Source: Hondaea fermentalgiana (taxonomy: Eukaryota; Sar; Bigyra; Thraustochytrida; Thraustochytriidae). Taken from it: a stretch of 64,000 nucleotides of DNA. The first letter of the stretch is position 1. Each line of letters opens with the position of its first letter. The stretch is taken from positions 595 through 64,594 of the forward strand of contig NPFB01000117.1 in assembly GCA_014084085.1 (NCBI GenBank), given 5' to 3'. Positions 1 to 64,000 of the stretch are shown one piece after another. The position numbers and the translations under genes are program-made. Below the pieces are notes generated by a model. That model worked only from the letters and a program-made list of their open reading frames with translations, searched no databases and was not told the DNA's origin.

Positions 1-3000
1 GAAAGCCACATCAGATCCGAAACGTCAATATACACATCACGCTCCGCGTTCTCCAGCCAGTCTGAGCTCCTCTGGGCAGCGCTATTGATGAGCTTTATAT
101 GCGTAGCAACCAGCCCAAAGAACAGAAACATGATGCTGAGGTCCAAGTAATTGAAAGGATCCGACCAATACGCAGGCAAATCATCGATCCTCAGTGAGCA
201 CGTCTTCACAATCCCATCAGCTCGAATGCTTTGCCATACCTTTTGGGCGCCAGAGATCCAGCTGCGAGGGCGAAAGGGATCTCGTTGACACTTCCCTCGC
301 TCACTTCTTCGACTCTTGGCATCCAATGAGAGGTCTTTCGTGGAACCACATCTGCGCAATTCCGTCAAGGCGATTCCGGGCTCTGCTTTGATTGCGTCTT
401 CAGGTAAGTTTTGGATCAGTTTTGACCCGCCACTTTTGTCTTCTGGATTTAATACAGAGTACGTCCAGCGCTTATCGCATTCGTTGATAGAAACGATGAA
501 GCCGTTGCACTCTTCTCTGCCAGGTCCTTTGCTTACACGTACAAGCTCTCCAACATTGAAGCGTCTCGGCCCAGCTTCGGAACCCCAGGTCTCAATCCAC
601 TTGAGATGCTCAAGTGCAAAGCTTCTCGAATGATCCTTCGAGACGACGCGTCGTGAGCTTCCTTTTGTTTTTGACACATTGCAAAGCCACCACTGTTGCT
701 CCTCTGGATCCAGCACCACAACACCCATTAATTTGTTGAGGTTCGGCATGGTACCATAGTCATCGCCGTTACACACTACTTGCTCACTTGCACCACCAGT
801 TTCAATCTTTTGAGACCTACACGTTGAGACCAACAATCGAAAAATCTCGCTGAAAAAGTGTCCAAGAAAGAAAAGTACCATTGCCACTTCCATCCACACC
901 TGGTGTCGATCCTCGGTCGATTCGTAGCTCACGAGCTTGCGGGTCTCCCAGCGCTGATTGGCGAACACTCCTCCCGTTGTTGTGTGCTCCATGAAAACGC
1001 GCCCATGCACAAACAACTCGTGAGACCTCGAATATAGCGTGATTTCTAAAGCTGCTAGCCGAGTGCCCATTGAGATGAATTCGCACGCGCGAAGGTCTTG
1101 TAGAAGCTGCTGCGTCGCGGTCTTATTTGACAACAATACGACGCTCGAGCCACCGCCTTTGTAAAAGCCGAATTTACCGAAAAAGGGGACTGCGGGGCTG
1201 TCTTCCCAGTTGATGATATGACTTTCGGCGTCGCTCAGCATGCATGCATATGGGGACCTATCCTCGATGGTTGCATCCAAGGATGAAAAGGTGCCTTGCG
1301 AGTACGGCGCATAGCAGGGAGTTTCTGCTTCGGACAGTAGTGAAGGCATGTTCGTAGAGCAACTATCGGCACGCGTCCGAATCTGACGGTAACGGGGCCT
1401 GCCGAGAAGAACGAGTCCTTCGCCGAATATCACACTATCATTTTCCGCATGCAAGTCAGACTCTGATGGCCATATGGCTTCAACAAAGACATTTTCGACG
1501 TAGTCGTTCCAGCTATCCAGATCATTGACATCTTCCAGAGTTCCTGCGTCGCCGGATGACATGCGATTGACGATACTTGCTTGTATCGAGAATGACTCAT
1601 ACACGTCACGTCCGCTGTATCGGATGGCGACAAGAGTGAGCAAGATCAAGAGGATAACCCAGTACGCCAGGGCCCGGCAGGCTTTAAAGCGCAAGCCCTG
1701 CTGAACCCACGCGGCGTGCACGGCGTGATGAACAATTTTTCCCTTGAATATTGGCTGGTCGTGAGCCAGCTTGCTCCGTTTCTCAAGAGCTGCTTTGAGC
1801 TCTTTTTCTTTCGTTTTGAAGTACTCGATACGATAGTCATCGTCAAAGGCTGGATTGCCTTGGTCATCAACGTGGTCGATGTCAGCTCCAGCGTCGAGAA
1901 GGATGCCAAGAACGGCATCTGCCTTGCGAATCTCCACAAAAAGTTCTTCGAAACAATCACGCAGAATACCTTCAAGTACATCCTTTTTGGAGCCACTTTC
2001 CAGGTCTTGCAGGTCCTGGCATATGTCCTGAGGAAAGTAGGAAAGGAGCTCGCCGTCAAAGTTGGGCAGACACTCGAAGCTCGTGTATGGAGAAAAAGCA
2101 GATCCACTGACCAGCTTCAAGTTTGACTTGAAGACCCTGATCTCATTAGCTGTTTCACACGAAGTATCCGCCACATCAATGCGCCTTTTGATAAGCGCGG
2201 CCAATTCACTCAGTTCGGATGAGCTTTCGATACCCTCAAGAGACTTGGAGGTTTCCTCGTTCGTCTCGGGATCTAACATGCTGGGTTCTTCGTAAGCGCG
2301 GAGGATCAGGTAAACGAAGTCTCGCATCAGAGGAAGGAGGTGCAGGTCGCGAACAACTTCTGATAGCTCGACCGCCTTAAAGTTGCGGCTTGAGGCGTCA
2401 AGATCTCTGTAGCGTTTTTTGATACATCCTACAAAAACCTTCATCTCCGGAGCATCCTCAATTTTTCGAAGACCTTCTTTCGAAAGCTCGTGATTTTCGG
2501 ACTCTAGATAGCACTTTCTGATAAAACTTGCCAATTCGCGCATCTCACGAGTACTGCCGAGGCCGCGAAGAGCGTCTACGCTGTCTATCGCCTCACGGAA
2601 CGAAGAGTCGGATTTCCCATAGCGCTCTTTCATCAGCTGGGCAAACTCTTCCATCTCTGGAGCCAAGTGACATTCGCGAAGGCACGCTTCCTGTGCAGAT
2701 TCCTGCAGCTCTCGAAGGCAGTAAAAGGTCAGTTCCAGGAATTTGCGTCGCTTGAATGCGTAGCACAATGGCGTCCGCCCTTGCATGTCCACTGCGTCAA
2801 CAGTCTCGCCGCTCGAGTTCTTGAGAACGAATTGAAGCACGCTAATTCTACCCATTTTTGCCGCTTCGTGAATTACAGTGCTCCCCTCACGACGAGTAGG
2901 CAGCGTCTCGTCCGCGCCAGCCTCGAGCAACGAGCGAACGGCGCTGAGATTACCCATTGCCGCAGCATTGTGAAGCGCCGTCCGGCCGATCATGTCGACC

Positions 3001-5711
3001 TCGTTTACCGCGACATTCATTTGTATGAGCATCTGAACAAAGTTGTCGTCTCCTGCATCAGGCTTGTTGCACGCAAGGTGTAACAAGGTTCTGTCGAGCT
3101 CTCCCCGATACCGCTCTGGGAACGCCTTTCCATCGTTCTTAAGTATCTGAAGGATCTCGCCTTGACCGAGCTCGGTCGTATCCAAGAGTGCCTTGTCGTC
3201 GCTTTCTGCCCCATTCTCGCAGAGGACTGCAACCATCTCTGGACACTTCATCTCGATGGCCAGATGTAAGGGCGTCTTACCATCTTTTGTAATTGCGGTT
3301 GAACACGAAGCACCACTCTTGCAAAGAATCCGAAGAATCTCAATGCGTCTATTCTCAATTGCCACCTGAAGAGCAGATTGACTGGTTCCTGTATCATACA
3401 AGTCAATATTTGCACCATGAGAAATGAACTCTTGCACACACTCCGTATAGCCCAGCATACAGGCTAGATGGAAAGGAGAGTAATTCCCGTAGAAAGATGA
3501 AGTGACTGCCTGCGAGTACAGCGAGATAAGAATGTCATCGCTTTTACATTGCCGAGTCCTGAGCAACTTGCGGAGAAGGCCAAACGTCAGCTTGTCCCCG
3601 AGTCTCTGACGGAATAATGCGCGCAGTGTCTCCGTTGCGGTCGTCGTGTCATTTGGACAGACGAAGACTCCGCTTTCTGAGCAGGACAGAGCGCGATGTG
3701 AAACGTTCGCAACCTGCACGTCGAGGAGCACTTCTGCGAGCTCGCTGCAGATATCCGAATGTGATCTCCAATTTGAAAAGACGAATTCCCAAGCCTCTGT
3801 CTGGTTTACAGCACGGCATATCTCTTCATTGCGGCCCATCAGCTGAAGTGTTTTGACGTCAAAGGATCGAAGTGCTCGCGCAAATGTTCCAGCAGTTTCG
3901 AATTTACCTGTGTCTCTTACACGTTCCAAGATGAGTGCCACCACTTCTCTGGCAGATTGGAGCTCCTTAAGCTTGGCAGCTTTGAACTTCAAATTCATCT
4001 CCTTGTCCTTGCTGCCTAATGTGAGGTCATAGGCATTTCGCTCAGGCTGAATGCGAGCAATTGCTGTTATCAAATAGTCGAGGGAAGACTGCGATGATGC
4101 TTGCAGCTGATCGGGATCAAAGCCTTCCTTCCCAGATATAATCGGTGGGTCTCTTGCGCTGAGAGGGTCAATTTCAGGGTGGGTCTGCAGGATTCGCTTA
4201 CACGTCTCAAAATCAGATCTTTTCGCAGCTTGAAGCAACTTGGTTTCCATCGAGTCGTCTGAGGCATTGCCAGAGGCGCGCATGTACATGATATCAAAGC
4301 ATGACTCAGGTACGTGAATGGCCTCGTGCAGCGCCACGAGGTCTTCGAGGCTTTTCCCCAGTGCTTCTTTGAAGCTCCGCAATTCGTGATTCAGGTCTGG
4401 CATGGTTGGCTGAGTCGCGGGGTCTGCTTGGCTGCAAGCCCTGCGCTGTTCGTTGACGAATCTTTTCACCAGAACCCTCTCTGTTTCTTGAGTCCTACGT
4501 TCGTGATTCGGAAGGAGTACAGCAAGGAGCAGTCTCACCAGGATTCGCTGAAGTGCTTCCTCGCGTGTTTCTGGTGGGGCACCGCTGTCACTCTGTGCAA
4601 TCACTTCATCAAGATCATCGAGGAGCTGGATCAGGGCTTCCGTGTCAATGCCTCCCATTCCATCGGACTCCAGTGCATCAGAAAACTCGCCCTTGTCCTC
4701 TTCGGAAGTGAATTCAATCGCGCCTCCTGTTGACGACAGCATTTCGAGCGCGGCGTAACGTGATAACACGTTTGCCATCAGCGCTTTGTCTACCTTGTCA
4801 AGCTGTGGTTGCACCCGTACGAAGATCTTGCCGAGGCGCTCAAATTTTTCAAGCGCAGATTTGCAAACGGAATAGGGGCAGTATGCAGAGATGTAAGTGC
4901 CGCTGTGCCAGCTTGGAATTGTTGTGTTCTTGATATTTTTCAAGTGAACAGCAACTGTTTTTAGGCCGCTGGTGATTCGAAGCCCATATACACTTTCTGC
5001 TTGAAAAGAAACAATGCCACCATGAGAAGACTTCGATTCCTGCACCGTCTCCTTGCGGTATTCACGAAGAAAAGTTGCTTTGTATCCATGGATACTAGCA
5101 CAACCGTAGATGTAAACGCGAAGTGAACTGAGTCCGTTTTTGAGATCCTCATCAAACGGGGATGAGAATACGGTCAACGCAATTAATTCCCCCGTGAGTG
5201 AGCTCTTTTCGTCTTTTTTTCGAAAATCACACCTATATGAGGCTCCGCATGGGTCAAAAAGCTTCGCGGCTTCAATTTCGCCAATCAAAGTTATGAATTC
5301 GTTCTCCCTCCATGACCCCGAAATCCCTGTCATCTCCAAGATCACCATAGTGTTGTCCTTGGCTTCGTGAACACCTTTGTCGGCGCTTGCATTTGAGTCA
5401 TCATTCTCCCCGACGTTCTTTTCGGTATTGTTCCCTTTGGGATTGACCACATCATTAGGGACTTCGACAGGGTTCCAAGATTCCCACTTCACTGGTTTAT
5501 CCAAATGTATCTCCTCAGTCCTGAAAATGTAGCTTTCGTCGAGAACTCGAAGCGTACACATTATTCTGTCTGCACGTGGGAACAATTGTGTGAGGGTTTC
5601 TCCTGAGTCAATCGTATCAAGACTAACAGCGTATCGAAGCGTCACAGGCCTAGTGGGCACTGGTGACGAGCCATCCTCCGAGGTTCCTGCTTCTAATGTT
5701 TCTGACGTCAT
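1..5711 (-). CDS. Ankyrin-repeat polycystin (PKD2/TRPP-like) cation channel, 3' end cut off
   Basis: One frame stays open from the ATG at 5711 to the left edge (about 1,900 codons), with an in-frame stop just upstream at 5760-5762. Residues 1-740 are not recognised. About 740-985 is a run of ankyrin repeats (for example TPLHLAIE and RTALHNAA), and a further ankyrin-like unit lies near 1262-1290. A first membrane segment (S1) is at about 1343-1365. Next comes a polycystin extracellular (TOP) domain at about 1370-1600, containing PRYRQIRTRADSC and TTGGVFANQRWE, then S2 at about 1604-1628. The S3 motif (YWSDPFNYLDLSIMF) appears only at about 1848. The roughly 215-residue S2-S3 loop is far longer than in animal PKD2 and has an SH3/Tudor-like stretch. 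The pore (S5-S6) would lie outside the window. Polycystins are non-selective or calcium-permeable cation channels of ciliary or internal membranes. Family assignment is firm; role and location are inferred. No intron seen. Confidence 0.85.
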   Translation of the reverse strand, partial: MTSETLEAGTSEDGSSPVPTRPVTLRYAVSLDTIDSGETLTQLFPRADRIMCTLRVLDESYIFRTEEIHLDKPVKWESWNPVEVPNDVVNPKGNNTEKNVGENDDSNASADKGVHEAKDNTMVILEMTGISGSWRENEFITLIGEIEAAKLFDPCGASYRCDFRKKDEKSSLTGELIALTVFSSPFDEDLKNGLSSLRVYIYGCASIHGYKATFLREYRKETVQESKSSHGGIVSFQAESVYGLRITSGLKTVAVHLKNIKNTTIPSWHSGTYISAYCPYSVCKSALEKFERLGKIFVRVQPQLDKVDKALMANVLSRYAALEMLSSTGGAIEFTSEEDKGEFSDALESDGMGGIDTEALIQLLDDLDEVIAQSDSGAPPETREEALQRILVRLLLAVLLPNHERRTQETERVLVKRFVNEQRRACSQADPATQPTMPDLNHELRSFKEALGKSLEDLVALHEAIHVPESCFDIMYMRASGNASDDSMETKLLQAAKRSDFETCKRILQTHPEIDPLSARDPPIISGKEGFDPDQLQASSQSSLDYLITAIARIQPERNAYDLTLGSKDKEMNLKFKAAKLKELQSAREVVALILERVRDTGKFETAGTFARALRSFDVKTLQLMGRNEEICRAVNQTEAWEFVFSNWRSHSDICSELAEVLLDVQVANVSHRALSCSESGVFVCPNDTTTATETLRALFRQRLGDKLTFGLLRKLLRTRQCKSDDILISLYSQAVTSSFYGNYSPFHLACMLGYTECVQEFISHGANIDLYDTGTSQSALQVAIENRRIEILRILCKSGASCSTAITKDGKTPLHLAIEMKCPEMVAVLCENGAESDDKALLDTTELGQGEILQILKNDGKAFPERYRGELDRTLLHLACNKPDAGDDNFVQMLIQMNVAVNEVDMIGRTALHNAAAMGNLSAVRSLLEAGADETLPTRREGSTVIHEAAKMGRISVLQFVLKNSSGETVDAVDMQGRTPLCYAFKRRKFLELTFYCLRELQESAQEACLRECHLAPEMEEFAQLMKERYGKSDSSFREAIDSVDALRGLGSTREMRELASFIRKCYLESENHELSKEGLRKIEDAPEMKVFVGCIKKRYRDLDASSRNFKAVELSEVVRDLHLLPLMRDFVYLILRAYEEPSMLDPETNEETSKSLEGIESSSELSELAALIKRRIDVADTSCETANEIRVFKSNLKLVSGSAFSPYTSFECLPNFDGELLSYFPQDICQDLQDLESGSKKDVLEGILRDCFEELFVEIRKADAVLGILLDAGADIDHVDDQGNPAFDDDYRIEYFKTKEKELKAALEKRSKLAHDQPIFKGKIVHHAVHAAWVQQGLRFKACRALAYWVILLILLTLVAIRYSGRDVYESFSIQASIVNRMSSGDAGTLEDVNDLDSWNDYVENVFVEAIWPSESDLHAENDSVIFGEGLVLLGRPRYRQIRTRADSCSTNMPSLLSEAETPCYAPYSQGTFSSLDATIEDRSPYACMLSDAESHIINWEDSPAVPFFGKFGFYKGGGSSVVLLSNKTATQQLLQDLRACEFISMGTRLAALEITLYSRSHELFVHGRVFMEHTTTGGVFANQRWETRKLVSYESTEDRHQVWMEVAMVLFFLGHFFSEIFRLLVSTCRSQKIETGGASEQVVCNGDDYGTMPNLNKLMGVVVLDPEEQQWWLCNVSKTKGSSRRVVSKDHSRSFALEHLKWIETWGSEAGPRRFNVGELVRVSKGPGREECNGFIVSINECDKRWTYSVLNPEDKSGGSKLIQNLPEDAIKAEPGIALTELRRCGSTKDLSLDAKSRRSERGKCQRDPFRPRSWISGAQKVWQSIRADGIVKTCSLRIDDLPAYWSDPFNYLDLSIMFLFFGLVATHIKLINSAAQRSSDWLENAERDVYIDVSDLMWL

Positions 5712-6535
5712 CTTTACTTCATTCGGTACGTTTATCAGAGCATCCCTTCTCCTGCCTCTTTAATCGCCTCGTTGTTGCTTTGCGTCGTGGTTGGAGGTCT
5801 GCTGAGCAAAAAATCTCCTCGTTCTTTTCCCAACTTCTGTACGAGAAGTGGCTAGCTAAGGCCTAGCCTAGGCCTATCTATCAGCAGTGCTCTGACGCAA
5901 AAAAACGGTCACACGATTCATTGTTTCAGCTATGTGTCGCGTCGCCGAGAAAGTAGCTTGACAAGGGGAGCGAGGATTGAGGAGTCAGTATGCACGACCG
6001 AGCAGAGTATACCGTTGCGATGGCCACAAATACCTCGTCTCGCGGAAAGAATGAAGGCCTGTTTTCGTAGACGCTTGGTCCTCGCTTGCTAGTTCACGAA
6101 GCATTGGCCACAAAACATTCGTCCTGTCACGTGTTGCGTCGCAGAGAAAGCCTGACAGAGAGAACGAGGCTTTAGAAGACAGAATGCACGTCGTGAGAAT
6201 GGCCTCATAGGCCTGGCCACCCCATGCTGCACAGACAATTATAAGCTTTCTTTTCTTTTCGAATTGATACAGTTGAAGATTCCGTGCCAGGTGATCGACT
6301 CTACCGTGCAGGCGAGGTTGCCATTGGACCAAGCAAGGCCAGCATAAGCCAAGCCAAGCCAAGCCAGGTCAGCCCAGTTCAGCGATAGTTATTTTGTCTG
6401 AAGGGAGTCCTGATGACAGGTCTAGCTAATCGTCATTTTCGCCGCCAGAATCTTTCATCGTCATCATCGGTCATCATTCAAATTCATCATTGAGGGATTA
6501 AAATCAAAATCATGATTCTCATGAAGAGAGAAGCA
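5712..6535. other. Intergenic region, channel and PDS5
   Basis: Upstream of the channel gene and downstream of PDS5. It has the palindrome TAGGCCTA at 5869-5876, an imperfect direct repeat (about 5935-6000 and 6120-6190) and a short run of CCAAG-type repeats near 6334-6378. No convincing reading frame. Confidence 0.5.
5935..6190. repeat. Imperfect direct repeat, two units of about 65 bp
   Basis: About 5935-6000 and 6120-6190 share an ordered series of blocks: GCGTCGC, GAGAAAG, TTGACA/CTGACA, AACGAGG/AGCGAGG, and GTATGCACG/GAATGCACG. The units are about 187 bp apart. They lie between two minus-strand genes and do not look coding. Confidence 0.5.
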
Positions 6536-9500
6536 TCACTCATCAAGCATCAAATCTTCTGGGTCCGCATATCCGGACACAGCATCTTTCGTTGTCCGTG
6601 ATGGCTGACGCCGCGTAGGCGTTGCCTGCGAAGCCACTGTGGACTTGGAAGCATGTGCGGCAGCAGTTTTGAGGTTCGCCTGAGGCCGGGACCGCTTGCG
6701 GCGCGGGGTGAGTGTTTCGTCTGGGGCAGCAACGAGCCCCAAGCCGCCGCTCCCGACACGCAGCTCGAAGTTTGCTGGAAGCACCTGTCGCTGCTGGTAC
6801 TGTCGTCGGCGCTGCGCGGAGCGTTCGGTTTCCTTGCTGCTGTTTCGAGGTGTGACGGAAGAGAGCCCTGGCGAAGTGGCTTCGTTTGTGGACCGCTGGC
6901 GCAAAGGCTGCGCTTGAATGGCGACGTACATTTTCGGCAAGACTACGCCTCCTGGATACTCGAGGGAGTCCGGACTGACCTTCATTCTCAGCTTGATGAG
7001 CATCTGAGCGATCTCGCCAATCATGTGAATGTTGTCACAGCCAGGATCGAGCGCATCTGTGTGTCGACGCATGACCTCAAGCAAGGCGTAGAGGAGCCCA
7101 GCGTTGGTGTTGTGCGACGGCGCAACGTTCGAAAGTGCATCAAAGAGCATCACGAGCGGCTTGACAAGCACCCGTTGGCCGGCAGCTGAAGATACAAAGA
7201 GTTGCGCCTGCTCTCGATCCCGCGGCATCTGAGGGTGGTGCGCCACCAGGTAGATGAGCGTTGAGATCATGTTTTCCGGCGCGAATTGCGCCGCGGTGTC
7301 GATAAGGTTCTCCCCGGCCCCGTCGGCAGCCGCTGCTGCGCGCGCTGACTTGGTTTGAAATGTGCGCTGCAGGAAGCGTAGCAGTTGCGTGAGGTGGCCA
7401 TGCGCGGCTCCCTTGGGGCGCAAAGCTGCGGCAAGTGGGAAAAACGCGCCATAGCGGAAAAGCTCGCGACCCCGCATAATAAATTCCTTGTACAGAGTCG
7501 CCACGACAGCTTCGCGGGCTTCTTCGACGGGGTCAAGCGCTAGCCAGCTCAGCTCCACCCACCGTTGAATCTCGCGCTGGTGCGCCTGCTGCGCTTCACG
7601 AGCCTCGCGAAGCACTTCACGCGCCGGCCCCCCAGGACACCGCGCCTCCAGCTTGATGAGAGCCTTGCCCGCGTACAAGCGCAGCTGCACGCTCGCTTCG
7701 TCTTGTTCAGGTGGCCATGTCGCGGCAGTAGCGTTCGCACCCTTGTTCTTGCGATGACTTTCATGTCCCCACGGATCTCCGCTGTCGGCAACAAATTTGC
7801 GCAAGATGAGCACAAGCCTGCGCAGCGCAATGAGTTCGTCTGGATCGAATGAGCGAATGCGACGCAACACCTCGTAGCAAATAACTTTCATACCCAGAAC
7901 TTTGGCACGGACCAGGTCAGCCAATCGGGCTGACGCGGACTTGGGTCCTGCCCCTGGAGGTCTTCTCACAAACTCGAAGATACGGTCCACCACAGCATTC
8001 AGTGTCTTGTTGTCGCTGCTCCACTCTGGACAGTGCTTAATAAGGGCCTTGAGCGCTGCAAGAGCAGACTGCGCAGCGACCTCATCAAGTTTGCTGATAC
8101 TTCGAAAAACACGTTGGGTCTGCTTCAGGACCAAGCTCATGACGCGATCAAAGGTCGACCGGGCACGGTCCACATCACCTGGTTGCCCCCCCTTGGCACT
8201 TTGCAACAGATTCACTGCCCAAGCCTTTGCGGCGGCCTTGACACAATCGACGCGCCGACTCCGAGTCATGATGGCATCAAGCATCTTTCCATCCTGAGGC
8301 AAGGCGCGACCTTTGCTTGCAGTGGCCGATGCCACATTGCAGGCTGTCACGCAAAGATTCTCCAAAGCTTCATCGGACAGCGTCTCGAGGTTTAAAGGCT
8401 CAGATTCTGCTGCGTTGGTGGCCGACGCGGCGTCACTGCGTCGCTTGACACTGCTGGAATCGCTTTTGCGAGTGCCGCGTTGTCTGGCTCGACGGCCATT
8501 CGTCGCGTCCAATGTCTGAGTTTCCTGCTCTTCACGCGCACCAGCTTGTTCAGTGGGACAGAAACGCTCTTGCGCAAGCGCGAAGATCCATGCTGCAGCG
8601 TCAACCGTCTCGGGATCGACAAGACTCTTAAAATGAGTGGCTGCAGTTTCCACCAAGGAGCACAGATCCTCAATGGCGCGGTCGTCACCAGCGCGAGCAA
8701 TTCTCTTTGCGCGCGCACCCAAGAGCTCCATTATTTCGGCCTGCACAAAGGCTGTTGGCATGAGTCGCGTCAAGAGAACGCGCACAGCGCGCGCCGTTTC
8801 AGACTTTGACCCAAGTCTCTGCAAGAGGTCAGTCTCTGCATTCGCGACAGCCTCGGGGTCATCGCCGCTGCAGGCAGCAATGATTCTCAAATTACGGAAC
8901 ACATGTTTGTCCTTGTTGTCCCAGATGGCTTCGAGCAGCGCGCTTGCGTTCGGGCAGCGCACGGAAGGCACAAACTCTTGGGCGAGCTGTCGCAGCGCCT
9001 GGCGAGCCTTGGCCTCTGACTCAGCTCCTTGCCGCGATCGAGAAAAAGTTCTGCCCTCGCCTTGATCGCTTCGGACGAGGGAACGACGGGTTCCGGCTGA
9101 GGCCCTCGAAGAGAACGACGACTCTCGGCGATCCTGGATGACTTGCATGATGAGGCTCGTTAGCCGGCTCCTTTGTCTGAGCAGAATCAGCTCAAAGGCG
9201 TTTCGAGCCACTTCGTCAAGGTCCCCCCAAACGCGCACAAGAATTGCGGCGCGCACCTGGAGGTTGCGATGTCGGCGCCTCCCGAGGATAACATTATCCA
9301 TCATCGCGCACAGAGCATGCCGATACAAAAGTGTTTCATCGTGAGATCGTTGGTGATGGAGCGCATGCGAGAAGATCTCGTTGGGGATCCATTCCAGCGT
9401 GCTCTCGGCGAACGCTTGCGCTTCGGATTGTTTGGGCGCATGCTCTTCCTCATTGAGCTCTGGCGCATCGCCGACGTCGTTGTCAGATGCACTCGACGCA

Positions 9501-11377
9501 TTGTCTGCTTGATCCTCGGCCTCGGGGGTCCAATACGGTTCCACAAGGCCTGCATTGAAGCTTTTTGCGAGTCCTTCAAGCGCGCTGGTTGCAAGATCGA
9601 TACGCTTGTCGCACAGGCGCACTGCGAGAGCGCGCAATAGAGCGTCGCCAGTCTCGTAGCGCTTGAACTGACGGAGAACGCCGGGCCGAGAGACAAAGGC
9701 AACGACGACCTCGACAGCCTCGCGGCGCACGTTGACGTCCTTGTCGTTGAGTGCAAGCTCCAAGAAACTTGGCTCCCTCTCTGTAGCTCGTTGCGATCCT
9801 GCGTCGAGCGTCTTGGCGTACTGGGCATGGAAGTTGGGGGCGATAAAGTGTTTGACCCAAAAGTTTGCGCCCCCGGATGCTGTTTCTGCCACCGGTCTCT
9901 TACGGCGCATGCTCTTGATCTCAGGATCGTCATCGTCGGTCGAATTTTCATCCATTTCCTCGTCGTCGCTGCTGGCCTTGTCCGACAAGGTTGTTGTGAG
10001 CAGAGGCGCATCGCGGTTCAGAGCAAAGCCAGCAAAACTCACGAGGGAGAGCCTGATTCCGCTGTCGACATCAAGGAGACGACGTAAGAATGCTGCCCAA
10101 AGACGTGCGTTATCGGCAAGAAGCGAGGGTCGGTCAACCTCGCAAAAGATGCGACCGACAACGTCGACGGTTTGGCGACGCAAGTCTTCGTCTGAAGCTT
10201 CGAGTTGTGTGGCCACGTGCGGCAGCGTGTACAAAAGGAGCGAGGCGTCGATTCGAAAGAGCTGGAAGATGATCTCGAAGACATTGTCCTTGATTTCGGT
10301 GGCCACGGTCTCTTCGGCGTTGCGCCCACCCATGAGCGCGCCGCTGTCCTCCATATCGTCATCCTCCTCATTTTCCTGGTCCTCGTCTTCATCATCGTCG
10401 TTCTCGTCATCGTCACCGCCAGAGGACTCGCCCTGAGCAGATGTTTGACCGTTTGCTTTGCGCGCGCGTTTACGAGCTCGTTCGCCGCTCCGCGCGCTTG
10501 TTTGGTGAATGCCAGACACAATTCCATTGAGGAGCGCGGCGAGGGGCTCACGCAATCGGTCTGCGAGCTGACGAATGACTTTGACAGCGAGCTCAAAGGC
10601 TTTGGGCGCCTCCTTTTGTTGCTCTGGCAGTAATCTGACGAGCACGGCGTCCAGGATTCGTGGTGAGAAGCGATCCATTTCGTCGAAGAGACCAACGAGG
10701 AGCTCGAGAGCATGAGCTTCGACCTCGTGCTCGCGAGCGGGCACCATGATGTCAAACATGGCCTCGACAAGTGAGACGATGAGGTCTTCCGACGTAAAAG
10801 GATCGTCAGGTTCGTCGGGAAGTTCCACGAGAATGCAGCTGGAGCGGCAAAGAGCCAATTTCTGCAGAATGTAAAAGCTCAGCTTGTACGATTCGGTGCC
10901 TGGTTTCTGCTGCAGGCCGCGCAGCCTGTCAACGAGGAAGTCGAAAACCATTTTGATCTCTGCGCTGGAATAGGGCGGTTCTGGTGCGTAGATGTGCAAG
11001 ATGTCGGCAAGACAGCAGCCGGCAAGGAGAAGGACTGAGTTCTCCTTGCAACGCCGCACGAGAGGACGCAGCAGCTCCGCGGAGATGTGATCGAGCTCGC
11101 TCGTGTCCTCGTCATCATCGAGCTGCTCGCGTGTGCTGAGCTGTTCTTGCCACGTTTGCAGTCTTGCTCGCAAGTTTTTCCCCTGGCGCAGAGGCTCCAA
11201 GCTCTTTGCGCGTTTCGGTTTGCTGACTTTCGCCGCAGACTCCACTTCTCCATCGTCGTCGCTACCAGCGTCCTCGCGGTCCTCCTCTCGACGCCCTCGT
11301 CCACCTCGGTTTTCTTCTTGTTGCTCGCGGGCGTCGCTGTCCTGCGCCGCGCGTCGCGCCCTCGTGAGTCTCGGCAT
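6536..11377 (-). CDS. PDS5: Sister chromatid cohesion protein PDS5
   Basis: Pds5 is a HEAT-repeat protein that binds cohesin and regulates its loading, release and acetylation in the nucleus. The product from 11377 is 1,613 aa, within the range of Pds5 (about 1,200-1,700). After an acidic, charged N-terminus comes the family's signature around residues 110-155: LLLAGCCLADILHIYAPEPPY, closely like animal and plant Pds5. Helical HEAT-type repeats continue to about residue 1,450, with long acidic linkers near 305-355 and 480-500. The tail is basic and disordered, typical of DNA or chromatin binding. The frame extends to an ATG at 11593 (1,685 aa), but those 72 residues are encoded by GC-rich GCTC repeats like other leaders here, while 11377 has a GCCGCC-ATG context. 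No introns. Divergent to the ethanolamine kinase gene. Confidence 0.9.
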   Translation of the reverse strand: MPRLTRARRAAQDSDAREQQEENRGGRGRREEDREDAGSDDDGEVESAAKVSKPKRAKSLEPLRQGKNLRARLQTWQEQLSTREQLDDDEDTSELDHISAELLRPLVRRCKENSVLLLAGCCLADILHIYAPEPPYSSAEIKMVFDFLVDRLRGLQQKPGTESYKLSFYILQKLALCRSSCILVELPDEPDDPFTSEDLIVSLVEAMFDIMVPAREHEVEAHALELLVGLFDEMDRFSPRILDAVLVRLLPEQQKEAPKAFELAVKVIRQLADRLREPLAALLNGIVSGIHQTSARSGERARKRARKANGQTSAQGESSGGDDDENDDDEDEDQENEEDDDMEDSGALMGGRNAEETVATEIKDNVFEIIFQLFRIDASLLLYTLPHVATQLEASDEDLRRQTVDVVGRIFCEVDRPSLLADNARLWAAFLRRLLDVDSGIRLSLVSFAGFALNRDAPLLTTTLSDKASSDDEEMDENSTDDDDPEIKSMRRKRPVAETASGGANFWVKHFIAPNFHAQYAKTLDAGSQRATEREPSFLELALNDKDVNVRREAVEVVVAFVSRPGVLRQFKRYETGDALLRALAVRLCDKRIDLATSALEGLAKSFNAGLVEPYWTPEAEDQADNASSASDNDVGDAPELNEEEHAPKQSEAQAFAESTLEWIPNEIFSHALHHQRSHDETLLYRHALCAMMDNVILGRRRHRNLQVRAAILVRVWGDLDEVARNAFELILLRQRSRLTSLIMQVIQDRRESSFSSRASAGTRRSLVRSDQGEGRTFSRSRQGAESEAKARQALRQLAQEFVPSVRCPNASALLEAIWDNKDKHVFRNLRIIAACSGDDPEAVANAETDLLQRLGSKSETARAVRVLLTRLMPTAFVQAEIMELLGARAKRIARAGDDRAIEDLCSLVETAATHFKSLVDPETVDAAAWIFALAQERFCPTEQAGAREEQETQTLDATNGRRARQRGTRKSDSSSVKRRSDAASATNAAESEPLNLETLSDEALENLCVTACNVASATASKGRALPQDGKMLDAIMTRSRRVDCVKAAAKAWAVNLLQSAKGGQPGDVDRARSTFDRVMSLVLKQTQRVFRSISKLDEVAAQSALAALKALIKHCPEWSSDNKTLNAVVDRIFEFVRRPPGAGPKSASARLADLVRAKVLGMKVICYEVLRRIRSFDPDELIALRRLVLILRKFVADSGDPWGHESHRKNKGANATAATWPPEQDEASVQLRLYAGKALIKLEARCPGGPAREVLREAREAQQAHQREIQRWVELSWLALDPVEEAREAVVATLYKEFIMRGRELFRYGAFFPLAAALRPKGAAHGHLTQLLRFLQRTFQTKSARAAAAADGAGENLIDTAAQFAPENMISTLIYLVAHHPQMPRDREQAQLFVSSAAGQRVLVKPLVMLFDALSNVAPSHNTNAGLLYALLEVMRRHTDALDPGCDNIHMIGEIAQMLIKLRMKVSPDSLEYPGGVVLPKMYVAIQAQPLRQRSTNEATSPGLSSVTPRNSSKETERSAQRRRQYQQRQVLPANFELRVGSGGLGLVAAPDETLTPRRKRSRPQANLKTAAAHASKSTVASQATPTRRQPSRTTKDAVSGYADPEDLMLDE

Positions 11378-12470
11378 GGCGGCGGTTTGGGCCCGCTTTT
11401 TCCTTTTGCCCCCCTGTTCTCGCCCTCCTCCTCGCCCAGGCAAGCCGCCCGCTCGCTCGCTCGCTCGCTCTCCCGCTCGTCCGCCCGCTCGTCGGCCCGC
11501 CCGCCGCCTCAGCGCCTTCCCGCGCGCCCCCGCGTGCCCGCCGTCGGTCTTGGCGATCTGCGCGAGGCTGATCGAGCTCTTCGATGATTCCATGCGTCTT
11601 CATCGAGCTCCCGCGCGGTGGTTAGGTCGGGGCCCCCAATTCCCGCCGCCGGACCCCCAGTACTGCCGGCCCGAGGCCCCAAACCGGAGGCACTCAAAAC
11701 CCGTTTTTTTTTTTTTTTACCAAAAAAAAATAATTCCTTTTTTTTTTTTCTTGGCCTGTGGTTTTGGGGTTTTTGTGCGAGGCGTTCTTGCGATCCTTGC
11801 GCGGCCGCCGCTGCCACGCCGGCCCTGCCGCCTGCGACGCCGGGCCTCGCTCCGCAGCCGCTGCGTCCACGCAGAGCGCGAGCTCGGGCTTGAGCCTGCG
11901 CCCGACTCCGGCCGACCGCGGCTGCGCGGGTTTCTCCCCGGGGGTCTTGCCAGAGCGTCTGGTCCCGCCGGTCGCTCGAAGTGACTCGTCGCCCAGAAGT
12001 GCTCGGAGACCCATCCATCCCGATCGACCTCGGGCGGTCGCTGCACCCCCCCTTCTGCGGAGACGGCGCGACGCGCCCCGACTCCTCCGCCGCGAGAGGT
12101 TCGACCGCTGCGCCGCGCCTCGCGCCGGTGGCGGGGCCTCGCCGCTCGCCTCGCGGTCGCAGGCGTGCGAGGGCGGTCGCTCATAGAGCGGCGGCTCGAA
12201 GGTAAGGTAAGGTAAGGTAAGGTAAGGGCTCAACAGTGTGTGAAAGGCGAGAGAAGGCGTCCTCCCTCTTTGTATCTTTCTCCGTCAGCCAAGCAGACCC
12301 CGAAAGCCTCTGGCGACGCACGCTCGCTCGCACGCGCTCGCTCGCTCGCACGCTTGCTCGCACGCTCGCACGCCCGCGGACGCGCGGGAGCGGCCGGCCG
12401 GCAGGGAGGGAGGGAGGCCTGTGCGCGAGCCTCGCTTCGCTCGTTGCGACGCTTGGAGGGAGGGCCCGAG
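11378..12470. promoter_or_regulatory. Shared divergent promoter region, PDS5 and ethanolamine kinase
   Basis: About 1.1 kb between two starts pointing away from each other. It contains CGCTCGCT runs on both sides (about 11450-11500 and 12325-12375), a poly-T/poly-A block at 11704-11751, and six tandem AAGGT units at 12199-12228. No TATA box was recognised. Several long frames here are products of GC-rich low complexity. Confidence 0.45.
12199..12228. repeat. Tandem AAGGT pentanucleotide repeat
   Basis: Six consecutive copies of AAGGT (the last ends AAGGG), about 245 bp before the ethanolamine kinase start. Confidence 0.8.
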
Positions 12471-13706
12471 ATGGCGGCCATGCTGCAGCCCGAGGTGGAG
12501 AGCGAAATGCTCAAGGGCTTCTCGAAGCCGAAGCGCGCAGAGCTCACCGTGGAGGAGACAGAGCCTGAGGCGCGGGAAAAGGGATGCAAGGACGCAGTCA
12601 TGCAGCTCGTAGACGACTTTGCCGAGTCCAAGGCGGAAGATATCACCTGCAAGACGCTCCAGGGCGGGATCACAAACCAGCTGTACCTCATGGAGGACAA
12701 GACCAAGAACGCGGCAGCCCTCGTGAGGCTGTACGGGCCCAACACGGAGCTGCTTATCGATAGGCCCGTAGAGTGCCTGGTTTTCCATATTCTTGGCGAA
12801 AAGGGCTTCGGGCCCAAACTGCTCGGCCTCTTTGAGAACGGCCGCGTCGAGGCCTACATCCCGAGCAAGGGTGTCGCCCCAGAGGAGATGGGACAGCGCG
12901 AGCCCGCTGACTATATGAAGCTCATTGCCCAAGAGCTTGCTCGCATGCATGACCTGGACATGCCTCTCTCTCACGAGCCGCAGCTGTGGAGCTTCTTGCA
13001 CAAGTTCAGGGACATGACCAATGATATCTCGTTCTCTGACAAACCCAAGGACCAGGCAATCCTGGAGGAGCTGCGTCTTCCCGAGGTCCGCAAGCGGCTC
13101 GAAGAGCTCGAAAAAGAGCTTCCGTCAGCCGCGAACAACTTTGGTCAGGACCTCATTGATCAGCATGCTGGCCACGGTTCTGCCGAGCTCGAAGCAATCA
13201 AGTTTCTCTTTGCCTCTCGCTTTTGCCACAACGATTTGCTGGCTGGCAACGTGCTCTATGTCGAGGATTCCAGCCCGCCGCGCATGCAATTTATCGATTT
13301 TGAGTACGGCAAGTACAACTTTCGCGGTTTCGACTTTGCGAACCACTTTTGCGAGTACGCCGGCTTCGACTTTGACCTCGCCAAATGGTATCCGAGTGTC
13401 TCCGCGCAGCGCCATTTTATGGAGGAGTATCTGGAAGCGATCGTCAAGGCAGGTAACGACAAGGACGTGGAGCGCTTGCATTTTCGCCTCATGACCGAGC
13501 CCACGTTTGCTGACACTTTTTACGCCAGCGCGTTGGTATGGACCACAAAGTTTGCCGAGGCCTCGCACATCTTTTGGGGCCTCTGGGGTATCATCCAGCA
13601 AAAGTTCTCTCCTATCGACTTTGACTATCTAGGATACGCGCGTCTGCGGCTCAAGTCGATCTCGCTCGACGAGCCTGACAATGGAGACGGGGCCGCCTCC
13701 AGCTAG
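12471..13706 (+). CDS. Ethanolamine kinase (choline/ethanolamine kinase family)
   Basis: Phosphorylates ethanolamine (possibly also choline) with ATP, the first step of the CDP-ethanolamine branch of phospholipid synthesis in the cytosol. The 411-aa product has the nucleotide-binding GGITNQLYL at about residue 65, the catalytic Brenner motif FCHNDLLAGNVLY at about 252 and the metal-binding IDFEYGKYN at about 275. HNDLL followed by a spaced N resembles ethanolamine kinases more than choline kinases (usually HNDCQEGN), so ethanolamine is the preferred substrate by inference. The start is the first ATG of ATGGCGGCCATG. An upstream in-frame ATG at 12240 would add 77 residues of ARSLARSHARG-type repeats, judged to be leader. 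A long CTT repeat follows directly after the stop. No introns. Confidence 0.9.
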   Translation: MAAMLQPEVESEMLKGFSKPKRAELTVEETEPEAREKGCKDAVMQLVDDFAESKAEDITCKTLQGGITNQLYLMEDKTKNAAALVRLYGPNTELLIDRPVECLVFHILGEKGFGPKLLGLFENGRVEAYIPSKGVAPEEMGQREPADYMKLIAQELARMHDLDMPLSHEPQLWSFLHKFRDMTNDISFSDKPKDQAILEELRLPEVRKRLEELEKELPSAANNFGQDLIDQHAGHGSAELEAIKFLFASRFCHNDLLAGNVLYVEDSSPPRMQFIDFEYGKYNFRGFDFANHFCEYAGFDFDLAKWYPSVSAQRHFMEEYLEAIVKAGNDKDVERLHFRLMTEPTFADTFYASALVWTTKFAEASHIFWGLWGIIQQKFSPIDFDYLGYARLRLKSISLDEPDNGDGAASS

Positions 13707-13737
<31 letters not shown>

Positions 13738-13775
13738 CTTCTTCTTCTTCTTCTCTTCCTCTTCTTCTTCTTCCC
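13707..13775. repeat. CTT trinucleotide microsatellite
   Basis: About 20 CTT/TTC units, slightly interrupted near the right end, starting immediately after the stop codon of the ethanolamine kinase, so it lies in its 3' UTR. Confidence 0.9.
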
Positions 13776-13995
13776 CCGGTGTTCGAGGTCGTCGGTGCTT
13801 TACTTGCGCGAGCAAGCGACGGCAATCGTCCTGGATTCTCAATACCAAAATAATACTAAATATTTCAATTCGTGCGTGTCAGTGATGAGACAGAAGGAAA
13901 ACATAAAAGTTGGATTCGCTTTGTTTTTGTTGTTGGTATAGAGAGCGATGCTCTCCGATTCGCCATTTCGTTGCTATTGCTAATGAGCCACAACC

Positions 13996-15333
13996 TTATT
14001 GCTTCTCTTTCTCACCCTCCCCCTTCTGCGTTTGCTCTTGCTGCCGAGATGTCTCCAGTGCATCCTGCAGGCGTTGCAACGATCCACGACGAGCGCGCTC
14101 ACGCCAAATTGTACCAACTCGAAGAGCAGCTACCTTGGCCGGGCTTACTGGCATCTTTTGCGCTGTCTGCATTCCAAGTAGCTTCGTGTACATGCTGAAG
14201 CGAGTACGCACACGCGTAATAGAATCGTGCTGAATGCTCGCCATGTCTTCGCGCAGCATTTTGAGAACGGCATCCATTGCCGCCTCAAATGCGCCGTTCA
14301 TTTCGAGCCGCGAGGAAATTGAATCGAAATTTGGATCCTCAAAATGCGGACCAAATGCAGCCCCGTTTTCTCGAACGCAGTTGCGACACGCAGTGAGTCC
14401 GCTGCGTGTGCTTATGAATACAGACTCACACGGCAATGTACACATCTCGCACCGCGTTGCCTCTTTAATCCAAAAATAAGCTGCCATGGCCTGTTCGATC
14501 GTAGTCCGCAACTCAATTAGAGGCTCAGCGAGGTCGCTTCGCCACGATGCGGTGAGCTCCTCACCTGGAGCAAGCTCACCGGGTACCGGAAGAGGCTTTC
14601 TCGTTTTCGCGCTCACCTCCTCCACTTCAGGAAAACCCGGTGGAGCGGGCTCGTGCAGATACACGGTTGTCGCAGAGCTCTTCATGTGGATTTGCCGTCG
14701 CTCTATTGCAGAATTGGGCATCTTGAGGCTGAGCTTTACTCTCATTCGTCGGATGAGCTCGCGCAGGGTCTCCTCGCGGCTTGCAAGTGCGTCCAGATGA
14801 TCTGATTTGGCGAGCAGACTCTTTTTGGAGTTGTCGACCTTGTCCACACGCTCTTGGAGTCTTTGCACTTGGTCCTCGAGGCTTTCTTTTTGCTTCATGA
14901 GCTGGTCTCGACGCTCCCGTGCCTCTGCAACATTCTTTGCGAGACCATCGCTCATGTGTGAGGCAAGTCGCTTGCGTAAAGCGTTGATGTTGTGCTGCAT
15001 TTCATCCATTTTTGCTCGCTCCTTTTCAAGCTGCTTTACACGCCGGGCGCGTGCATTGATTTCGGCATCAAGAGCCTCGTATTTGTTCCTGTGAGAGCGC
15101 CGGCGTTCTTTGAATGCACACGCGATCGCGGACTCGTGCGCCAGAGCCTGAGCACTAAGTTTTGCTTGCGCACTTTTCAGGGCCATCGTGGTCTTTTCAT
15201 ACCGCATTTTGTAGTGCACCGCTGCATCGAGATCAATCTCGATGCGTCCATCGCTACCTGGTTCAGACGCATGCAGCGCCAGCTCGCGTCGCAATCGCCG
15301 CCGTGTCAGTCGTGGCTGTGCCGTAGACGACAT
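13996..15333 (-). CDS. Coiled-coil protein with paired CxxC motif, function unknown
   Basis: 445 aa, not recognised. Residues 1-35 are basic. About 45-205 is heptad-rich, charged coiled coil (DEMQHNINALRKRLASH and similar). About 292-320 carries Cys residues spaced CEMC-x3-C and, about 17 residues later, CRNC, which could bind one zinc ion. The C-terminus is basic and Gln/Glu-rich. No membrane segment or signal peptide. A scaffold or cytoskeletal role is possible but not shown. It ends about 290 bp from the ethanolamine kinase stop (convergent) and starts divergently from folylpolyglutamate synthase. No introns. Confidence 0.75.
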   Translation of the reverse strand: MSSTAQPRLTRRRLRRELALHASEPGSDGRIEIDLDAAVHYKMRYEKTTMALKSAQAKLSAQALAHESAIACAFKERRRSHRNKYEALDAEINARARRVKQLEKERAKMDEMQHNINALRKRLASHMSDGLAKNVAEARERRDQLMKQKESLEDQVQRLQERVDKVDNSKKSLLAKSDHLDALASREETLRELIRRMRVKLSLKMPNSAIERRQIHMKSSATTVYLHEPAPPGFPEVEEVSAKTRKPLPVPGELAPGEELTASWRSDLAEPLIELRTTIEQAMAAYFWIKEATRCEMCTLPCESVFISTRSGLTACRNCVRENGAAFGPHFEDPNFDSISSRLEMNGAFEAAMDAVLKMLREDMASIQHDSITRVRTRFSMYTKLLGMQTAQKMPVSPAKVAALRVGTIWRERARRGSLQRLQDALETSRQQEQTQKGEGEKEKQ

Positions 15334-16085
15334 CGTTCCTGTAATGCCTACAGCCTGTGCTCTTGCGCTCTAGCCCGTCACCGCGAGATAGGAATCGTTT
15401 ATACTACTACACACAACATTGCGCCGCGTCTCGTCCGTCTGCAGACATGTGTGTTCATCCACCTGCTGGATTCTTTATCGATTCGAGCCTGTGTTTACTA
15501 CACTCGAGAAATATCGAATAAGCAGACAGTGACGTGATCTTGCCAATTGCGCCAGGCAGTGCCATATGACTCAGACTCTAGACTCGGACTCACTGTCAGA
15601 GGCTGAGCGCCACCAATTCAACGGACTTTTCGAATAAGGCCTACTACTACTACGGTATATTTAGAGTGAGTCGGGTCGGAGGCCTAGTGAGTGTTTGCGA
15701 ATTTTAAATTTTAAAAGCAAAGACAAGCGATAATGAGATTCTGAAGGGTCTTTCTTTGGGTGCTCTTGCAGCTGAAGCCCAATGAAATCAGGATCGGCGG
15801 CTACGGCTTTGACGGAAATCGACAAGCAAGGTTTTTCTCTTTTTCCTATTGATCGCACCAAAAAGCAGGCCTATACCTTAGAGGGAGTCACCCGCACCAA
15901 TTTGCACGCAGACTGGCAGCGACCGCCTTGCTCGACCGCAGGCCTGCGCATCAATCTACATCAGGTTCTCGTCTTCGCGCGTCCCAATCAAGTGCGTCCC
16001 AATCAAATTATGATTTTTTTTTCCTTGTTTGACATCCATCAAGCCTGACCCTCGTCGACGACGGTGAAGTTTTTGCGTCCAAAAG
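15334..16085. promoter_or_regulatory. Divergent promoter region, coiled-coil gene and FPGS
   Basis: About 750 bp. It has an AT-only palindrome ATTTTAAATTTTAAAA at 15700-15715, two AGGCCTA sites (15636 and 15680), and a tandem GCGTCCCAATCAA pair near 15977-16005 just before the FPGS start. No coding signal. Confidence 0.4.
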
Positions 16086-17417
16086 ATGCGAGACAATCCC
16101 AGAACTCTGACCACACGCGCGAGCAGGATGCAGCGACTGCTGGCAGCGAACGCAAGCGGGCGGGGCGCCGAGATGGGCCTCGGCCGCATGCGCACCGTGG
16201 CGGCCGCATCGGCGCCCCTCGAGGCATGGTGGCGGCCGTCGCCTCAGGCGGCGGAGTCCATGCCTACCTTAGTGCACGTTGCCGGCACGAACGGCAAGGG
16301 CTCTGTGAGCCACAAGATTGCCCTCGGGGCCGCACAGGCGAAGCTGCGTGGAGGTCCCGTAGGTCTCTTCACCTCGCCCCATGTTGGCACCTTTCGCGAG
16401 CGTATCCGCCTCGATGGTGACATGATCTCCGAAGCTCGGGCTGAGGCACTGCTCGAGGAGATCGCCGCTCTCGAGGAGCAGACACAGCAGGACTTGACGT
16501 ATTTTGAGCTGCTTACGCTCACCTCATTCTTGCACTTTGCCCACGAACGCGCTCCCGTCGCTGTCATCGAGGCCGGCCTCGGTGGCCTGGAAGACAGCAC
16601 GAACATTTTGCCAGATCCCGCTGTGTGCGTCATTACCACAATTGCCATGGACCACCAGGCTATTTTGGGAAACACGCTCGACGACATTGCTCGCGCCAAG
16701 GGCGGCATTTTCAAAAAGGGTGCAGCGGTTGTACTCGGACCTACAATTCCCGATGCCCAACTCGCCTTGCTTGAGAATCTCGCCCATTCCGTGGGTGCTG
16801 CATCCTTTGATGTTGTCAGCCGTGTTCAAGGCGAGGACGTCGACACAGAAAACACCCGCGTGGCCGCGACTGCATTGGCGAAAATGGGCGTAGACATCGA
16901 CGTTGAGGACCTCTTGTGCAAACGTCCTTTGGGTCGCTTCGAAAAAGTTGCAGAACGCGTCGTGCTGGACGCTGCGCATAACCCAGCCGCGTTTACGCGT
17001 CTTGGCGACGACCTGGCACGCTCTTTTCCCACCTCTGGAGGGTACAAGATACACGCAGTAGTGGCCATGGGGGCAAACAAGGATATTCGAGGGAGCCTTG
17101 CCGCACTGCTTCGGACGCTTGATCTCGATGTGGCCAGCGTTACAGTCGCCCCGAGTGACAACGCAGAGCGCACGGCATCATCCATCGACCTCGCTACCGC
17201 AGCGCGAGAAGCCGCGCAAGACTGCGGATTTTCGAGCTTGCGAGTCGCACACGCTGACTCCATCACCAAGGCGTACGAGACTGTTGATTCGCTGACCACT
17301 GGCCAGCGTGACGTTATTGTTGTTTGCGGCTCCTTTAATGCGCTCGGCAAGATTCGCGCCAAACACGTTGCGCAAATGTCCATGGACGAAGTTAACATGA
17401 ATGAGAACAAGGTTTGA
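16086..17417 (+). CDS. FPGS: Folylpolyglutamate synthase / dihydrofolate synthase
   Basis: Adds glutamate residues to folates (or glutamate to dihydropteroate) with ATP, retaining folate in cytosol and mitochondria. 443 aa, the usual FolC/FPGS size. Mur-ligase ATP loop GTNGKGS is at about 66-72, followed by the folate/omega-loop region TSPHVGTFRERI (about 96), GLGGLEDSTNIL (about 163), and the metal/ATP-linked DHQAILG (about 184). The C-terminal Mur-ligase domain begins near 280 with LDAAHNPAAF. The first 40 residues are Arg/Ala-rich with few acids, which could be a mitochondrial presequence; an internal ATG at 16128 could give a shorter form. No introns. Confidence 0.92.
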   Translation: MRDNPRTLTTRASRMQRLLAANASGRGAEMGLGRMRTVAAASAPLEAWWRPSPQAAESMPTLVHVAGTNGKGSVSHKIALGAAQAKLRGGPVGLFTSPHVGTFRERIRLDGDMISEARAEALLEEIAALEEQTQQDLTYFELLTLTSFLHFAHERAPVAVIEAGLGGLEDSTNILPDPAVCVITTIAMDHQAILGNTLDDIARAKGGIFKKGAAVVLGPTIPDAQLALLENLAHSVGAASFDVVSRVQGEDVDTENTRVAATALAKMGVDIDVEDLLCKRPLGRFEKVAERVVLDAAHNPAAFTRLGDDLARSFPTSGGYKIHAVVAMGANKDIRGSLAALLRTLDLDVASVTVAPSDNAERTASSIDLATAAREAAQDCGFSSLRVAHADSITKAYETVDSLTTGQRDVIVVCGSFNALGKIRAKHVAQMSMDEVNMNENKV

Positions 17418-17873
17418 GCTCATCTGTGTATTCTCTGCGCCCATGCAACCATGTATGCACCTACAACAACGAGTTGGTGAGCATGAGTGCCGGAACCGAG
17501 AAAATGATGAACAATATCCACAACAACAGCATCACTAACAATAACACTAACAACAACAATAGGCCTAGCAGCAGCACATCATTATGATTTTACAACACGA
17601 GTCAAGTCAGCATATTTACTTTTATGACGGTTGCTATGACGGCAGCGTGCACTGGCAATGGCTTGCATGTGGACGCCTTTGCTGTTGTTTCCGATGTTGA
17701 TAAAAAATAGACAGAGAACAAAGCAGTGGAGATTGACAACACAAATAAAGATGAATAAAAGATAAAAAACAAATAAACATGAGGGTGATAAAATTGGGCG
17801 GCGAGGCGAGCTGAATTGGCTGTTGAGACGCACAAAGCAAGCTTTGAAAAATCACGGGACTGCCCCATGCTTC
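17418..17873. other. Convergent 3' intergenic region
   Basis: 456 bp between the stops of FPGS and the lipase. AT-rich with AAC-type runs near 17505-17560, a TAGGCCTA palindrome at 17560-17567 and A/T-rich stretches that may hold poly(A) signals (AATAAA at 17744 on plus). No gene seen. Confidence 0.5.
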
Positions 17874-19337
17874 TTACACGTCGTACATGGGGTTTTGCGC
17901 GGCAGCCATCTTAAAGTCCTTGGGGTTGACAGATCCAGTTGACGTAGCGTTGGCAGTGGCAGCTCGCATCCTGCGGCGCCGTACAACGTAAGCGGCGCCA
18001 ACCAGAGCAAGGGCAACACAGGCTCCGCCGGCTGCAGACATGACGACAAGACCACTGTTCGACGTCTGCTCAGGCTCACTCACTTCGTCCGTGCCATCAC
18101 CGACGTTGGATGATCCGACATACGTGTTGCCCCCGCTGATGCCCCAGATACGCTCCGCGTGGTTGCTGTAAATGGCGTCATTGGTGAGCGCGTACAAAAA
18201 GGTAAAGCCGATGACCTGAAGGTGGTCGCGGTCGACCTCCATCCAGTACCACCGTCCGGGCGCCCAGGTGCCAGTGAACTTTGTGCATCCGTTGGCTCCA
18301 TTCGAGTATCCAATCTTCGGGCACTTGGACGACTCGAATGGAACAAGACCATCGTTCTTGCGCAGATCCGACGCGACGCGCAGGCTGCCAATGATGTTCG
18401 CAAAGGGCTGAAGCAAGAGACCCATGGTCGCCTCAGCTACAGAGATGAGGCCGCAGCCGTATCCCCACTCGCACCACGGGACGTTTTGCACCGTTTGCTC
18501 GGTGGCCATGCCAAAGTAGAATGTGTTAGAGTACGCCTGCTGGCCTTGTTGCTGGAGCTCGCGGGAGCCGTCGATAGACAAGTCGTATGGCGCGAGGTCC
18601 CTAAAACCCATGTCAAAAATGGCGTTAGCGCAGACGCGCTCGACGTAGTCGCCAAAAGACTCGCCCGATTGACGGCCCAGCCCAAAGTGGTCAAGATCAA
18701 AATCGTAAATGAGATCGACAAAGGTGTTGCCAGTAATGCCTGCAAAACCAAGAATGAGATCCTTGATGAGTTCCACAATGTCCTCGCCAAGTACGTCGAT
18801 GAGTGGTGTGCCATCGTGCGGGGTAGAGATGGTTGTCACGGACTTGATCATGTTGCCGAGACCGGCAAAGAGAGGGCTCGTCGAGCCTGCCGAGACCTCG
18901 GCCGGCACACCCTCTTGAAGCATGACCTCAAGCTGGCGGATTGTCTGGCCACCCATGGAGTGACCAATGAGGTGAATGCGCTTCGTCGTCGACCACGAAG
19001 GGTAGAATCCTTGGCCCGAGTAGTCGCGACCGTATCGCTCATGGCTGTATGTGGAGCTGTGGGCGGGGCCATAGTCAACGCGGGTGCCCTTGATTTGCGC
19101 GTACAGTTCGCAGGCGCGGTCCCAATTCGAGCTAACGGGCCCGACGGAGGCCACAAAGACATCAAAGCGGTCTCGCGGGAACTCGTCGAGCTCGGCCCAG
19201 TAGTCGATGGGGCCCAGCTCGTCGTCGCCGAAGCCAGCGAGACCGTGCACGAAAACGACGACCTCTTTGGCGCTCGTGGCGACCACCATGGCGGAGGCCG
19301 CCAGGCTTGCCATGAGCATCGCCTTTACGCCCATCAT
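17874..19337 (-). CDS. Secreted, membrane-anchored lipase of the staphylococcal-lipase-like alpha/beta-hydrolase family
   Basis: 487 aa from the first ATG of an ATGATG pair. A signal peptide (about 1-23, ending ATSA-KE) is followed directly by the fold's first strand and oxyanion loop VVVFVHGLAGFG. The block DYGPAHSSTYSHERYGRDY matches the lipases of Staphylococcus and relatives. GHSMGGQT carries the nucleophile Ser; NDGLVPF and DHLQVIG fit the catalytic Asp and His. A hydrophobic segment at about 440-460 followed by RRRR gives a type I topology, with the enzyme outside or in the lumen. The cytosolic tail ends NPMYDV, an NPxY-type endocytic motif. It probably hydrolyses triacylglycerol or phospholipid; the substrate is inferred. 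The reading frame runs upstream to 19451, but those residues lack signal character. Confidence 0.87.
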   Translation of the reverse strand: MMGVKAMLMASLAASAMVVATSAKEVVVFVHGLAGFGDDELGPIDYWAELDEFPRDRFDVFVASVGPVSSNWDRACELYAQIKGTRVDYGPAHSSTYSHERYGRDYSGQGFYPSWSTTKRIHLIGHSMGGQTIRQLEVMLQEGVPAEVSAGSTSPLFAGLGNMIKSVTTISTPHDGTPLIDVLGEDIVELIKDLILGFAGITGNTFVDLIYDFDLDHFGLGRQSGESFGDYVERVCANAIFDMGFRDLAPYDLSIDGSRELQQQGQQAYSNTFYFGMATEQTVQNVPWCEWGYGCGLISVAEATMGLLLQPFANIIGSLRVASDLRKNDGLVPFESSKCPKIGYSNGANGCTKFTGTWAPGRWYWMEVDRDHLQVIGFTFLYALTNDAIYSNHAERIWGISGGNTYVGSSNVGDGTDEVSEPEQTSNSGLVVMSAAGGACVALALVGAAYVVRRRRMRAATANATSTGSVNPKDFKMAAAQNPMYDV

Positions 19338-20609
19338 TTTCGGTTCTTTTCTTGCACGGGAGGGAGAGGTGCTCAAAGTTGCCCCCTCTTTCCCTGTCTC
19401 GTGTTCTCCTCTCGTGGAGTCTTGCTTGCTCTTGTTTTTGTAGTTTTGCAATTTCGGTTTTGCAGCCTCGAGCCCCGCTCGCTTTCTCGCTCACGTTGTC
19501 GCTTTGTCCCCACCCGCTCCTCCTTGTCTATATACTTGCTCCTCGCGTCACGCCACGCTATCTCATGTCTTCCGCCACTGGCCGCATGATGATCCCGGGC
19601 AGCACCCTGCCCAGTCATGCGCAGGGCACCAGTCACCACCCGCAGGCTGCAAAAAAGACGCCATCAGCCAGCTGCAGCCCACTGCCACTCGGCAGCGGCT
19701 CGACTCGACCCGACTCGAAGTGCGCGGCGTCGTGCCACCCGTCCTTCATCACGATCATCCCCCCGGAAGAGAAGAAGGGAGAAGATCCCCCGCAACGTTC
19801 TGATCTTGGAGGAGAGCGAGCCCAGCTGGCAGCCAGTACCTAACGGCGCCTTCCTGTCGTGGGTCCGCGATCGCCAACTTCTGGTCCCGCGCCGCCGCGG
19901 GTCATGCCGCCCGCCCGAGGAAGTACGCGCGGCGCAGACCGTTGGGCCGCAGCGAGCTTCGACGGCTTGCGCGTCCCGTCGACTCGGCTCGGCTGGGCTG
20001 GGCTCGGGTCCATTGCCCAACTTGGAGTCCGAGTCCGCCTCGGAGCTCGAATTCGAATTTGGATTCGAACTCGAATTTGAATTTGAGATTGAGATTGAAT
20101 TTGAATTTGAATTTGAATTTGAATTTGGATTCGAAGTCGAATTCTCGAGTTCTTCGAAAATGTATCTTCGCCTGCGAGCTGAGCGCCTCGCCTGCTAACG
20201 GTGGCGTGGACCCATCCTCGCGCGGCGCGGCACTGCGCCGACGCGGCTCGGGAGCGCGGAGGCCGCCCGTGCCGCTGCTGCCGCAGCTGCGCTTGGCTCG
20301 CGCCAGGCTGCAGCGCGGCAGGGCCAGGATTCGCTTCGCCGGTTGCAATTCCGATTCTGCCTCGCAAAAAGGGGCGCACGCCCATTCACAAAAGATAGAA
20401 ATCAGCTTCTGAAAAAAAAAAAAACTCTGTCCACGAGACATCAACTTTTTCGAAGCTAAATCTATTTTGTGACCGTTGTCAAAACGGCGAGAAACGGCGC
20501 TTTTCCTGCGCGTAACGCGCGTATAGGCCTACCAGGGGTGAGTGCGGCGACGGAGGCTGCCAATAAAAGTACTTGGGGCACCAACAGCACGAAGGAAAAA
20601 CGCCCGAGA
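19338..20609. other. Intergenic region upstream of the lipase
   Basis: About 1.3 kb with no supported gene. It includes a GAATTT-type repeat (about 20045-20150), GC-rich blocks and poly-A near 20412. Frames on both strands are open because of low complexity. The palindrome TAGGCCTA lies at 20524-20531. Confidence 0.4.
20045..20150. repeat. Degenerate GAATTT hexanucleotide repeat
   Basis: About 17 units of GAATTT/GAATTC/GAGATT. It would read as alternating Glu-Phe on the plus strand and Lys-Phe or Gln-Ile on the minus strand, so frames through it are artefacts. Confidence 0.85.
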
Positions 20610-21065
20610 ATGGACCCACGCTTCATAGCAACACTTCAAGAAGCGCTCGATCAGAGTTTCTCGGTAACAAACGCGCTCATTCGATTCAAAGGTAAATGGG
20701 GCATCGGCAAGACTGCATGGGACGCTTCACAGCGCGTCGAACGAAATTTCTCTCCAGATGAAAAGCAGCTCAGGGCCAAGTACGCCAACATGAAGACGGG
20801 TATCAAGAAACAGAAAACAACGCGCTTAATACTTATTATGAACTCCCTTTTCTTTTTCTTTTCTTTTCTTTTTTCCGAATACTGGTTGAATAGTGTTCTG
20901 ACTCGCTTGTTGGCGCGGGAAGCCAGGTTTGCCGGATCCGTGCTTTTTCGACCGCGCCTTTCAAGTTCTTATCCGCTCGCGGGGGATAGTGCACGCTGCC
21001 ACGGCCGCGTGAAAATCGGCAAGAGATCGGTCGAGCGAGATACCTGCCTACACCCATTCCCATAG
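20610..21065 (+). CDS. Possible SANT/Myb-like DNA-binding fragment (gene relic or first exon)
   Basis: The frame starting at ATG 20610 gives 151 aa. Only the first 72 look protein-like: a Trp (KWGIGKTAW) followed by SPDEKQLRAKYANMKTG, reminiscent of SANT/Myb-like DNA-binding domains found in transposon-derived proteins. The remainder (LFFFFSFLF and on) reads through T-rich sequence and is probably not translated as written. The open frame could be an exon whose intron starts near 20800, or a relic of a transposon gene. No transposase or terminal repeats seen. Low certainty. Confidence 0.3.
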   Translation: MDPRFIATLQEALDQSFSVTNALIRFKGKWGIGKTAWDASQRVERNFSPDEKQLRAKYANMKTGIKKQKTTRLILIMNSLFFFFSFLFSEYWLNSVLTRLLAREARFAGSVLFRPRLSSSYPLAGDSARCHGRVKIGKRSVERDTCLHPFP

Positions 21066-21082
21066 ACCCCGCATACTTTTAC

Positions 21083-21210
21083 TTTCTCCTTCGTCTCGTC
21101 AAGGTTCTGGGCGACGCTCAAGCAACCCACGGTATCTCAGCCACTAGAATGGAAGAGTATGCGTCTGCGTGAATCTGCCGCTGCAGCCAGACCTGCGACA
21201 CATGCGAGAC
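21083..21210 (+). pseudogene. Decayed copy of the four-cysteine mini-protein gene at 22582
   Basis: 21083-21132 aligns with the signal-peptide part of the gene at 22582 (shared blocks TTCTC, GTCTCGTC, GGTTCTG, CAAGC and ACCCA in order). 21140-21206 aligns with its 3' half (shared TGCGTCTGCG and TGCAGCCAGACCTG). The part encoding the first Cys pair is missing, and an in-frame TGA follows GCGTCTGCG. It therefore looks like an inactivated tandem duplicate about 1.5 kb from the intact gene. Confidence 0.6.
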
Positions 21211-21370
21211 CTAATCTATACATCTTTTAGATTCATTTTCGGCCTGCCTTTAGCTTTTGCTTGGCGAGTGTAGAGAATTGCGACAAGCGCAGGTTAGCAA
21301 TGCTGATGATAAAGAGAAAAGTATTTATTTACGTCCAATGTTCACCTGAAATGGGAGATGCTCTCGCGCA

Positions 21371-21952
21371 CTAACGAAGGCTTTCAATCACAGCATCGCA
21401 TGCCATGGATCCCGAAGCAGCACCAGCCATTCCACCCCCAATTCCACCGAAAGCAGCTCCGACAGTAGCTCCAATGGGTCCAAAGATAGCTCCGAAACTT
21501 CCTCCAACCATGGCACCGCTCGAAGCACCTGCGAAATACCCGCTTGAACGACAGATCTTTTCCTGCATTCCATCACCGCAGTAAACCTCAATGGCAGGTC
21601 CCAGAAAAGGAGCAACGGTATCAAGACCAGAACCCCACCTGGTCGCCCAGTGGCGGGCATATTGAGCAGCTGACCTGGGTGTCTGTCCAATCATAAGGTA
21701 ATAGCTCTTGACGAATCCCTTCAAATCCGTCGTTGGCGGGACCTTTACTCCTGCAGTCGTGACGACCCCAGCAATGCACGCCTTGTCCCCATTGCACTTT
21801 GAGAATTCTGCGATCAAATCAGGGAGCTTTTTCGTAGCATCTGGCGTGCCGCAGATCATTTCATCGAAGCTACCGCTATCAAGCGCCTCACCTGTCGTAG
21901 ATAATCCTGCGACCACAATCGAGAAGATGATAAAGATTGGCGAGGCCCGCAT
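21371..21952 (-). CDS. Secreted or membrane-inserting small protein with glycine-zipper C-terminus, unknown function
   Basis: 193 aa. An N-terminal signal peptide (about 1-23, IFIIFSIVVAGLSTTGEA) is followed by a domain with Cys at ICG, KC, AC, YC, IC and near the end AC, probably disulfide-bonded. Residues about 140-180 form GASSGAMVGGSFGAIFGPIGATVGAAFGG-type glycine-zipper repeats that could pack as membrane helices. No family recognised. Single exon, good ATG (21952), clean stop. The neighbouring mini-protein also has a signal peptide, so this interval carries two secreted products of unknown role. Confidence 0.65.
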   Translation of the reverse strand: MRASPIFIIFSIVVAGLSTTGEALDSGSFDEMICGTPDATKKLPDLIAEFSKCNGDKACIAGVVTTAGVKVPPTTDLKGFVKSYYLMIGQTPRSAAQYARHWATRWGSGLDTVAPFLGPAIEVYCGDGMQEKICRSSGYFAGASSGAMVGGSFGAIFGPIGATVGAAFGGIGGGMAGAASGSMACDAVIESLR

Positions 21953-22581
21953 GCTGAATGGGCGGCTTGAGTTCCTTTGCTCAACTGACTGGTTTCTTGG
22001 TTGGCTTGATGCAATGTTAGTTGTGCTGGCTGAAGCTTCGAAATTAAGGATCTGCTTGAAAATTGATAAGCATTGCCATCAGGCTGCTCAAGACGCAGCT
22101 TGTAGATCGCTAAGGGATTGATAAGCTTTAACGTAGGCTTCTGGTCAAAGCAGACGAAAATCGGAGAACGACACGATTTTTTGGAAGAAGTAAGATAGAT
22201 GGCAGAAATCGTGATATGGGTTCCCCTTAAAAAGAAAATTAACCAAGTCGTATCACGAAAAAAGCGTCCGAGCGCTGAATCTTTTTCTATTGTTGTAACA
22301 TGTAAATCGAAGCAAGGATGCCCAGGAGGCAAGGTCGCCGTGGCTCGTTCGCGAACAAGAAGCCAAACAGCGCGCGCAGGCTCGCGCGACGTCGCCGTGG
22401 CTCGTTTGCCGGCTGTAAAGTCAAATTCTGTCATATAATGTGTGCAGACTAGCGACGTCGCCGCGGCCCGATCACCAGTGGCAGAAAAAAGCCAATTTCT
22501 CAACAGGGTGTGCAAGCTTTAGCTTCTTGCCAGCAGAACCAGATTGCCGGGGCAGAAACTCTGGAGCAAGATCAAGGCTAC
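21953..22581. promoter_or_regulatory. Upstream regions of two secreted-protein genes
   Basis: About 630 bp between divergent genes. On the mini-protein side, GTCGCCGTGGCTCGTT occurs at about 22334 and 22391, with a third weaker copy near 22457. A TATA-like CATATAAT lies at about 22432. These may be promoter elements; no experimental support. Confidence 0.35.
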
Positions 22582-22779
22582 ATGATGCGCGCAATGAATG
22601 TTCTCTTATGTCTCGTCCTGGTTCTGATCAGCGCGCAAGCGACCCAGGGAGGACCCGTCTGCTACCATGCCTGTGTGGCCGGGAGCTCGGCTATTGGAAC
22701 AGGGGAGTCTGCGTCTGCGCGGAGCCACCGTTGCAGCCAGACCTGTGACACGGTGGACCGATTCATGGGAAACAAGTAG
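22582..22779 (+). CDS. Secreted four-cysteine mini-protein (CX3C-X19-CX3C)
   Basis: 65 aa from the ATGATG at 22582. Hydrophobic signal peptide at about 3-22 (VLLCLVLVLISAQA), then a 43-residue mature part with four Cys at 27, 31, 51 and 55. CX3C...CX3C spacing is the pattern of helical-hairpin (alpha-hairpinin) mini-proteins, though the 19-residue loop is longer than usual. The function cannot be read from sequence. A decayed relative lies at 21083-21210. It could still be a chance ORF, but signal peptide, Cys pairing and the diverged duplicate together support a real gene. Confidence 0.5.
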   Translation: MMRAMNVLLCLVLVLISAQATQGGPVCYHACVAGSSAIGTGESASARSHRCSQTCDTVDRFMGNK

Positions 22780-22940
22780 ATGTGCCACTTAACATTTATA
22801 ATGTCCATTCATTCTTCTTTGGTGCGTTTGAACAGGAACATAGATGGAAGGAATCGTTATTATCGTTGTCGATGTCGTTGATGGCAATTTTACTGCCATG
22901 GCTGCTCTCTTTGTTTTTTTTGGAAAAAAAAGAAAGTGCT

Positions 22941-24476
22941 TCAAAGAATGACGCACTTGTTTGCTGGGTGGTTCCTAGCATCAAGTTGCTCGTTAAGAGT
23001 GCACTCGAGCGCTCCGCCTCGCTCTTCAAGGATATGCTGAATTGCCTTGGCGGCTTTGCTGCTGATGTAGTTCTTGTTCAAGCTGCATGTTTGCGTCATT
23101 GTACAGAACGTCAGACTCATCCTCGAGAAAGAAAGAAAAAAATGTGCGATGCGCAAGAAACTTACGCGAGCTTGCGAAGCGTGGAATTGTGTGCCAATGC
23201 GGAAGCAAGCGCTTTTGCGCCTTCATCGCCGATCTGGTTCATTGAGAGACTACGCATTTTTTAGGTGGCGAGGATACAAAGGGGATTTGCGTTAGCCCAT
23301 GCCAGGACTTGAATGAGCCCAACAGAATATATTAATGCAAAACGTACTCGAGTTCCTGCAATGTCTGATTGTGATGCAGGGCAGACGCAAAGGCTTTGGC
23401 GCCATCGTTGCCGATTTGATTGTCGCTCAGACTTTTGCAATTGTTGCAACACATGCGTCAGTTTCCACCATCGACCCAAATGTCTGGACGCAACGTACTC
23501 GAGTTTCTCGATAGCCTGGAGTGCAGGCGCGAGTGCGCGCGCGCCGTCATTGCTGATTTTATTGAGGCTAAGTCTGTAGGTCCCTATCGCGTCAATAAGC
23601 ATGTCCTTTGTAGAGCAAGAGGCTTTTGCCAACGTACTCGAGCCTACGGAGCGTGAAGTTCTTCGTGAGAGAAGCTCCGAGCATCTTGGCGCCAACATCG
23701 CCGATGGCATTCCATGTGAGCCTGCTCGAAAACATCGCCGCCTCGGAGCGTCAGTCTCAAGATGCGCACAAGATCCGTAGTAAAAAGCGAACAACACGTA
23801 CGAAAGTCCTTGAAGCGTCTCGTTGCGCTCTATCAGCCCCGCAAACGCCTTGGCACCCTCAGGATAGATTTCGTTACCTGTAAGACTGTGTCAGCACAAA
23901 TGAGGCGAGCGAGCGAGCAATCAGTGAGCGACGTTCATGAAGCGGGGGATGGTACTAGTGCAGAGGAAGGAGGGAGAGGGGGATCAGCCACTTACTCGAG
24001 GTCTACGAGGGTGCGATTCTTATCGAGTGATGCCACGAGCGCCTTGGCGCCCTCGTCGCCGATTTTGTTCACGCTCAGTCTGGAGATCTTTCCATGTCAG
24101 AATTCGACTTCCAAATATTCAATCTCCACGACATAGGAATGCATGCATACGTACTCGAGAACCTGCAGCGTACTCTTTCCTTCTTCCGCAAGAACGGTCG
24201 CAATGGCACGCGCTCCATCGTCATCAATCTCCACGCCGCCGAGCCTGCGATAAGTGCAGGCACGCATGTATGTATGTGTGCAAACGTCAGTCCCTCGAAC
24301 CAGCTTTCTTTCGCTCTCTTCTGCGCAACGCTTGCTTGCTTGTTTGCTTGCCTGCCTGCTTTGCGCCGCAAGGAGCGCTGACACACGTACCGGAGCTCTG
24401 CCGCGCCGTCGCGGATCTTGCCGAGCCCCTCGCTGAGCTCGGGCTTGAGCGCCGGGACCTTGTGGCTTGCCAACAT
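22941..24476 (-). CDS. Leucine-rich-repeat protein of the RNI/NLRC3 type, nine exons
   Basis: Exons (minus): 24391-24476, 24155-24244, 23996-24079, 23802-23885, 23638-23721, 23499-23573, 23348-23431, 23166-23249, 22941-23082. All introns are GT-AG, 75-150 bp. Joined, they give tandem repeats of the form LxLxxNxIGDEGAKALAxALxxNxTLxxLE, typical of ribonuclease-inhibitor/NLRC3-type LRRs. Exons 3-5, 7 and 8 are exactly 84 bp, one 28-residue repeat each. All introns are phase 2, cutting at the same codon of the repeat, mostly CTCGA|GTACGT. The last exon adds a 30-residue tail ending NKCVIL. The start at 24476 is the first ATG in the exon-1 frame (stop upstream at 24720-24722); a further 5' exon is possible. 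Such LRRs bind proteins; a partner cannot be named. No NACHT domain seen. Confidence 0.8.
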
Positions 24477-25326
24477 TCGCGCACACTCGCTAGGTCGCTC
24501 GCTCGCTCCGCCTGCCTGGGCCAGTTCTGCTCGCGCCTGCGCCCCGCTCGGGCCCGCTGCGCGCGCGAGGTCGGGCCGGCCGGCGGGCGGAGGAGGGCTT
24601 GCCGCGGGCGTCGCGCCCCTGGCCGCACGCGACCGCGACTCGACTGCGGCTGCGACGCGGGCCTCCTCGAGCGGGTCTGCTGCCACTGCTGCCGCCGCGG
24701 CGTGCGTCCCGAGCTCGATTCAACTCCACTCGACGCGCGCTGCTGCTGAATTCGCTGGCTGGTCTTTTGTGAGGAGGCGCAGCTGCCATGGCTGCTGCAG
24801 ACATACTACTACATCTGGCTACAGATGGCTCTAACACCATAAGCGAGCGGCACGGTGTTTGGGGGCAAGCTTACTACAGCTTGGCCGAGGCCTAACATGA
24901 AGAACTGACGGTATGCCGCCATCGATGACGGCGACGAGGAAAACCTCGGCGACGCGCAGGGGTGCAGACGAGGCAGAAAGGAGAGGTCCGCAGAGGATGC
25001 CGCTCCGAGGATGACGAGTGAGGGGAATTCTCGCAACAGGAATGATGAGGTGCATGTGCGCGATGGCTGGCTGACGTGGCGTGACTGGAGATCGCGTTGG
25101 TGCTATACTTTAAATTTGGGGAAAGGACTTGAGTGTCTTGGTGGAAGACAAGGGTGGATAGGAACGAAAATGTAAACCAGAAGGGCAGACTCTACGAAGA
25201 CTTTAACCAAATAATCATTGCATGGCTTGGTAGGTTGGTAGGTTGGTATAGGTTGGTTGCGCTGGCTGAGTGGTTGAGTGACTGACCCATGAGACTTGGA
25301 CGACTTTCCAGGCGCGCATACAGAGT
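24477..25326. other. Region between the LRR gene start and twinfilin 3' end
   Basis: GC-rich to about 24790, which may include a leader or 5' exon of the LRR gene: ATG at 24790 in good context (GCCATGGCAGCTGCG) opens an Arg-rich frame that is not in frame with exon 1. Then AT-richer intergenic sequence with GGTTGGTA-type repeats (25228-25258). Confidence 0.35.
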
Positions 25327-26319
25327 TCACTTCTTCTTCATGATGCGAGCCTTGCCGCGGCCCGGGCGCGAGGGCTTGGCATAGTTGGCTTGCTTGATTT
25401 TGCCAGCACTCTCGTCCGGGGTGTCATACATCTTGAGGAGATCATCAATGTCGCTAGGATCTCCAAGCTCAAAGACCTTGGTGAGCTCGATGCCGAGTTC
25501 GTCAATGTGGTGCGCCAGCGTAGCCTTGCAGGTCGAATAAAGCATTCGCACGCGGATCTTCGTCCCTTCTGGGCAGGAGAAAATGTAGTACACGTTGTTG
25601 CTCGTGTCCACCTGGCGGACCAAATAAAAGCGAGGCTCGCTAGTGGCGATTGTGGACGAGCTGAGGCGCGTCGAGGGGCTCGTCTCGCCGAGAGCAACGG
25701 TGGAATCACCCTCAATCACAAACTCGACAAGGTCTACCGAGCCAGCTCTAAATCCCTCCAGCGCGGCTTCAACATCATCAGTGAAATCAAATGGGACCAG
25801 ACCCATCGCATTAGCGCGCGCCTCGGAAGGGGGCGCCATTTGGGCTACCTCTTCCTTGGCCAGGAGCTCGGACTCCGTCAAGGGCTGATCGGAAAATTCA
25901 CGCTTGGTCGTTCCGCGGATCGAGTCCAGTGTAAGTTCATCAGGAGACGTCACATGTGCGCTTCCAGAAAAGTTGCTGTAGCCGAGCGCCTCCTTGACAT
26001 CGGCGACGCCCGAGGCATAGAGCATACGCGCCTTGACTTTCGAGTTGTCTGGAACGTAAGCAATGAGAACCCAGGCTTGGGACTCGGCGCCGATTTCCAG
26101 GCAAAACAGCAAAAAGCTTGGTTTGCCGTCCGCGAGAGCATCACTCTTCATTGCCTCCAGGTCGTCCTCCATGTTATCGCTCGCGGGGCCGCTGGCCTCG
26201 ACGCAGATACGCACGTCATTGAGACGCGCCTGGATCCAACGCACGGGCGGTGACTGCTCGGCGGCATTCACGAAGACGTCGCGCAGCTCATCGTCCACGA
26301 TCAAGTTCGCGCGCGCCAT
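25327..26319 (-). CDS. TWF: Twinfilin (two ADF-homology domains, actin-binding)
   Basis: 330 aa. Twinfilin sequesters ADP-actin monomers and caps or depolymerises filament barbed ends in the cytoplasm. The first ADF-H domain spans about 4-140 (WVLIAYVPDNSKVKARMLYASG), the second about 170-305 (YYIFSCPEGTKIRVRMLYSTCKA). Between them is the conserved linker LTESELLAKEE. The tail PSRPGRGKARIMKKK is basic, like the capping-protein and lipid-binding tail of other twinfilins. ATG at 26319 follows a purine-rich leader. No introns. The neighbour on the right is divergent. Confidence 0.93.
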   Translation of the reverse strand: MARANLIVDDELRDVFVNAAEQSPPVRWIQARLNDVRICVEASGPASDNMEDDLEAMKSDALADGKPSFLLFCLEIGAESQAWVLIAYVPDNSKVKARMLYASGVADVKEALGYSNFSGSAHVTSPDELTLDSIRGTTKREFSDQPLTESELLAKEEVAQMAPPSEARANAMGLVPFDFTDDVEAALEGFRAGSVDLVEFVIEGDSTVALGETSPSTRLSSSTIATSEPRFYLVRQVDTSNNVYYIFSCPEGTKIRVRMLYSTCKATLAHHIDELGIELTKVFELGDPSDIDDLLKMYDTPDESAGKIKQANYAKPSRPGRGKARIMKKK

Positions 26320-27458
26320 CTTTCCCTCCCGCCTCGCGTCTGCGAAACACTCGGCAACAGGCTAGGTTTGATTGATGATACTCTGCGCTTCCCTCGCTCG
26401 CTCGGGCGAGCTCGGGTAAGAAAAGAGTTCGCGTTGAGCGATCGATCTCGCGCGGAGCTTCAAGACGCCACGGCACGCAAGATGTCGAAGTGTGCTGGCT
26501 GGCGAGCGGCAGCGGTGGACTTGCGGGCTTGCGGCGGTCGTTGCCGCAGCCTTCGTTCGTGGAATACACGCTCTTGTCGCGTTTGCTTGGAGATCTGCCC
26601 GCAGATCAATCAATCAATCCAAACGAGCTACCAATAAAAATCATCAATGAAAGTGTGTTGCGAGTTGAGTCTCATCAATCACAGCCGCATTGCCAGAAGG
26701 CCTTGTTAGTAGGCAAGAGGGCGGTCAGTCGCGCGCCACAGCCAGTTCGAGCGCGCCGTGCTTCGTTTTGGAATACGGGAAAAGGGAGCTCGAGCATCGT
26801 GACGATCCCCGGTACATGGTGAAGACGCCCTCGTGGAGACGCAAAGAAGGTCTTTGATGCAAAGCACTCACAAGAATCAAGCGGAGGCGAAGAGCTCAAT
26901 CTTTTGATTTTTTGAGACGAACTTTCACGACGTCAAAACAACCCTATGGTAGACCTTGTTGTAAAACTCATCTAGGCCTACTTTCTGTCTTCATGAATGC
27001 GCATTGATGTCCATAGATCAGGGACATGAGAATTGACGAGATGGGAGAATCCAGCGCTTGAAGCAAGCATGGCCAAGCCGTATCGTCAGAGCACGCAACC
27101 TTAGTGTTTCTAGTAGTCCCGAACGCTAATGGAGCCGTCGCGGCTCTGCAGATGACTAGACTCCAATCCATCGACCAAGCATTGCCGTATCTCACGATCG
27201 GCTTTGCTCGCGCATAGGATTGCAGCGTGCGGCTTGCTTGCGTCCTCTGTGCTCGTCTGACAACGTCCAGGGTGTCGGTACGCGAGCTCGCAAGCGCGCG
27301 ATCGAACTCAGGTGGTGAGCCGTTGCCACGAGCTCGCTAGCTAGCTAGCAAGCTACGGCCACGAGCAGAGCAGGGCAGAGCAAAGCAGAGCAGGGCAGAG
27401 CAAAGCACAAGGCAGCGCAGCGTAGCAAAAGCCGTCAGGACCAAAAGGAAAAGCCGAG
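26320..27458. promoter_or_regulatory. Divergent promoter region, twinfilin and SLC35B-type transporter
   Basis: About 1.1 kb. TCAATCAATC repeats near 26605, the palindrome TAGGCCTA at 26973-26980, and two tandem 20-bp units rich in AGAGCAGGGCAGAGC at about 27365-27405, ending about 50 bp before the transporter ATG. No coding signal. Confidence 0.4.
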
Positions 27459-28463
27459 ATGGAGAAGAAAGATGACTCCGCGGGTCCTGCCAAGGTTGCA
27501 GTTTTTGGCGTCGACCTTTCGTTCATGAGTTCGCAGGCGCAGCTGTTGACTCTTGCCTTTGGCAATCTCTCCTGCTCCATCATGTTCGCGCTGCTGCAGG
27601 AAAAGGTGTTCATGATTGAAGGAGCGCAGCACGGCTTTGTCTCGCTGCTGACAACGCTGACTTTTGCCCTCTGCGGCTTCATCGAGTGCGTTGCCACGGG
27701 CGACACGAAGCGGCGCGCGTCTTTGCAAGACTACGCCAAGCTGAGCGTCTTCACCTTTGGAGGTATCTTGTTCACCAACTGGAGTTTGACGTACTTGAAC
27801 TATCCGGTGCGTGTGCTTTTCAAGAGCTCCAAGGTTATCCCTGTCATGATTGTTGGCGTCTTTTTGCAGGGCAAGCGCTTCACGCGCGCCGAGTACCTTT
27901 CGGCCTTCGTGCTCGTGACGGGCATTTCTCTCTTTGTGCTGGGCGATTCGCAGGCTTCACCCAAGTTTGATTTGATCGGCATTGTCCTCATCACGCTTGG
28001 TGTGCTTTGCGACGCCATCACCTCCAACTACGAAGAGCGCTACTTTTTCAAGCAGCTGCAGTGCTCCCAGGCCGAGGTTATGATGTACGCCTCGCTCTTT
28101 GGCAGTGTCTGGGCGGTGGCGCCCCTCGTGCAGAGCGGTGATCTCTTTACAGCAATTGCCCATGCGGCAAAGAACCCGTCCGTTGTCACCTACACGGCCA
28201 TGTTCTCCGTGCTCGGCTACACGAGCAGCATCTTCGTGCTCGTTCTCATTAAGCACTTTGGCGCGGTCAATGCGGAGATTGTCAAGAGCTGCCGCAAGGT
28301 CTTCACCATCATCTTTTCCTTTATGCTCGTTTCCAAGCCCATCACCTCCATGCATGTTCTCGGCGGCTTCATCTTTACGCTTTCCATTGTGATTTCCGTC
28401 TATGTTAAGAAGAACAAGCAAAAGGGCAAGAACAAGCCTTCGCTCAACTCGTCCGTCGCCTGA
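27459..28463 (+). CDS. SLC35B-type nucleotide-sugar / PAPS transporter (UAA family)
   Basis: 334 aa with about nine or ten membrane segments, typical of Golgi/ER nucleotide-sugar antiporters. NYPVRVLFKSSKVIPVMIVG, NYEERYFFK and the final VLGGFIFTLSIVISVYVK match the SLC35B2/B3 (PAPS transporter) branch of the UAA family. The likely substrate is therefore PAPS, the sulfate donor, but a UDP-sugar cannot be excluded. The Lys-rich end (KKNKQKGKNK) resembles an ER/Golgi retrieval signal. The last roughly 130 bp are copied at 30605-30719 in a tandem duplication. Confidence 0.87.
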   Translation: MEKKDDSAGPAKVAVFGVDLSFMSSQAQLLTLAFGNLSCSIMFALLQEKVFMIEGAQHGFVSLLTTLTFALCGFIECVATGDTKRRASLQDYAKLSVFTFGGILFTNWSLTYLNYPVRVLFKSSKVIPVMIVGVFLQGKRFTRAEYLSAFVLVTGISLFVLGDSQASPKFDLIGIVLITLGVLCDAITSNYEERYFFKQLQCSQAEVMMYASLFGSVWAVAPLVQSGDLFTAIAHAAKNPSVVTYTAMFSVLGYTSSIFVLVLIKHFGAVNAEIVKSCRKVFTIIFSFMLVSKPITSMHVLGGFIFTLSIVISVYVKKNKQKGKNKPSLNSSVA

Positions 28464-29400
28464 TTCTCTTTCTTCGCTCGTACGCTCGCTTACTCTTACT
28501 GTCACTGCACAGCAGGAGTAAATGAGAATCAAGAAAAAAAATTCCCAAGCTGCAAACAGCCACGCCTCTGGCATTTTGACTTGTACGCGCGTGAATACAT
28601 TGCACTCACAATAGTTCTGATAAACCTGCCGTTATTGACCACTCTCTTTATAGAATAACGCAAAAGATGAATGTGAATGTTCGAGAGTTTGGTCTGATTG
28701 TATCATCGCAAGAGCGTTCTCCCTATAGATGGCCGCATTTATCAAGCACAAGCTCAAATTGATTCATTCAACTTGCATAACCATGTTCATGTGCTCATTT
28801 TCGGTCTGATCTGTCGAGAACACTCTAAAGAAACCCAATCACGTCAAATACCCAAAGGCCGTCGTGAACACGGACGGCTCTTCTCATGGTGCATGGACTA
28901 CCGGGTGGACGATCCGGAAAATCCGGCCACCACTTGTGCCATGGACGACCACGGTGAAGTTCGCTTGACCCGTTTCAGGAGAGCCACCATCACAGCAGCT
29001 GTAACCGTTGGAGAACGATGATCCATGCACGTTCTCCATGTAACCGTCGGAGAACAACCCGCCGTATCATGTGACACGTTCTCCATGTACCCGCCGTATG
29101 CACGGTCCGAGTCTCCTCAAGAACGAAGAGACCATCTCCTCGCAGAGGCTCGCGACGCCCTCGACCTCTGGTCAGCGATTGAAGCAGCGCGGGACAGAGA
29201 AAAGGCAGAGGCGCGAGGTGAACGCGCAAAGCCGCCAGTCGGGCCTTTGCGCGAACAAGCTGGCGAGCGGGCTCTTCGGCCGAGCGAATCGTGAGTGGCG
29301 AGTTTGGCTACCTCGCGAACAAGAAGAACTCTCGAGCTCGCGACCGAGCTAGCGTGCGCCGGACACTCGCGAAGCGCCTGCGCGCATAGAGCGTGCAAGG
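28464..29400. other. Intergenic region, transporter and first Rab18 copy (duplication unit 1)
   Basis: About 940 bp matching 30720-31775. It contains the likely transporter 3' UTR and a Rab18 promoter. Open frames in it are not conserved between the two copies, so none is called. Confidence 0.5.
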
Positions 29401-30327
29401 ATGCTTGAGGATGACCCGTACGACCACCGCTTCAAGCTTGTTTTGATTGGGGACTCGATTGGCAAGACCAGGTACGTCATGCGCCAAGAAAGAATTGAGA
29501 AAAGAACGCACACGTAGTCAGGTTGCTTGCTTTCTATTATTTTCTTACTGCAGACAGACTTGTTGCTTTCCTTCTTGCAGGCAAGAGACTGATTGCTTGC
29601 TTTCTCGCGATAGATGGCTTGCTTTCTCGCTGGTTGTGTCTGCATGTGTGCACGAATGGGCGCGATGACGCTGTTCGAGATGACTGGAGTAAATGGATCA
29701 ACTGACTGGCCGACTGACGTTTTCTTTTCGCACAGCATTCTGCTCCAATTTACGGATGGAACCTTTGCCGCAGATCAAAATGCCACCTGTGGCGTAGACT
29801 TTAAAGTGAAAATGCTGCAACAGGGAGGCAAGACGATCAAGGCAACGATTTGGGATATGGCGGGCCAGGAAAGGTTTCGCACGATCATGAGCGCGTACTG
29901 CCGCGACACACAAGGGATTATCCTCATGTACGATGTCACGCATCGTGGCTCTTTCGAGGGGGTGAATCAGTGGCTCGAGGAAGTCGGCAAGTGTACTCCA
30001 GGTGGCACCAAGGACCCAATTCTTGTTCTTGTAGGCAACAAGGCTGACCTTGAGGAGCAACGAAGGGTGTCTACGCGAGAAGGTGAGGCATGTGCGCGTC
30101 AGCGTGGCATGCTCTTTTTCGAGACAAGCGCGAAAACAAAGCTCGGCGTCAAGCAGATGTTCCAAGAGCTCGTCCAAAAGATCCTGGACAGTCCAACACT
30201 TCTGGAGGGGACTGTTGCTAGCGGCGGAGCTTCTCGTTCAGGTGGAATGTCCTCGTCAAACATGGAGGCAGGCCGGACTCAGGCCGAAGAGGAGGGCAAT
30301 GATTTCTGCTTGTGCAGAATTACATAG
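29401..30327 (+). pseudogene. Rab18-like GTPase, tandem copy 1, with damaged P-loop and lost prenylation end
   Basis: Exon 1 29401-29471, exon 2 29736-30327, donor GTACGT, acceptor CACAG; the joined frame is open (220 aa). Relative to the copy at 31776, one codon is missing in the P-loop: GDSIGKT instead of GDSGVGKS, so the GxxxxGK[ST] spacing is broken. DTAGQE has become DMAGQE, YYRGAQG is YCRDTQG, and NKVDL is NKADL. The stop after the C-terminal CC is lost, giving FCLCRIT, so the Rab prenylation motif is gone. It may be a decaying copy or an expressed nucleotide-binding-deficient variant. The intron and first part of exon 2 are nearly identical to copy 2. Confidence 0.75.
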
Positions 30328-31775
30328 CAGAGCATAGGAAAGCAGAGCAAACAAGAGCCGAGGAAGAGAGAGAAAGAGAGTGAGACTGGACTGACAGTGA
30401 AAGTCAAGCGACCTTGATTGAGCGAGACTTTGCTTCGCGAAGCTGAGCTGACCCGTGCGTCGACGGCGCATTCTGTAGATTGAGAAAGACAGGGTCATTC
30501 TCGCAAGACGCTGGACCACGGTGCGCCCGCCACCTATCATATGAAAGCTCTGCTTTTGTCTCTCATTGTCAAGCATGGTTCCGAGGCCAATCTGCATGAA
30601 TGTTGCCAAGCCCATCACCTCCATGCATGTTCTCGGCGTCTTCATCTTTACGCTTTTCATTGTCATTTCCGTCAATGTCAAGAAGAACAAGCTCTCGCTC
30701 AACTCGTCCTTCGCGTGATCCCCTTACTTCGCTCGTACGCTCGCTTACTCTCATTGTCAGCGAACACGAGGAGTAAATGAGAATCAGAGAAATTGATCTC
30801 CCGAGCTGCCAACAGCTAGGCCCCTGGCATTAAGACTTGTACGCGCGTGAATACATCGCACTCACGATAATTTTGATGACGCTGCCGTGATTGACCACTC
30901 TCTTCATAGAATGACGCAAAAGATGCTTGTGAATGTTCGAAAATTGATCTGATCGTATCGTCGCGAGAGCTTTCCTGCCTACAAACTGCCGCATTCATCA
31001 AGCGCGTGCTCAATTTGATAGGTTCACCTTGCTAAAGAATTGCATGACCATGCTTGTTTTCTTATTTTCTGTCTGATCTGCCAGGAACACTTTAAAGAAA
31101 GCCGGTCACGTCAAATACCCATAGGCCGTCGTGAGCAAGGCTCTTCTCATGGTGCATGGACTTGGTGTCGCTCTCCGCGTAGACGATCTGGAATATCCGG
31201 CCTCCACTTTCGCCATGGACGACCACGGTGAAGTTCGCTTGACCCGTATCAGGAAAGCCACCATCACAGCAACGCTTACCGAGCTTACGCAAGGCATCCA
31301 AGATTTTAATGAGCACTTTCTCCAAGTAGGGCGATGCTCACCAATCAATCAATCGATCAATCAATCCAATTTTTCATCCTCGGTGATAGTAGGCCTAGCC
31401 CTGTGACCGCCGGAAAACAACCCACCGCATTATGCACGTTCTACTGCATGTTCTTGTTTGCTCGGCGTTTAGCGATGACGTGTGTTCAAGAGCGAAGCGG
31501 AGACCAAAACCCTCTCAAAGACTCGCGACGCCCTCGACCCCAGGACGGACGAAGCAGCGCGGGACAGAGAGAAAAGGCAGAGGCGCGAGGTGAACGAGCG
31601 CGCAACGCCGCCAGTCGGGCCTTTGCGCGAACAAGCCAGCGAGCGGGCTCTTCGGCTGAGCGAATCGTGAGTGGCGAATTCGGCTACCTCGCGACGAGAA
31701 GAACTCTCGAACTCGCGACCGAGCCAGCGTGCGCCGAACACTCGCGAAGCGCCTGCGCGCAGAGAGCGTACAAGG
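30328..31775. other. Duplication junction and intergenic region before intact Rab18
   Basis: Contains the 3' end of unit 1, the junction at 30604/30605, the transporter fragment, and the Rab18 upstream region. TAGGCCTA is at 31389-31396 and TCAATCAATC repeats are near 31342-31365. No complete gene. Confidence 0.5.
30605..30719 (+). pseudogene. 3' fragment of the SLC35B-type transporter gene
   Basis: Matches the last 131 bp of the gene at 27459 with scattered substitutions and an 18-bp deletion between two AAGAACAAGC repeats. It still encodes most of the final helix and the stop but has no start or upstream part. It marks the left end of duplication unit 2. Confidence 0.85.
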
Positions 31776-32689
31776 ATGCTCGGGAACGACCCGTATGACC
31801 ATCTCTTCAAGCTTCTTTTGATTGGGGACTCGGGCGTGGGCAAGTCCAGGTACGTCGTGCGCGCAGAAAGAAATGAGAAAAGAGCGCACATGTAGTCAGG
31901 TTGCTTGCTTTCTATTATTTTCTTCTGCAGACAGACTTGTTGCTTTCCTTCATGCAGGCAAGTGACTGATTGCTTGCTTTCTCGCGATAGATGGCTTGCT
32001 TTCTCGCTGGTTGTGTCTGCATGTGCGCACGAATGGGCGCGATGACGCTGTTCGAGATGACTGGAGTAAATGGATCAACTGACTGGCCGACTGACGTTTT
32101 CTTTTCGCACAGCATTCTGCTCCAATTTACGGATGGAACCTTTGCCGCAGATCAAAATGCCACCTGTGGCGTAGACTTTAAAGTGAAAATGCTGCAACAG
32201 GGAGGCAAGACGATCAAGGCAACGATTTGGGATACGGCGGGCCAGGAAAGGTTTCGCACGCTCACGAGCTCGTACTACCGCGGCGCCCAAGGCATCATCC
32301 TCACGTACGATGTCACGCGACGTGACACGTTTGAGCACGTGAATCAGTGGCTCGAGGAAGTCGGCAAGTATACTCCTGGCGGCACCAAGGACGTAATTTT
32401 GGTCCTTGTAGGCAACAAGGTGGACCTCGAGGAGCAACGAAGGGTGTCTACGCGGGAAGGTGAGGCATGGGCGCGTCAGCGTGGCATGCTCTTTATCGAG
32501 ACAAGCGCGAAAACAAAGCTCGGCGTCAAGCAGGTGTTCCAAGAGCTCGTTCAAAAGATTCTGGACAGCCCAACACTTCTCGAGGGCACTGCTGCCAGCG
32601 GCGGAGCTTCTCGTCCTGGTGGAATGTCCTCGTCAAACCAGGGGGCAGACCTCACCCAGGCCGAAGAGGAGGGCAATGGTTGCTGCTAG
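31776..32689 (+). CDS. RAB18: Rab18-like small GTPase (intact copy)
   Basis: Exon 1 31776-31849 and exon 2 32113-32689 (GTACGT...CACAG), 216 aa. All G-motifs are intact: GDSGVGKS (about 17-24), the DTAGQERFRTLTSSYYRGAQG switch II, YDVTRRDTF (typical of Rab18), NKVDL and ETSAKT. It ends in GCC for double geranylgeranylation. Rab18 acts at the ER, lipid droplets and Golgi-ER transport. The intron falls directly after the P-loop. A second, degenerate copy lies 2.4 kb upstream. An in-frame ATG inside the intron (31991) is not the start because it would skip the P-loop. Confidence 0.92.
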
Positions 32690-33112
32690 ATCAGCATTAC
32701 ATGGCAGAGCATAGGAAAGCAGAGCAAAACCAGTCGAGGAAGAGAGAGAGAGAGAAACTAAACCGACAGTGAAAGCAAAGCGACCTTGATTGAGCTAGAC
32801 TTCGCTACGCGAAGCTGAGCTGACCCATGCGGCGACGGCGCATTTTGTAGATTGAGAAAGAAAGGGTCATTCTCGCAAGACGCTGGACCACGGTGCGCCC
32901 GCCACTTATCATATGAAAGCTCCACTTTTGTCTCTCATTGCAAAGCATGGTTCCGAGGCCTATCTGCATAAATGTTATTCGGAAAAAAAGAAACTAAAAA
33001 AGGAAAGGAGAATTGAAGAATCAAGCGAGCGAATGAGCGATTGAGCAAAGTGTGACCATCGATCTGATAGTGAGTGAGGCGAAGCTTGACAGGGCTGAGT
33101 AGATTAGTGCAA
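32690..33112. other. 3' region of Rab18 and end of duplication unit 2
   Basis: Convergent 3' region of about 420 bp. GAGAGA-rich to 32760, homologous to 30330-30604 until 32976, then unique A-rich sequence. No gene seen. Confidence 0.5.
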
Positions 33113-34237
33113 CTAAAAGGGTCGTTTGTAGCCAGGGTAAGGGAGCTCCTTCTGGCTAAAGAGTTCCTCGCCGTTAATGGCGATCACCGCGGCGCCAACG
33201 CCCAGAATGACGCTCGCAGTGGCGCCAACGACGACAGACCGACGCGCCATACCAGCTACAACGCCAGTGGCAGCGCCGGCCACGGCGGACGCGCCGACAG
33301 TCTGCTTCTCCAACAGAGTGTCGAAGAGGGACTCAATTCCAGTGTACACGACAAAGCCAGACCCGACGACGGCCTGCATGTTAATTGGTTTTGGTGTCCG
33401 GAAAAAGGATCGATCGTCATATCAGCACATTTTCCCGATTGCAATCAAAGTTAGTTTTCGTGCATACATGCATGCAAAAGGCCATCGGACCGAATCGATC
33501 GTGAGCGAGATAGATAGCAGCAAACTTACGCCCTTTGCACCAGCGTGTTTCATGAGCGCCGCAGCGGTAAATTTTGCGTTGTTGGCAGGCGTAAACTGCC
33601 ACGCGTACTTGGCGCCGCCAAGAATGGAACCGGCCGCACCACCGAGACCCTGTGGAATTGTATTATCGTAACGTTAGTTAGACAGTCAGTCAATCAGTCA
33701 GTCAGTCAATTTTTCTCTTTGATACATCATTCATCTATCCGCTCATGGACTGGGAGAAGATAGATGAGCTCAAACAAAGCTGGCTCCGCAGAGCCGGCGG
33801 GTGAGGAGTGTCCGAGAATGAGGATGAAGAGGGCAAGAGAGACAGACTTTGGATTCTCTCTCCTCCTCTCACGGCTGCAAGCAACATTTCTTTTCTTTTG
33901 TTTTTTGTTGCTGCGGCCGCGCAAGAGAGAGAGAGAGAGAGAGAGAGAGCAGCGTCGCAAAAGAGGTGGCTATAGAAAACATCTCGCGAGTAGCCTCTAC
34001 TTCTACGCGCACCTCCTCGCGCCGCGCCGCGCCGCGCCACGCCGCCCCGCTGAAAGGGCGGTTCGCGGCAGGCAGACAGGCAGGCAGGCGGCTTGTCGTC
34101 GTCTCATCTCGCCTCGTCTCATCTCATCTCATCTCGTCTCGTTCCTGTCTCACGCGGCTCCGCGGGCGGGTCGCACGTACCGCAGCCTGCAGGACGCGGG
34201 GCACGAGGTCCATGTCGCGGTTGTTCCCGTGCGTCAT
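33113..34237 (-). CDS. Small mitochondrial membrane protein, Tim17/NDUFA11-like, three exons
   Basis: Exons (minus): 34181-34237, 33530-33649, 33113-33373, with GTACGTG/GTAAGT donors and CACAG/TGCAG acceptors; all phase 0. The joined 145-aa protein reads MTHGNNRDMDLV... GLGGAAGSILGGAKYAWQF... and ends PYPGYKRPF. It has three or four Gly/Ala-rich hydrophobic segments like the Tim17/Tim22/Tim23 fold, which includes complex I subunit NDUFA11 (B14.7). FTAAALMKHAGAKG and a length near 145 fit NDUFA11 best, but the match is weak. The first ATG (34237) and MDLV (34213) are both possible starts. Intron 1 (531 bp) holds a GA repeat and is much larger than other introns here. Confidence 0.7.
33923..33949. 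repeat. GA dinucleotide microsatellite
   Basis: About 13 GA units in the first intron of the Tim17-like gene. Confidence 0.85.
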
Positions 34238-35381
34238 CGTCTCCTCGGCGCAGCGCAGCGCAGCGAACCTCCAGGCGGTCGAGTCCGAGCGCTTTTGCGC
34301 GGCCTCCCTCCGCCGCCTTGCCGCGCTGCTGCGCGCTGCTTCTCTCTAGCCGCCTTTTCGCGGCCCTTCGCGGCGCCATTCCGCACTTGCGCGCCGCCCA
34401 TACCCCACTTGCCGCGCCGCCTATACCCCACTTGCCGCGCGCCGCCGCAGTCCCGAGCAGCCCCGCCGCAGTGCGCGCGCCGCCTTAACCCGCGCCGCGC
34501 AAGTGCAACTATTCCCGCGCCCGCACTTTCGCAGCCGCTCCACGCAAATGCACTATTCGCGCCGCGCCCGCCCACTTAAGGCGGCTTCCGCGCGCGAGGC
34601 GCCGCGCCCGCGCGCAAAGCGGCCTATTCACAGCCTTAGGTCCCTTCCCGCCCGCCGCGAGACGCGGGGGTGTGCACTCGGCGCGAGAGGGTCCGGAGCG
34701 GGACCTCGTGTCACGGTTTTTCGCCATCTTGGCTCGCGCCCGCGCCCGCCCGCCCGCTCGCTCGCTCGCTCGCTCCGGGCGNNNNNNNNNNNNNNNNNNN
34801 NNNNNNNNNNNNNNNNNNNNNNNNNNNNNNNNNNNNNNNNNNNNNNNNNNNNNNNNNNNNNNNNNNNNNNNNNNNNNNNNNCGGGCGAGGCGAAGGCGGG
34901 CAGAGAGGGAGGGCCTCCTCGGAAGTCCTTGCTGGGCGAGGCGAACGCCCGCCCCCGGGCCCTCGGGAAGCGCAGGCGCGCCGGGAGGAGGGAGGCGAGA
35001 GACGCTCGCCCGAGGCCGCGCGGACGGACGCGGCCGTGCGGACCGCCTTTCTGGGAGGCCTCTCCGCACGCCTGTCGCAAGCGGGCGAGCGAGCGAGCAG
35101 GCAGGCAAGGCAAGGCTGCGAGCCAGCCCAGGCACCATATCGCTCCTTGTCTCCAGGTCCAGAGCAAGCAAGCACGAAGCAAGCACGAAGCACGCACGCA
35201 CGCACGCACGCACGCGAAACCAAGTGCTCCAGCGCGTAAGAGCCTGAGACGGACACGCCGAGCGAGCGAGCCAGACAGACAGGCCAGCGCCAGGGTTCCA
35301 AAGCACAAGCGAACGAGAAAGCGTTAAAGCGAGAGCGACGCAGGCACCATTTTCTGGTTCTCGTGCTGCCGGCCCCCCTTC
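34238..35381. promoter_or_regulatory. GC-rich divergent region with assembly gap
   Basis: Between the Tim17-like gene (minus) and the LRR-PP2C gene (plus). Very GC-rich, with GCTC/GAGC runs flanking the gap, CGCACGCA repeats at about 35192-35215 and GAAGCAAGCAC repeats. From 34551 on there is no ATG on the plus strand (gap aside). Open frames across the N run are meaningless. Confidence 0.4.
34782..34881. other. Assembly gap (100 N)
   Basis: Exactly 100 N, the usual placeholder for unknown size, between CGCTCGCT-type repeats that probably broke the assembly. Confidence 0.99.
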
Positions 35382-38300
35382 TTGCTGCGGAAAGGCGCCG
35401 TCCCCGACGACGACTCCGATCCGGCGAGGGGGGGTCCTGCCAGCAGTGGCAGTAACAGCAGCAACGGCAGCGACAGCAGCACCAGTCGAGGTCAGAAAAG
35501 ATCAAGGAATCAAAAGAAAGCAGCAACACATTCCACAACAGATCCAGGCGACCAGACTGACACGAACGCCTCGGCAAACACATTCTCCACGCAAAACCGC
35601 CTTCCAAACACCCGAACATCCTCCTCGGCTACCACCGTCAGCGGGGGTGGCGGAAGTGATCCAGGTCTGTCCACCGCGCCCATCCTCTCGAGACATCAAC
35701 GACATATAGACAACACAACGCAAGCACAAGCACAATCTTCGCGAAGACAGGAACCACAGAATCAATATAGATTTACGAGCAGGTTCCGCTTTCCCCAGCG
35801 CGCACAGTCTGCGCCCGTGAGGGAGGAAGCGGGCGCGTCTCTTCAAGGACCTCGCCGAGCCAACGGCAACGATACCAACCCGTCCGACGTGACACTTGAC
35901 GCTGACGTTGTCGACCCAGAGCTCTCCATTGACACCGAGCCAATTGGCTTCAACGGCGAGCTCTTTCTAGAGGTTGCACCATTCGAGCAAGGCTCTCGGT
36001 CACCTATTGACCAGTTCGGTCTCGCTACACCACAGGCGTACCGCGCAAACAGGCTCTCTCTACGCACAGTCGACGAGGAAGAGCTCGAGGCGTTAAATCT
36101 CCAGAGTATGGGCGCTTGCCATGGTCGCGCCAGCGACCTTGGACCCGGAGCCTCTGGCCCGGGGCCCGGAGGTGTTTTTTCCGAAGTCGATCGAGCAAAG
36201 GCGTCCATGGTCATGTTTTTCAACAAGGCTAAGAGACTGGCCATTGAAGACGCGCGACGTGGCCAAGAAAACGACGCAGCCGCCTTGAGTCCCGAGTTCG
36301 ACCGGTTGGTAGTCAGCAAAATTGAGCAAGGATGGCAAGAGGCGCATCGCCAGGACAAGTCGAGTATTGATCTCGACTTTCGGCAGCAACGGGCTATTAT
36401 TGGCGAACACGGCTCAGTTGCCATCGCACATCTCGTTCATGACGGATGCGATATTCGTGCGCTTTCTCTTTCAGACTGCGGCGTGACCCACCGGGCCGTG
36501 ATGATCATCGGTGAAGGCTTGCGCCAAAATTGCACGCTTGTCTCTCTCGATCTTTCACATAATGTTCTTGGCAAGCGCGGTGTGCGCAATATTCTCAAGT
36601 ACATGCGAAAGAACCATACCCTGACGACTCTCAATCTCAGCAACACCAGCATCGATGAGGAGTGCGCTCATTCCCTTAGCAACCGTCTCTTGCTGTGTTC
36701 CAATGTGGTCGAGGACCTTGATTTATCGCATAACAGCCTCAACGATCGTGCGCTAGAGGGTCTTGCGCACGCACTCGCTTGCAACCACCGGATGCGTAAA
36801 CTCAATATTGAGGGTAACGGTGGCCCGTCTCACGCCATCCGCGTGCAGCGGCTACACCGAAGAATAAGTGATAGCAGCGCAAACAGCTCCAACAGCAACG
36901 GCGGCGCAGGCGTCGGCACCCCAAATGGGAGCGAAGCCGAAATCGCCTCTCAGGGCTGGTCCGCCGAGGAGAGCACCATTCGCATCCAAAAATATCTCGA
37001 GCGTAACAATGTCGCGGCTGCCGTTCTCGATGACTTCTTTGCCACGCTCGCGCTTCCGGGATCGGGCTCGCAGGGATCGCGAAATGGAATTCCTGGCGGA
37101 GTCAATGGCGCGGAGAAGAAACCCGCCTCACGCAGCCAAGTGTTTCTCCGTGCCATTGGATCCGCGGCCTCTTTAAATTCACGCAAGAAAACCGACACCG
37201 CCGCCGAGGCCAGCACGATACAGTCCTCTGGCAACGGCGCTGGAGGCGACGCACAACATCATCACCAGGACAACGGCGGCGGCGACGATGACGAAAGCGA
37301 AGAGTATGATTATGGCTCGTTCGTCGGTGTCAACCGGGCAAGACCCTTGATGAGCGGAAGCAGTAGCGTCGCTGGCGACGTTGTCGGCGGCGATACCACG
37401 TCGACACCAACGCAGGATATGTCGAGCGGAGGCGGTGGCGGAGGCGGGCACAGCTCTCACGCCATGGCCACCTTTGGCAAACGGAGTTCTTCGGATGACT
37501 CCAATAAGAGCTTTGGCTGGATGCGTCCTGACCAGCAAAGCGATAAGGCAAGCATGCTTGCTGCGGCCCTCACGGGATCGGTATCTCCAGCCCCTGCTCC
37601 ATTTGCCGGAGAACCGGGCCAACTCATGTTTGCCGATTCCTCTCGACTCAATTTTGGTTTTGCCGAAACACGCGGGCGGCGCGCGACCATGGAAGACGTC
37701 ACCCTTTTGCGTGAGAACTTTGGGGCCCGGCAGTCGGACTTTCTTTTTGGTATCTTTGATGGCCACGGTGGCGTAGAATGTGCCAAATTTGCCCAGCGCT
37801 GGCTTCCCGAAGTACTACAGAACGAACTTGCAGCCGCTCTCGATGCGCATGAGGCTGCGAATCGCGACGCTACTGTCACCATGTGCATGGCTCGAGCCTT
37901 TCGTGGGGTTCAAGCCAAGTGCAGGTACCTGAACATTATGAATGGCAGCTGCGCCGTCATCGCGTACGTTTCCGGGAGTGATCTCTACGTTGCAAATCTT
38001 GGCGATTCGCGTGCGCTCCTCGTGGGGCCCGATCAGTCGACGCGTCAGCTCGGGCGCGTCATTAAGCCTCTAGACGCCGAGGAGCTCCAGCGCATTGACG
38101 AAAGCGGCGGATTTGTGTCGAATACAGGCCGCGTCTGCGGCATGCTCGCCGTATCGCGCGCCCTTGGCGACATTGAGTACAGTCCAATTGTGTCTTCGGA
38201 GCCAACCTTTGCGGTGCACCATTTTGACTGGTTGCCCGCCCTACCAGCATTTGACGCAGCGCGCTACGCCTGGCTCGTCCTCGGCTGCGACGGCGTATGG

Positions 38301-38498
38301 GATGTCCTCGATGCCTCAGACGTCGCACTCACTCTCAAGTATGTTTCCGACCCGGCGCGCGCGGCGCACAAGATCCGTACTCTCGCGTTTCGCCGCGGTT
38401 CTGCGGATAACATTTCCGTTGTTTGTGTCCGCTTCGACCTTCTTTCTTCTTCTGCTGCGTCGCACGGCCGTTCTGCAACGTCCGTCGCGACTGACTGA
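35382..38498 (+). CDS. PP2C-type protein phosphatase with leucine-rich repeats; start uncertain
   Basis: The frame opens after a stop at 35325-35327 and runs to 38498, but the first ATG is 36108 (796 aa from there). 35382 (TTG) is given as the approximate start of coding-like sequence. N-terminal part: Ser/Asn/Gln-rich, disordered. About 1,040 bp in begin three RNI-type LRRs (LSLSDCGVTHRAVMI, LDLSHNVLGKRGVRNI, LDLSHNSLNDRALEGL). The C-terminal third is a PP2C domain: RRATMED, FDGHGG, GDSRALLV, AVSRALGD, GCDGVWD and SADNISVV, the metal-binding Asp residues all present. The usual T-DH-KP motif reads RVIKPLDAEE, so one loop is altered. PP2Cs are Mg/Mn-dependent Ser/Thr phosphatases; the LRRs probably select the target. 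No introns in the 3' part. Confidence 0.82.
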   Translation: MLRKGAVPDDDSDPARGGPASSGSNSSNGSDSSTSRGQKRSRNQKKAATHSTTDPGDQTDTNASANTFSTQNRLPNTRTSSSATTVSGGGGSDPGLSTAPILSRHQRHIDNTTQAQAQSSRRQEPQNQYRFTSRFRFPQRAQSAPVREEAGASLQGPRRANGNDTNPSDVTLDADVVDPELSIDTEPIGFNGELFLEVAPFEQGSRSPIDQFGLATPQAYRANRLSLRTVDEEELEALNLQSMGACHGRASDLGPGASGPGPGGVFSEVDRAKASMVMFFNKAKRLAIEDARRGQENDAAALSPEFDRLVVSKIEQGWQEAHRQDKSSIDLDFRQQRAIIGEHGSVAIAHLVHDGCDIRALSLSDCGVTHRAVMIIGEGLRQNCTLVSLDLSHNVLGKRGVRNILKYMRKNHTLTTLNLSNTSIDEECAHSLSNRLLLCSNVVEDLDLSHNSLNDRALEGLAHALACNHRMRKLNIEGNGGPSHAIRVQRLHRRISDSSANSSNSNGGAGVGTPNGSEAEIASQGWSAEESTIRIQKYLERNNVAAAVLDDFFATLALPGSGSQGSRNGIPGGVNGAEKKPASRSQVFLRAIGSAASLNSRKKTDTAAEASTIQSSGNGAGGDAQHHHQDNGGGDDDESEEYDYGSFVGVNRARPLMSGSSSVAGDVVGGDTTSTPTQDMSSGGGGGGGHSSHAMATFGKRSSSDDSNKSFGWMRPDQQSDKASMLAAALTGSVSPAPAPFAGEPGQLMFADSSRLNFGFAETRGRRATMEDVTLLRENFGARQSDFLFGIFDGHGGVECAKFAQRWLPEVLQNELAAALDAHEAANRDATVTMCMARAFRGVQAKCRYLNIMNGSCAVIAYVSGSDLYVANLGDSRALLVGPDQSTRQLGRVIKPLDAEELQRIDESGGFVSNTGRVCGMLAVSRALGDIEYSPIVSSEPTFAVHHFDWLPALPAFDAARYAWLVLGCDGVWDVLDASDVALTLKYVSDPARAAHKIRTLAFRRGSADNISVVCVRFDLLSSSAASHGRSATSVATD

Positions 38499-39203
38499 TT
38501 TTTCCTCCTTCTTCCTGTCAACAACTGACTGACTTTCTGATTTCATTCATCTCCTTTTCGAGCTCTTGTCCAGCGTCTGATGTAGTAGTAGTACGTATGA
38601 TCACGGCAGGATTTTGATTTCTTTCTTTTGCGTTGCCAAGGCGAGTCGCTGAGCTTTTTTCTCTGGAATGCCTTTGCATACTGCGAGAACTCATCATCGG
38701 GGCACCTGAAGGCTGGAGAGTAGATAGAGTGGAGACTTGCATCCTAGTAAAGCACATGATCGTTTTTACAGTATCTTTTGAGAAGTTCCAGGCCTAAATA
38801 AAAAAATAAAGAAGTACCAGAACAACAAGAGCGACAACAACACCATTTTCCGACCAAGGTGTCATTTATGGTTGGGAAACAAAGAGGAGGAAAATGCAAA
38901 GTTTTTCTTGGACCAAAATCGAACTTTTCCTTCGCGACTGGAAACTACATCACAACTACTACACTCTTCGGCTTAGACCTCGAGCCTATGTCTAGATAGA
39001 TTCTGATTCTGACGACTAGAATACCTCGTTTTTTTCCTTTTCTTTGTCCGTCGCGGTGGCGCAAAAGAGGCAAGATATAGGTATGCCTAGGCCTAGCCTG
39101 TAGCAACGTGGCGTTGCTATTTTCATTCACTTCACCATGGCATGATGATCATAACATAACATAAAGTCGTGCGAGCACTGCGCGAGGGACGCGGGTCGTA
39201 CCC
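38499..39203. other. Intergenic region, PP2C to syntaxin-18
   Basis: About 700 bp, AT-richer than flanks. AATAAA-like sequences near 38798, TAGGCCTA at 39088-39095, and two AACAT repeats before 39165. No gene seen. Confidence 0.5.
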
Positions 39204-40370
39204 ATGGATGTCACGGAAACCTTTTGGGCGGCGGTAGACCGCGCCGAGACAGCACTACAGCGACGCGCGGCACGAAGGCCGCCCGAGGCAACAAGCCAGG
39301 GTCAAGATGCTCCCGGCACAGGCCGACGATCCTTTGCTGCGGACTCGCTCGAGTCACTTCGCAAGCTCGTCGGCGCGCAGGAGACCATTGCGCAGGTAGC
39401 GGAAGCATACGCGACGTTTACGTACTCCACGTCGTCCGCCTCGGCCCGAGGGCTCACTGATCGTGAACGGGACGCCTTTGACGCCAGACTTGCAAGCGTC
39501 GTTGGCGACGAACGTGCCAAGGTGGACGCCCTGCGGAATGCCGTCCAGGCCATGGGCGCAGCGAGACCGGACTCCGCGCTTGCGCACCAGCAAGCAGCTG
39601 TGCACCGTTTGTACGAGATTCTTCAAAATATCACCAAAGCCTCTGGCGAGCTCCAGCTGCTTCGCCTGCGACATACCACATCGTCGCGCACAGCGCTCTA
39701 CGCTTCTGCGGCAGATGACGGCAGTGACGCACACAAAACACATGCTCGCGAACAGGACGAAGCGCGAATCGCTCGTCTCGTTAAAGAGGCACAGCAGAGC
39801 ACTTCCTTCGATCCAGATGCTGATGATGACCTTGATATTAAAATGTACAATGCACAGAACCGTGCACTGCGCCATCGTCGCCGTAAGCGCGTTATTGAGG
39901 AGGAGCCACAGGAGGATCAGGATCGCAGGAGCCCCGAGGTAAATCACGCAAACGATGTAGACACGGCACGACATGACAGCCGTGCGGCCTTAGGCCTCGA
40001 TGTCGCGGACGCGAGCGATCATGAGGATGTGATGGAACAGGCACCCGATCAAGCCCTGATGCAAGCTCTGGAATCAGAACAAACAGCCTTGCAGTCTCGG
40101 CTCGACAGCGAGCTGGAAGCCGTGAAAAAGGCTGAAACGCAAATGAATGAATTCTCGCAAATGCTCTCATTCTTCAATGACAAGATCGTGGAGCAAAGCG
40201 AGTTCGTGGATAATATTTTCAAGGATGTGCAGACAAGCACTATTTTTATGGACATGTCGACCGAGCAGCTTCTCAGTGCAAAGAGCCACAGTTCCAATTT
40301 TCGCCGAAATGTCATTCTGTTCTTTGCCATCGCGTCGGGACTCTTGCTTCTACTTGACGCCATGGACTGA
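39204..40370 (+). CDS. STX18: Syntaxin-18-like Qa-SNARE
   Basis: 388 aa. Syntaxin-18/Ufe1 is the ER Qa-SNARE for retrograde vesicles from the Golgi. N-terminal helical region about 1-180, including DRERDAFDARL; acidic linker about 210-285; SNARE motif about 296-352 (MNEFSQMLSFFNDKIVEQSEFVDNI), with the Qa glutamine expected near its centre. A C-terminal anchor (NVILFFAIASGLLLLLDAMD) with only two residues after LLDA fits a tail-anchored protein, as in animal syntaxin-18, where the end is LLFLDWYDS. Single exon; ATG in context CCCATGG. Confidence 0.88.
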   Translation: MDVTETFWAAVDRAETALQRRAARRPPEATSQGQDAPGTGRRSFAADSLESLRKLVGAQETIAQVAEAYATFTYSTSSASARGLTDRERDAFDARLASVVGDERAKVDALRNAVQAMGAARPDSALAHQQAAVHRLYEILQNITKASGELQLLRLRHTTSSRTALYASAADDGSDAHKTHAREQDEARIARLVKEAQQSTSFDPDADDDLDIKMYNAQNRALRHRRRKRVIEEEPQEDQDRRSPEVNHANDVDTARHDSRAALGLDVADASDHEDVMEQAPDQALMQALESEQTALQSRLDSELEAVKKAETQMNEFSQMLSFFNDKIVEQSEFVDNIFKDVQTSTIFMDMSTEQLLSAKSHSSNFRRNVILFFAIASGLLLLLDAMD

Positions 40371-40617
40371 CTGTAAAAAGTAGAACCAGAGGATCCCCAA
40401 AGAAGACAAAAAAGCTTGTAAGAGCTTTGTTGGTCAAGTCTGGGGGTTGAATTCGTTGACACGTCTTTTAGCTGCCAGCTTGATTTCGCAGACGCGCAGA
40501 TCTTCGAGTCGAGTCAAACGCGAGGGATGAGACCAAACTTTGGATATGCACCCAATTTTGGGCATTTCCATCATAGAATATACCTTTACATGTAATTCAC
40601 AACTTTTGTCTTTTTCA
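40371..40617. other. Convergent 3' region
   Basis: About 250 bp between the stops of syntaxin-18 and the next gene. No gene seen. Confidence 0.5.
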
Positions 40618-43347
40618 TTAAGCCGATCGCCCATCCTCGAAAAGAGAAGACGAACTCCGAAGCCGACGCAAATTGAAAAGGAGCTGCGCGTTGGCCTGAT
40701 TCATCGTCGTTCGCGCAGCCACCTCCGCGGTGACATCGTGAATGCCTACAGGCGCGAAATCGGAAGGACTTGTTGGACTGTTCATGCCATCGTCTTCCTC
40801 GGGGCCCTCCGGATGGTAATCGCCATAGCGCTGCTCATACTTATCCGGTAGAAAAAAACGCCCATGTCTTCGGCTTTCACGCTCGAGCTCATCTTGTTCG
40901 CACTGCCAGGAGGAAGCGGCTTGGTCTCCATGGCTGCTATCCTCGTTTGAAAGCCCAGGGCTCAGCGACCGCGTCAATAACGTGCTCGCCGAGCTACTCG
41001 ATATCGGAGACGCGAGCTTGCTCAAGGCGTGATCGACCTGATTCCCTGCCTCAACAAGCGTGGGAAGCAGACGCGATTTGCCTAGGCTCCTTTGCGTGTG
41101 ACCAGTGACAGCACTTCCTTCTTCATCTTGGTACTTTTGGTCTTGTTTATGTCGTTCGACTTCTTGTTGCCTTTGCTCCTCTTGTTGCCTTTGTCTTTGC
41201 TCCTGAGATTCTTGCCAGCGGCGACGCAGTGACGCCGACGTTGCAGAGAGCGACGAGGAAGAAGAGGAGTGCGATAAAAGGCTATGTCGGTGTCCGTGCT
41301 CGCTTGCGTGGGGCATAGGTGGCGCAGCAATGGCCTCATCATCAACGTCGTCGGCATTTCCAATCTCATCAAAGCGGGAAGCACCGCGCACGCCGGTTGC
41401 TTGCGCAATGGCCTCGCTGCGAGCCTTGACTCGTTCGTGGTATTCCACGAGCGGCTGAGGCGGCGGCGGGATCACCCGAAGGACCGTGTACCCCTTGCGC
41501 GTATATCCAGTAGCCTTTGTGGGTGTGAGGAGGTTGCCCATAATAGGCAGCTTGAAGAGAATAAAGGGCATCGCAGTGAGGCCGTAGATTGTGCTGAGCC
41601 AATACAGGGTGGCGCGTAGCTGCCAGCCGCGGAGCTCGAGCCCAAAATAAGCCAAGGCGCCGAGCGCAAGAACTGTGCACACAGCAAAGGTGTCCCACCA
41701 AAACAGATTGCGCAAGCGTCCGCCGCGACCAAGACGCACCTTGGCGCGTAAGGCAGCCTGATTTCGATCTGTACGCGCCTCATCGAGCAGATGGGCGTCG
41801 CGAGGATCATTGACTGCGCGGCAAGGTTCCGAGTAAGGCAAAATGAAGAATGTGAGCCAAACAATGACAATCTGCACCGCAAAAAAGATCGCGTCAGAGT
41901 ATTCCTTGATCATGGGGCCCTCTGTTGCACAAGTAGGGACCTCGCGATTGGCGCACCAAAAATACGCAAAGGCCCCGCGAATGAGATTCAGGCAGCCTTG
42001 GGAAAAAAACTTGGCCGATTGAAAGCCAACAATGAATTGCGAGAGCTGAAACTCGTCACGTTTGTCATGAAGGATGAAGACAAAGAACCACCACAACATG
42101 CCTACACCAGGAATAAGGCCAACAAACTGCAAGACAATGTACCATGGACTGCGCAGCATGCGCCAAAAGCTGCGATCAAAAGGCGCCAACGTGTAGAGAA
42201 CCCAAGCGCGCACCCCTCGTGCTGTACGACGAATGGTCGTACGTCTGGGCCGAGCAAAACACATGCTGTTGCGCTGGCGACGTTTGCTCCTTCGCATCCA
42301 GCGGCGACGCCATCTCCAGCATAGACGACGTGCCTGACCCGCGCGACGAGCAATGAGTCGACGAGTCATCACCGTTGGGCTGCTGTTCCGCATTGTCTTT
42401 GCTGACAACGAGAAGCCCTCGGATCGAGGTGCGTCGCTGCTCGAATCCACCTCAGACAGGGTCTCCGAGTCGGTGTCTTCATCTTCCTCCACGTCATCCT
42501 CGTCCTCGTCATCGTCATCCTCGTCTGCTTCGATATGTTTTCCGTCTCGGTCGTCATCGTCATCTTCGTCATCATCGTCGTCATCGTCAAAGTCTGAGGC
42601 AAAGTCTTCTTCCTCGTCATCATCAACATCCTCCATGAGAGAGTCGAGTACCTGGTCAATTTCAAGTTCGGCGGAATCCTCAGCATCATCATCTTTGGCA
42701 TCTTGGAGTAGTCGTCTCCCCGAGCGGCGACGCGCAAAAGCTGCCTCCGAAGGTCGACGCCGGCGCGGCGTCCGTTTGGCCCGGTAGGACCGAATATATT
42801 CATTTGTTTTTGTAAAAAGCGCCAGTTTGATGTCGGGGAGAAGAACATCGACAAAGTCATCGATCGTACTTTGAATGCGTAGTGGCATATACGGGTCTTT
42901 GACCAGTCCTTTGAACTTTTCGCCGACCATGTCCATTTGTTGGTCAAGGAAGCCCTCCACTCGCGTCTGCAAACTCTCTTGCAATGCTGCAGACTGCTTT
43001 TCCATAAAGCTCGCAGCAAGCTGAGGAACAATGGTAGCGCCTGCAGTGAGGCTACGCAAAATAAGCATACCAAGGCTCACCTTGGTGATGATGTATCTCC
43101 CCAACGAGACATGGGCCGCCACGAAGGTGCGCCAGATATTCCCCCTTTCATGCAACTTGCGCCAGTACCTGCCGCCGTGTATTTCGCTGGTTCTCTTGGT
43201 CGACCTCCACAGCAGACCAATGTACAAGCTCAACACCACGTGGTACCAGCGCAGGCCCTTTTGCTGCCTCGCGAGGCTGCGCCCGACGACCTGGAGTACC
43301 TGCCTCCTGGAGACGCCGAGGCTCCGGACGAGTCCGCTGACCCTCAT
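40618..43347 (-). CDS. Multi-pass membrane protein of unknown function, acidic central region
   Basis: 909 aa. An N-terminal region (1-180) contains WRTFVAAHVSLGRYIITKVSLGMLILR, probably membrane-associated. About 215-310 is very acidic (runs of D and E). About 315-375 is Arg-rich. About 375-600 holds four or five hydrophobic helices (WYIVLQFVGLIPGVGMLWWFFVFIL, IIFFAVQIVIVWLTFFILP-type). The pattern FDRSFWRMLRSPWY and the KRDEFQLSQFIVGFQSAKF loop recall a conserved family of plant and protist membrane proteins of unknown role, recalled rather than checked. The C-terminal 300 residues are Ser- and Gln-rich, including a QEQRQRQQEEQ run. The Arg-rich stretch reads like an off-frame sequence (see findings). 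ATG at 43347. Confidence 0.7.
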   Translation of the reverse strand: MRVSGLVRSLGVSRRQVLQVVGRSLARQQKGLRWYHVVLSLYIGLLWRSTKRTSEIHGGRYWRKLHERGNIWRTFVAAHVSLGRYIITKVSLGMLILRSLTAGATIVPQLAASFMEKQSAALQESLQTRVEGFLDQQMDMVGEKFKGLVKDPYMPLRIQSTIDDFVDVLLPDIKLALFTKTNEYIRSYRAKRTPRRRRPSEAAFARRRSGRRLLQDAKDDDAEDSAELEIDQVLDSLMEDVDDDEEEDFASDFDDDDDDDEDDDDDRDGKHIEADEDDDDEDEDDVEEDEDTDSETLSEVDSSSDAPRSEGFSLSAKTMRNSSPTVMTRRLIARRAGQARRLCWRWRRRWMRRSKRRQRNSMCFARPRRTTIRRTARGVRAWVLYTLAPFDRSFWRMLRSPWYIVLQFVGLIPGVGMLWWFFVFILHDKRDEFQLSQFIVGFQSAKFFSQGCLNLIRGAFAYFWCANREVPTCATEGPMIKEYSDAIFFAVQIVIVWLTFFILPYSEPCRAVNDPRDAHLLDEARTDRNQAALRAKVRLGRGGRLRNLFWWDTFAVCTVLALGALAYFGLELRGWQLRATLYWLSTIYGLTAMPFILFKLPIMGNLLTPTKATGYTRKGYTVLRVIPPPPQPLVEYHERVKARSEAIAQATGVRGASRFDEIGNADDVDDEAIAAPPMPHASEHGHRHSLLSHSSSSSSLSATSASLRRRWQESQEQRQRQQEEQRQQEVERHKQDQKYQDEEGSAVTGHTQRSLGKSRLLPTLVEAGNQVDHALSKLASPISSSSASTLLTRSLSPGLSNEDSSHGDQAASSWQCEQDELERESRRHGRFFLPDKYEQRYGDYHPEGPEEDDGMNSPTSPSDFAPVGIHDVTAEVAARTTMNQANAQLLFNLRRLRSSSSLFEDGRSA

Positions 43348-44054
43348 GTTCCGCCAGCGACGCGAACCTGCTCGGATGAGCGTGGGCCGGCCGGCCAGGC
43401 CAGCAAGCGTGTGTCAGGACCGAGACCCGGGCTCAGTCCCGTGTCGGTGCTGCCCGCTCACCCGCTCGCTCGCGGCACTATGCGGAGCGTGCGGCCTCGC
43501 GGGCATCCAACCTTGGTTGGGGTTTGCGAGTCTCACGATTCGACGATCCGGAATATGCCTTTTAGGGCCCCTTCTTGGAGAGATAGGAAGTGTTCACATC
43601 CAACGGCTCCTTTGCTTCGCTGGCCCTCTTCTTTTCACGGAGGCACGCCATGCATCATGGAATGGACTAAAGTCGACAACTCACCGTCGGTACGCAGGAA
43701 AAACAAGACAAGTCAAGACAAGACACGAAAAGACAAGACACGAAAAGACACTGCCTAAGGCTGTCAGGGCAACTGCTTTATGGCTTGGAATTCATTTGCT
43801 TGCTTTGCTCGCTGACCGGTTGGCGCCAGACACTTTGGGAGGGTTTGTCAATGCGCAAGAAAACAGCAAACACCTGGAGCGCGTGAGGAAAGCGTGTGCC
43901 CCGATTCTCTTCGCACTGACACTACACTCCACCCCACCGTCCCGGTGTCAGAGCTTGTGGTCTCCGTTCCGGTCCCGGTGGTCTCAGTCTTTGCAAATTT
44001 TTCCTCGCTCGCTCGCGGCCAGCACCTTGTCGCAGCGTGACCTAAGGAAACATC
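43348..44054. promoter_or_regulatory. Divergent promoter region, membrane protein and PP1
   Basis: About 700 bp with tandem AAGACACGAAAAGACA-type repeats at about 43705-43755. No TATA box recognised, no coding signal. Confidence 0.4.
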
Positions 44055-45113
44055 ATGGCATTACCAGCCACTCACACAGAGACGAAGACGAACGCGCAAG
44101 GAGAGGGCTGGGCCGGGGCCGCTGCTGGGGAGAAGCAGTATCCTACATTTCAGTTGACTCCCGAAGAAGACGCGCGAGCAGAAACGATCATCAAAAAATG
44201 CCTTTCATTCAAGTTTGACAGATCCGATGATCTCGAAGTCGAAACTGATGAAGCCGAGGCTCTTTGGCTCATGGCCAAGAGCGAGCTGGCCATGCTATCG
44301 CAGCCATCATTATTGCGGCTCCGTGCGCCCATCAGGATAGTTGGCGATATCCACGGTCAATATGTGGATCTTTTGCGTGCCTTCGAGCTTGGAGGCTACC
44401 CCCCAAACGAGAGCTATCTTTTCCTAGGTGACTACATTGACCGCGGGCGCAATGGGATTGAATGCATGATGCTCCTTCTTGCCCTTAAAGTGCGCTTTCC
44501 CAACCACATTTTCCTCTTGCGCGGCAACCACGAAAGCGAGTCGATCAACAGGGTGTACGGTTTCTTTGCTGAATGCAAGAGAAGGTTAACAATGAAGTGT
44601 TGGGAAGCTTGCAATGCTGTTTTCGCAACCATGCCCATTGCGGCTGTGATTGAAGAAAAGGTCTTTTGCATTCACGGGGGGCTGTCGCCGTTGCTGGAGG
44701 ATCTCTCACAGATTGAGAATCTGAGACGACCTCTTCAGATCCCGCCGCGTGGGATGCTCATTGATTTCCTCTGGAGCGACCCCGACGCGGATGTGCGTGG
44801 GTGGGCAGAGAGCGACCGCGGGATTTCATATAATTTCGGGGCCGACGTGCTCAAGAGCTTTCTGCGCAAGTACAAGTTCGATCTTTTAGTGCGTGCGCAC
44901 CAGGTCGTGGAGGCAGGGTACGAGCTTTTTGCGGACCGTCAACTCGTGACGCTTTTCAGCGCACCCAACTATTGCGGAGAATTTGACAATGCAGGGGCCA
45001 TCATGGTTGTCGAGAGCGACCTTCGCTGTCGTTTTCTGATCATTGCGCCACGGCTCAAGAACGGCTTCCACTACTCATACGACGGCAGACCCAAGACCCC
45101 TGTTTTTGATTGA
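44055..45113 (+). CDS. Protein phosphatase 1 catalytic subunit-like
   Basis: 352 aa. PP1-type Ser/Thr phosphatase with all catalytic motifs: GDIHGQY (about 97), GDYIDRG (about 126), RGNHES (about 157), HGGLSP, and the C-terminal SAPNYCGEFDNAGA. The toxin/inhibitor groove and HQVVEAGYE match PP1. The N-terminus (about 40 extra residues) differs from standard PP1. GDYIDRGRNGIECMMLLLALK replaces the more common GDYVDRGKQSLE, so it is a divergent PP1 rather than the core isoform. Two metal ions in the active site are expected. ATG in context CATCATGG. No introns. Confidence 0.92.
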   Translation: MALPATHTETKTNAQGEGWAGAAAGEKQYPTFQLTPEEDARAETIIKKCLSFKFDRSDDLEVETDEAEALWLMAKSELAMLSQPSLLRLRAPIRIVGDIHGQYVDLLRAFELGGYPPNESYLFLGDYIDRGRNGIECMMLLLALKVRFPNHIFLLRGNHESESINRVYGFFAECKRRLTMKCWEACNAVFATMPIAAVIEEKVFCIHGGLSPLLEDLSQIENLRRPLQIPPRGMLIDFLWSDPDADVRGWAESDRGISYNFGADVLKSFLRKYKFDLLVRAHQVVEAGYELFADRQLVTLFSAPNYCGEFDNAGAIMVVESDLRCRFLIIAPRLKNGFHYSYDGRPKTPVFD

Positions 45114-45352
45114 CGATCGATTTTCATTTTTGGTCCTTCTCTGTCTTGGTCTTTTCTGTTCTTTCGGCTTCTTCCCATTCATCCATTCATCCATTCATTC
45201 ATTCCTTTCTTTCTTTTCTTCCGGGTATAGACCCAGCCTACGAAATACTTTTGCAATAAAAATTAAGGCTTGTAATGGACTCACTGTATCTGTAAGTTCC
45301 CACCATTGTCACGCGAGGTCGGTCCGGATACATTCTCGACCACTACATTTCT
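45114..45352. other. Convergent 3' region with CATT/ATTC repeats
   Basis: CATTCATCCATTCATTC-type repeats at 45175-45210 and an AATAAA at 45254. No gene. Confidence 0.5.
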
Positions 45353-46348
45353 TTACTGGGCAAGTCTGGCGCGCTTGGCCTCCTTGCACGCATAATTCTT
45401 TTCCTCTTGCTCGTAACGGCGAAAACCCGTGAGGTGCCAAAGTTCCTCGACAGCCTCGGCGTCAAGAGGCTCCGGTGCGGCATCTTGATCGTGCATCTCG
45501 GCAAGGCGTGCCTTCACGGCCTCCTTGGCGGCCAGCAGTACGTCAAAGGGATAGGCTGCAAAGGTATATCCCATCGAGCGCAGCTTGCGCCCTGTGAGCC
45601 GAGGCGTCTTGCCGCGTGCAAGCATGTTGGCCATCTTGATTCCATCGACCTGCTCACAATACTGGCGCATTTCCTCCTCAGAGTGTGGGGCCTCAAGAAA
45701 AGTGGCGTCTGCGCCAGCTTCGAGAAAGGCCTGGCAACGTGCAATTGCTTCGTCAAGACCATGCGTGGCGCGTGCATCCGTACGCGCCAAGATGAGGATT
45801 CCTGGGTCGTTCGCGGGCAGACGACGCTCCCGGCGCAAGGCGTCGCGTGCATCAGCGGCGGCGCGGATTTTGTTGACGGATTCTTCGCGCGAGAGAACCT
45901 GCTTGCCATCGGTGTGGCCGCATTGTTTCGGGGCGACCTGATCTTCGAGCATAACCATTGCGACACCGGCCTTGTGGAATGCTTTGACGGTCCTTTGCAC
46001 GTTCATAGCATTACCATATCCGTCATCGCCATCGGCAATGACGGGGTACCCGGGCGATACGGCTTCGCAAACTGTGTCGTGTGCCTGGAGCATTTCATGA
46101 AAGGAAATGAGGCCTGTATCAGGCATGCCTCGGCTGGCTGCGGCAGCAAAGCCTGCGCTAAAGACGGCCTCGAAGCCAGCCTTTTCCACGAGCTTGGCAC
46201 TCAGGGCATCGTACGAGGCTGGGACGAGCATGACTCCTGGACCCTTGCCGTCTGCACCTTCGGAGCCCGTTCCCAGGTGGGCCTGTAGGGCTTTTTGCAG
46301 TCGCGCTGCAGGCGACAGGGCCACATCGGCGTCTTCTCCTTTCACCAT
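45353..46348 (-). CDS. PEP mutase / isocitrate lyase superfamily enzyme (carboxyvinyl-carboxyphosphonate mutase-like)
   Basis: 331 aa from ATG 46348 (the frame extends only to a GTG 9 bp further). PEP-mutase/isocitrate-lyase fold: substrate-site AAAASRGMPDTG, metal-site VIADGDDGYGNA, EDQVAPKQCGH (the catalytic loop, where isocitrate lyases have K[KR]CGH), ILARTDARATHGLDEAI and KMANMLARGKTPRLT. Among relatives it is closest to plant carboxyvinyl-carboxyphosphonate phosphorylmutase and oxaloacetate/methylisocitrate-type lyases. The reaction (C-C lyase or P-C mutase) cannot be decided from sequence. No clear targeting peptide. No introns. Confidence 0.85.
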   Translation of the reverse strand: MVKGEDADVALSPAARLQKALQAHLGTGSEGADGKGPGVMLVPASYDALSAKLVEKAGFEAVFSAGFAAAASRGMPDTGLISFHEMLQAHDTVCEAVSPGYPVIADGDDGYGNAMNVQRTVKAFHKAGVAMVMLEDQVAPKQCGHTDGKQVLSREESVNKIRAAADARDALRRERRLPANDPGILILARTDARATHGLDEAIARCQAFLEAGADATFLEAPHSEEEMRQYCEQVDGIKMANMLARGKTPRLTGRKLRSMGYTFAAYPFDVLLAAKEAVKARLAEMHDQDAAPEPLDAEAVEELWHLTGFRRYEQEEKNYACKEAKRARLAQ

Positions 46349-47068
46349 CCTCTCCACCTGTCGGCTCCTCTTCGTCTCGTCTCCTCTCGCCTCGACCCAC
46401 TTCGGCTCCGCCGTTCTCGTTTTGCCGCGCTCTGCAAGGCAAGCTGTGCAGTGGCAAAAGATCTCCTTGTTCTGGTCGCTGTCGTGCGGTCACTCAGTTA
46501 GGCAGGCTCTCAGTCCACCACGGCCGCTCCGGTGGAACCCAGGGTGATCCGAGGCCGGCCCGGGCCGTCCCCTCCGGCACGCGCGGGCTCCCTTCGCGCG
46601 CCGCGCGCGGCCTTCTTCGTCTCGCTCTTCTGGCTGCGCCGGTGTCGCGACAGCGGCATCTTGCGATGCGCAAAATATCTAGTCAGCTGGTCACCCTTCA
46701 CCGCCGGATCAAGACTCTTATTTTTTCAGGTACTTTTTTAAGGTACCTCCTTTTTATTTTTATTTTCGCCCTTTTGGGGACCCCAAAGCGCGGTTCGGGT
46801 GCCCGGTACCCGCCTTAAGGCGCAGGGCGGAAAGAGGGGCAAGGACAGGGGGAGTTAAGGCGGCACGCGCTGCGACTGCCCGCGAGAGGCAGCGGCGGAG
46901 ACAGGCAGGCAAGGCAGGCAGGCAGGCAGGTAGGCAGTCTCTTTCGCGACAGCGCCTCGAGCCCGGGAGTCCGCACGCCTCGCGCGCGCTTCTGTGTCCA
47001 CGCCCGCGCGCTCCGCCCCGCCTTCGCGCCCCCGACCTTGCCGCGGCGACAGCGGCGACCGGAGAAAG
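46349..47068. promoter_or_regulatory. Divergent promoter region, PEP-mutase family and small membrane protein
   Basis: About 720 bp. GC-rich with GGCAGGCAGGCA repeats at about 46905-46935 and T-runs near 46725-46770. No gene seen. Confidence 0.4.
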
Positions 47069-47451
47069 ATGGGATTCCTGCTGGGCGCCGTCACCGGCCT
47101 CGGGGTGAACCTTTGGAGCAGGGGCCTGCGCCAGCTGCCTCTGACCAGCGGTACGTGGAGCGCGGGAGACGCGTAGGGTGGAGGAAGGGTATCTGATGAT
47201 TTTTGTGAAGAAGAGCAGCAGCTGACTGACGTGCGCCTGGTTTGACATTTTGCTTTTTTTGACTTGCTTTTCGCTCTGACCTATTTTGCGATACGTACGC
47301 AGCACCATGGGAGCACGTTCTGGCTCTCGGCGCCGGAGGCCTTGTCGGCTACAAGTATGACTTTTGGATGGAGGACCTCAAGCAGGGTCTCCAAGAAGAC
47401 CTGGAGCGCCACGGCAGGAAAGCGGATGTGTACAACACCAAGTACGCTTAG
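47069..47451 (+). CDS. Small membrane protein, two exons, possibly a mitochondrial complex I accessory subunit
   Basis: Exon 1 47069-47150, exon 2 47303-47451 (donor GTACGT, acceptor ACGCAG), 76 aa; phase 1 intron. The protein has a hydrophobic N-terminus (GFLLGAVTGLGVNLW), a conserved-looking LRQLPLTSAPWEHVLALGAGGLVGYKYDFW centre and a charged end. One or two short membrane helices. The size and WEHV/GYKYDFW pattern resemble small inner-membrane subunits of the NDUFC2 or fungal 9-10 kDa type; this is a suggestion only. The presence of intron and stop make a real gene likely. Confidence 0.6.
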
Positions 47452-48235
47452 ACGAGTGAGTGCGGTTTACAGTTCATTCATTCATTAATCGACCCTTTCG
47501 TGTGGGTGCATGAATGAGCGACTGAATACGGCTCAGGTCGAGTCCACTTTTGTCCAGAGTTTCGCTGCAGACCCAGCTAGTAGAGCAGACTTTCGGAATA
47601 TACCACACACAAACAACACAGAACGACAGGCGTCTAGCCAGCTCTCCTCGGATCGTTTAAGCATGTGCTTTCACGCCGGGAAAAGTCAAGTATATCCTCC
47701 CAAACTTTTCTGTTTTCTGGACTCCTTGCCTTTGCAAACAAAATGCCTACTCATATGAGTATGCGTTCTCTGCTTCGATCTTGGCGTTGAGTACTTACAC
47801 ACTTCCTTCTAAGATTTCGTTGGACTTGCAACAAGACCTTTTTTCGTTGCTTCGAACGAAAAAAGGAACACGGAAAAAGGAAAGATAAACAAAATAGCAA
47901 ATTCCATTCGGGGTCACTGGTTCTTCTTGCAAGGCATTGGAAATTTTCTCGTTCTGCGATACATTATTCTTTTCTAAATAATGGCAACGTCATCACGACG
48001 TTTACACAGAGCTAATCCTTACCCAGTCAGTCAGCCAATCAGTCAATCAGTCAGTCAGTCGGTGCGCCAGCTTTTCAGTGGTTCTGTCTGTGGCGACAAT
48101 TTCCCGTTTTCTCTTGCAACACAATTCTGCCATTTGCATCTATAGGCCTACATGTGCCATCTCTCGATTTCTGAATTCTTCTTCTTTCTCTTCAAGAGGT
48201 GGGTGGGTTGGTGGGCGGATGGACCGAACCAGCTC
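47452..48235. other. Convergent 3' intergenic region
   Basis: About 780 bp, no supported gene. Contains AGTCAGTCAGCC-type repeats at about 48023-48062 and the palindrome TAGGCCTA at 48143-48150, 86 bp past the stop of the CTL-type gene. Confidence 0.45.
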
Positions 48236-50305
48236 TCACACCTGATCCAGCGGCACATGCGTATTGGCAGTCGCTGGCTCGCCAGACGTTTCGTCGTCCA
48301 TGGGCGATGTCGGTGATGTCCCCGAGGAAGCGGCAGAAAAGAGAGCCATCTCCGAGGTGCGCATGAGACGGTGGTGAACAATGGGCCATGTCTTGGCAAA
48401 GCACTTTGGATTTTCCGCAAAGGCAATGTATATTGCTGCTACAGATGCCCGTAGCGGCTCGAGGAGAACAGCTGCGCTGCTTGCACCGGCGACAAAGCTT
48501 GCCACAAAAAACTCAAATTGGATCTCAGAAGTCTGCCGCGTGATGTCAGGCAGCAGCAGATTAGCGCATATAGCCGTGAGACAACCAAAAATAGTCACCC
48601 AGCTACTGAGGAGGCGATCTGCTGTTTCGGTCTGTACGGCACCGATCACGCCTGTAGAGACGAGCTTGGCCCAGGCCTCCCTGGAAGCTGACCGAAACGG
48701 TGCACCACGCAGGGATACACGCGCCCATGCATATCGGTTTGCGCTATACATGGGCCCGCCGTGCGAAGCCGCGCGCATTTCCTCCTCAGCCCAAATGCTA
48801 GTCGAGCTGTTTTCTTCGTCGGTGCCATTCCCGTCGTCTGTGCGATCGTCCCCGAGCGACGTAATGGAGCCTCTGCGACCCTCGTTAAATACACTTGAAC
48901 CAGCGCGCCACGTGCCATGCCCTGAACGGCTGCTGCGACCCGGCTTCCACCGGCAGAGATGACGGAGGGAATCGTGCGCGGCAGCGAGACCGATGGCCAT
49001 ATTAATGTACAAGCCGCCCGCACAGATTGAGCCAAAGCCCACCGTAAGGCTGCGCTGCAAGATTGTGGCTTGTACCTTGCCTGGTTGGCGGCCGTCGCGG
49101 TCGGAGAGCACGAGTCGATACACGACTGCACCCGTGACGTAATAGGAGAGAAGCGAGCGAGCAACCTGGGTGGTCCAGTAAAGACTGAACATGAGGAAGA
49201 TCAGAATTGCTTTTGAGTGATATGCAGTGCTGCTCGCTGTATCAACAAAGATGCTAATCCATATGGCGAGCCAGACGTTAAGCCCCATAAAAATCATCCA
49301 GGCCCGTCGCACGGCGGGACGCATCTCTTCGTTGTCGACAACCATGTCAGAGGCCATCTCGAGAAGAACCGCGGCAAATTGGGTGCCGTCATCGACGCGT
49401 TGCAAGGAGTATAAATCGTACGCAGCCGTCCAGGCCACGCCAAGGCCGGCCATCCAAGACCAACCTTTGGCCCATATGATTACCAGCACTGCAACAAGCA
49501 GACTGCCTTCCAGTGGCGCAATAAGTTTGAGATACTGCAAGGAAAATGGTGTGCTGGCGGCTTGCTGCCATTGGCCTCGAAAAAGTTTGTAGTGAAGACC
49601 GACCATGCATGCACTTGCTGTGCCGGTAAGGCAGAGACCCACGACAAGAGTGGCAATGTAGTGGTGCTTGTTTTCGACGCGATACGTTGCAAGGCCGAAC
49701 GCGAGAACACCCAAAATACAGACTGCAAAGGCGGTGGCGTACGATCTGTCGCGGAAGAGCGACACTCTCGACACGTACGTGAGCTCATTCGTGTGCAGAT
49801 TGCCAGCCGTGATCCGCCGATACTCGCGATCCAGGTCGGGGGACTGCATTTGAAGTGGTTCTGCGCCCATACTGAAGAGCCCGTCAATCTCGTCGCTTTC
49901 TACGGATGACACTGAGCTGTCTGATGGCATCGGGGAAGGTCCTCGCGGTGGTTGCCTTTCGTTTAAGACGACATCATCGGCAAAAGAGACCCGGCGCGCG
50001 CTGCGCCCACCACGATTCTCGACTTCCTTGCCCTTGCTCTCGAACCTAGACGAGGCAGCTTGTCCATAATCCTGCTCCGCTGGACGGAGTGCCGGCTTTA
50101 GACGGCTGTGGTCCTCGGCCGAAAAGTCGTCAAGGTCCACGACTCTTCCGCTGCTGTCGCTCCCGCTATGGCTTGCAAGCTCGCGGTCGAGGTCCACAGG
50201 CTCGCGGTCGAGGTCGTCGCTCTCATCCTCGGACCCGCTGTCGAGGCCCTGGCCGGCGGTGAAGCTGCCGCCGCTGCGCAGCGAGTTAACCAAAGTCTCG
50301 TCCAT
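48236..50305 (-). CDS. Choline-transporter-like (CTL/SLC44) family protein
   Basis: 689 aa. The first 170 residues are acidic and disordered. About ten membrane segments follow (AVCILGVLAFGLATY, YIATLVVGLCLTGTASACM, LLVAVLVIIW, MIFMGLNVWLAIWISIFV, AILIFLMFSLYWTTQVARSLLSYYVTGAVVYRL, VGFGSICAGGLYI, ...). LYWTTQVARS and the C-terminal FAENPKCFAKTWPIVHHRL (compare the CFAED-P---HP motif of SLC44/Pns1) point to the CTL family. These are plasma- or organelle-membrane proteins linked to choline or ethanolamine transport. Here a central insertion carries Ser/Gly/Asp-rich sequence (about 455-520). No introns. Confidence 0.75.
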   Translation of the reverse strand: MDETLVNSLRSGGSFTAGQGLDSGSEDESDDLDREPVDLDRELASHSGSDSSGRVVDLDDFSAEDHSRLKPALRPAEQDYGQAASSRFESKGKEVENRGGRSARRVSFADDVVLNERQPPRGPSPMPSDSSVSSVESDEIDGLFSMGAEPLQMQSPDLDREYRRITAGNLHTNELTYVSRVSLFRDRSYATAFAVCILGVLAFGLATYRVENKHHYIATLVVGLCLTGTASACMVGLHYKLFRGQWQQAASTPFSLQYLKLIAPLEGSLLVAVLVIIWAKGWSWMAGLGVAWTAAYDLYSLQRVDDGTQFAAVLLEMASDMVVDNEEMRPAVRRAWMIFMGLNVWLAIWISIFVDTASSTAYHSKAILIFLMFSLYWTTQVARSLLSYYVTGAVVYRLVLSDRDGRQPGKVQATILQRSLTVGFGSICAGGLYINMAIGLAAAHDSLRHLCRWKPGRSSRSGHGTWRAGSSVFNEGRRGSITSLGDDRTDDGNGTDEENSSTSIWAEEEMRAASHGGPMYSANRYAWARVSLRGAPFRSASREAWAKLVSTGVIGAVQTETADRLLSSWVTIFGCLTAICANLLLPDITRQTSEIQFEFFVASFVAGASSAAVLLEPLRASVAAIYIAFAENPKCFAKTWPIVHHRLMRTSEMALFSAASSGTSPTSPMDDETSGEPATANTHVPLDQV

Positions 50306-51118
50306 GTTATGTTTGTTCTGATGCTGTCAGTGCCTCGCAACGAGCACTTCTTGACGCGCGCGCTCAGACACTTGGCCAAGCGCCTGCGTGTGGCAGATAG
50401 CCGCGTCGATGACGCAGCGCCGTCCAGCACCGCGCAAGGCGTGTGTGCAAGCAGATATGCTCTCTGCTGTGCTGAGCACGATTTTGATCCAAATCGGCAG
50501 CAGCGCACAGTTGGCCTGTCTGTGACTCAGCGGGAAAAATGGAGTTTTCGAGAGAACGTGCTTCCTTTTACTGTTAGAAAGACGAGAGATGGTCTTCTGA
50601 CCTGTCGCAGCTTGTGATTCATGGTCCTTTGGGTGAAGCGGTTGCTGAGGCATAGATTGGGCGAGGATGCATTGATGTGTCACATTTTAGGTAAAAAGTC
50701 TTGCGATCTATCAATTTTTTGGGGGGTTTAGTTGAAGTGATAGCTTATTATGATTGGATTGGGATGCTTCTCGCTAGAATCATAGTGATTGGTAAGGATG
50801 TATTGGCGTAAAGACCAATCGAGTTCTCTGCGAGGGAGGACTTTGTGTTTACTTGTAGCTCAGCAGCTGCAGACTGAGACACGCGTTCAATTTTAAAATT
50901 TTAAAATTCAATCAATACGAAAGATCGCACAAACACAGCGAATCCCAGGCGCGACCTGGTGCTTCGAGCACAACGTATTCGCTTTCAAAGAGAAAATGAA
51001 AATTACGAAACTAAAACAGTCAAAGAAGTGTGGTTGTCAACTTTTTCATAATAAACAAAATCAAACAAATCTAAAGGAAGGGAGGAGGGGGCTTGGGACT
51101 AACGCATACGAAACAGAT
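50306..51118. other. Intergenic region, CTL gene 5' side and mitochondrial carrier 3' side
   Basis: About 810 bp. Contains an AT-only palindrome (AATTTTAAAATTTTAAAATT, 50889-50908). No gene; a GTAGCTCAGCAGC sequence at 50855 resembles a tRNA start but lacks the rest. Confidence 0.4.
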
Positions 51119-52057
51119 CTAAAGACCTTGATGCCCACGTATACGATCGAGAGCACGATTGGAAAACTCGTAGCCGAGAAACAGGGCGCCATTGCAAGGG
51201 AAAGCACGCACTGCGGCGGCGGTCCATCCCTTGAAGAACCCGCGCAAACCTTTTGATACGAAGATTTCACGCACAGTGCGCGAGGTGCTAGGATTGGCTT
51301 GTGTGGACACTTGCATCGTGGACTTGACCACGTCAAATGGCAGAGTCAGGCTCCAGCCGGCCACGCCCGCCATGCCACCAGCCAGAACAATCCAAGGTCC
51401 CGTCAGCTCCGACTTGTCCGGGACACGACGCGCAACGCAGAGCAGCGAGGTGATCATCTCGTAAGCACCAAAAAAAACGAAATTAAAGGGGACGTCGCGC
51501 GCAATTTGTGCAGGAAGGCCGCGGAAGAGGCCCGAGACGCCCTCCATTCGCAAGGTTTGCAGAAAACAGTCCAGAGAGCTCGCAAAGCGAGGGGCCGCCG
51601 AAGGTTGTCCGGGCGGGGTCACCAAGGACAAGCTGGCCGCTTGCATCCTGCATTTGATTGTTTCTGGAGCACAAATGGCGGTCGCGCTGAATACGCCGCT
51701 CAGGCCGCCGATCGCAGATAGCTCTGCGTGCGAAAGGGGCGAGGTGTCGTTTCTCGAGGCCTTGAGCGCGAGCGCCTGCTGGCGAATGGCCGAGTTGGCC
51801 GCGAAAACGACCGAGTTCTCGATGATGGCGCTCGTGAGTGCCGGCGAGACGCCCCTGTACAGCGAGAAGGCGCTCTCCTCGCGCACGGTCCTCGCGAGCG
51901 CCTGCGAGAAGGTCCTAAACCGCGCCGAGTTCGTCTGCATGCGGACCTTGACGCAGTCGAACGGGGCGCTCGCCAGCACGGAGCAGGCGCCCGCGAAGGA
52001 CCCGCACACGAGCACCTGGGCGCCGCTGGTCTGGGTGCCGCCCCCCGCGCCGCCCAT
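51119..52057 (-). CDS. Mitochondrial carrier family (SLC25) protein
   Basis: 312 aa from ATG 52057; the longer frame to 52246 starts at TTG and encodes Arg-rich repeat sequence. Three homologous repeats with signature P-x-[DE]-x-x-[KR]: PFDCVKVRMQ (about 33), APETIKCRMQ (about 130) and PFDVVKSTMQ (about 238), each followed by a G-rich second helix (LYRGVSPAL, LFRGLPAQIARDVPF, FFKGWTAAAVRAFPCN). The RAFPCN motif of the last helix and the contact residues recall the ornithine/carnitine-acylcarnitine branch, but the substrate is not assigned. Inner mitochondrial membrane. No introns. Confidence 0.92.
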   Translation of the reverse strand: MGGAGGGTQTSGAQVLVCGSFAGACSVLASAPFDCVKVRMQTNSARFRTFSQALARTVREESAFSLYRGVSPALTSAIIENSVVFAANSAIRQQALALKASRNDTSPLSHAELSAIGGLSGVFSATAICAPETIKCRMQAASLSLVTPPGQPSAAPRFASSLDCFLQTLRMEGVSGLFRGLPAQIARDVPFNFVFFGAYEMITSLLCVARRVPDKSELTGPWIVLAGGMAGVAGWSLTLPFDVVKSTMQVSTQANPSTSRTVREIFVSKGLRGFFKGWTAAAVRAFPCNGALFLGYEFSNRALDRIRGHQGL

Positions 52058-52992
52058 CGCGCCTCGCCTCGCCTCGCCTCGCCTCGCCGCGCCGCGAAGC
52101 TCTCGCCGCGAGAGCCGCACAATTCGATTTGCGGCGTCGTTTGCGGCGCCTCGTCCGGCAAGACCGGGCGCTTTCGCTATAAAGCCGAGCCGAGCCGAGC
52201 CGCGGGCGACGCCGCTCCCTCCTCGAGCAGAGGCTCGCGGCCGCAAACCTGTGGACGCGGGAGGGCGAGCAGGTCTCGCGCGGCCTGACGAGAATCTGGG
52301 CCTTGGCTGTCTGTCTCACTGCGCTGTCGGTCATCGATCATATCGACGTGGGGAGGGTCGTTGAAGACCCGACGCTTCGTGGGTCACTGGACGGCTTTGC
52401 AATTGGACCTATTTGGAAAAGAAGAGGTTGTAGATGTTCGGGACGTGAGAAGCGCGAGCAGCAATGGAGCCGAGTGTGCGTGCCTGGAGAGCAGAGACTG
52501 CTCGCGGCTTGATCTTGCCAGCGATAGATAGGGCGTAGGTAGAATGATGACCGTTTTCTCCACTCCCTGACTTGTTGATCGCAGGAACTACGTTGATCAA
52601 GCAAGCCGGGTCACCATAATTGAGCTCGTTTAGCATAGTTGAGGGGTTTCAGGATGCTCGCACCGACTCGCCATCCATGCTATTGTGCGAGCGTGCTGTC
52701 CCAACGTTTTCAAGCGGAATGAAGGCAAGACTTGGCTCGGCTCGCCGCACAACTTAATGGCATTCCTGAGAAGACGAAAGTCATGGCGCGCGCTTGCCTT
52801 TGCCAAAGCGAGTGCGTGCTTTGGTTCATTTTTTCCTTTTCTGCAAAGAAGAAGGAGACCAAGATAAGCTCTCTCTCTCTCTCTCTCTCTGGCAGTGACC
52901 TCGAAGTAGAGTATTGGTTATTTATCAAATACCAAATTCAACGATATCCACAAAATTGAAATGTCGCCCCTATCGGGGCGTCAACATCAGAT
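52058..52992. other. Intergenic region around carrier and PT-repeat genes
   Basis: About 930 bp. Upstream GC-rich part with CGCCTCGCCTCG-like repeats at 52065-52085, then AT-richer sequence and a CT microsatellite at 52869-52890. No supported gene. Confidence 0.45.
52869..52890. repeat. CT dinucleotide microsatellite
   Basis: Eleven CT units. Confidence 0.8.
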
Positions 52993-54000
52993 TTACAAAG
53001 GGTTCGAAAGCTGGGCGACTGCGGCATGTAATTCTGGATCTGGGAACATCTCGGTAAGGAGGGCGGGATCCACGTCCTGGAGAGCTTCAATGGATTCAAT
53101 GCCGTGCTCGAGAAGAACAGGGTAGGCTGTCCCGGCACCGGCTTCTCGAAGCGCAGCTCGAAGAGATGCAGCTTGTTGGCGCACTCGTTCGATATAAAAG
53201 TCATCGAGGCTCTGGCCGTGCGTCTGGTGCAGTTCCTCGTTGAGCGCAGCTCGGCTCTGCTCATCGGTGTCGACCTTTGCAACAAAGGTCGACACTTCAT
53301 CAGCTTGCATTTCGGGCGCCTTGCTCATCAAATAGGCGTGCAACTCCTCGCGGAACTGCGTTTCGGGCATACCCATATCCGTGGGAGGCGTTGCAATGGC
53401 ACGCCGCGATGAAGCACGACGAAGTTGCGGCGCGCCAAGCATAGCAGTTACGTCTTGCTCTTCGGCAACGGGAACAACAATTGCCTCCGGAGCATTTCGT
53501 GCTCTTCGCTTGACTCGCGCCACAGGGACCCCGAGGACGACATCGTTGGGACCAGTGGACCCCGAGGATCCAGCGTTACTGTCCTCACTGTCGGCTTGCC
53601 TTCGTGCAGCCCGCCGTCTAACGAGTGCGACAGCGAGAAGAGCGATAGCGAGGAGCAACCCAAAGCAGAGGGAGCCTGCGGTAATCACGGGAGTCGAACT
53701 CCATATGGAGCTTTCCGACGAGGAAGAAGATGATGATGAGTCAGAGTTTGACGATCCTGACGAGGTTCCCGTTGCTGGGAGAGTGGGTGCAGCCGTAGGC
53801 GTGTCGTGGTCTCCGAACGGCCCAATCATGGTGACGCTGCTAGGCGCGCTCGTCGGGAATGACGTTGGAAATGGCGTGGGAAATGGCGTGGGGGATGGCG
53901 TGGGAAACGATGTAGGGAACGCCGTTGGAGATCTCGTTGGCGACGAGTTCGAGGACGGCCAACCCCACCAGCCTGATGGGCCTTTTTTCGTAGATGTCAT
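52993..54000 (-). CDS. Single-pass membrane protein with Pro-Thr-Ser repeat ectodomain
   Basis: 335 aa from ATG 54000 (the frame continues to a GTG at 54024). Residues about 15-55 are SPTAFPTSFPTPSPTPFPTPFPTS-like repeats, characteristic of extracellular stramenopile proteins and likely O-glycosylated. Then a Ser-rich stretch, a membrane helix (about 104-128, AGSLCFGLLLAIALLAVALV) and RRRAARR. The cytosolic part carries two helical regions; the last (about 285-330, PVLLEHGIESIEALQDVDPALLTEMFP) resembles a SAM-like fold. No signal peptide is seen at this start, so either the N-terminus lies in an upstream exon towards the gap, or the helix is a signal anchor. A receptor or cell-surface role is guessed. 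Confidence 0.65.
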   Translation of the reverse strand: MTSTKKGPSGWWGWPSSNSSPTRSPTAFPTSFPTPSPTPFPTPFPTSFPTSAPSSVTMIGPFGDHDTPTAAPTLPATGTSSGSSNSDSSSSSSSSESSIWSSTPVITAGSLCFGLLLAIALLAVALVRRRAARRQADSEDSNAGSSGSTGPNDVVLGVPVARVKRRARNAPEAIVVPVAEEQDVTAMLGAPQLRRASSRRAIATPPTDMGMPETQFREELHAYLMSKAPEMQADEVSTFVAKVDTDEQSRAALNEELHQTHGQSLDDFYIERVRQQAASLRAALREAGAGTAYPVLLEHGIESIEALQDVDPALLTEMFPDPELHAAVAQLSNPL

Positions 54001-55551
54001 TTTCTGCTTTGCTTCGCCGCCCACGTCTCGCGCCCCAATTCGAAGCTAGCTCTCTCAGCCTCTTCTCGCCTCCCTGTCGTTCTCACCGTAGAGCGGAGCG
54101 AGCCCCTTCCGCCTCGCTGCCAGCACGCACGCACGCACGCACGCACGCACGCGCCTGCGCCGCCGTGCGCCGCGTCCTCAACGTCGCTGTTCTCCCGGGT
54201 CCTCCCTCCTCCTGTGCCCTCCGCCGCGGCGCCTTTCTCGTTTCCCCCGCGCGAGCTCCGTCTCCACGCGCCCGCGCGGCGGCCCGCCCGCGTCGCGCCG
54301 GCCCGCGCAGCGTCTCCGTTCTGCCGGCGCTGCTCCCGCGCGAGCTCGAGCTCGAGCGCGCCGTCCTCGCGGTCCTCGTTCGCCGCGTCGAGGCCGCCGT
54401 CGTGCGCACAGTCCGGGTCGGAGGGGCNNNNNNNNNNNNNNNNNNNNNNNNNNNNNNNNNNNNNNNNNNNNNNNNNNNNNNNNNNNNNNNNNNNNNNNNN
54501 NNNNNNNNNNNNNNNNNNNNNNNNNNNGGGGACGCCCGCCGCGGGTCCCCGCAGAGCTTCGCCCCTGCTGCGCCGCCCAGTGGGCGCCGGGCGGCGGCTG
54601 CGGGTCTCTTCCGGCCTTCTCTTTCTTCTCGCCCGACGCGCCAGACGAGGGCGGCGAGGGCGGCGAGGGCGCTTGGTTTGGGGTCGCGGAGAACGCTGGG
54701 GGGGGGGAGAGGGAGGAGAAGGACGAGGCGATGTGCTTGTGTCAGAGGGCGAGGTCGGAGGAGACGCGGCGAGGCGAGGCGAAAGAAAGAAACGACTCTC
54801 CATATTGCGCTGACGAGGAAGCCTGTCAGTGAGCGCAGCAACCAGCGGCCAAAGCGAGGACCATCAACCAATCACCCTGTGCCACAAGAAACTTTGGAGG
54901 GTCAAGGATCGCGACGACGGAAAGAAACCGCAAGCCCGAAGGCAGCTTGGTAGGTCTCAGCTCCGGGCGTCGGCATTGTCGCGCTTTGAGCTACAGCCAG
55001 CTGGTCGTCATGGTGGGTGGCATGGGTGGCGGCGAGCGCCTCAAGCATCCCTTTCGTAACCGAAGAACCGTGATGCAGGAGAAGCAGCCAGGCTACCACT
55101 GCCAGGTGCACTGCTGCCACTGTCGCGTCGGAAGGGCCGCAGCAAGCAGCGGCACGGGGACCCGCGTGACCTTTCGTCATTTGCAGACCGTGCAAAGAGC
55201 GGAGAGCCTGAGCTACGGCTGCTGAACTCGATGGGCCACTATGAGGAGCCGGCTGCATGGTGGAAGGGGAAGGAGCTCTCCTTAAATGGCGCGACGCTGA
55301 TGAGGATGAACTCTGTTTGACAACGGCCAGCGGCTGTCTGCCATGCAGTTGCAGCTTGTCTACCGTTCAGTTTGGAGGTCTGTACACGTACACACTCCAT
55401 TGCTGGGAAACATAACTGGGGAACAAGAAAAAGTTTAATCGCTCGGACCGACTGTGCTCTCGAAGCCCACGCCGATACAAATCAAGAGACACTGAGAAAG
55501 CCAAGAAAGAAACGTATATTGCATTTTCTGGTAATAATGATCATGGCGCCG
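54001..55551. other. GC-rich region with assembly gap, no supported gene
   Basis: About 1.5 kb between a minus gene start and the 3' end of the SUFU-like gene. Contains a CACG repeat (54120-54150), the 100-N gap and then ordinary sequence. ORFs here (for example 54829-55059 and 54902-55258) have no recognised features. A missing 5' exon of the PT-repeat gene could be in the gap. Confidence 0.4.
54428..54527. other. Assembly gap (100 N)
   Basis: Exactly 100 N, flanked by GC-rich sequence. Confidence 0.99.
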
Positions 55552-56691
55552 CTACTCATCCCGTGTCTGGAACTCTGCGAGAGATATGCGGTGGTGAGAT
55601 TTATCCTTGGTGAATTGCTTGACGAGCGCCAGGCGCGCATTGATGGCTTCCTGCTGCGTTGTAGCGCCCAGGATCGAGTCAAGCTGATTCTCATCGAGTA
55701 AACGGAGCGCAATGAGTGACGCTTGACCCGTGGGAAGCTTGATGCGAGAAGGAAGATCTGGTGCCTTGGAGTTGAAAAGAAGCACTCCAACTGTGCCCCG
55801 ATGCGTAATAAGTTCCGCAGGAGTGCCTTCTGGCAAACTCTGTTGCGGTATTTCAAGCGACATGCACCCCTCAAGTCGCCGAAAAAGAGGTAGGAAATCT
55901 CGTCCTTGCGCCGCCAAATTCTGCGCAATGTGGTCGACAAGTAGTGCTTCCCATGTGAACACCCAATCACTCTCAGTAAAACGCTCCAGCGAGTCCTCTT
56001 CGTCCACAAACTCGCCATAAACTTCATATCCAAACCCAAGACTACGGTCGACGCCTTCACGGTTGCTCCCAGCTCTTGCCCCTGCCCCAGCACCAGCACC
56101 ATCGTCGTCGTAGTCGCGATCGTCATCGATGTCGTCACCGTTCCCAATGGCGCCTCGGTAGTTTCCGCTCCTTGGCGGAGCGCAAGGGTCGCTGAGGCCG
56201 TCCGAAATGATGAGCGCCGAAGCGCGGGGACCGTTGAGCAGACATCGGTGCGCCTGATGTTCGCTGGGCCACGAGGCCGCACCAAAGTACGTCGGGCTCA
56301 CCAGCTTGGCCATGACATTCTGCAAGAGCTGATAGCCCCCCTTTTTCTCCATTTTGCGGTACATTTTGTCCTTGGCCGCGAGGACCTCGTCCCGGAGCGC
56401 CTCGTACTCGCGGGTGATCCTGGCATCTTCGTCTTCATCTCCGTCTTCTGCGTCGCCATCCACAAAGTCACCTCTCCTCGCGAGCCTCGCCTCTCGTTCT
56501 TCTTGGGAACCCACAAAGGTGAGCTCGTTGCTCGCGTCGCTTTCGGCGTACGCGGCGTCGTTGTTGTCGTCGTCGTCGTCCTCGTCGTGATCGTGATCGT
56601 GGTCTGCGCCATGATACGCCCCCAGCGCGCGCGCGTCTCCGGCGCGAGGTCCGCGGCCCAGGTCGTCCGGGTGGCTCGCGCAGCCTCCCAT
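55552..56691 (-). CDS. Lipid-anchored (MGGCAS) protein, SUFU-like C-terminal domain, unknown role
   Basis: 379 aa. The N-terminus MGGCASH has Gly2 for N-myristoylation and Cys4 for palmitoylation, as in many peripheral plasma-membrane proteins. About 20-95 is acidic and disordered. About 105-375 is globular: KKGGYQLLQNVMAKLV, ALIISDGLSDPC, GFGYEVYGEF, WVFTWEALLVDHIAQNLAAQGRDF, VGVLLFNSKAPDLPSRIKLP and IALRLLDENQLDSIL. The order (a G-[FY]-E-hydrophobic strand, helix, then a VxVLL...LP strand pair) resembles the suppressor-of-fused (SUFU) domain also found in bacteria; this is a tentative match. Single exon, clean start and stop. The neighbouring genes also carry lipid-modification signals. Confidence 0.65.
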   Translation of the reverse strand: MGGCASHPDDLGRGPRAGDARALGAYHGADHDHDHDEDDDDDNNDAAYAESDASNELTFVGSQEEREARLARRGDFVDGDAEDGDEDEDARITREYEALRDEVLAAKDKMYRKMEKKGGYQLLQNVMAKLVSPTYFGAASWPSEHQAHRCLLNGPRASALIISDGLSDPCAPPRSGNYRGAIGNGDDIDDDRDYDDDGAGAGAGARAGSNREGVDRSLGFGYEVYGEFVDEEDSLERFTESDWVFTWEALLVDHIAQNLAAQGRDFLPLFRRLEGCMSLEIPQQSLPEGTPAELITHRGTVGVLLFNSKAPDLPSRIKLPTGQASLIALRLLDENQLDSILGATTQQEAINARLALVKQFTKDKSHHRISLAEFQTRDE

Positions 56692-57057
56692 GCTGCCCCT
56701 CCTCCCCGCGACGGGCTCGCCTCTCTCGCTCGCGGCGCGCGACAGGGCCTCTCCTGTCCGCGCGCCTCGCTCCGCATCAAGTTCTGCGCGCGGAATTCGG
56801 CCTCGCGGCGCTGGGCTGGGACCGGATTTTGGGGTCTTTCGGTAAACGATCGGGTGCCCCTGCTTGGCGTGTCGCTGTCGCCGAGAGGTCCAAGATCGGT
56901 CTCCGCGTCCTTCGCCTCACGGTCGCTCTCGCGGACAACAGCATCTGGGCTGGGCCTGAGAGGCCAAGTTGTTAGGAGTTCATGGCGCAGCAGCGGCGAG
57001 CATTTCATGGCGATGCCAAAACGCTTCTCTGGTTGGAAAGCTGCTCGACCTTGCAAC

Positions 57058-57095
<38 letters not shown>

Positions 57096-57824
57096 TCTTG
57101 GCAATCACTCTCCGGAGAAGAAGAACGTGTTGCCGTTTATTTCCTTTGGTCGGTGAGTATCCGTATAACAATGACTCTGGTCAGTGTGACCACGTATACG
57201 GCCTCCCTCCCGAGCTCTGCGGAGAGCATCGCCGTTGTCGAGATTCGCTGCATCTGGCTGGCTGGTGCAGCTGGCTGTTCACCGACCCTGGCGATGCGTC
57301 ACGCAAGAAACATCATCATCATCATCATGATTATCCCTGTGAGAGGAGAAGCTGGTGTGGCTACCTCAGGCTCCGCTGCCAACAATAGACCCTAAAGAAG
57401 AGAGCAAGGGCTTTGCACTCTGCAATGATTCTCTCTGTCAGTCAATCGATCAGCACCGATCGATTGCTTGCTCGGCCAATCGACCGATCGATCGGACGAT
57501 CGAGCGGCAGCCGCTGGGTCAAGCGAGGTTCCAGAAGTGCATGCTCAACACCGGCCGGCTGGGCCAATTTTGGCCCAGCTTACCTCCCACGTCTACCAGT
57601 ATACATCGCACCGCTAGTTGGCCCAAGGCAACACCTTGGCTACCTGGGCACAGCTTGGTCTGTGAGGTACACCCATCGAGGAATAGCGGACCCCAAGAAT
57701 GCGCAGAGCTTGCGAATCAGACCCGTAACGCGCAGAGGACCCGGACAGGGTGTGCCGCACGTAGTAGCACTACGCCCCTGGCCGCTGTGAAGCGAACGTG
57801 CATGGGCCCGGCCTTGGCCGTACC
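56692..57824. promoter_or_regulatory. Upstream regions, SUFU-like gene and first carbonic anhydrase
   Basis: About 1.1 kb. It contains a CAG repeat (57060-57094), an ATCATC run near 57312-57330 and ATCGATCG-rich sequence at about 57445-57505. No supported gene. Confidence 0.4.
57060..57094. repeat. CAG trinucleotide microsatellite
   Basis: About 11 CAG units (reads CAGCAGCAG on plus). Confidence 0.9.
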
Positions 57825-58571
57825 ATGAGCGCGACACCGCTGCAAATTGTGCCTGGTCATGAGTCAAAGAACAAGATCGCTCCAGAGGGAGCTCGACAAT
57901 CACCCGTCGACATTTGCTCGACAGGGTGCGAGGATCTCCCCAGCGAGAAAAATCCGCGCTCCACGCTCGCCATCAAGGTGCATGCCGTAAAGGGCCTGGT
58001 CAGCTTCAACAACAGCACTCGGAACGTCTCGGTCAAGGTGGGCTCAGGCAATAGCGCCGTCTGCAATGGCAAGAGATTCCAGCTCAAAGAGTTGCACTTT
58101 CACGCGCCCAGCGAGCACACGCTGGACGGTGTTCAACACGACTTGGAGCTGCATCTCGTACACTTTGCGGCGGACTCCAGTAAGCTCGTCTATGCCGTCT
58201 TCTTTGACGTTTCCGAAAATCAAGAAAATTCCTTTTTGCAGTCGCTGTTCGCCCAAGCTCTCCCTGCAGTGCCGCAAACGCAGGCCGTCCCGAGGCGGCT
58301 GGTCTTGCCGAAATTGTTTTGCGAGAACCTTGAGCCCGTCTATGTCTACGCAGGCTCGCTGACCACGGCACCCTACTCTGAAGACGTCACCTGGTGCGTT
58401 TCCAGCCGCGTCCGCACCGTTTCCGCCTCGCAGCTCGCTCGTTTCCGAGTTTCCGTCCCCAGCGACAACAACCGCGACCTCCAGGATCTTTCCGGCCGCG
58501 AGGTATCGCGTTCCGTCTGCGCAGTTCACGCGTCTTCGTCCCAGCCCGGGCCCTGCTGTGTCATTTTCTGA
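57825..58571 (+). CDS. Alpha-carbonic anhydrase with C-terminal CaaX box, copy 1
   Basis: Zinc enzyme for CO2 hydration, 248 aa from ATG 57825 (the frame starts at a GTG at 57798). QSPVDI opens the fold. Zinc ligands are H91, H93 (LHFH) and H110 (ELHLVH). The SEH glutamate and the SLTT threonine are present, though SLTTAPYSE has Ala where alpha-CAs have SLTTPP. The position of the proton-shuttle His64 is Arg66. There is no signal peptide, unlike most alpha-CAs, and the protein ends GPCCVIF, a CaaX prenylation box (C-V-I-F), with an extra Cys for possible palmitoylation. So it is probably cytosolic, membrane-attached. No introns. Confidence 0.9.
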   Translation: MSATPLQIVPGHESKNKIAPEGARQSPVDICSTGCEDLPSEKNPRSTLAIKVHAVKGLVSFNNSTRNVSVKVGSGNSAVCNGKRFQLKELHFHAPSEHTLDGVQHDLELHLVHFAADSSKLVYAVFFDVSENQENSFLQSLFAQALPAVPQTQAVPRRLVLPKLFCENLEPVYVYAGSLTTAPYSEDVTWCVSSRVRTVSASQLARFRVSVPSDNNRDLQDLSGREVSRSVCAVHASSSQPGPCCVIF

Positions 58572-59204
58572 AAGAAAGGCAACGAAAGTAGAAGGTCGAA
58601 GCCTGCCTTCCTTGCAAAAAGGCTCGGTTGGGATGGCGCACTTTGCGTCATAAAGTGCAAAGACCGTGTGTCCCGGGCGGCGGCGCGTACCTCGTTTGCG
58701 CGCCCGCAAACACCCAAACCCGGGCGCGCGCCCGCGAATGCGGTCCCGTTGGGTTCCAAAAGGTCCGGAGAGGCTGTGAGCGAGCGTCTGCACGTGCGGC
58801 CGTTCAGCAGCGGGTGCGGCGGCGAGTCGTACCTTCACTCGCCGTCACAGGAGGCGGTGATCGTGATCGCAGCTCAGCCGGCGCCGACGAAACCCACGCG
58901 CATACAGTCACACACCCGTATTGAAAGAAAGTGTAAAAAACAATGAGATCGAAGATGTATACCAAAAGCCTTGCCGCAACCGCAGCCGGCCCGCGGCGTC
59001 GAAGGTATGTGTCATGGCGTAAGCCCGGATCGAGACTACGGCATACGTAAAGAAAACGTATACGTATGTTCAGGAGCAGCAGCCGAGCCGAGCAGAGCCG
59101 AGCCAGACCATCACCAAAGCAAAGCCGTCACAAAGCAAAGCCAGCCCAAAGTAGAGCCAGCCAAGGGCAAAACCATTAAGCAAACGCACAAAGAATAGCT
59201 GAGC

Positions 59205-59274
<70 letters not shown>

Positions 59275-59281
59275 AGTCAGA
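58572..59281. promoter_or_regulatory. Region between tandem carbonic anhydrases
   Basis: About 710 bp including the copy-1 3' UTR and the copy-2 promoter. CGAGCC/AGCAGAGCC repeats near 59080-59105 and an AAGC microsatellite reach to within 7 bp of the copy-2 ATG. No gene. Confidence 0.45.
59202..59275. repeat. AAGC tetranucleotide microsatellite in the 5' leader of carbonic anhydrase 2
   Basis: About 18 AAGC units. Its right end is 7 bp from the start codon at 59282, so it is part of the transcribed leader if the start is correct. Confidence 0.95.
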
Positions 59282-60094
59282 ATGCAGAGGATGGAGGTTG
59301 TTGCAGCACAACCTGACTTGACGGCGAATTTGCTGGGAACACGGACAGCTGATGCTGCGAGAGCCTCCACGCGAAAAGGACAGCGGCAATCACCTGTGAA
59401 TATTGTCACCGGGCTGTCGGGGAACGACGAAAGGCAACTCGACGGCAAGGCCGACTTCGAGCTCGATGTCGTTCCGGTCAAGGGAATGCTTGACTTTAGC
59501 AATAGCTCACACAACATCACTGTGAAGGTGCCGCCGGGAAACACGGTTGCGCACGAAAACAAACAGTATGAGCTCGTCGAGCTTCACTTTCACTCCCCGA
59601 GCGAGCACACGCTAAACGGTGTTCACCATGACCTCGAGCTTCATCTTGTACACCAGGCAGAAGACTCGAGCAAGTTGGTTTTTGCAGTATTCTTCCACGC
59701 CGATGCGCGCGAGGATGGATTTCTCAAAGCTCTCTTCAAGAGTCGTCTTCCCAAGCAGCATCACTCACACCTGGAGACGCGGAACGTAGATCTACCCAAG
59801 CTTTTTTGCAAGGATAAGGAGCCAATCTTCACGTACGCTGGCTCGCTCACGACGCCTCCGTATTCTGAAGATGTGACGTGGTGTGTGTCTTCACGTGTGC
59901 GTCCTGCATCTGCATCGCAACTCTCTCGTTTTCGCAGTTCTGTTCCTCTCGACAACAATCGAGAAATTCAAAAGCTTAAAGGTCGCCGAGTTGTACGCTC
60001 CGTTTGTGCTGTAAAGTGCAACAACGAGTCTTCATCGCAGCCCCGCTCCTCCGTCGCCTCAATGAGCGCAGACGCGTGCTGCGCCATCAGCTAG
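59282..60094 (+). CDS. Alpha-carbonic anhydrase with C-terminal CaaX box, copy 2
   Basis: 270 aa. QSPVNIV, then H102 and H104 (LHFH) and H121 (ELHLVH) for zinc. SLTTPPYSEDVTW is canonical. His77 aligns with the proton-shuttle His64, which copy 1 lacks, so this copy should be the faster enzyme. The N-terminal 30 residues are hydrophilic, with no signal peptide. The end SADACCAIS is a CaaX box (C-A-I-S; Ser favours farnesyl) preceded by a second Cys. Paralogous to copy 1, about 700 bp upstream, in tandem. No introns. Confidence 0.92.
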   Translation: MQRMEVVAAQPDLTANLLGTRTADAARASTRKGQRQSPVNIVTGLSGNDERQLDGKADFELDVVPVKGMLDFSNSSHNITVKVPPGNTVAHENKQYELVELHFHSPSEHTLNGVHHDLELHLVHQAEDSSKLVFAVFFHADAREDGFLKALFKSRLPKQHHSHLETRNVDLPKLFCKDKEPIFTYAGSLTTPPYSEDVTWCVSSRVRPASASQLSRFRSSVPLDNNREIQKLKGRRVVRSVCAVKCNNESSSQPRSSVASMSADACCAIS

Positions 60095-60370
60095 TCTTTG
60101 GGACGGGACAAGCTGCGCATTCTCGCCTTGTCGTTCCGTCAACCTGTTTTCATAAGTTGTTTCTACCTCCGGTATAGGTACCTACCTCACCATCACAAAG
60201 ATAATTCCCCTTCTCATCGCGTTTGATTGACCTTGCTTGCGGTCATCGTTGCAGCTTCTTTTCTTGTCTTTCTTTGCTCCTCTTCTCGACGAACCAAGTC
60301 GGGGGCTTGCCGTCGAGCGTCGGCCTCTTTTGCGCAAAGCTTACTGCAGAATCCAAAAGGCACCTGCAGC

Positions 60371-61009
60371 ATGCTCGCGGGTCCCACTCTGGAGGGCCTG
60401 CGACGCGCGCTGCAGCCAGGGCCGCGTCGCGAGGCGCCAAGGTCAGGCTCTGCATCTCTACAGGCGCGCGCGAAAGAGCGCGTAGACGCCGCAGAGAAGC
60501 AGACCAAGGTCATCGTGGCTGCAGAGGCCGCTGTCGCCGCCGCCGCAGACCGTGTGGCGACGAACTTGGAGCGCGTCGAGCGCGCAGAGACGAGACTGCG
60601 CGCCGAGCTGGAGGATATCTACGTCATTCACAAGCAGGTCGCGCAAGTCCTTGAGCAGGCGAAGCGAATTCGGAACGAGTCCCTCCAGGTTGAGGCATTT
60701 CTAGACGACTTTATCGAGCGCAAAAGTCGACTTCGCGAGCAAGCGGCAATCGACGCTGCAAGCCTTGCTCAACAGGGACGGCCCAAGGCCGCTGAAAAAC
60801 AGCCTCGACCTGGTCCTAGTCTGGGGCAATTGGCTCTCGATATGGGTCAGAATGATCGAGCCCGCCTCGAAGACTTTTTGCGCGACGAGGAAAGCGAGGA
60901 TAGCGATGACAGCGATGATAGCGCTGATAGCGACGAGGATAGCGAGGATAGCGACGACTTGAAAAGCGATGGCAATGATAGGGAGGCCGAGCCACTGGAC
61001 ATGAAGTAG
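60371..61009 (+). CDS. Acidic coiled-coil protein, unknown function
   Basis: 212 aa from ATG 60371. The earlier frame, from TTG 60227, follows a TGA and has no ATG. Residues about 30-135 form a long coiled coil (AAVAAAADRVATNLERVERAETRLRAELEDI). The C-terminal third is acidic with SEDSDDSDDSAD-type repeats, probably CK2-phosphorylated. No membrane segment or lipid signal. No family recognised. Convergent with the M16 peptidase. Confidence 0.6.
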   Translation: MLAGPTLEGLRRALQPGPRREAPRSGSASLQARAKERVDAAEKQTKVIVAAEAAVAAAADRVATNLERVERAETRLRAELEDIYVIHKQVAQVLEQAKRIRNESLQVEAFLDDFIERKSRLREQAAIDAASLAQQGRPKAAEKQPRPGPSLGQLALDMGQNDRARLEDFLRDEESEDSDDSDDSADSDEDSEDSDDLKSDGNDREAEPLDMK

Positions 61010-61043
61010 AATCGTCCTCTTTTCCTTCCGAACTCACTGTATC

Positions 61044-61066
61044 AACAAACAAACAAACAAACAAAC
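61044..61066. repeat. ACAA tetranucleotide repeat
   Basis: Five to six CAAA units in the short (144 bp) convergent region between the coiled-coil gene and the M16 peptidase gene. Confidence 0.8.
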
Positions 61067-61153
61067 AAGCAACTAACAAAGAACATAATTCGATCATGAG
61101 TACCATATAGAATACACAGAATCAAAGGGTCGATGCGATAGACCCAATTATCG

Positions 61154-64000
61154 TCACATGACCACGCAAGGCTTCCCGGAACGCGCGGGGCGTGTTTTAT
61201 CTGCGGTGTCGCCACCTCCAGTGTGTCGGCTGCTTCCACCGTTTGCCTGCTTCTTCTTTTTTAAAGTCTGGCTCTGATTTTGTTTCCGCTTATCCTGAGC
61301 CTCGATCGGAGGAATGCAGGCGCGAGTGAGGGATGGCATGCAGGATGCCGTGCTCTTGTAAATAAAATCAGAGTCGATCATGGAAATGTACTTGCTGCGC
61401 GCCATGATCTCCTCCACACAATCCTTTTCGTATCCCACACCAAAGACGAGCACGGAAATGCGGCGGCGGTGCGGCGAGCTTGGAAGCAACCAACGTGCAA
61501 ACGCCGCAAGCACACTCTTGCGCGACAAGGAATGTCGGAGGTACTCGATTTCCTGAACATTCGACTTCCATTCAAAAGTCGCGGGCGAGCGAAAGGGCTG
61601 CAGGCTGATCGCATCCCAGAGGCGATCGGCTTGTTGTCGGATACTACGTTCCTCTTCCAACTTTGAACGCGCGAGTGCGCATACATTTTTGTGAAAATCC
61701 TCAATGTCCATCTCCGCCAGCCCCTTGTAAAAATCTGCGAGAAAATCGTCGACATACATGGCAATCTCGGGCGGCGTGAACTTGTTCGATGTCACCTCGA
61801 CAAGCATGCCTAACACGCCACGCACCGATACAACGGAAGCTTGCACCATGTAGCCAAGCTGCAGCTGCGTGCGCAGCACTGCAAAAATTGGCTCCTTGAT
61901 GAGCAGCTCAATGACTTCAGCCAAGAGTCGCACTTCCAAGGTGTCTGGTCCAAGCTGAAAGTACAGGTCCGCCGAATGTCCTACAAACTCGATCGCTTCC
62001 AAAGGATGAACCAGACCCGTGACGGCGCTCCATATATCGCTCTTGTTTGGGTTTACACGGGCCACGGGGACCTTTAGGGCATTTACCTCGGGCAGATTGG
62101 TCTCTGGCAGGCCCTTGTGCGAAAACGGTTTAAGGTGCTTGGCCAGGATACGATACGACTCTTCTGCCATGGAGGCGTCCACGTTACCTGACACACAGGC
62201 GTCCACATTTGATCGTCGCAAAAGCAATGCGGCAAAGTCTGCGACTTCCGAGAACTTTACAAGCATGGTCGCTTTCAACAAAGTCTCGGGTCGCCAGGAA
62301 CCATTGACGAGGACTTTATACATGGCTGACGATACCGGACCTTCGCTCGTGAAGTGAGACGCCTCGTTCTCGTACGTTTGCAAGAGATGCGCACGCTGGG
62401 CGTAACAGACGGCTCTGGGGATCAGACCATACAATGGTTTCATGTCCTCTGATGCCTCGTCACCTTCACCTTGAAGTCCGTATTTGCGTGAGGTGGCTGC
62501 GATGGACGCCAGCATGGCAAAGACCGTGTCCAGCAAAGAAAGGATGCGATCAGTAATGCCAGACACATTGAGGTTGAGTCCCTCATCGTTTGAGCTGATC
62601 GAAACATCCAAGCCAGCGAGCGAGGCTAGAAAGGACTCATTCAAGACAGCTTCGGTCCACAACTGGGCCAGAAGATCGGCCAGCACAACAAATACTGGTT
62701 GCGCACTCAACAATGGGCAAATCAGACGCACGTTGACCTCTGTGCGGGGGACCCGTGTTGCAGAGTTCGACGAGTACCACAAACGCAGTCCGGACATGAA
62801 TCCGCCGCCTTGCGCGCCACTTTCATCAAGATGAACACGCACTAGTGCCGGGGCGACCGATGCCAAATGGGCCTCGTCAAGACTTGGGAAACCCGACCAG
62901 ATGTCTTCTATAATGCTCTCTGCAATCTTGTCCTGCGCCGCGGCTGACGATGAGGAAGAGGTGAAGCTTGGCACAAAGGCGTGCAAAGGTCTGCGGCGTC
63001 GACCAAATCCCGCAAAGGCAGCGGAACTTTGCACTCTGCGCGAGGCTGACGTCATTTCTGTCATTGGTGAAGCGGTTCCCGCGATTCGTAGCTCGAGACC
63101 CGGCGTGTCCACTTCAACCCGCTTTTGGCCTGCTGCCCAACCGTCGCCAAGTAGCTGATGCCAGGCCAAAAGACCGCTGCCGTAATCTACCAAGATCCTC
63201 ATACGCGTAATGTCATGGTATATCACAGTGCCCCGTTGAGTCTCTGGTCTTTCCTCAACCGGTCCGCGCAATAGTTCCGACTCGGTGAGCACGACTTGTG
63301 GATCTGAAATGCCATCGACCAGCAGATTGTTCCATGTCAATGTATCGCGCAGCTTCGCACTCACGTGTCGCCGCACGGGCTTGCACTCGGAAATGACAAC
63401 TTGCGTTCCCCAAAGCAAACCCTGCTCGTCTTCATTCATCTTGAGGCGTTCTGAAGCACCCAGCAGGGAAAAGTCGTTGGGAATAAAGGGATTGCGTTCG
63501 GGCAATTGAAGAATACTGGCATGAACAGCGGTGCGATCCCTGATACACCCGCGCTCGAGCTGGTCATCGAACATTCCCTTCAAGGGGGGTTTGGAACTTT
63601 CGACCTGTCCTTCGTCAAGATCGAAATTACTCGGTTCCGTTGTGTTCTCGTTCTTTGAAACGCCTTTCTTTTCTCCGTCATTCGCGTCGGATTCAACACG
63701 AGCGATCGTCTGCGAACCATCGAGCAGGCTGTTCCAAAGGTCGATAACGTCTTGGGGCAAAAAGCGAGCCCAATAACGGGTTTGTGTGTATTGATCAATG
63801 CGGACAATAACGTCTGAATCGTACACTCTGCGAAGGGGCGCTGTGCGGCTTTCCATTCGAGGAGACAACAATTTTCGCTCCGGGCCCCACAGACTGCTTT
63901 GCAAGTCGACGCGAGCAAGTTCGGGACGCAGGTGATTCAAGATCGTCTCGACTTGGTCTGGATCCCACTCGAGCCGCGACGACGGGTCGAGGATCCAATC
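61154..64000 (-). CDS. M16 metallopeptidase (insulysin/nardilysin-type), N-terminal part outside the window, CaaX end
   Basis: The frame enters from the right edge and gives the last 948 residues. It begins within the second M16 domain (PDQVETILNHLRPELARV, compare the LRPE motif of insulysin). It continues through the pseudo-active domains 3-4, with characteristic LGYMVQASVVSVRGVLGMLVEV and EVRLLAEVIELLIKEPIFAVLRTQLQLGY. The catalytic HxxEH lies outside the window. Insulysins degrade small peptides inside a closed chamber. The last 50 residues are unusual: a basic, disordered tail (TLKKKKQANGG, RPARSGK) ends in CVVM, a CaaX box like those of Ras proteins. Insertions of acidic sequence near the start (KKGVSKNENTTEPSN) are also extra. 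No introns seen. Confidence 0.88.
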   Translation of the reverse strand, partial: DWILDPSSRLEWDPDQVETILNHLRPELARVDLQSSLWGPERKLLSPRMESRTAPLRRVYDSDVIVRIDQYTQTRYWARFLPQDVIDLWNSLLDGSQTIARVESDANDGEKKGVSKNENTTEPSNFDLDEGQVESSKPPLKGMFDDQLERGCIRDRTAVHASILQLPERNPFIPNDFSLLGASERLKMNEDEQGLLWGTQVVISECKPVRRHVSAKLRDTLTWNNLLVDGISDPQVVLTESELLRGPVEERPETQRGTVIYHDITRMRILVDYGSGLLAWHQLLGDGWAAGQKRVEVDTPGLELRIAGTASPMTEMTSASRRVQSSAAFAGFGRRRRPLHAFVPSFTSSSSSAAAQDKIAESIIEDIWSGFPSLDEAHLASVAPALVRVHLDESGAQGGGFMSGLRLWYSSNSATRVPRTEVNVRLICPLLSAQPVFVVLADLLAQLWTEAVLNESFLASLAGLDVSISSNDEGLNLNVSGITDRILSLLDTVFAMLASIAATSRKYGLQGEGDEASEDMKPLYGLIPRAVCYAQRAHLLQTYENEASHFTSEGPVSSAMYKVLVNGSWRPETLLKATMLVKFSEVADFAALLLRRSNVDACVSGNVDASMAEESYRILAKHLKPFSHKGLPETNLPEVNALKVPVARVNPNKSDIWSAVTGLVHPLEAIEFVGHSADLYFQLGPDTLEVRLLAEVIELLIKEPIFAVLRTQLQLGYMVQASVVSVRGVLGMLVEVTSNKFTPPEIAMYVDDFLADFYKGLAEMDIEDFHKNVCALARSKLEEERSIRQQADRLWDAISLQPFRSPATFEWKSNVQEIEYLRHSLSRKSVLAAFARWLLPSSPHRRRISVLVFGVGYEKDCVEEIMARSKYISMIDSDFIYKSTASCMPSLTRACIPPIEAQDKRKQNQSQTLKKKKQANGGSSRHTGGGDTADKTRPARSGKPCVVM

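Follow-up and report, generated by a model that had tools for sequence, protein, structure and literature searches.

The well-known membrane-bound alpha-carbonic anhydrases (aCAs) face the cell exterior or a lumen. A preliminary description of the locus analysed here had likewise characterized known aCAs as generally secreted, periplasmic, GPI-anchored or transmembrane. An exception is on record in plant alpha-CA5, which is placed on the stromal surface of thylakoids in the relevant passages of PMC9570166. Proteins such as Ras are normally attached to membranes by a short C-terminal tail, the CaaX box. Part of the CaaX motif is a flexible stretch ahead of the box made up of small or hydrophilic residues, and R-Ras2/TC21, which ends in CVIF, can be a substrate of both farnesyltransferase (FT) and geranylgeranyltransferase I (GGT1) (passages of PMC1175975). 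Yeast Ras2 ends in CIIS and its adjacent cysteine is typically palmitoylated (passages of PMC11152559), while Ykt6 has two C-terminal cysteines that in mammals carry one farnesyl and one geranylgeranyl group (passages of PMC12001115).

No prenylated carbonic anhydrase appeared in the titles and abstract openings listed by text searches of an open-access library, which covers few subscription papers. A review of the modifications of human carbonic anhydrases names a database of farnesylated and geranylated residues among its sources; in the sections covered, no word begins with 'prenyl' or 'CAAX', and 'farnesyl' occurs in the database line and one reference only (PMC7470082). The locus described here combines an ordinary aCA domain with a putative membrane anchor of which, as far as we know, this enzyme offers no earlier example.

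Tandem aCA genes, their relatives and their N-termini

The window (the whole 64,000-nucleotide stretch of Hondaea fermentalgiana DNA that was analysed) contains two aCA genes arranged head to tail on the forward strand, both with intact reading frames and both identified by an open reading frame with a match to PF00194. The first, CA1 (57825-58571, +), encodes 248 amino acids with the C-terminus CCVIF, and the second, CA2 (59282-60094, +), encodes 270 amino acids with the C-terminus CCAIS. They are separated by a 710 bp spacer (58572-59281, +). The PF00194 scores (103.4 bits, E 2.1e-29 for CA1; 110 bits, E 2e-31 for CA2) are to be read against a gathering cut-off of 27 bits. Both start codons have an A at position −3, and the frames end in TGA after PGPCCVIF (CA1) and in TAG after ADACCAIS (CA2). 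An AGCA-type tandem repeat forms the end of the 5′ flank of CA2. The two proteins are 53-56% identical, varying with the alignment; one alignment has 245 aligned residues, of which 129 are identical, with the same codon used at 53 of these 129. From these counts, a dN of 0.42 and a dS of 2.4, which is saturated (LWL85), the copies are judged to be old and under purifying selection.

Three protein searches gave 334 different homologues, comprising the best 120 of 299 matches to a CA2 query (E up to 0.001), the best 120 of 1480 to a profile of CA1, CA2 and their homologue P0001, and the best 120 of 4790 in a third search that started from CA1, CA2 and P0001 together with nine oomycete-type relatives. 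Among the matches listed, P0001 (283 amino acids, from another assembly, with a start that is a database prediction) is the closest relative, far above the rest. It is 50% identical to CA2 over 76% of the latter and ends in CCIIS. A tree built from 65 chosen rows unites CA1, CA2 and P0001 in a single clade (support 100/98), hereafter the CaaX clade. Within it CA1 groups with P0001 (99/84), and therefore the duplication would predate the split from P0001. A duplication clearly older than that split is favoured, yet it was not adopted, as the AU test does not reject a tree in which CA1 and CA2 group together (p 0.435). Because the branching order is ambiguous, the number of lineages that have kept the C-terminal box independently is uncertain. 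The CaaX clade has as its neighbour P0113 (88/94), a red-algal protein on a long branch, and the oomycete rows cluster with P0007 and the Saprolegnia protein P0261 (98/94). A short N-terminus together with the sequence TTPPY was considered as a sign of common descent of the CaaX and oomycete proteins and set aside, as the two are separate clades in the tree; the AU test does not reject a topology constrained to unite the two (p 0.322).

Both proteins have the features of the alpha-carbonic anhydrase fold. The equivalents of the zinc ligands are H91, H93 and H110 in CA1 and H102, H104 and H121 in CA2, such that the zinc triad is intact in both. Across 57 aligned sequences, CA1 and CA2 included, H102, H104, H121, E108, T190 and T191 (CA2 numbering) are invariant; we take the three histidines to be the zinc-binding residues and E108, T190 and T191 to form the Glu/Thr network. 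The position of the proton-shuttle histidine is occupied by His in CA2, Arg in CA1 and Glu in P0001. CA1 and CA2 are putative catalytically active aCAs.

The absence of a signal peptide from both paralogs, as given in the preliminary description, is borne out by the N-terminal hydropathy. The maximum 11-residue Kyte–Doolittle value within the first 45 amino acids is 0.69 for CA1 and 0.45 for CA2; two signal-peptide controls reach 3.34 and 2.30. Both proteins also lack the W-Y...W segment that is usual at the N-terminus of aCAs. Inspection by eye of the three forward-strand frames of 56400-57830 and 58560-59290 revealed no upstream exon encoding such a segment, and on this ground a further 5′ exon that supplies a signal peptide was considered improbable. 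The proteins start with MSAT (CA1), MQRM (CA2) and MPRI (P0001), and none has the Met-Gly start of N-myristoylated proteins.

In exported aCAs a pair of cysteines, one before the QSP motif and one after TTPP, forms a disulfide. Both are present in 247 of 310 scored relatives among the matches listed (scored as one Cys within the 8 residues preceding QSP and another following TTPP; 310 of 334 were scorable and 24 were left unscored). Direct reading of the alignment shows that CA1, CA2 and P0001, the last of which falls outside the scoring pattern, lack cysteines at these places. A disulfide is needed for activity in Synechococcus EcaA; the same source describes an EcaA in which two cysteines show no sign of a disulfide, and reports Cyanothece EcaA, which has two cysteines, as without redox regulation (passages of PMC9570166). 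The Cyanothece case is the reason that the missing pair is taken as a hint and was rejected as proof of a cytosolic home. Its absence would fit a reducing cytosol, the sole place where a CaaX box is usable, and, judging by these N-terminal features, CA1 and CA2 seem to stay inside the cell.

The C-terminal boxes

The preliminary description had both paralogs ending in a double-cysteine CaaX motif, and both reading frames do end in this way. CCVIF of CA1 (codons TGC TGT GTC ATT TTC; 58554-58568, +) contains the putative CaaX box CVIF and CCAIS of CA2 (codons TGC TGC GCC ATC AGC; 60077-60091, +) the putative box CAIS, each with a cysteine before it. Together with CIIS of P0001, all have a Cys at position −4, an aliphatic residue at a2 and a permitted X, and in all three a cysteine directly precedes the box (CCVIF, CCAIS, CCIIS). 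Synonymous codons are used by CA1 and CA2 for the second Cys (TGT/TGC) and for Ile (ATT/ATC). When the three tails are aligned, gaps and variable positions prevail everywhere but at SSS and the terminal CC-x-I-x, which agrees with the earlier observation that the motif has been kept while the C-terminal regions differ: CC-x-I-x is constant amid the divergent tails of CA1, CA2 and P0001. Absence of the motif from all orthologues had been named as an observation that would refute the proposal; this is not the case, as P0001, the one close relative found in the searched database, ends in CCIIS.

The segments leading into the boxes, VHASSSQPGPC, SSVASMSADAC and HSSAADSLASC, consist of small and mostly hydrophilic residues as read by eye, and they conform to the rule, set out in passages of PMC1175975, that the linker be flexible, small or hydrophilic in its residues and no longer than 11 of them. 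In CA2 the box is preceded by a serine-rich tail (residues 243-265; 60008-60076, +) of low model confidence, and residues 251-270 are modelled at low pLDDT, with block means of 54 and 59. The model suggests that the CA2 tail is probably flexible and accessible. A polybasic stretch is absent ahead of the boxes, which was counted against prenylation. The published precedents seen cover CVIF and CIIS and none was seen for CAIS; the passages of PMC11152559 mention neither CAIS nor CVIF.

The frequency of such ends was assessed using a strict pattern, C-[not DEKRHP]-[ILVM]-X. Six of the 334 listed homologues have a Cys at −4, and P0001 is the only one of the 334 with a strict CaaX end. Strict ends occur in 13 of 362 distinct ATG-initiated open reading frames of ≥100 amino acids, drawn from the window and 51 fetched loci, a sample that is enriched in GTPases by construction and in which many reading frames are not genes. 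The 13 are the two aCAs, seven Ras-family/Ykt6 genes, the neighbouring M16 gene and three others. Among the 36 longest, little-overlapping reading frames of ≥150 amino acids in the window, four have a Cys at −4, namely both aCAs, the M16 gene and a Rab-like gene ending in CRIT; CA1 and CA2 are homologous and so are not independent draws. The retention of the box in P0001 across diverged tails is, in our comparison of the sequences, a stronger argument than the counts; the motif is real and probably functional.

Prenylation machinery and a proposed cytosolic membrane anchor

Three prenyltransferase beta genes were found in the same genome, with farnesyltransferase beta (E 1.5e-100), GGTase-I beta (E 6.6e-80) and Rab GGTase beta (E 5.6e-81) as their closest solved structures. 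The processing and chaperone functions are represented by one match to ICMT, one Rce1-like match and two to GMP_PDE_delta (the PDE6-delta family). Most of the machinery for the prenylation that the preliminary description had inferred from the motifs is present, namely FTase beta, GGTase-I beta, ICMT and an Rce1-like protein. The alpha subunit shared by FTase and GGTase-I gave no match to the 32-position PPTA repeat model when the genome was searched exon by exon, and this is probably a limit of so short a model. Established client families of this genome carry such boxes too. A Ykt6 gene (E 2.9e-47 to solved YKT6) ends in CCTIC, and seven of 30 Ras-family loci, fetched out of 74 matches, have CaaX ends (CHIM, CLLL, CAIL twice, CIIS, CVIA and CVLL). 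The remaining fetched loci include one ending in CRIT and 12 with Rab-type CC, CCK or CxC ends. The PF00955 bicarbonate transporter model had no match in the genome, nor in any control, and therefore tells neither for nor against a transporter partner. Two other aCAs were found, one full-length with no evident signal peptide (ending in STISA) and one with a hydrophobic start (ending in QAGL); neither has a CaaX box, which was counted against the proposal below. The aCA search scored the best candidates only, and the genome may have further aCAs.

We propose, with good confidence, that CA1 and CA2 are zinc aCAs that are made in the cytosol, prenylated at their CaaX boxes and, with a second lipid probable, tethered on the cytosolic side of a membrane. 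CVIF and CAIS would be prenylated on the second cysteine by farnesyltransferase and/or geranylgeranyltransferase I, and the prenylated ends would then be trimmed by the Rce1-like protease and methylated by ICMT. The cysteine before the box would probably receive a second lipid, either palmitate by analogy with yeast Ras2 or a prenyl group by analogy with Ykt6. The serine-rich and probably disordered tail would tether the catalytic domain to the membrane, which by the same analogies may be the cytosolic side of endomembranes or of the plasma membrane, and the anchored enzyme would speed the local exchange of CO2, bicarbonate and H+. The lipidation, the second lipid, the target membrane, the catalysis and any partner are the parts of this explanation that we infer.

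Three other explanations were weighed. The cysteine pair may be S-palmitoylated only, or the box may be prenylated without proteolysis and methylation, either of which would give looser or reversible binding to membranes. A double cysteine near the C-terminus would suit palmitoylation as well, but all three homologues retain the Cys at −4 and the Ile at a2, which palmitoylation alone would not need, and we consider this explanation unlikely. It is quite improbable that the boxes are inert, that is, that an ancestral C-terminus ended in CC-x-I-x by chance and is hidden from, or ignored by, the prenyltransferases. Three of the 362 surveyed reading frames do have a strict box outside known or proposed client families; however, the aCA box is retained in three diverged sequences, with dS saturated between CA1 and CA2 and the tails otherwise variable, and the low-confidence tail is probably flexible and accessible.

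The gene models might instead be incomplete, with an upstream exon that adds a signal peptide and the W-Y...W segment, in which case the proteins would be secreted and the box would never meet the cytosolic enzymes. CA1 and CA2 do lack the N-terminal segment of typical aCAs, and the start of P0001 is itself a database prediction. Against this stand the lack of a visible W-Y...W segment in the three forward-strand frames upstream, the equal shortness of P0001 and many oomycete aCAs, and the missing cysteine pair, and we regard such an exon as very improbable. If CA1 and CA2 are indeed prenylated and tethered as proposed, their cytosolic position could let them supply transporters, carboxylases or proton pumps, their residence on the membrane could be regulated by prenyl-binding chaperones or by a palmitoylation cycle, and the handling of CO2 and pH would be tied to the isoprenoid supply.

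Comparison with oomycete and other known systems

A start of the form MG...[S/T]K is present in 14 of the 15 proteins labelled Phytophthora or Nothophytophthora that were listed in the third search (best 120 of 4790), the exception being P0229, which has a long extra N-terminus. The same start is present in two unlabelled listed proteins and in none of 13 from other labelled oomycetes, at least two of which are partial. The sequence MGxxx[S/T]K resembles an N-myristoylation signal. This hints that Phytophthora-type aCAs may be N-myristoylated, a possible parallel solution. Passages of PMC7409359 describe as putative extracellular an aCA of Phytophthora parasitica that responds to K+ with strong induction, which would count against this reading if that protein belongs to the group. 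We give about even chances to the broader idea that short cytosolic aCAs have been lipid-anchored to inner membrane faces more than once, by a C-terminal prenyl group (plus palmitoyl or a second prenyl) here and by N-terminal myristate in Phytophthora and its kin. If so, membrane-tethered cytosolic conversion of CO2 and bicarbonate would be a recurring and overlooked design.

Human CA IV, CA IX and CA XIV are likewise membrane-associated, by a GPI anchor or a transmembrane segment, but they face outward, whereas a CaaX anchor would face the cytosol. Bacterial aCAs share PF00194 (for example PDB 6im0, 4x5s and 1kop), and many of the listed relatives have a signal peptide-like start and the cysteine pair; CA1 and CA2, in contrast, have no signal peptide, no cysteine pair, a shorter N-terminus and a CaaX tail. 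The Phytophthora-type short aCAs (P0002-P0006 and others) share with CA1 and CA2 the short N-terminus without W-Y...W, TTPPY in place of TTPPC and the lack of the upstream cysteine, but they have no CaaX box, start mostly with MG...[S/T]K and form a clade separate from that of CA1, CA2 and P0001. Plant alpha-CA5 is also on a membrane side that is neither extracellular nor lumenal, although it is a plastid protein, and the passages of PMC9570166 mention no lipid anchor. Ykt6 shares the cysteine directly before the CaaX box, whereas its longin/SNARE domain is missing from CA1 and CA2, in which double prenylation would be putative. The closest matches to the ends themselves are found in GTPases, which are alike in the tail alone: CCIIS of P0001 matches the end of yeast Ras2 (Cys-CIIS; passages of PMC11152559), and the CVIF box of CA1 is that of R-Ras2/TC21 (passages of PMC1175975).

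Lipid-type termini beside the α-carbonic anhydrase pair

The tandem α-carbonic anhydrase genes (CA1 and CA2) are flanked on one side by a gene for an M16 (insulysin-like) peptidase (61154-64000, minus strand), which extends past the window edge. Its product terminates in GKPCVVM, an NRas-type CaaX box (codons at 61157-61168, minus strand) that is preceded by a KKKK stretch. M16 paralogues found in the same genome end in TNKL (locus L046) and EASDS (locus L048). The product of the gene on the opposite flank (55552-56691, minus strand), for which a Pfam search at an E-value cut-off of 0.01 returned no matches, begins with MGGCAS, a myristoylation/palmitoylation-like start. Together with the M16 box and those of CA1 and CA2, this start brings the number of genes with lipid-type ends in this neighbourhood to four.

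Other features of the window

An AGCA-type tandem repeat (about 59203-59275) lies directly 5' of the CA2 start codon, probably within the 5' untranslated region. Two 100-N runs (34782-34881 and 54428-54527) represent either assembly gaps or masked stretches. Tandem Rab-like genes (29614-30327 and 31991-32689, plus strand) encode identical first 15 residues; one product ends in FCLCRIT and the other in the usual NGCC.

Phytophthora-type homologues

Among the database homologues of CA1 and CA2, Phytophthora-type α-carbonic anhydrases (P0002-P0006, P0013, P0018, P0023, P0230, P0231, P0233-P0235 and P0239) have an MG...[S/T]K N-terminus, a sequence pattern that suggests N-myristoylated carbonic anhydrases.
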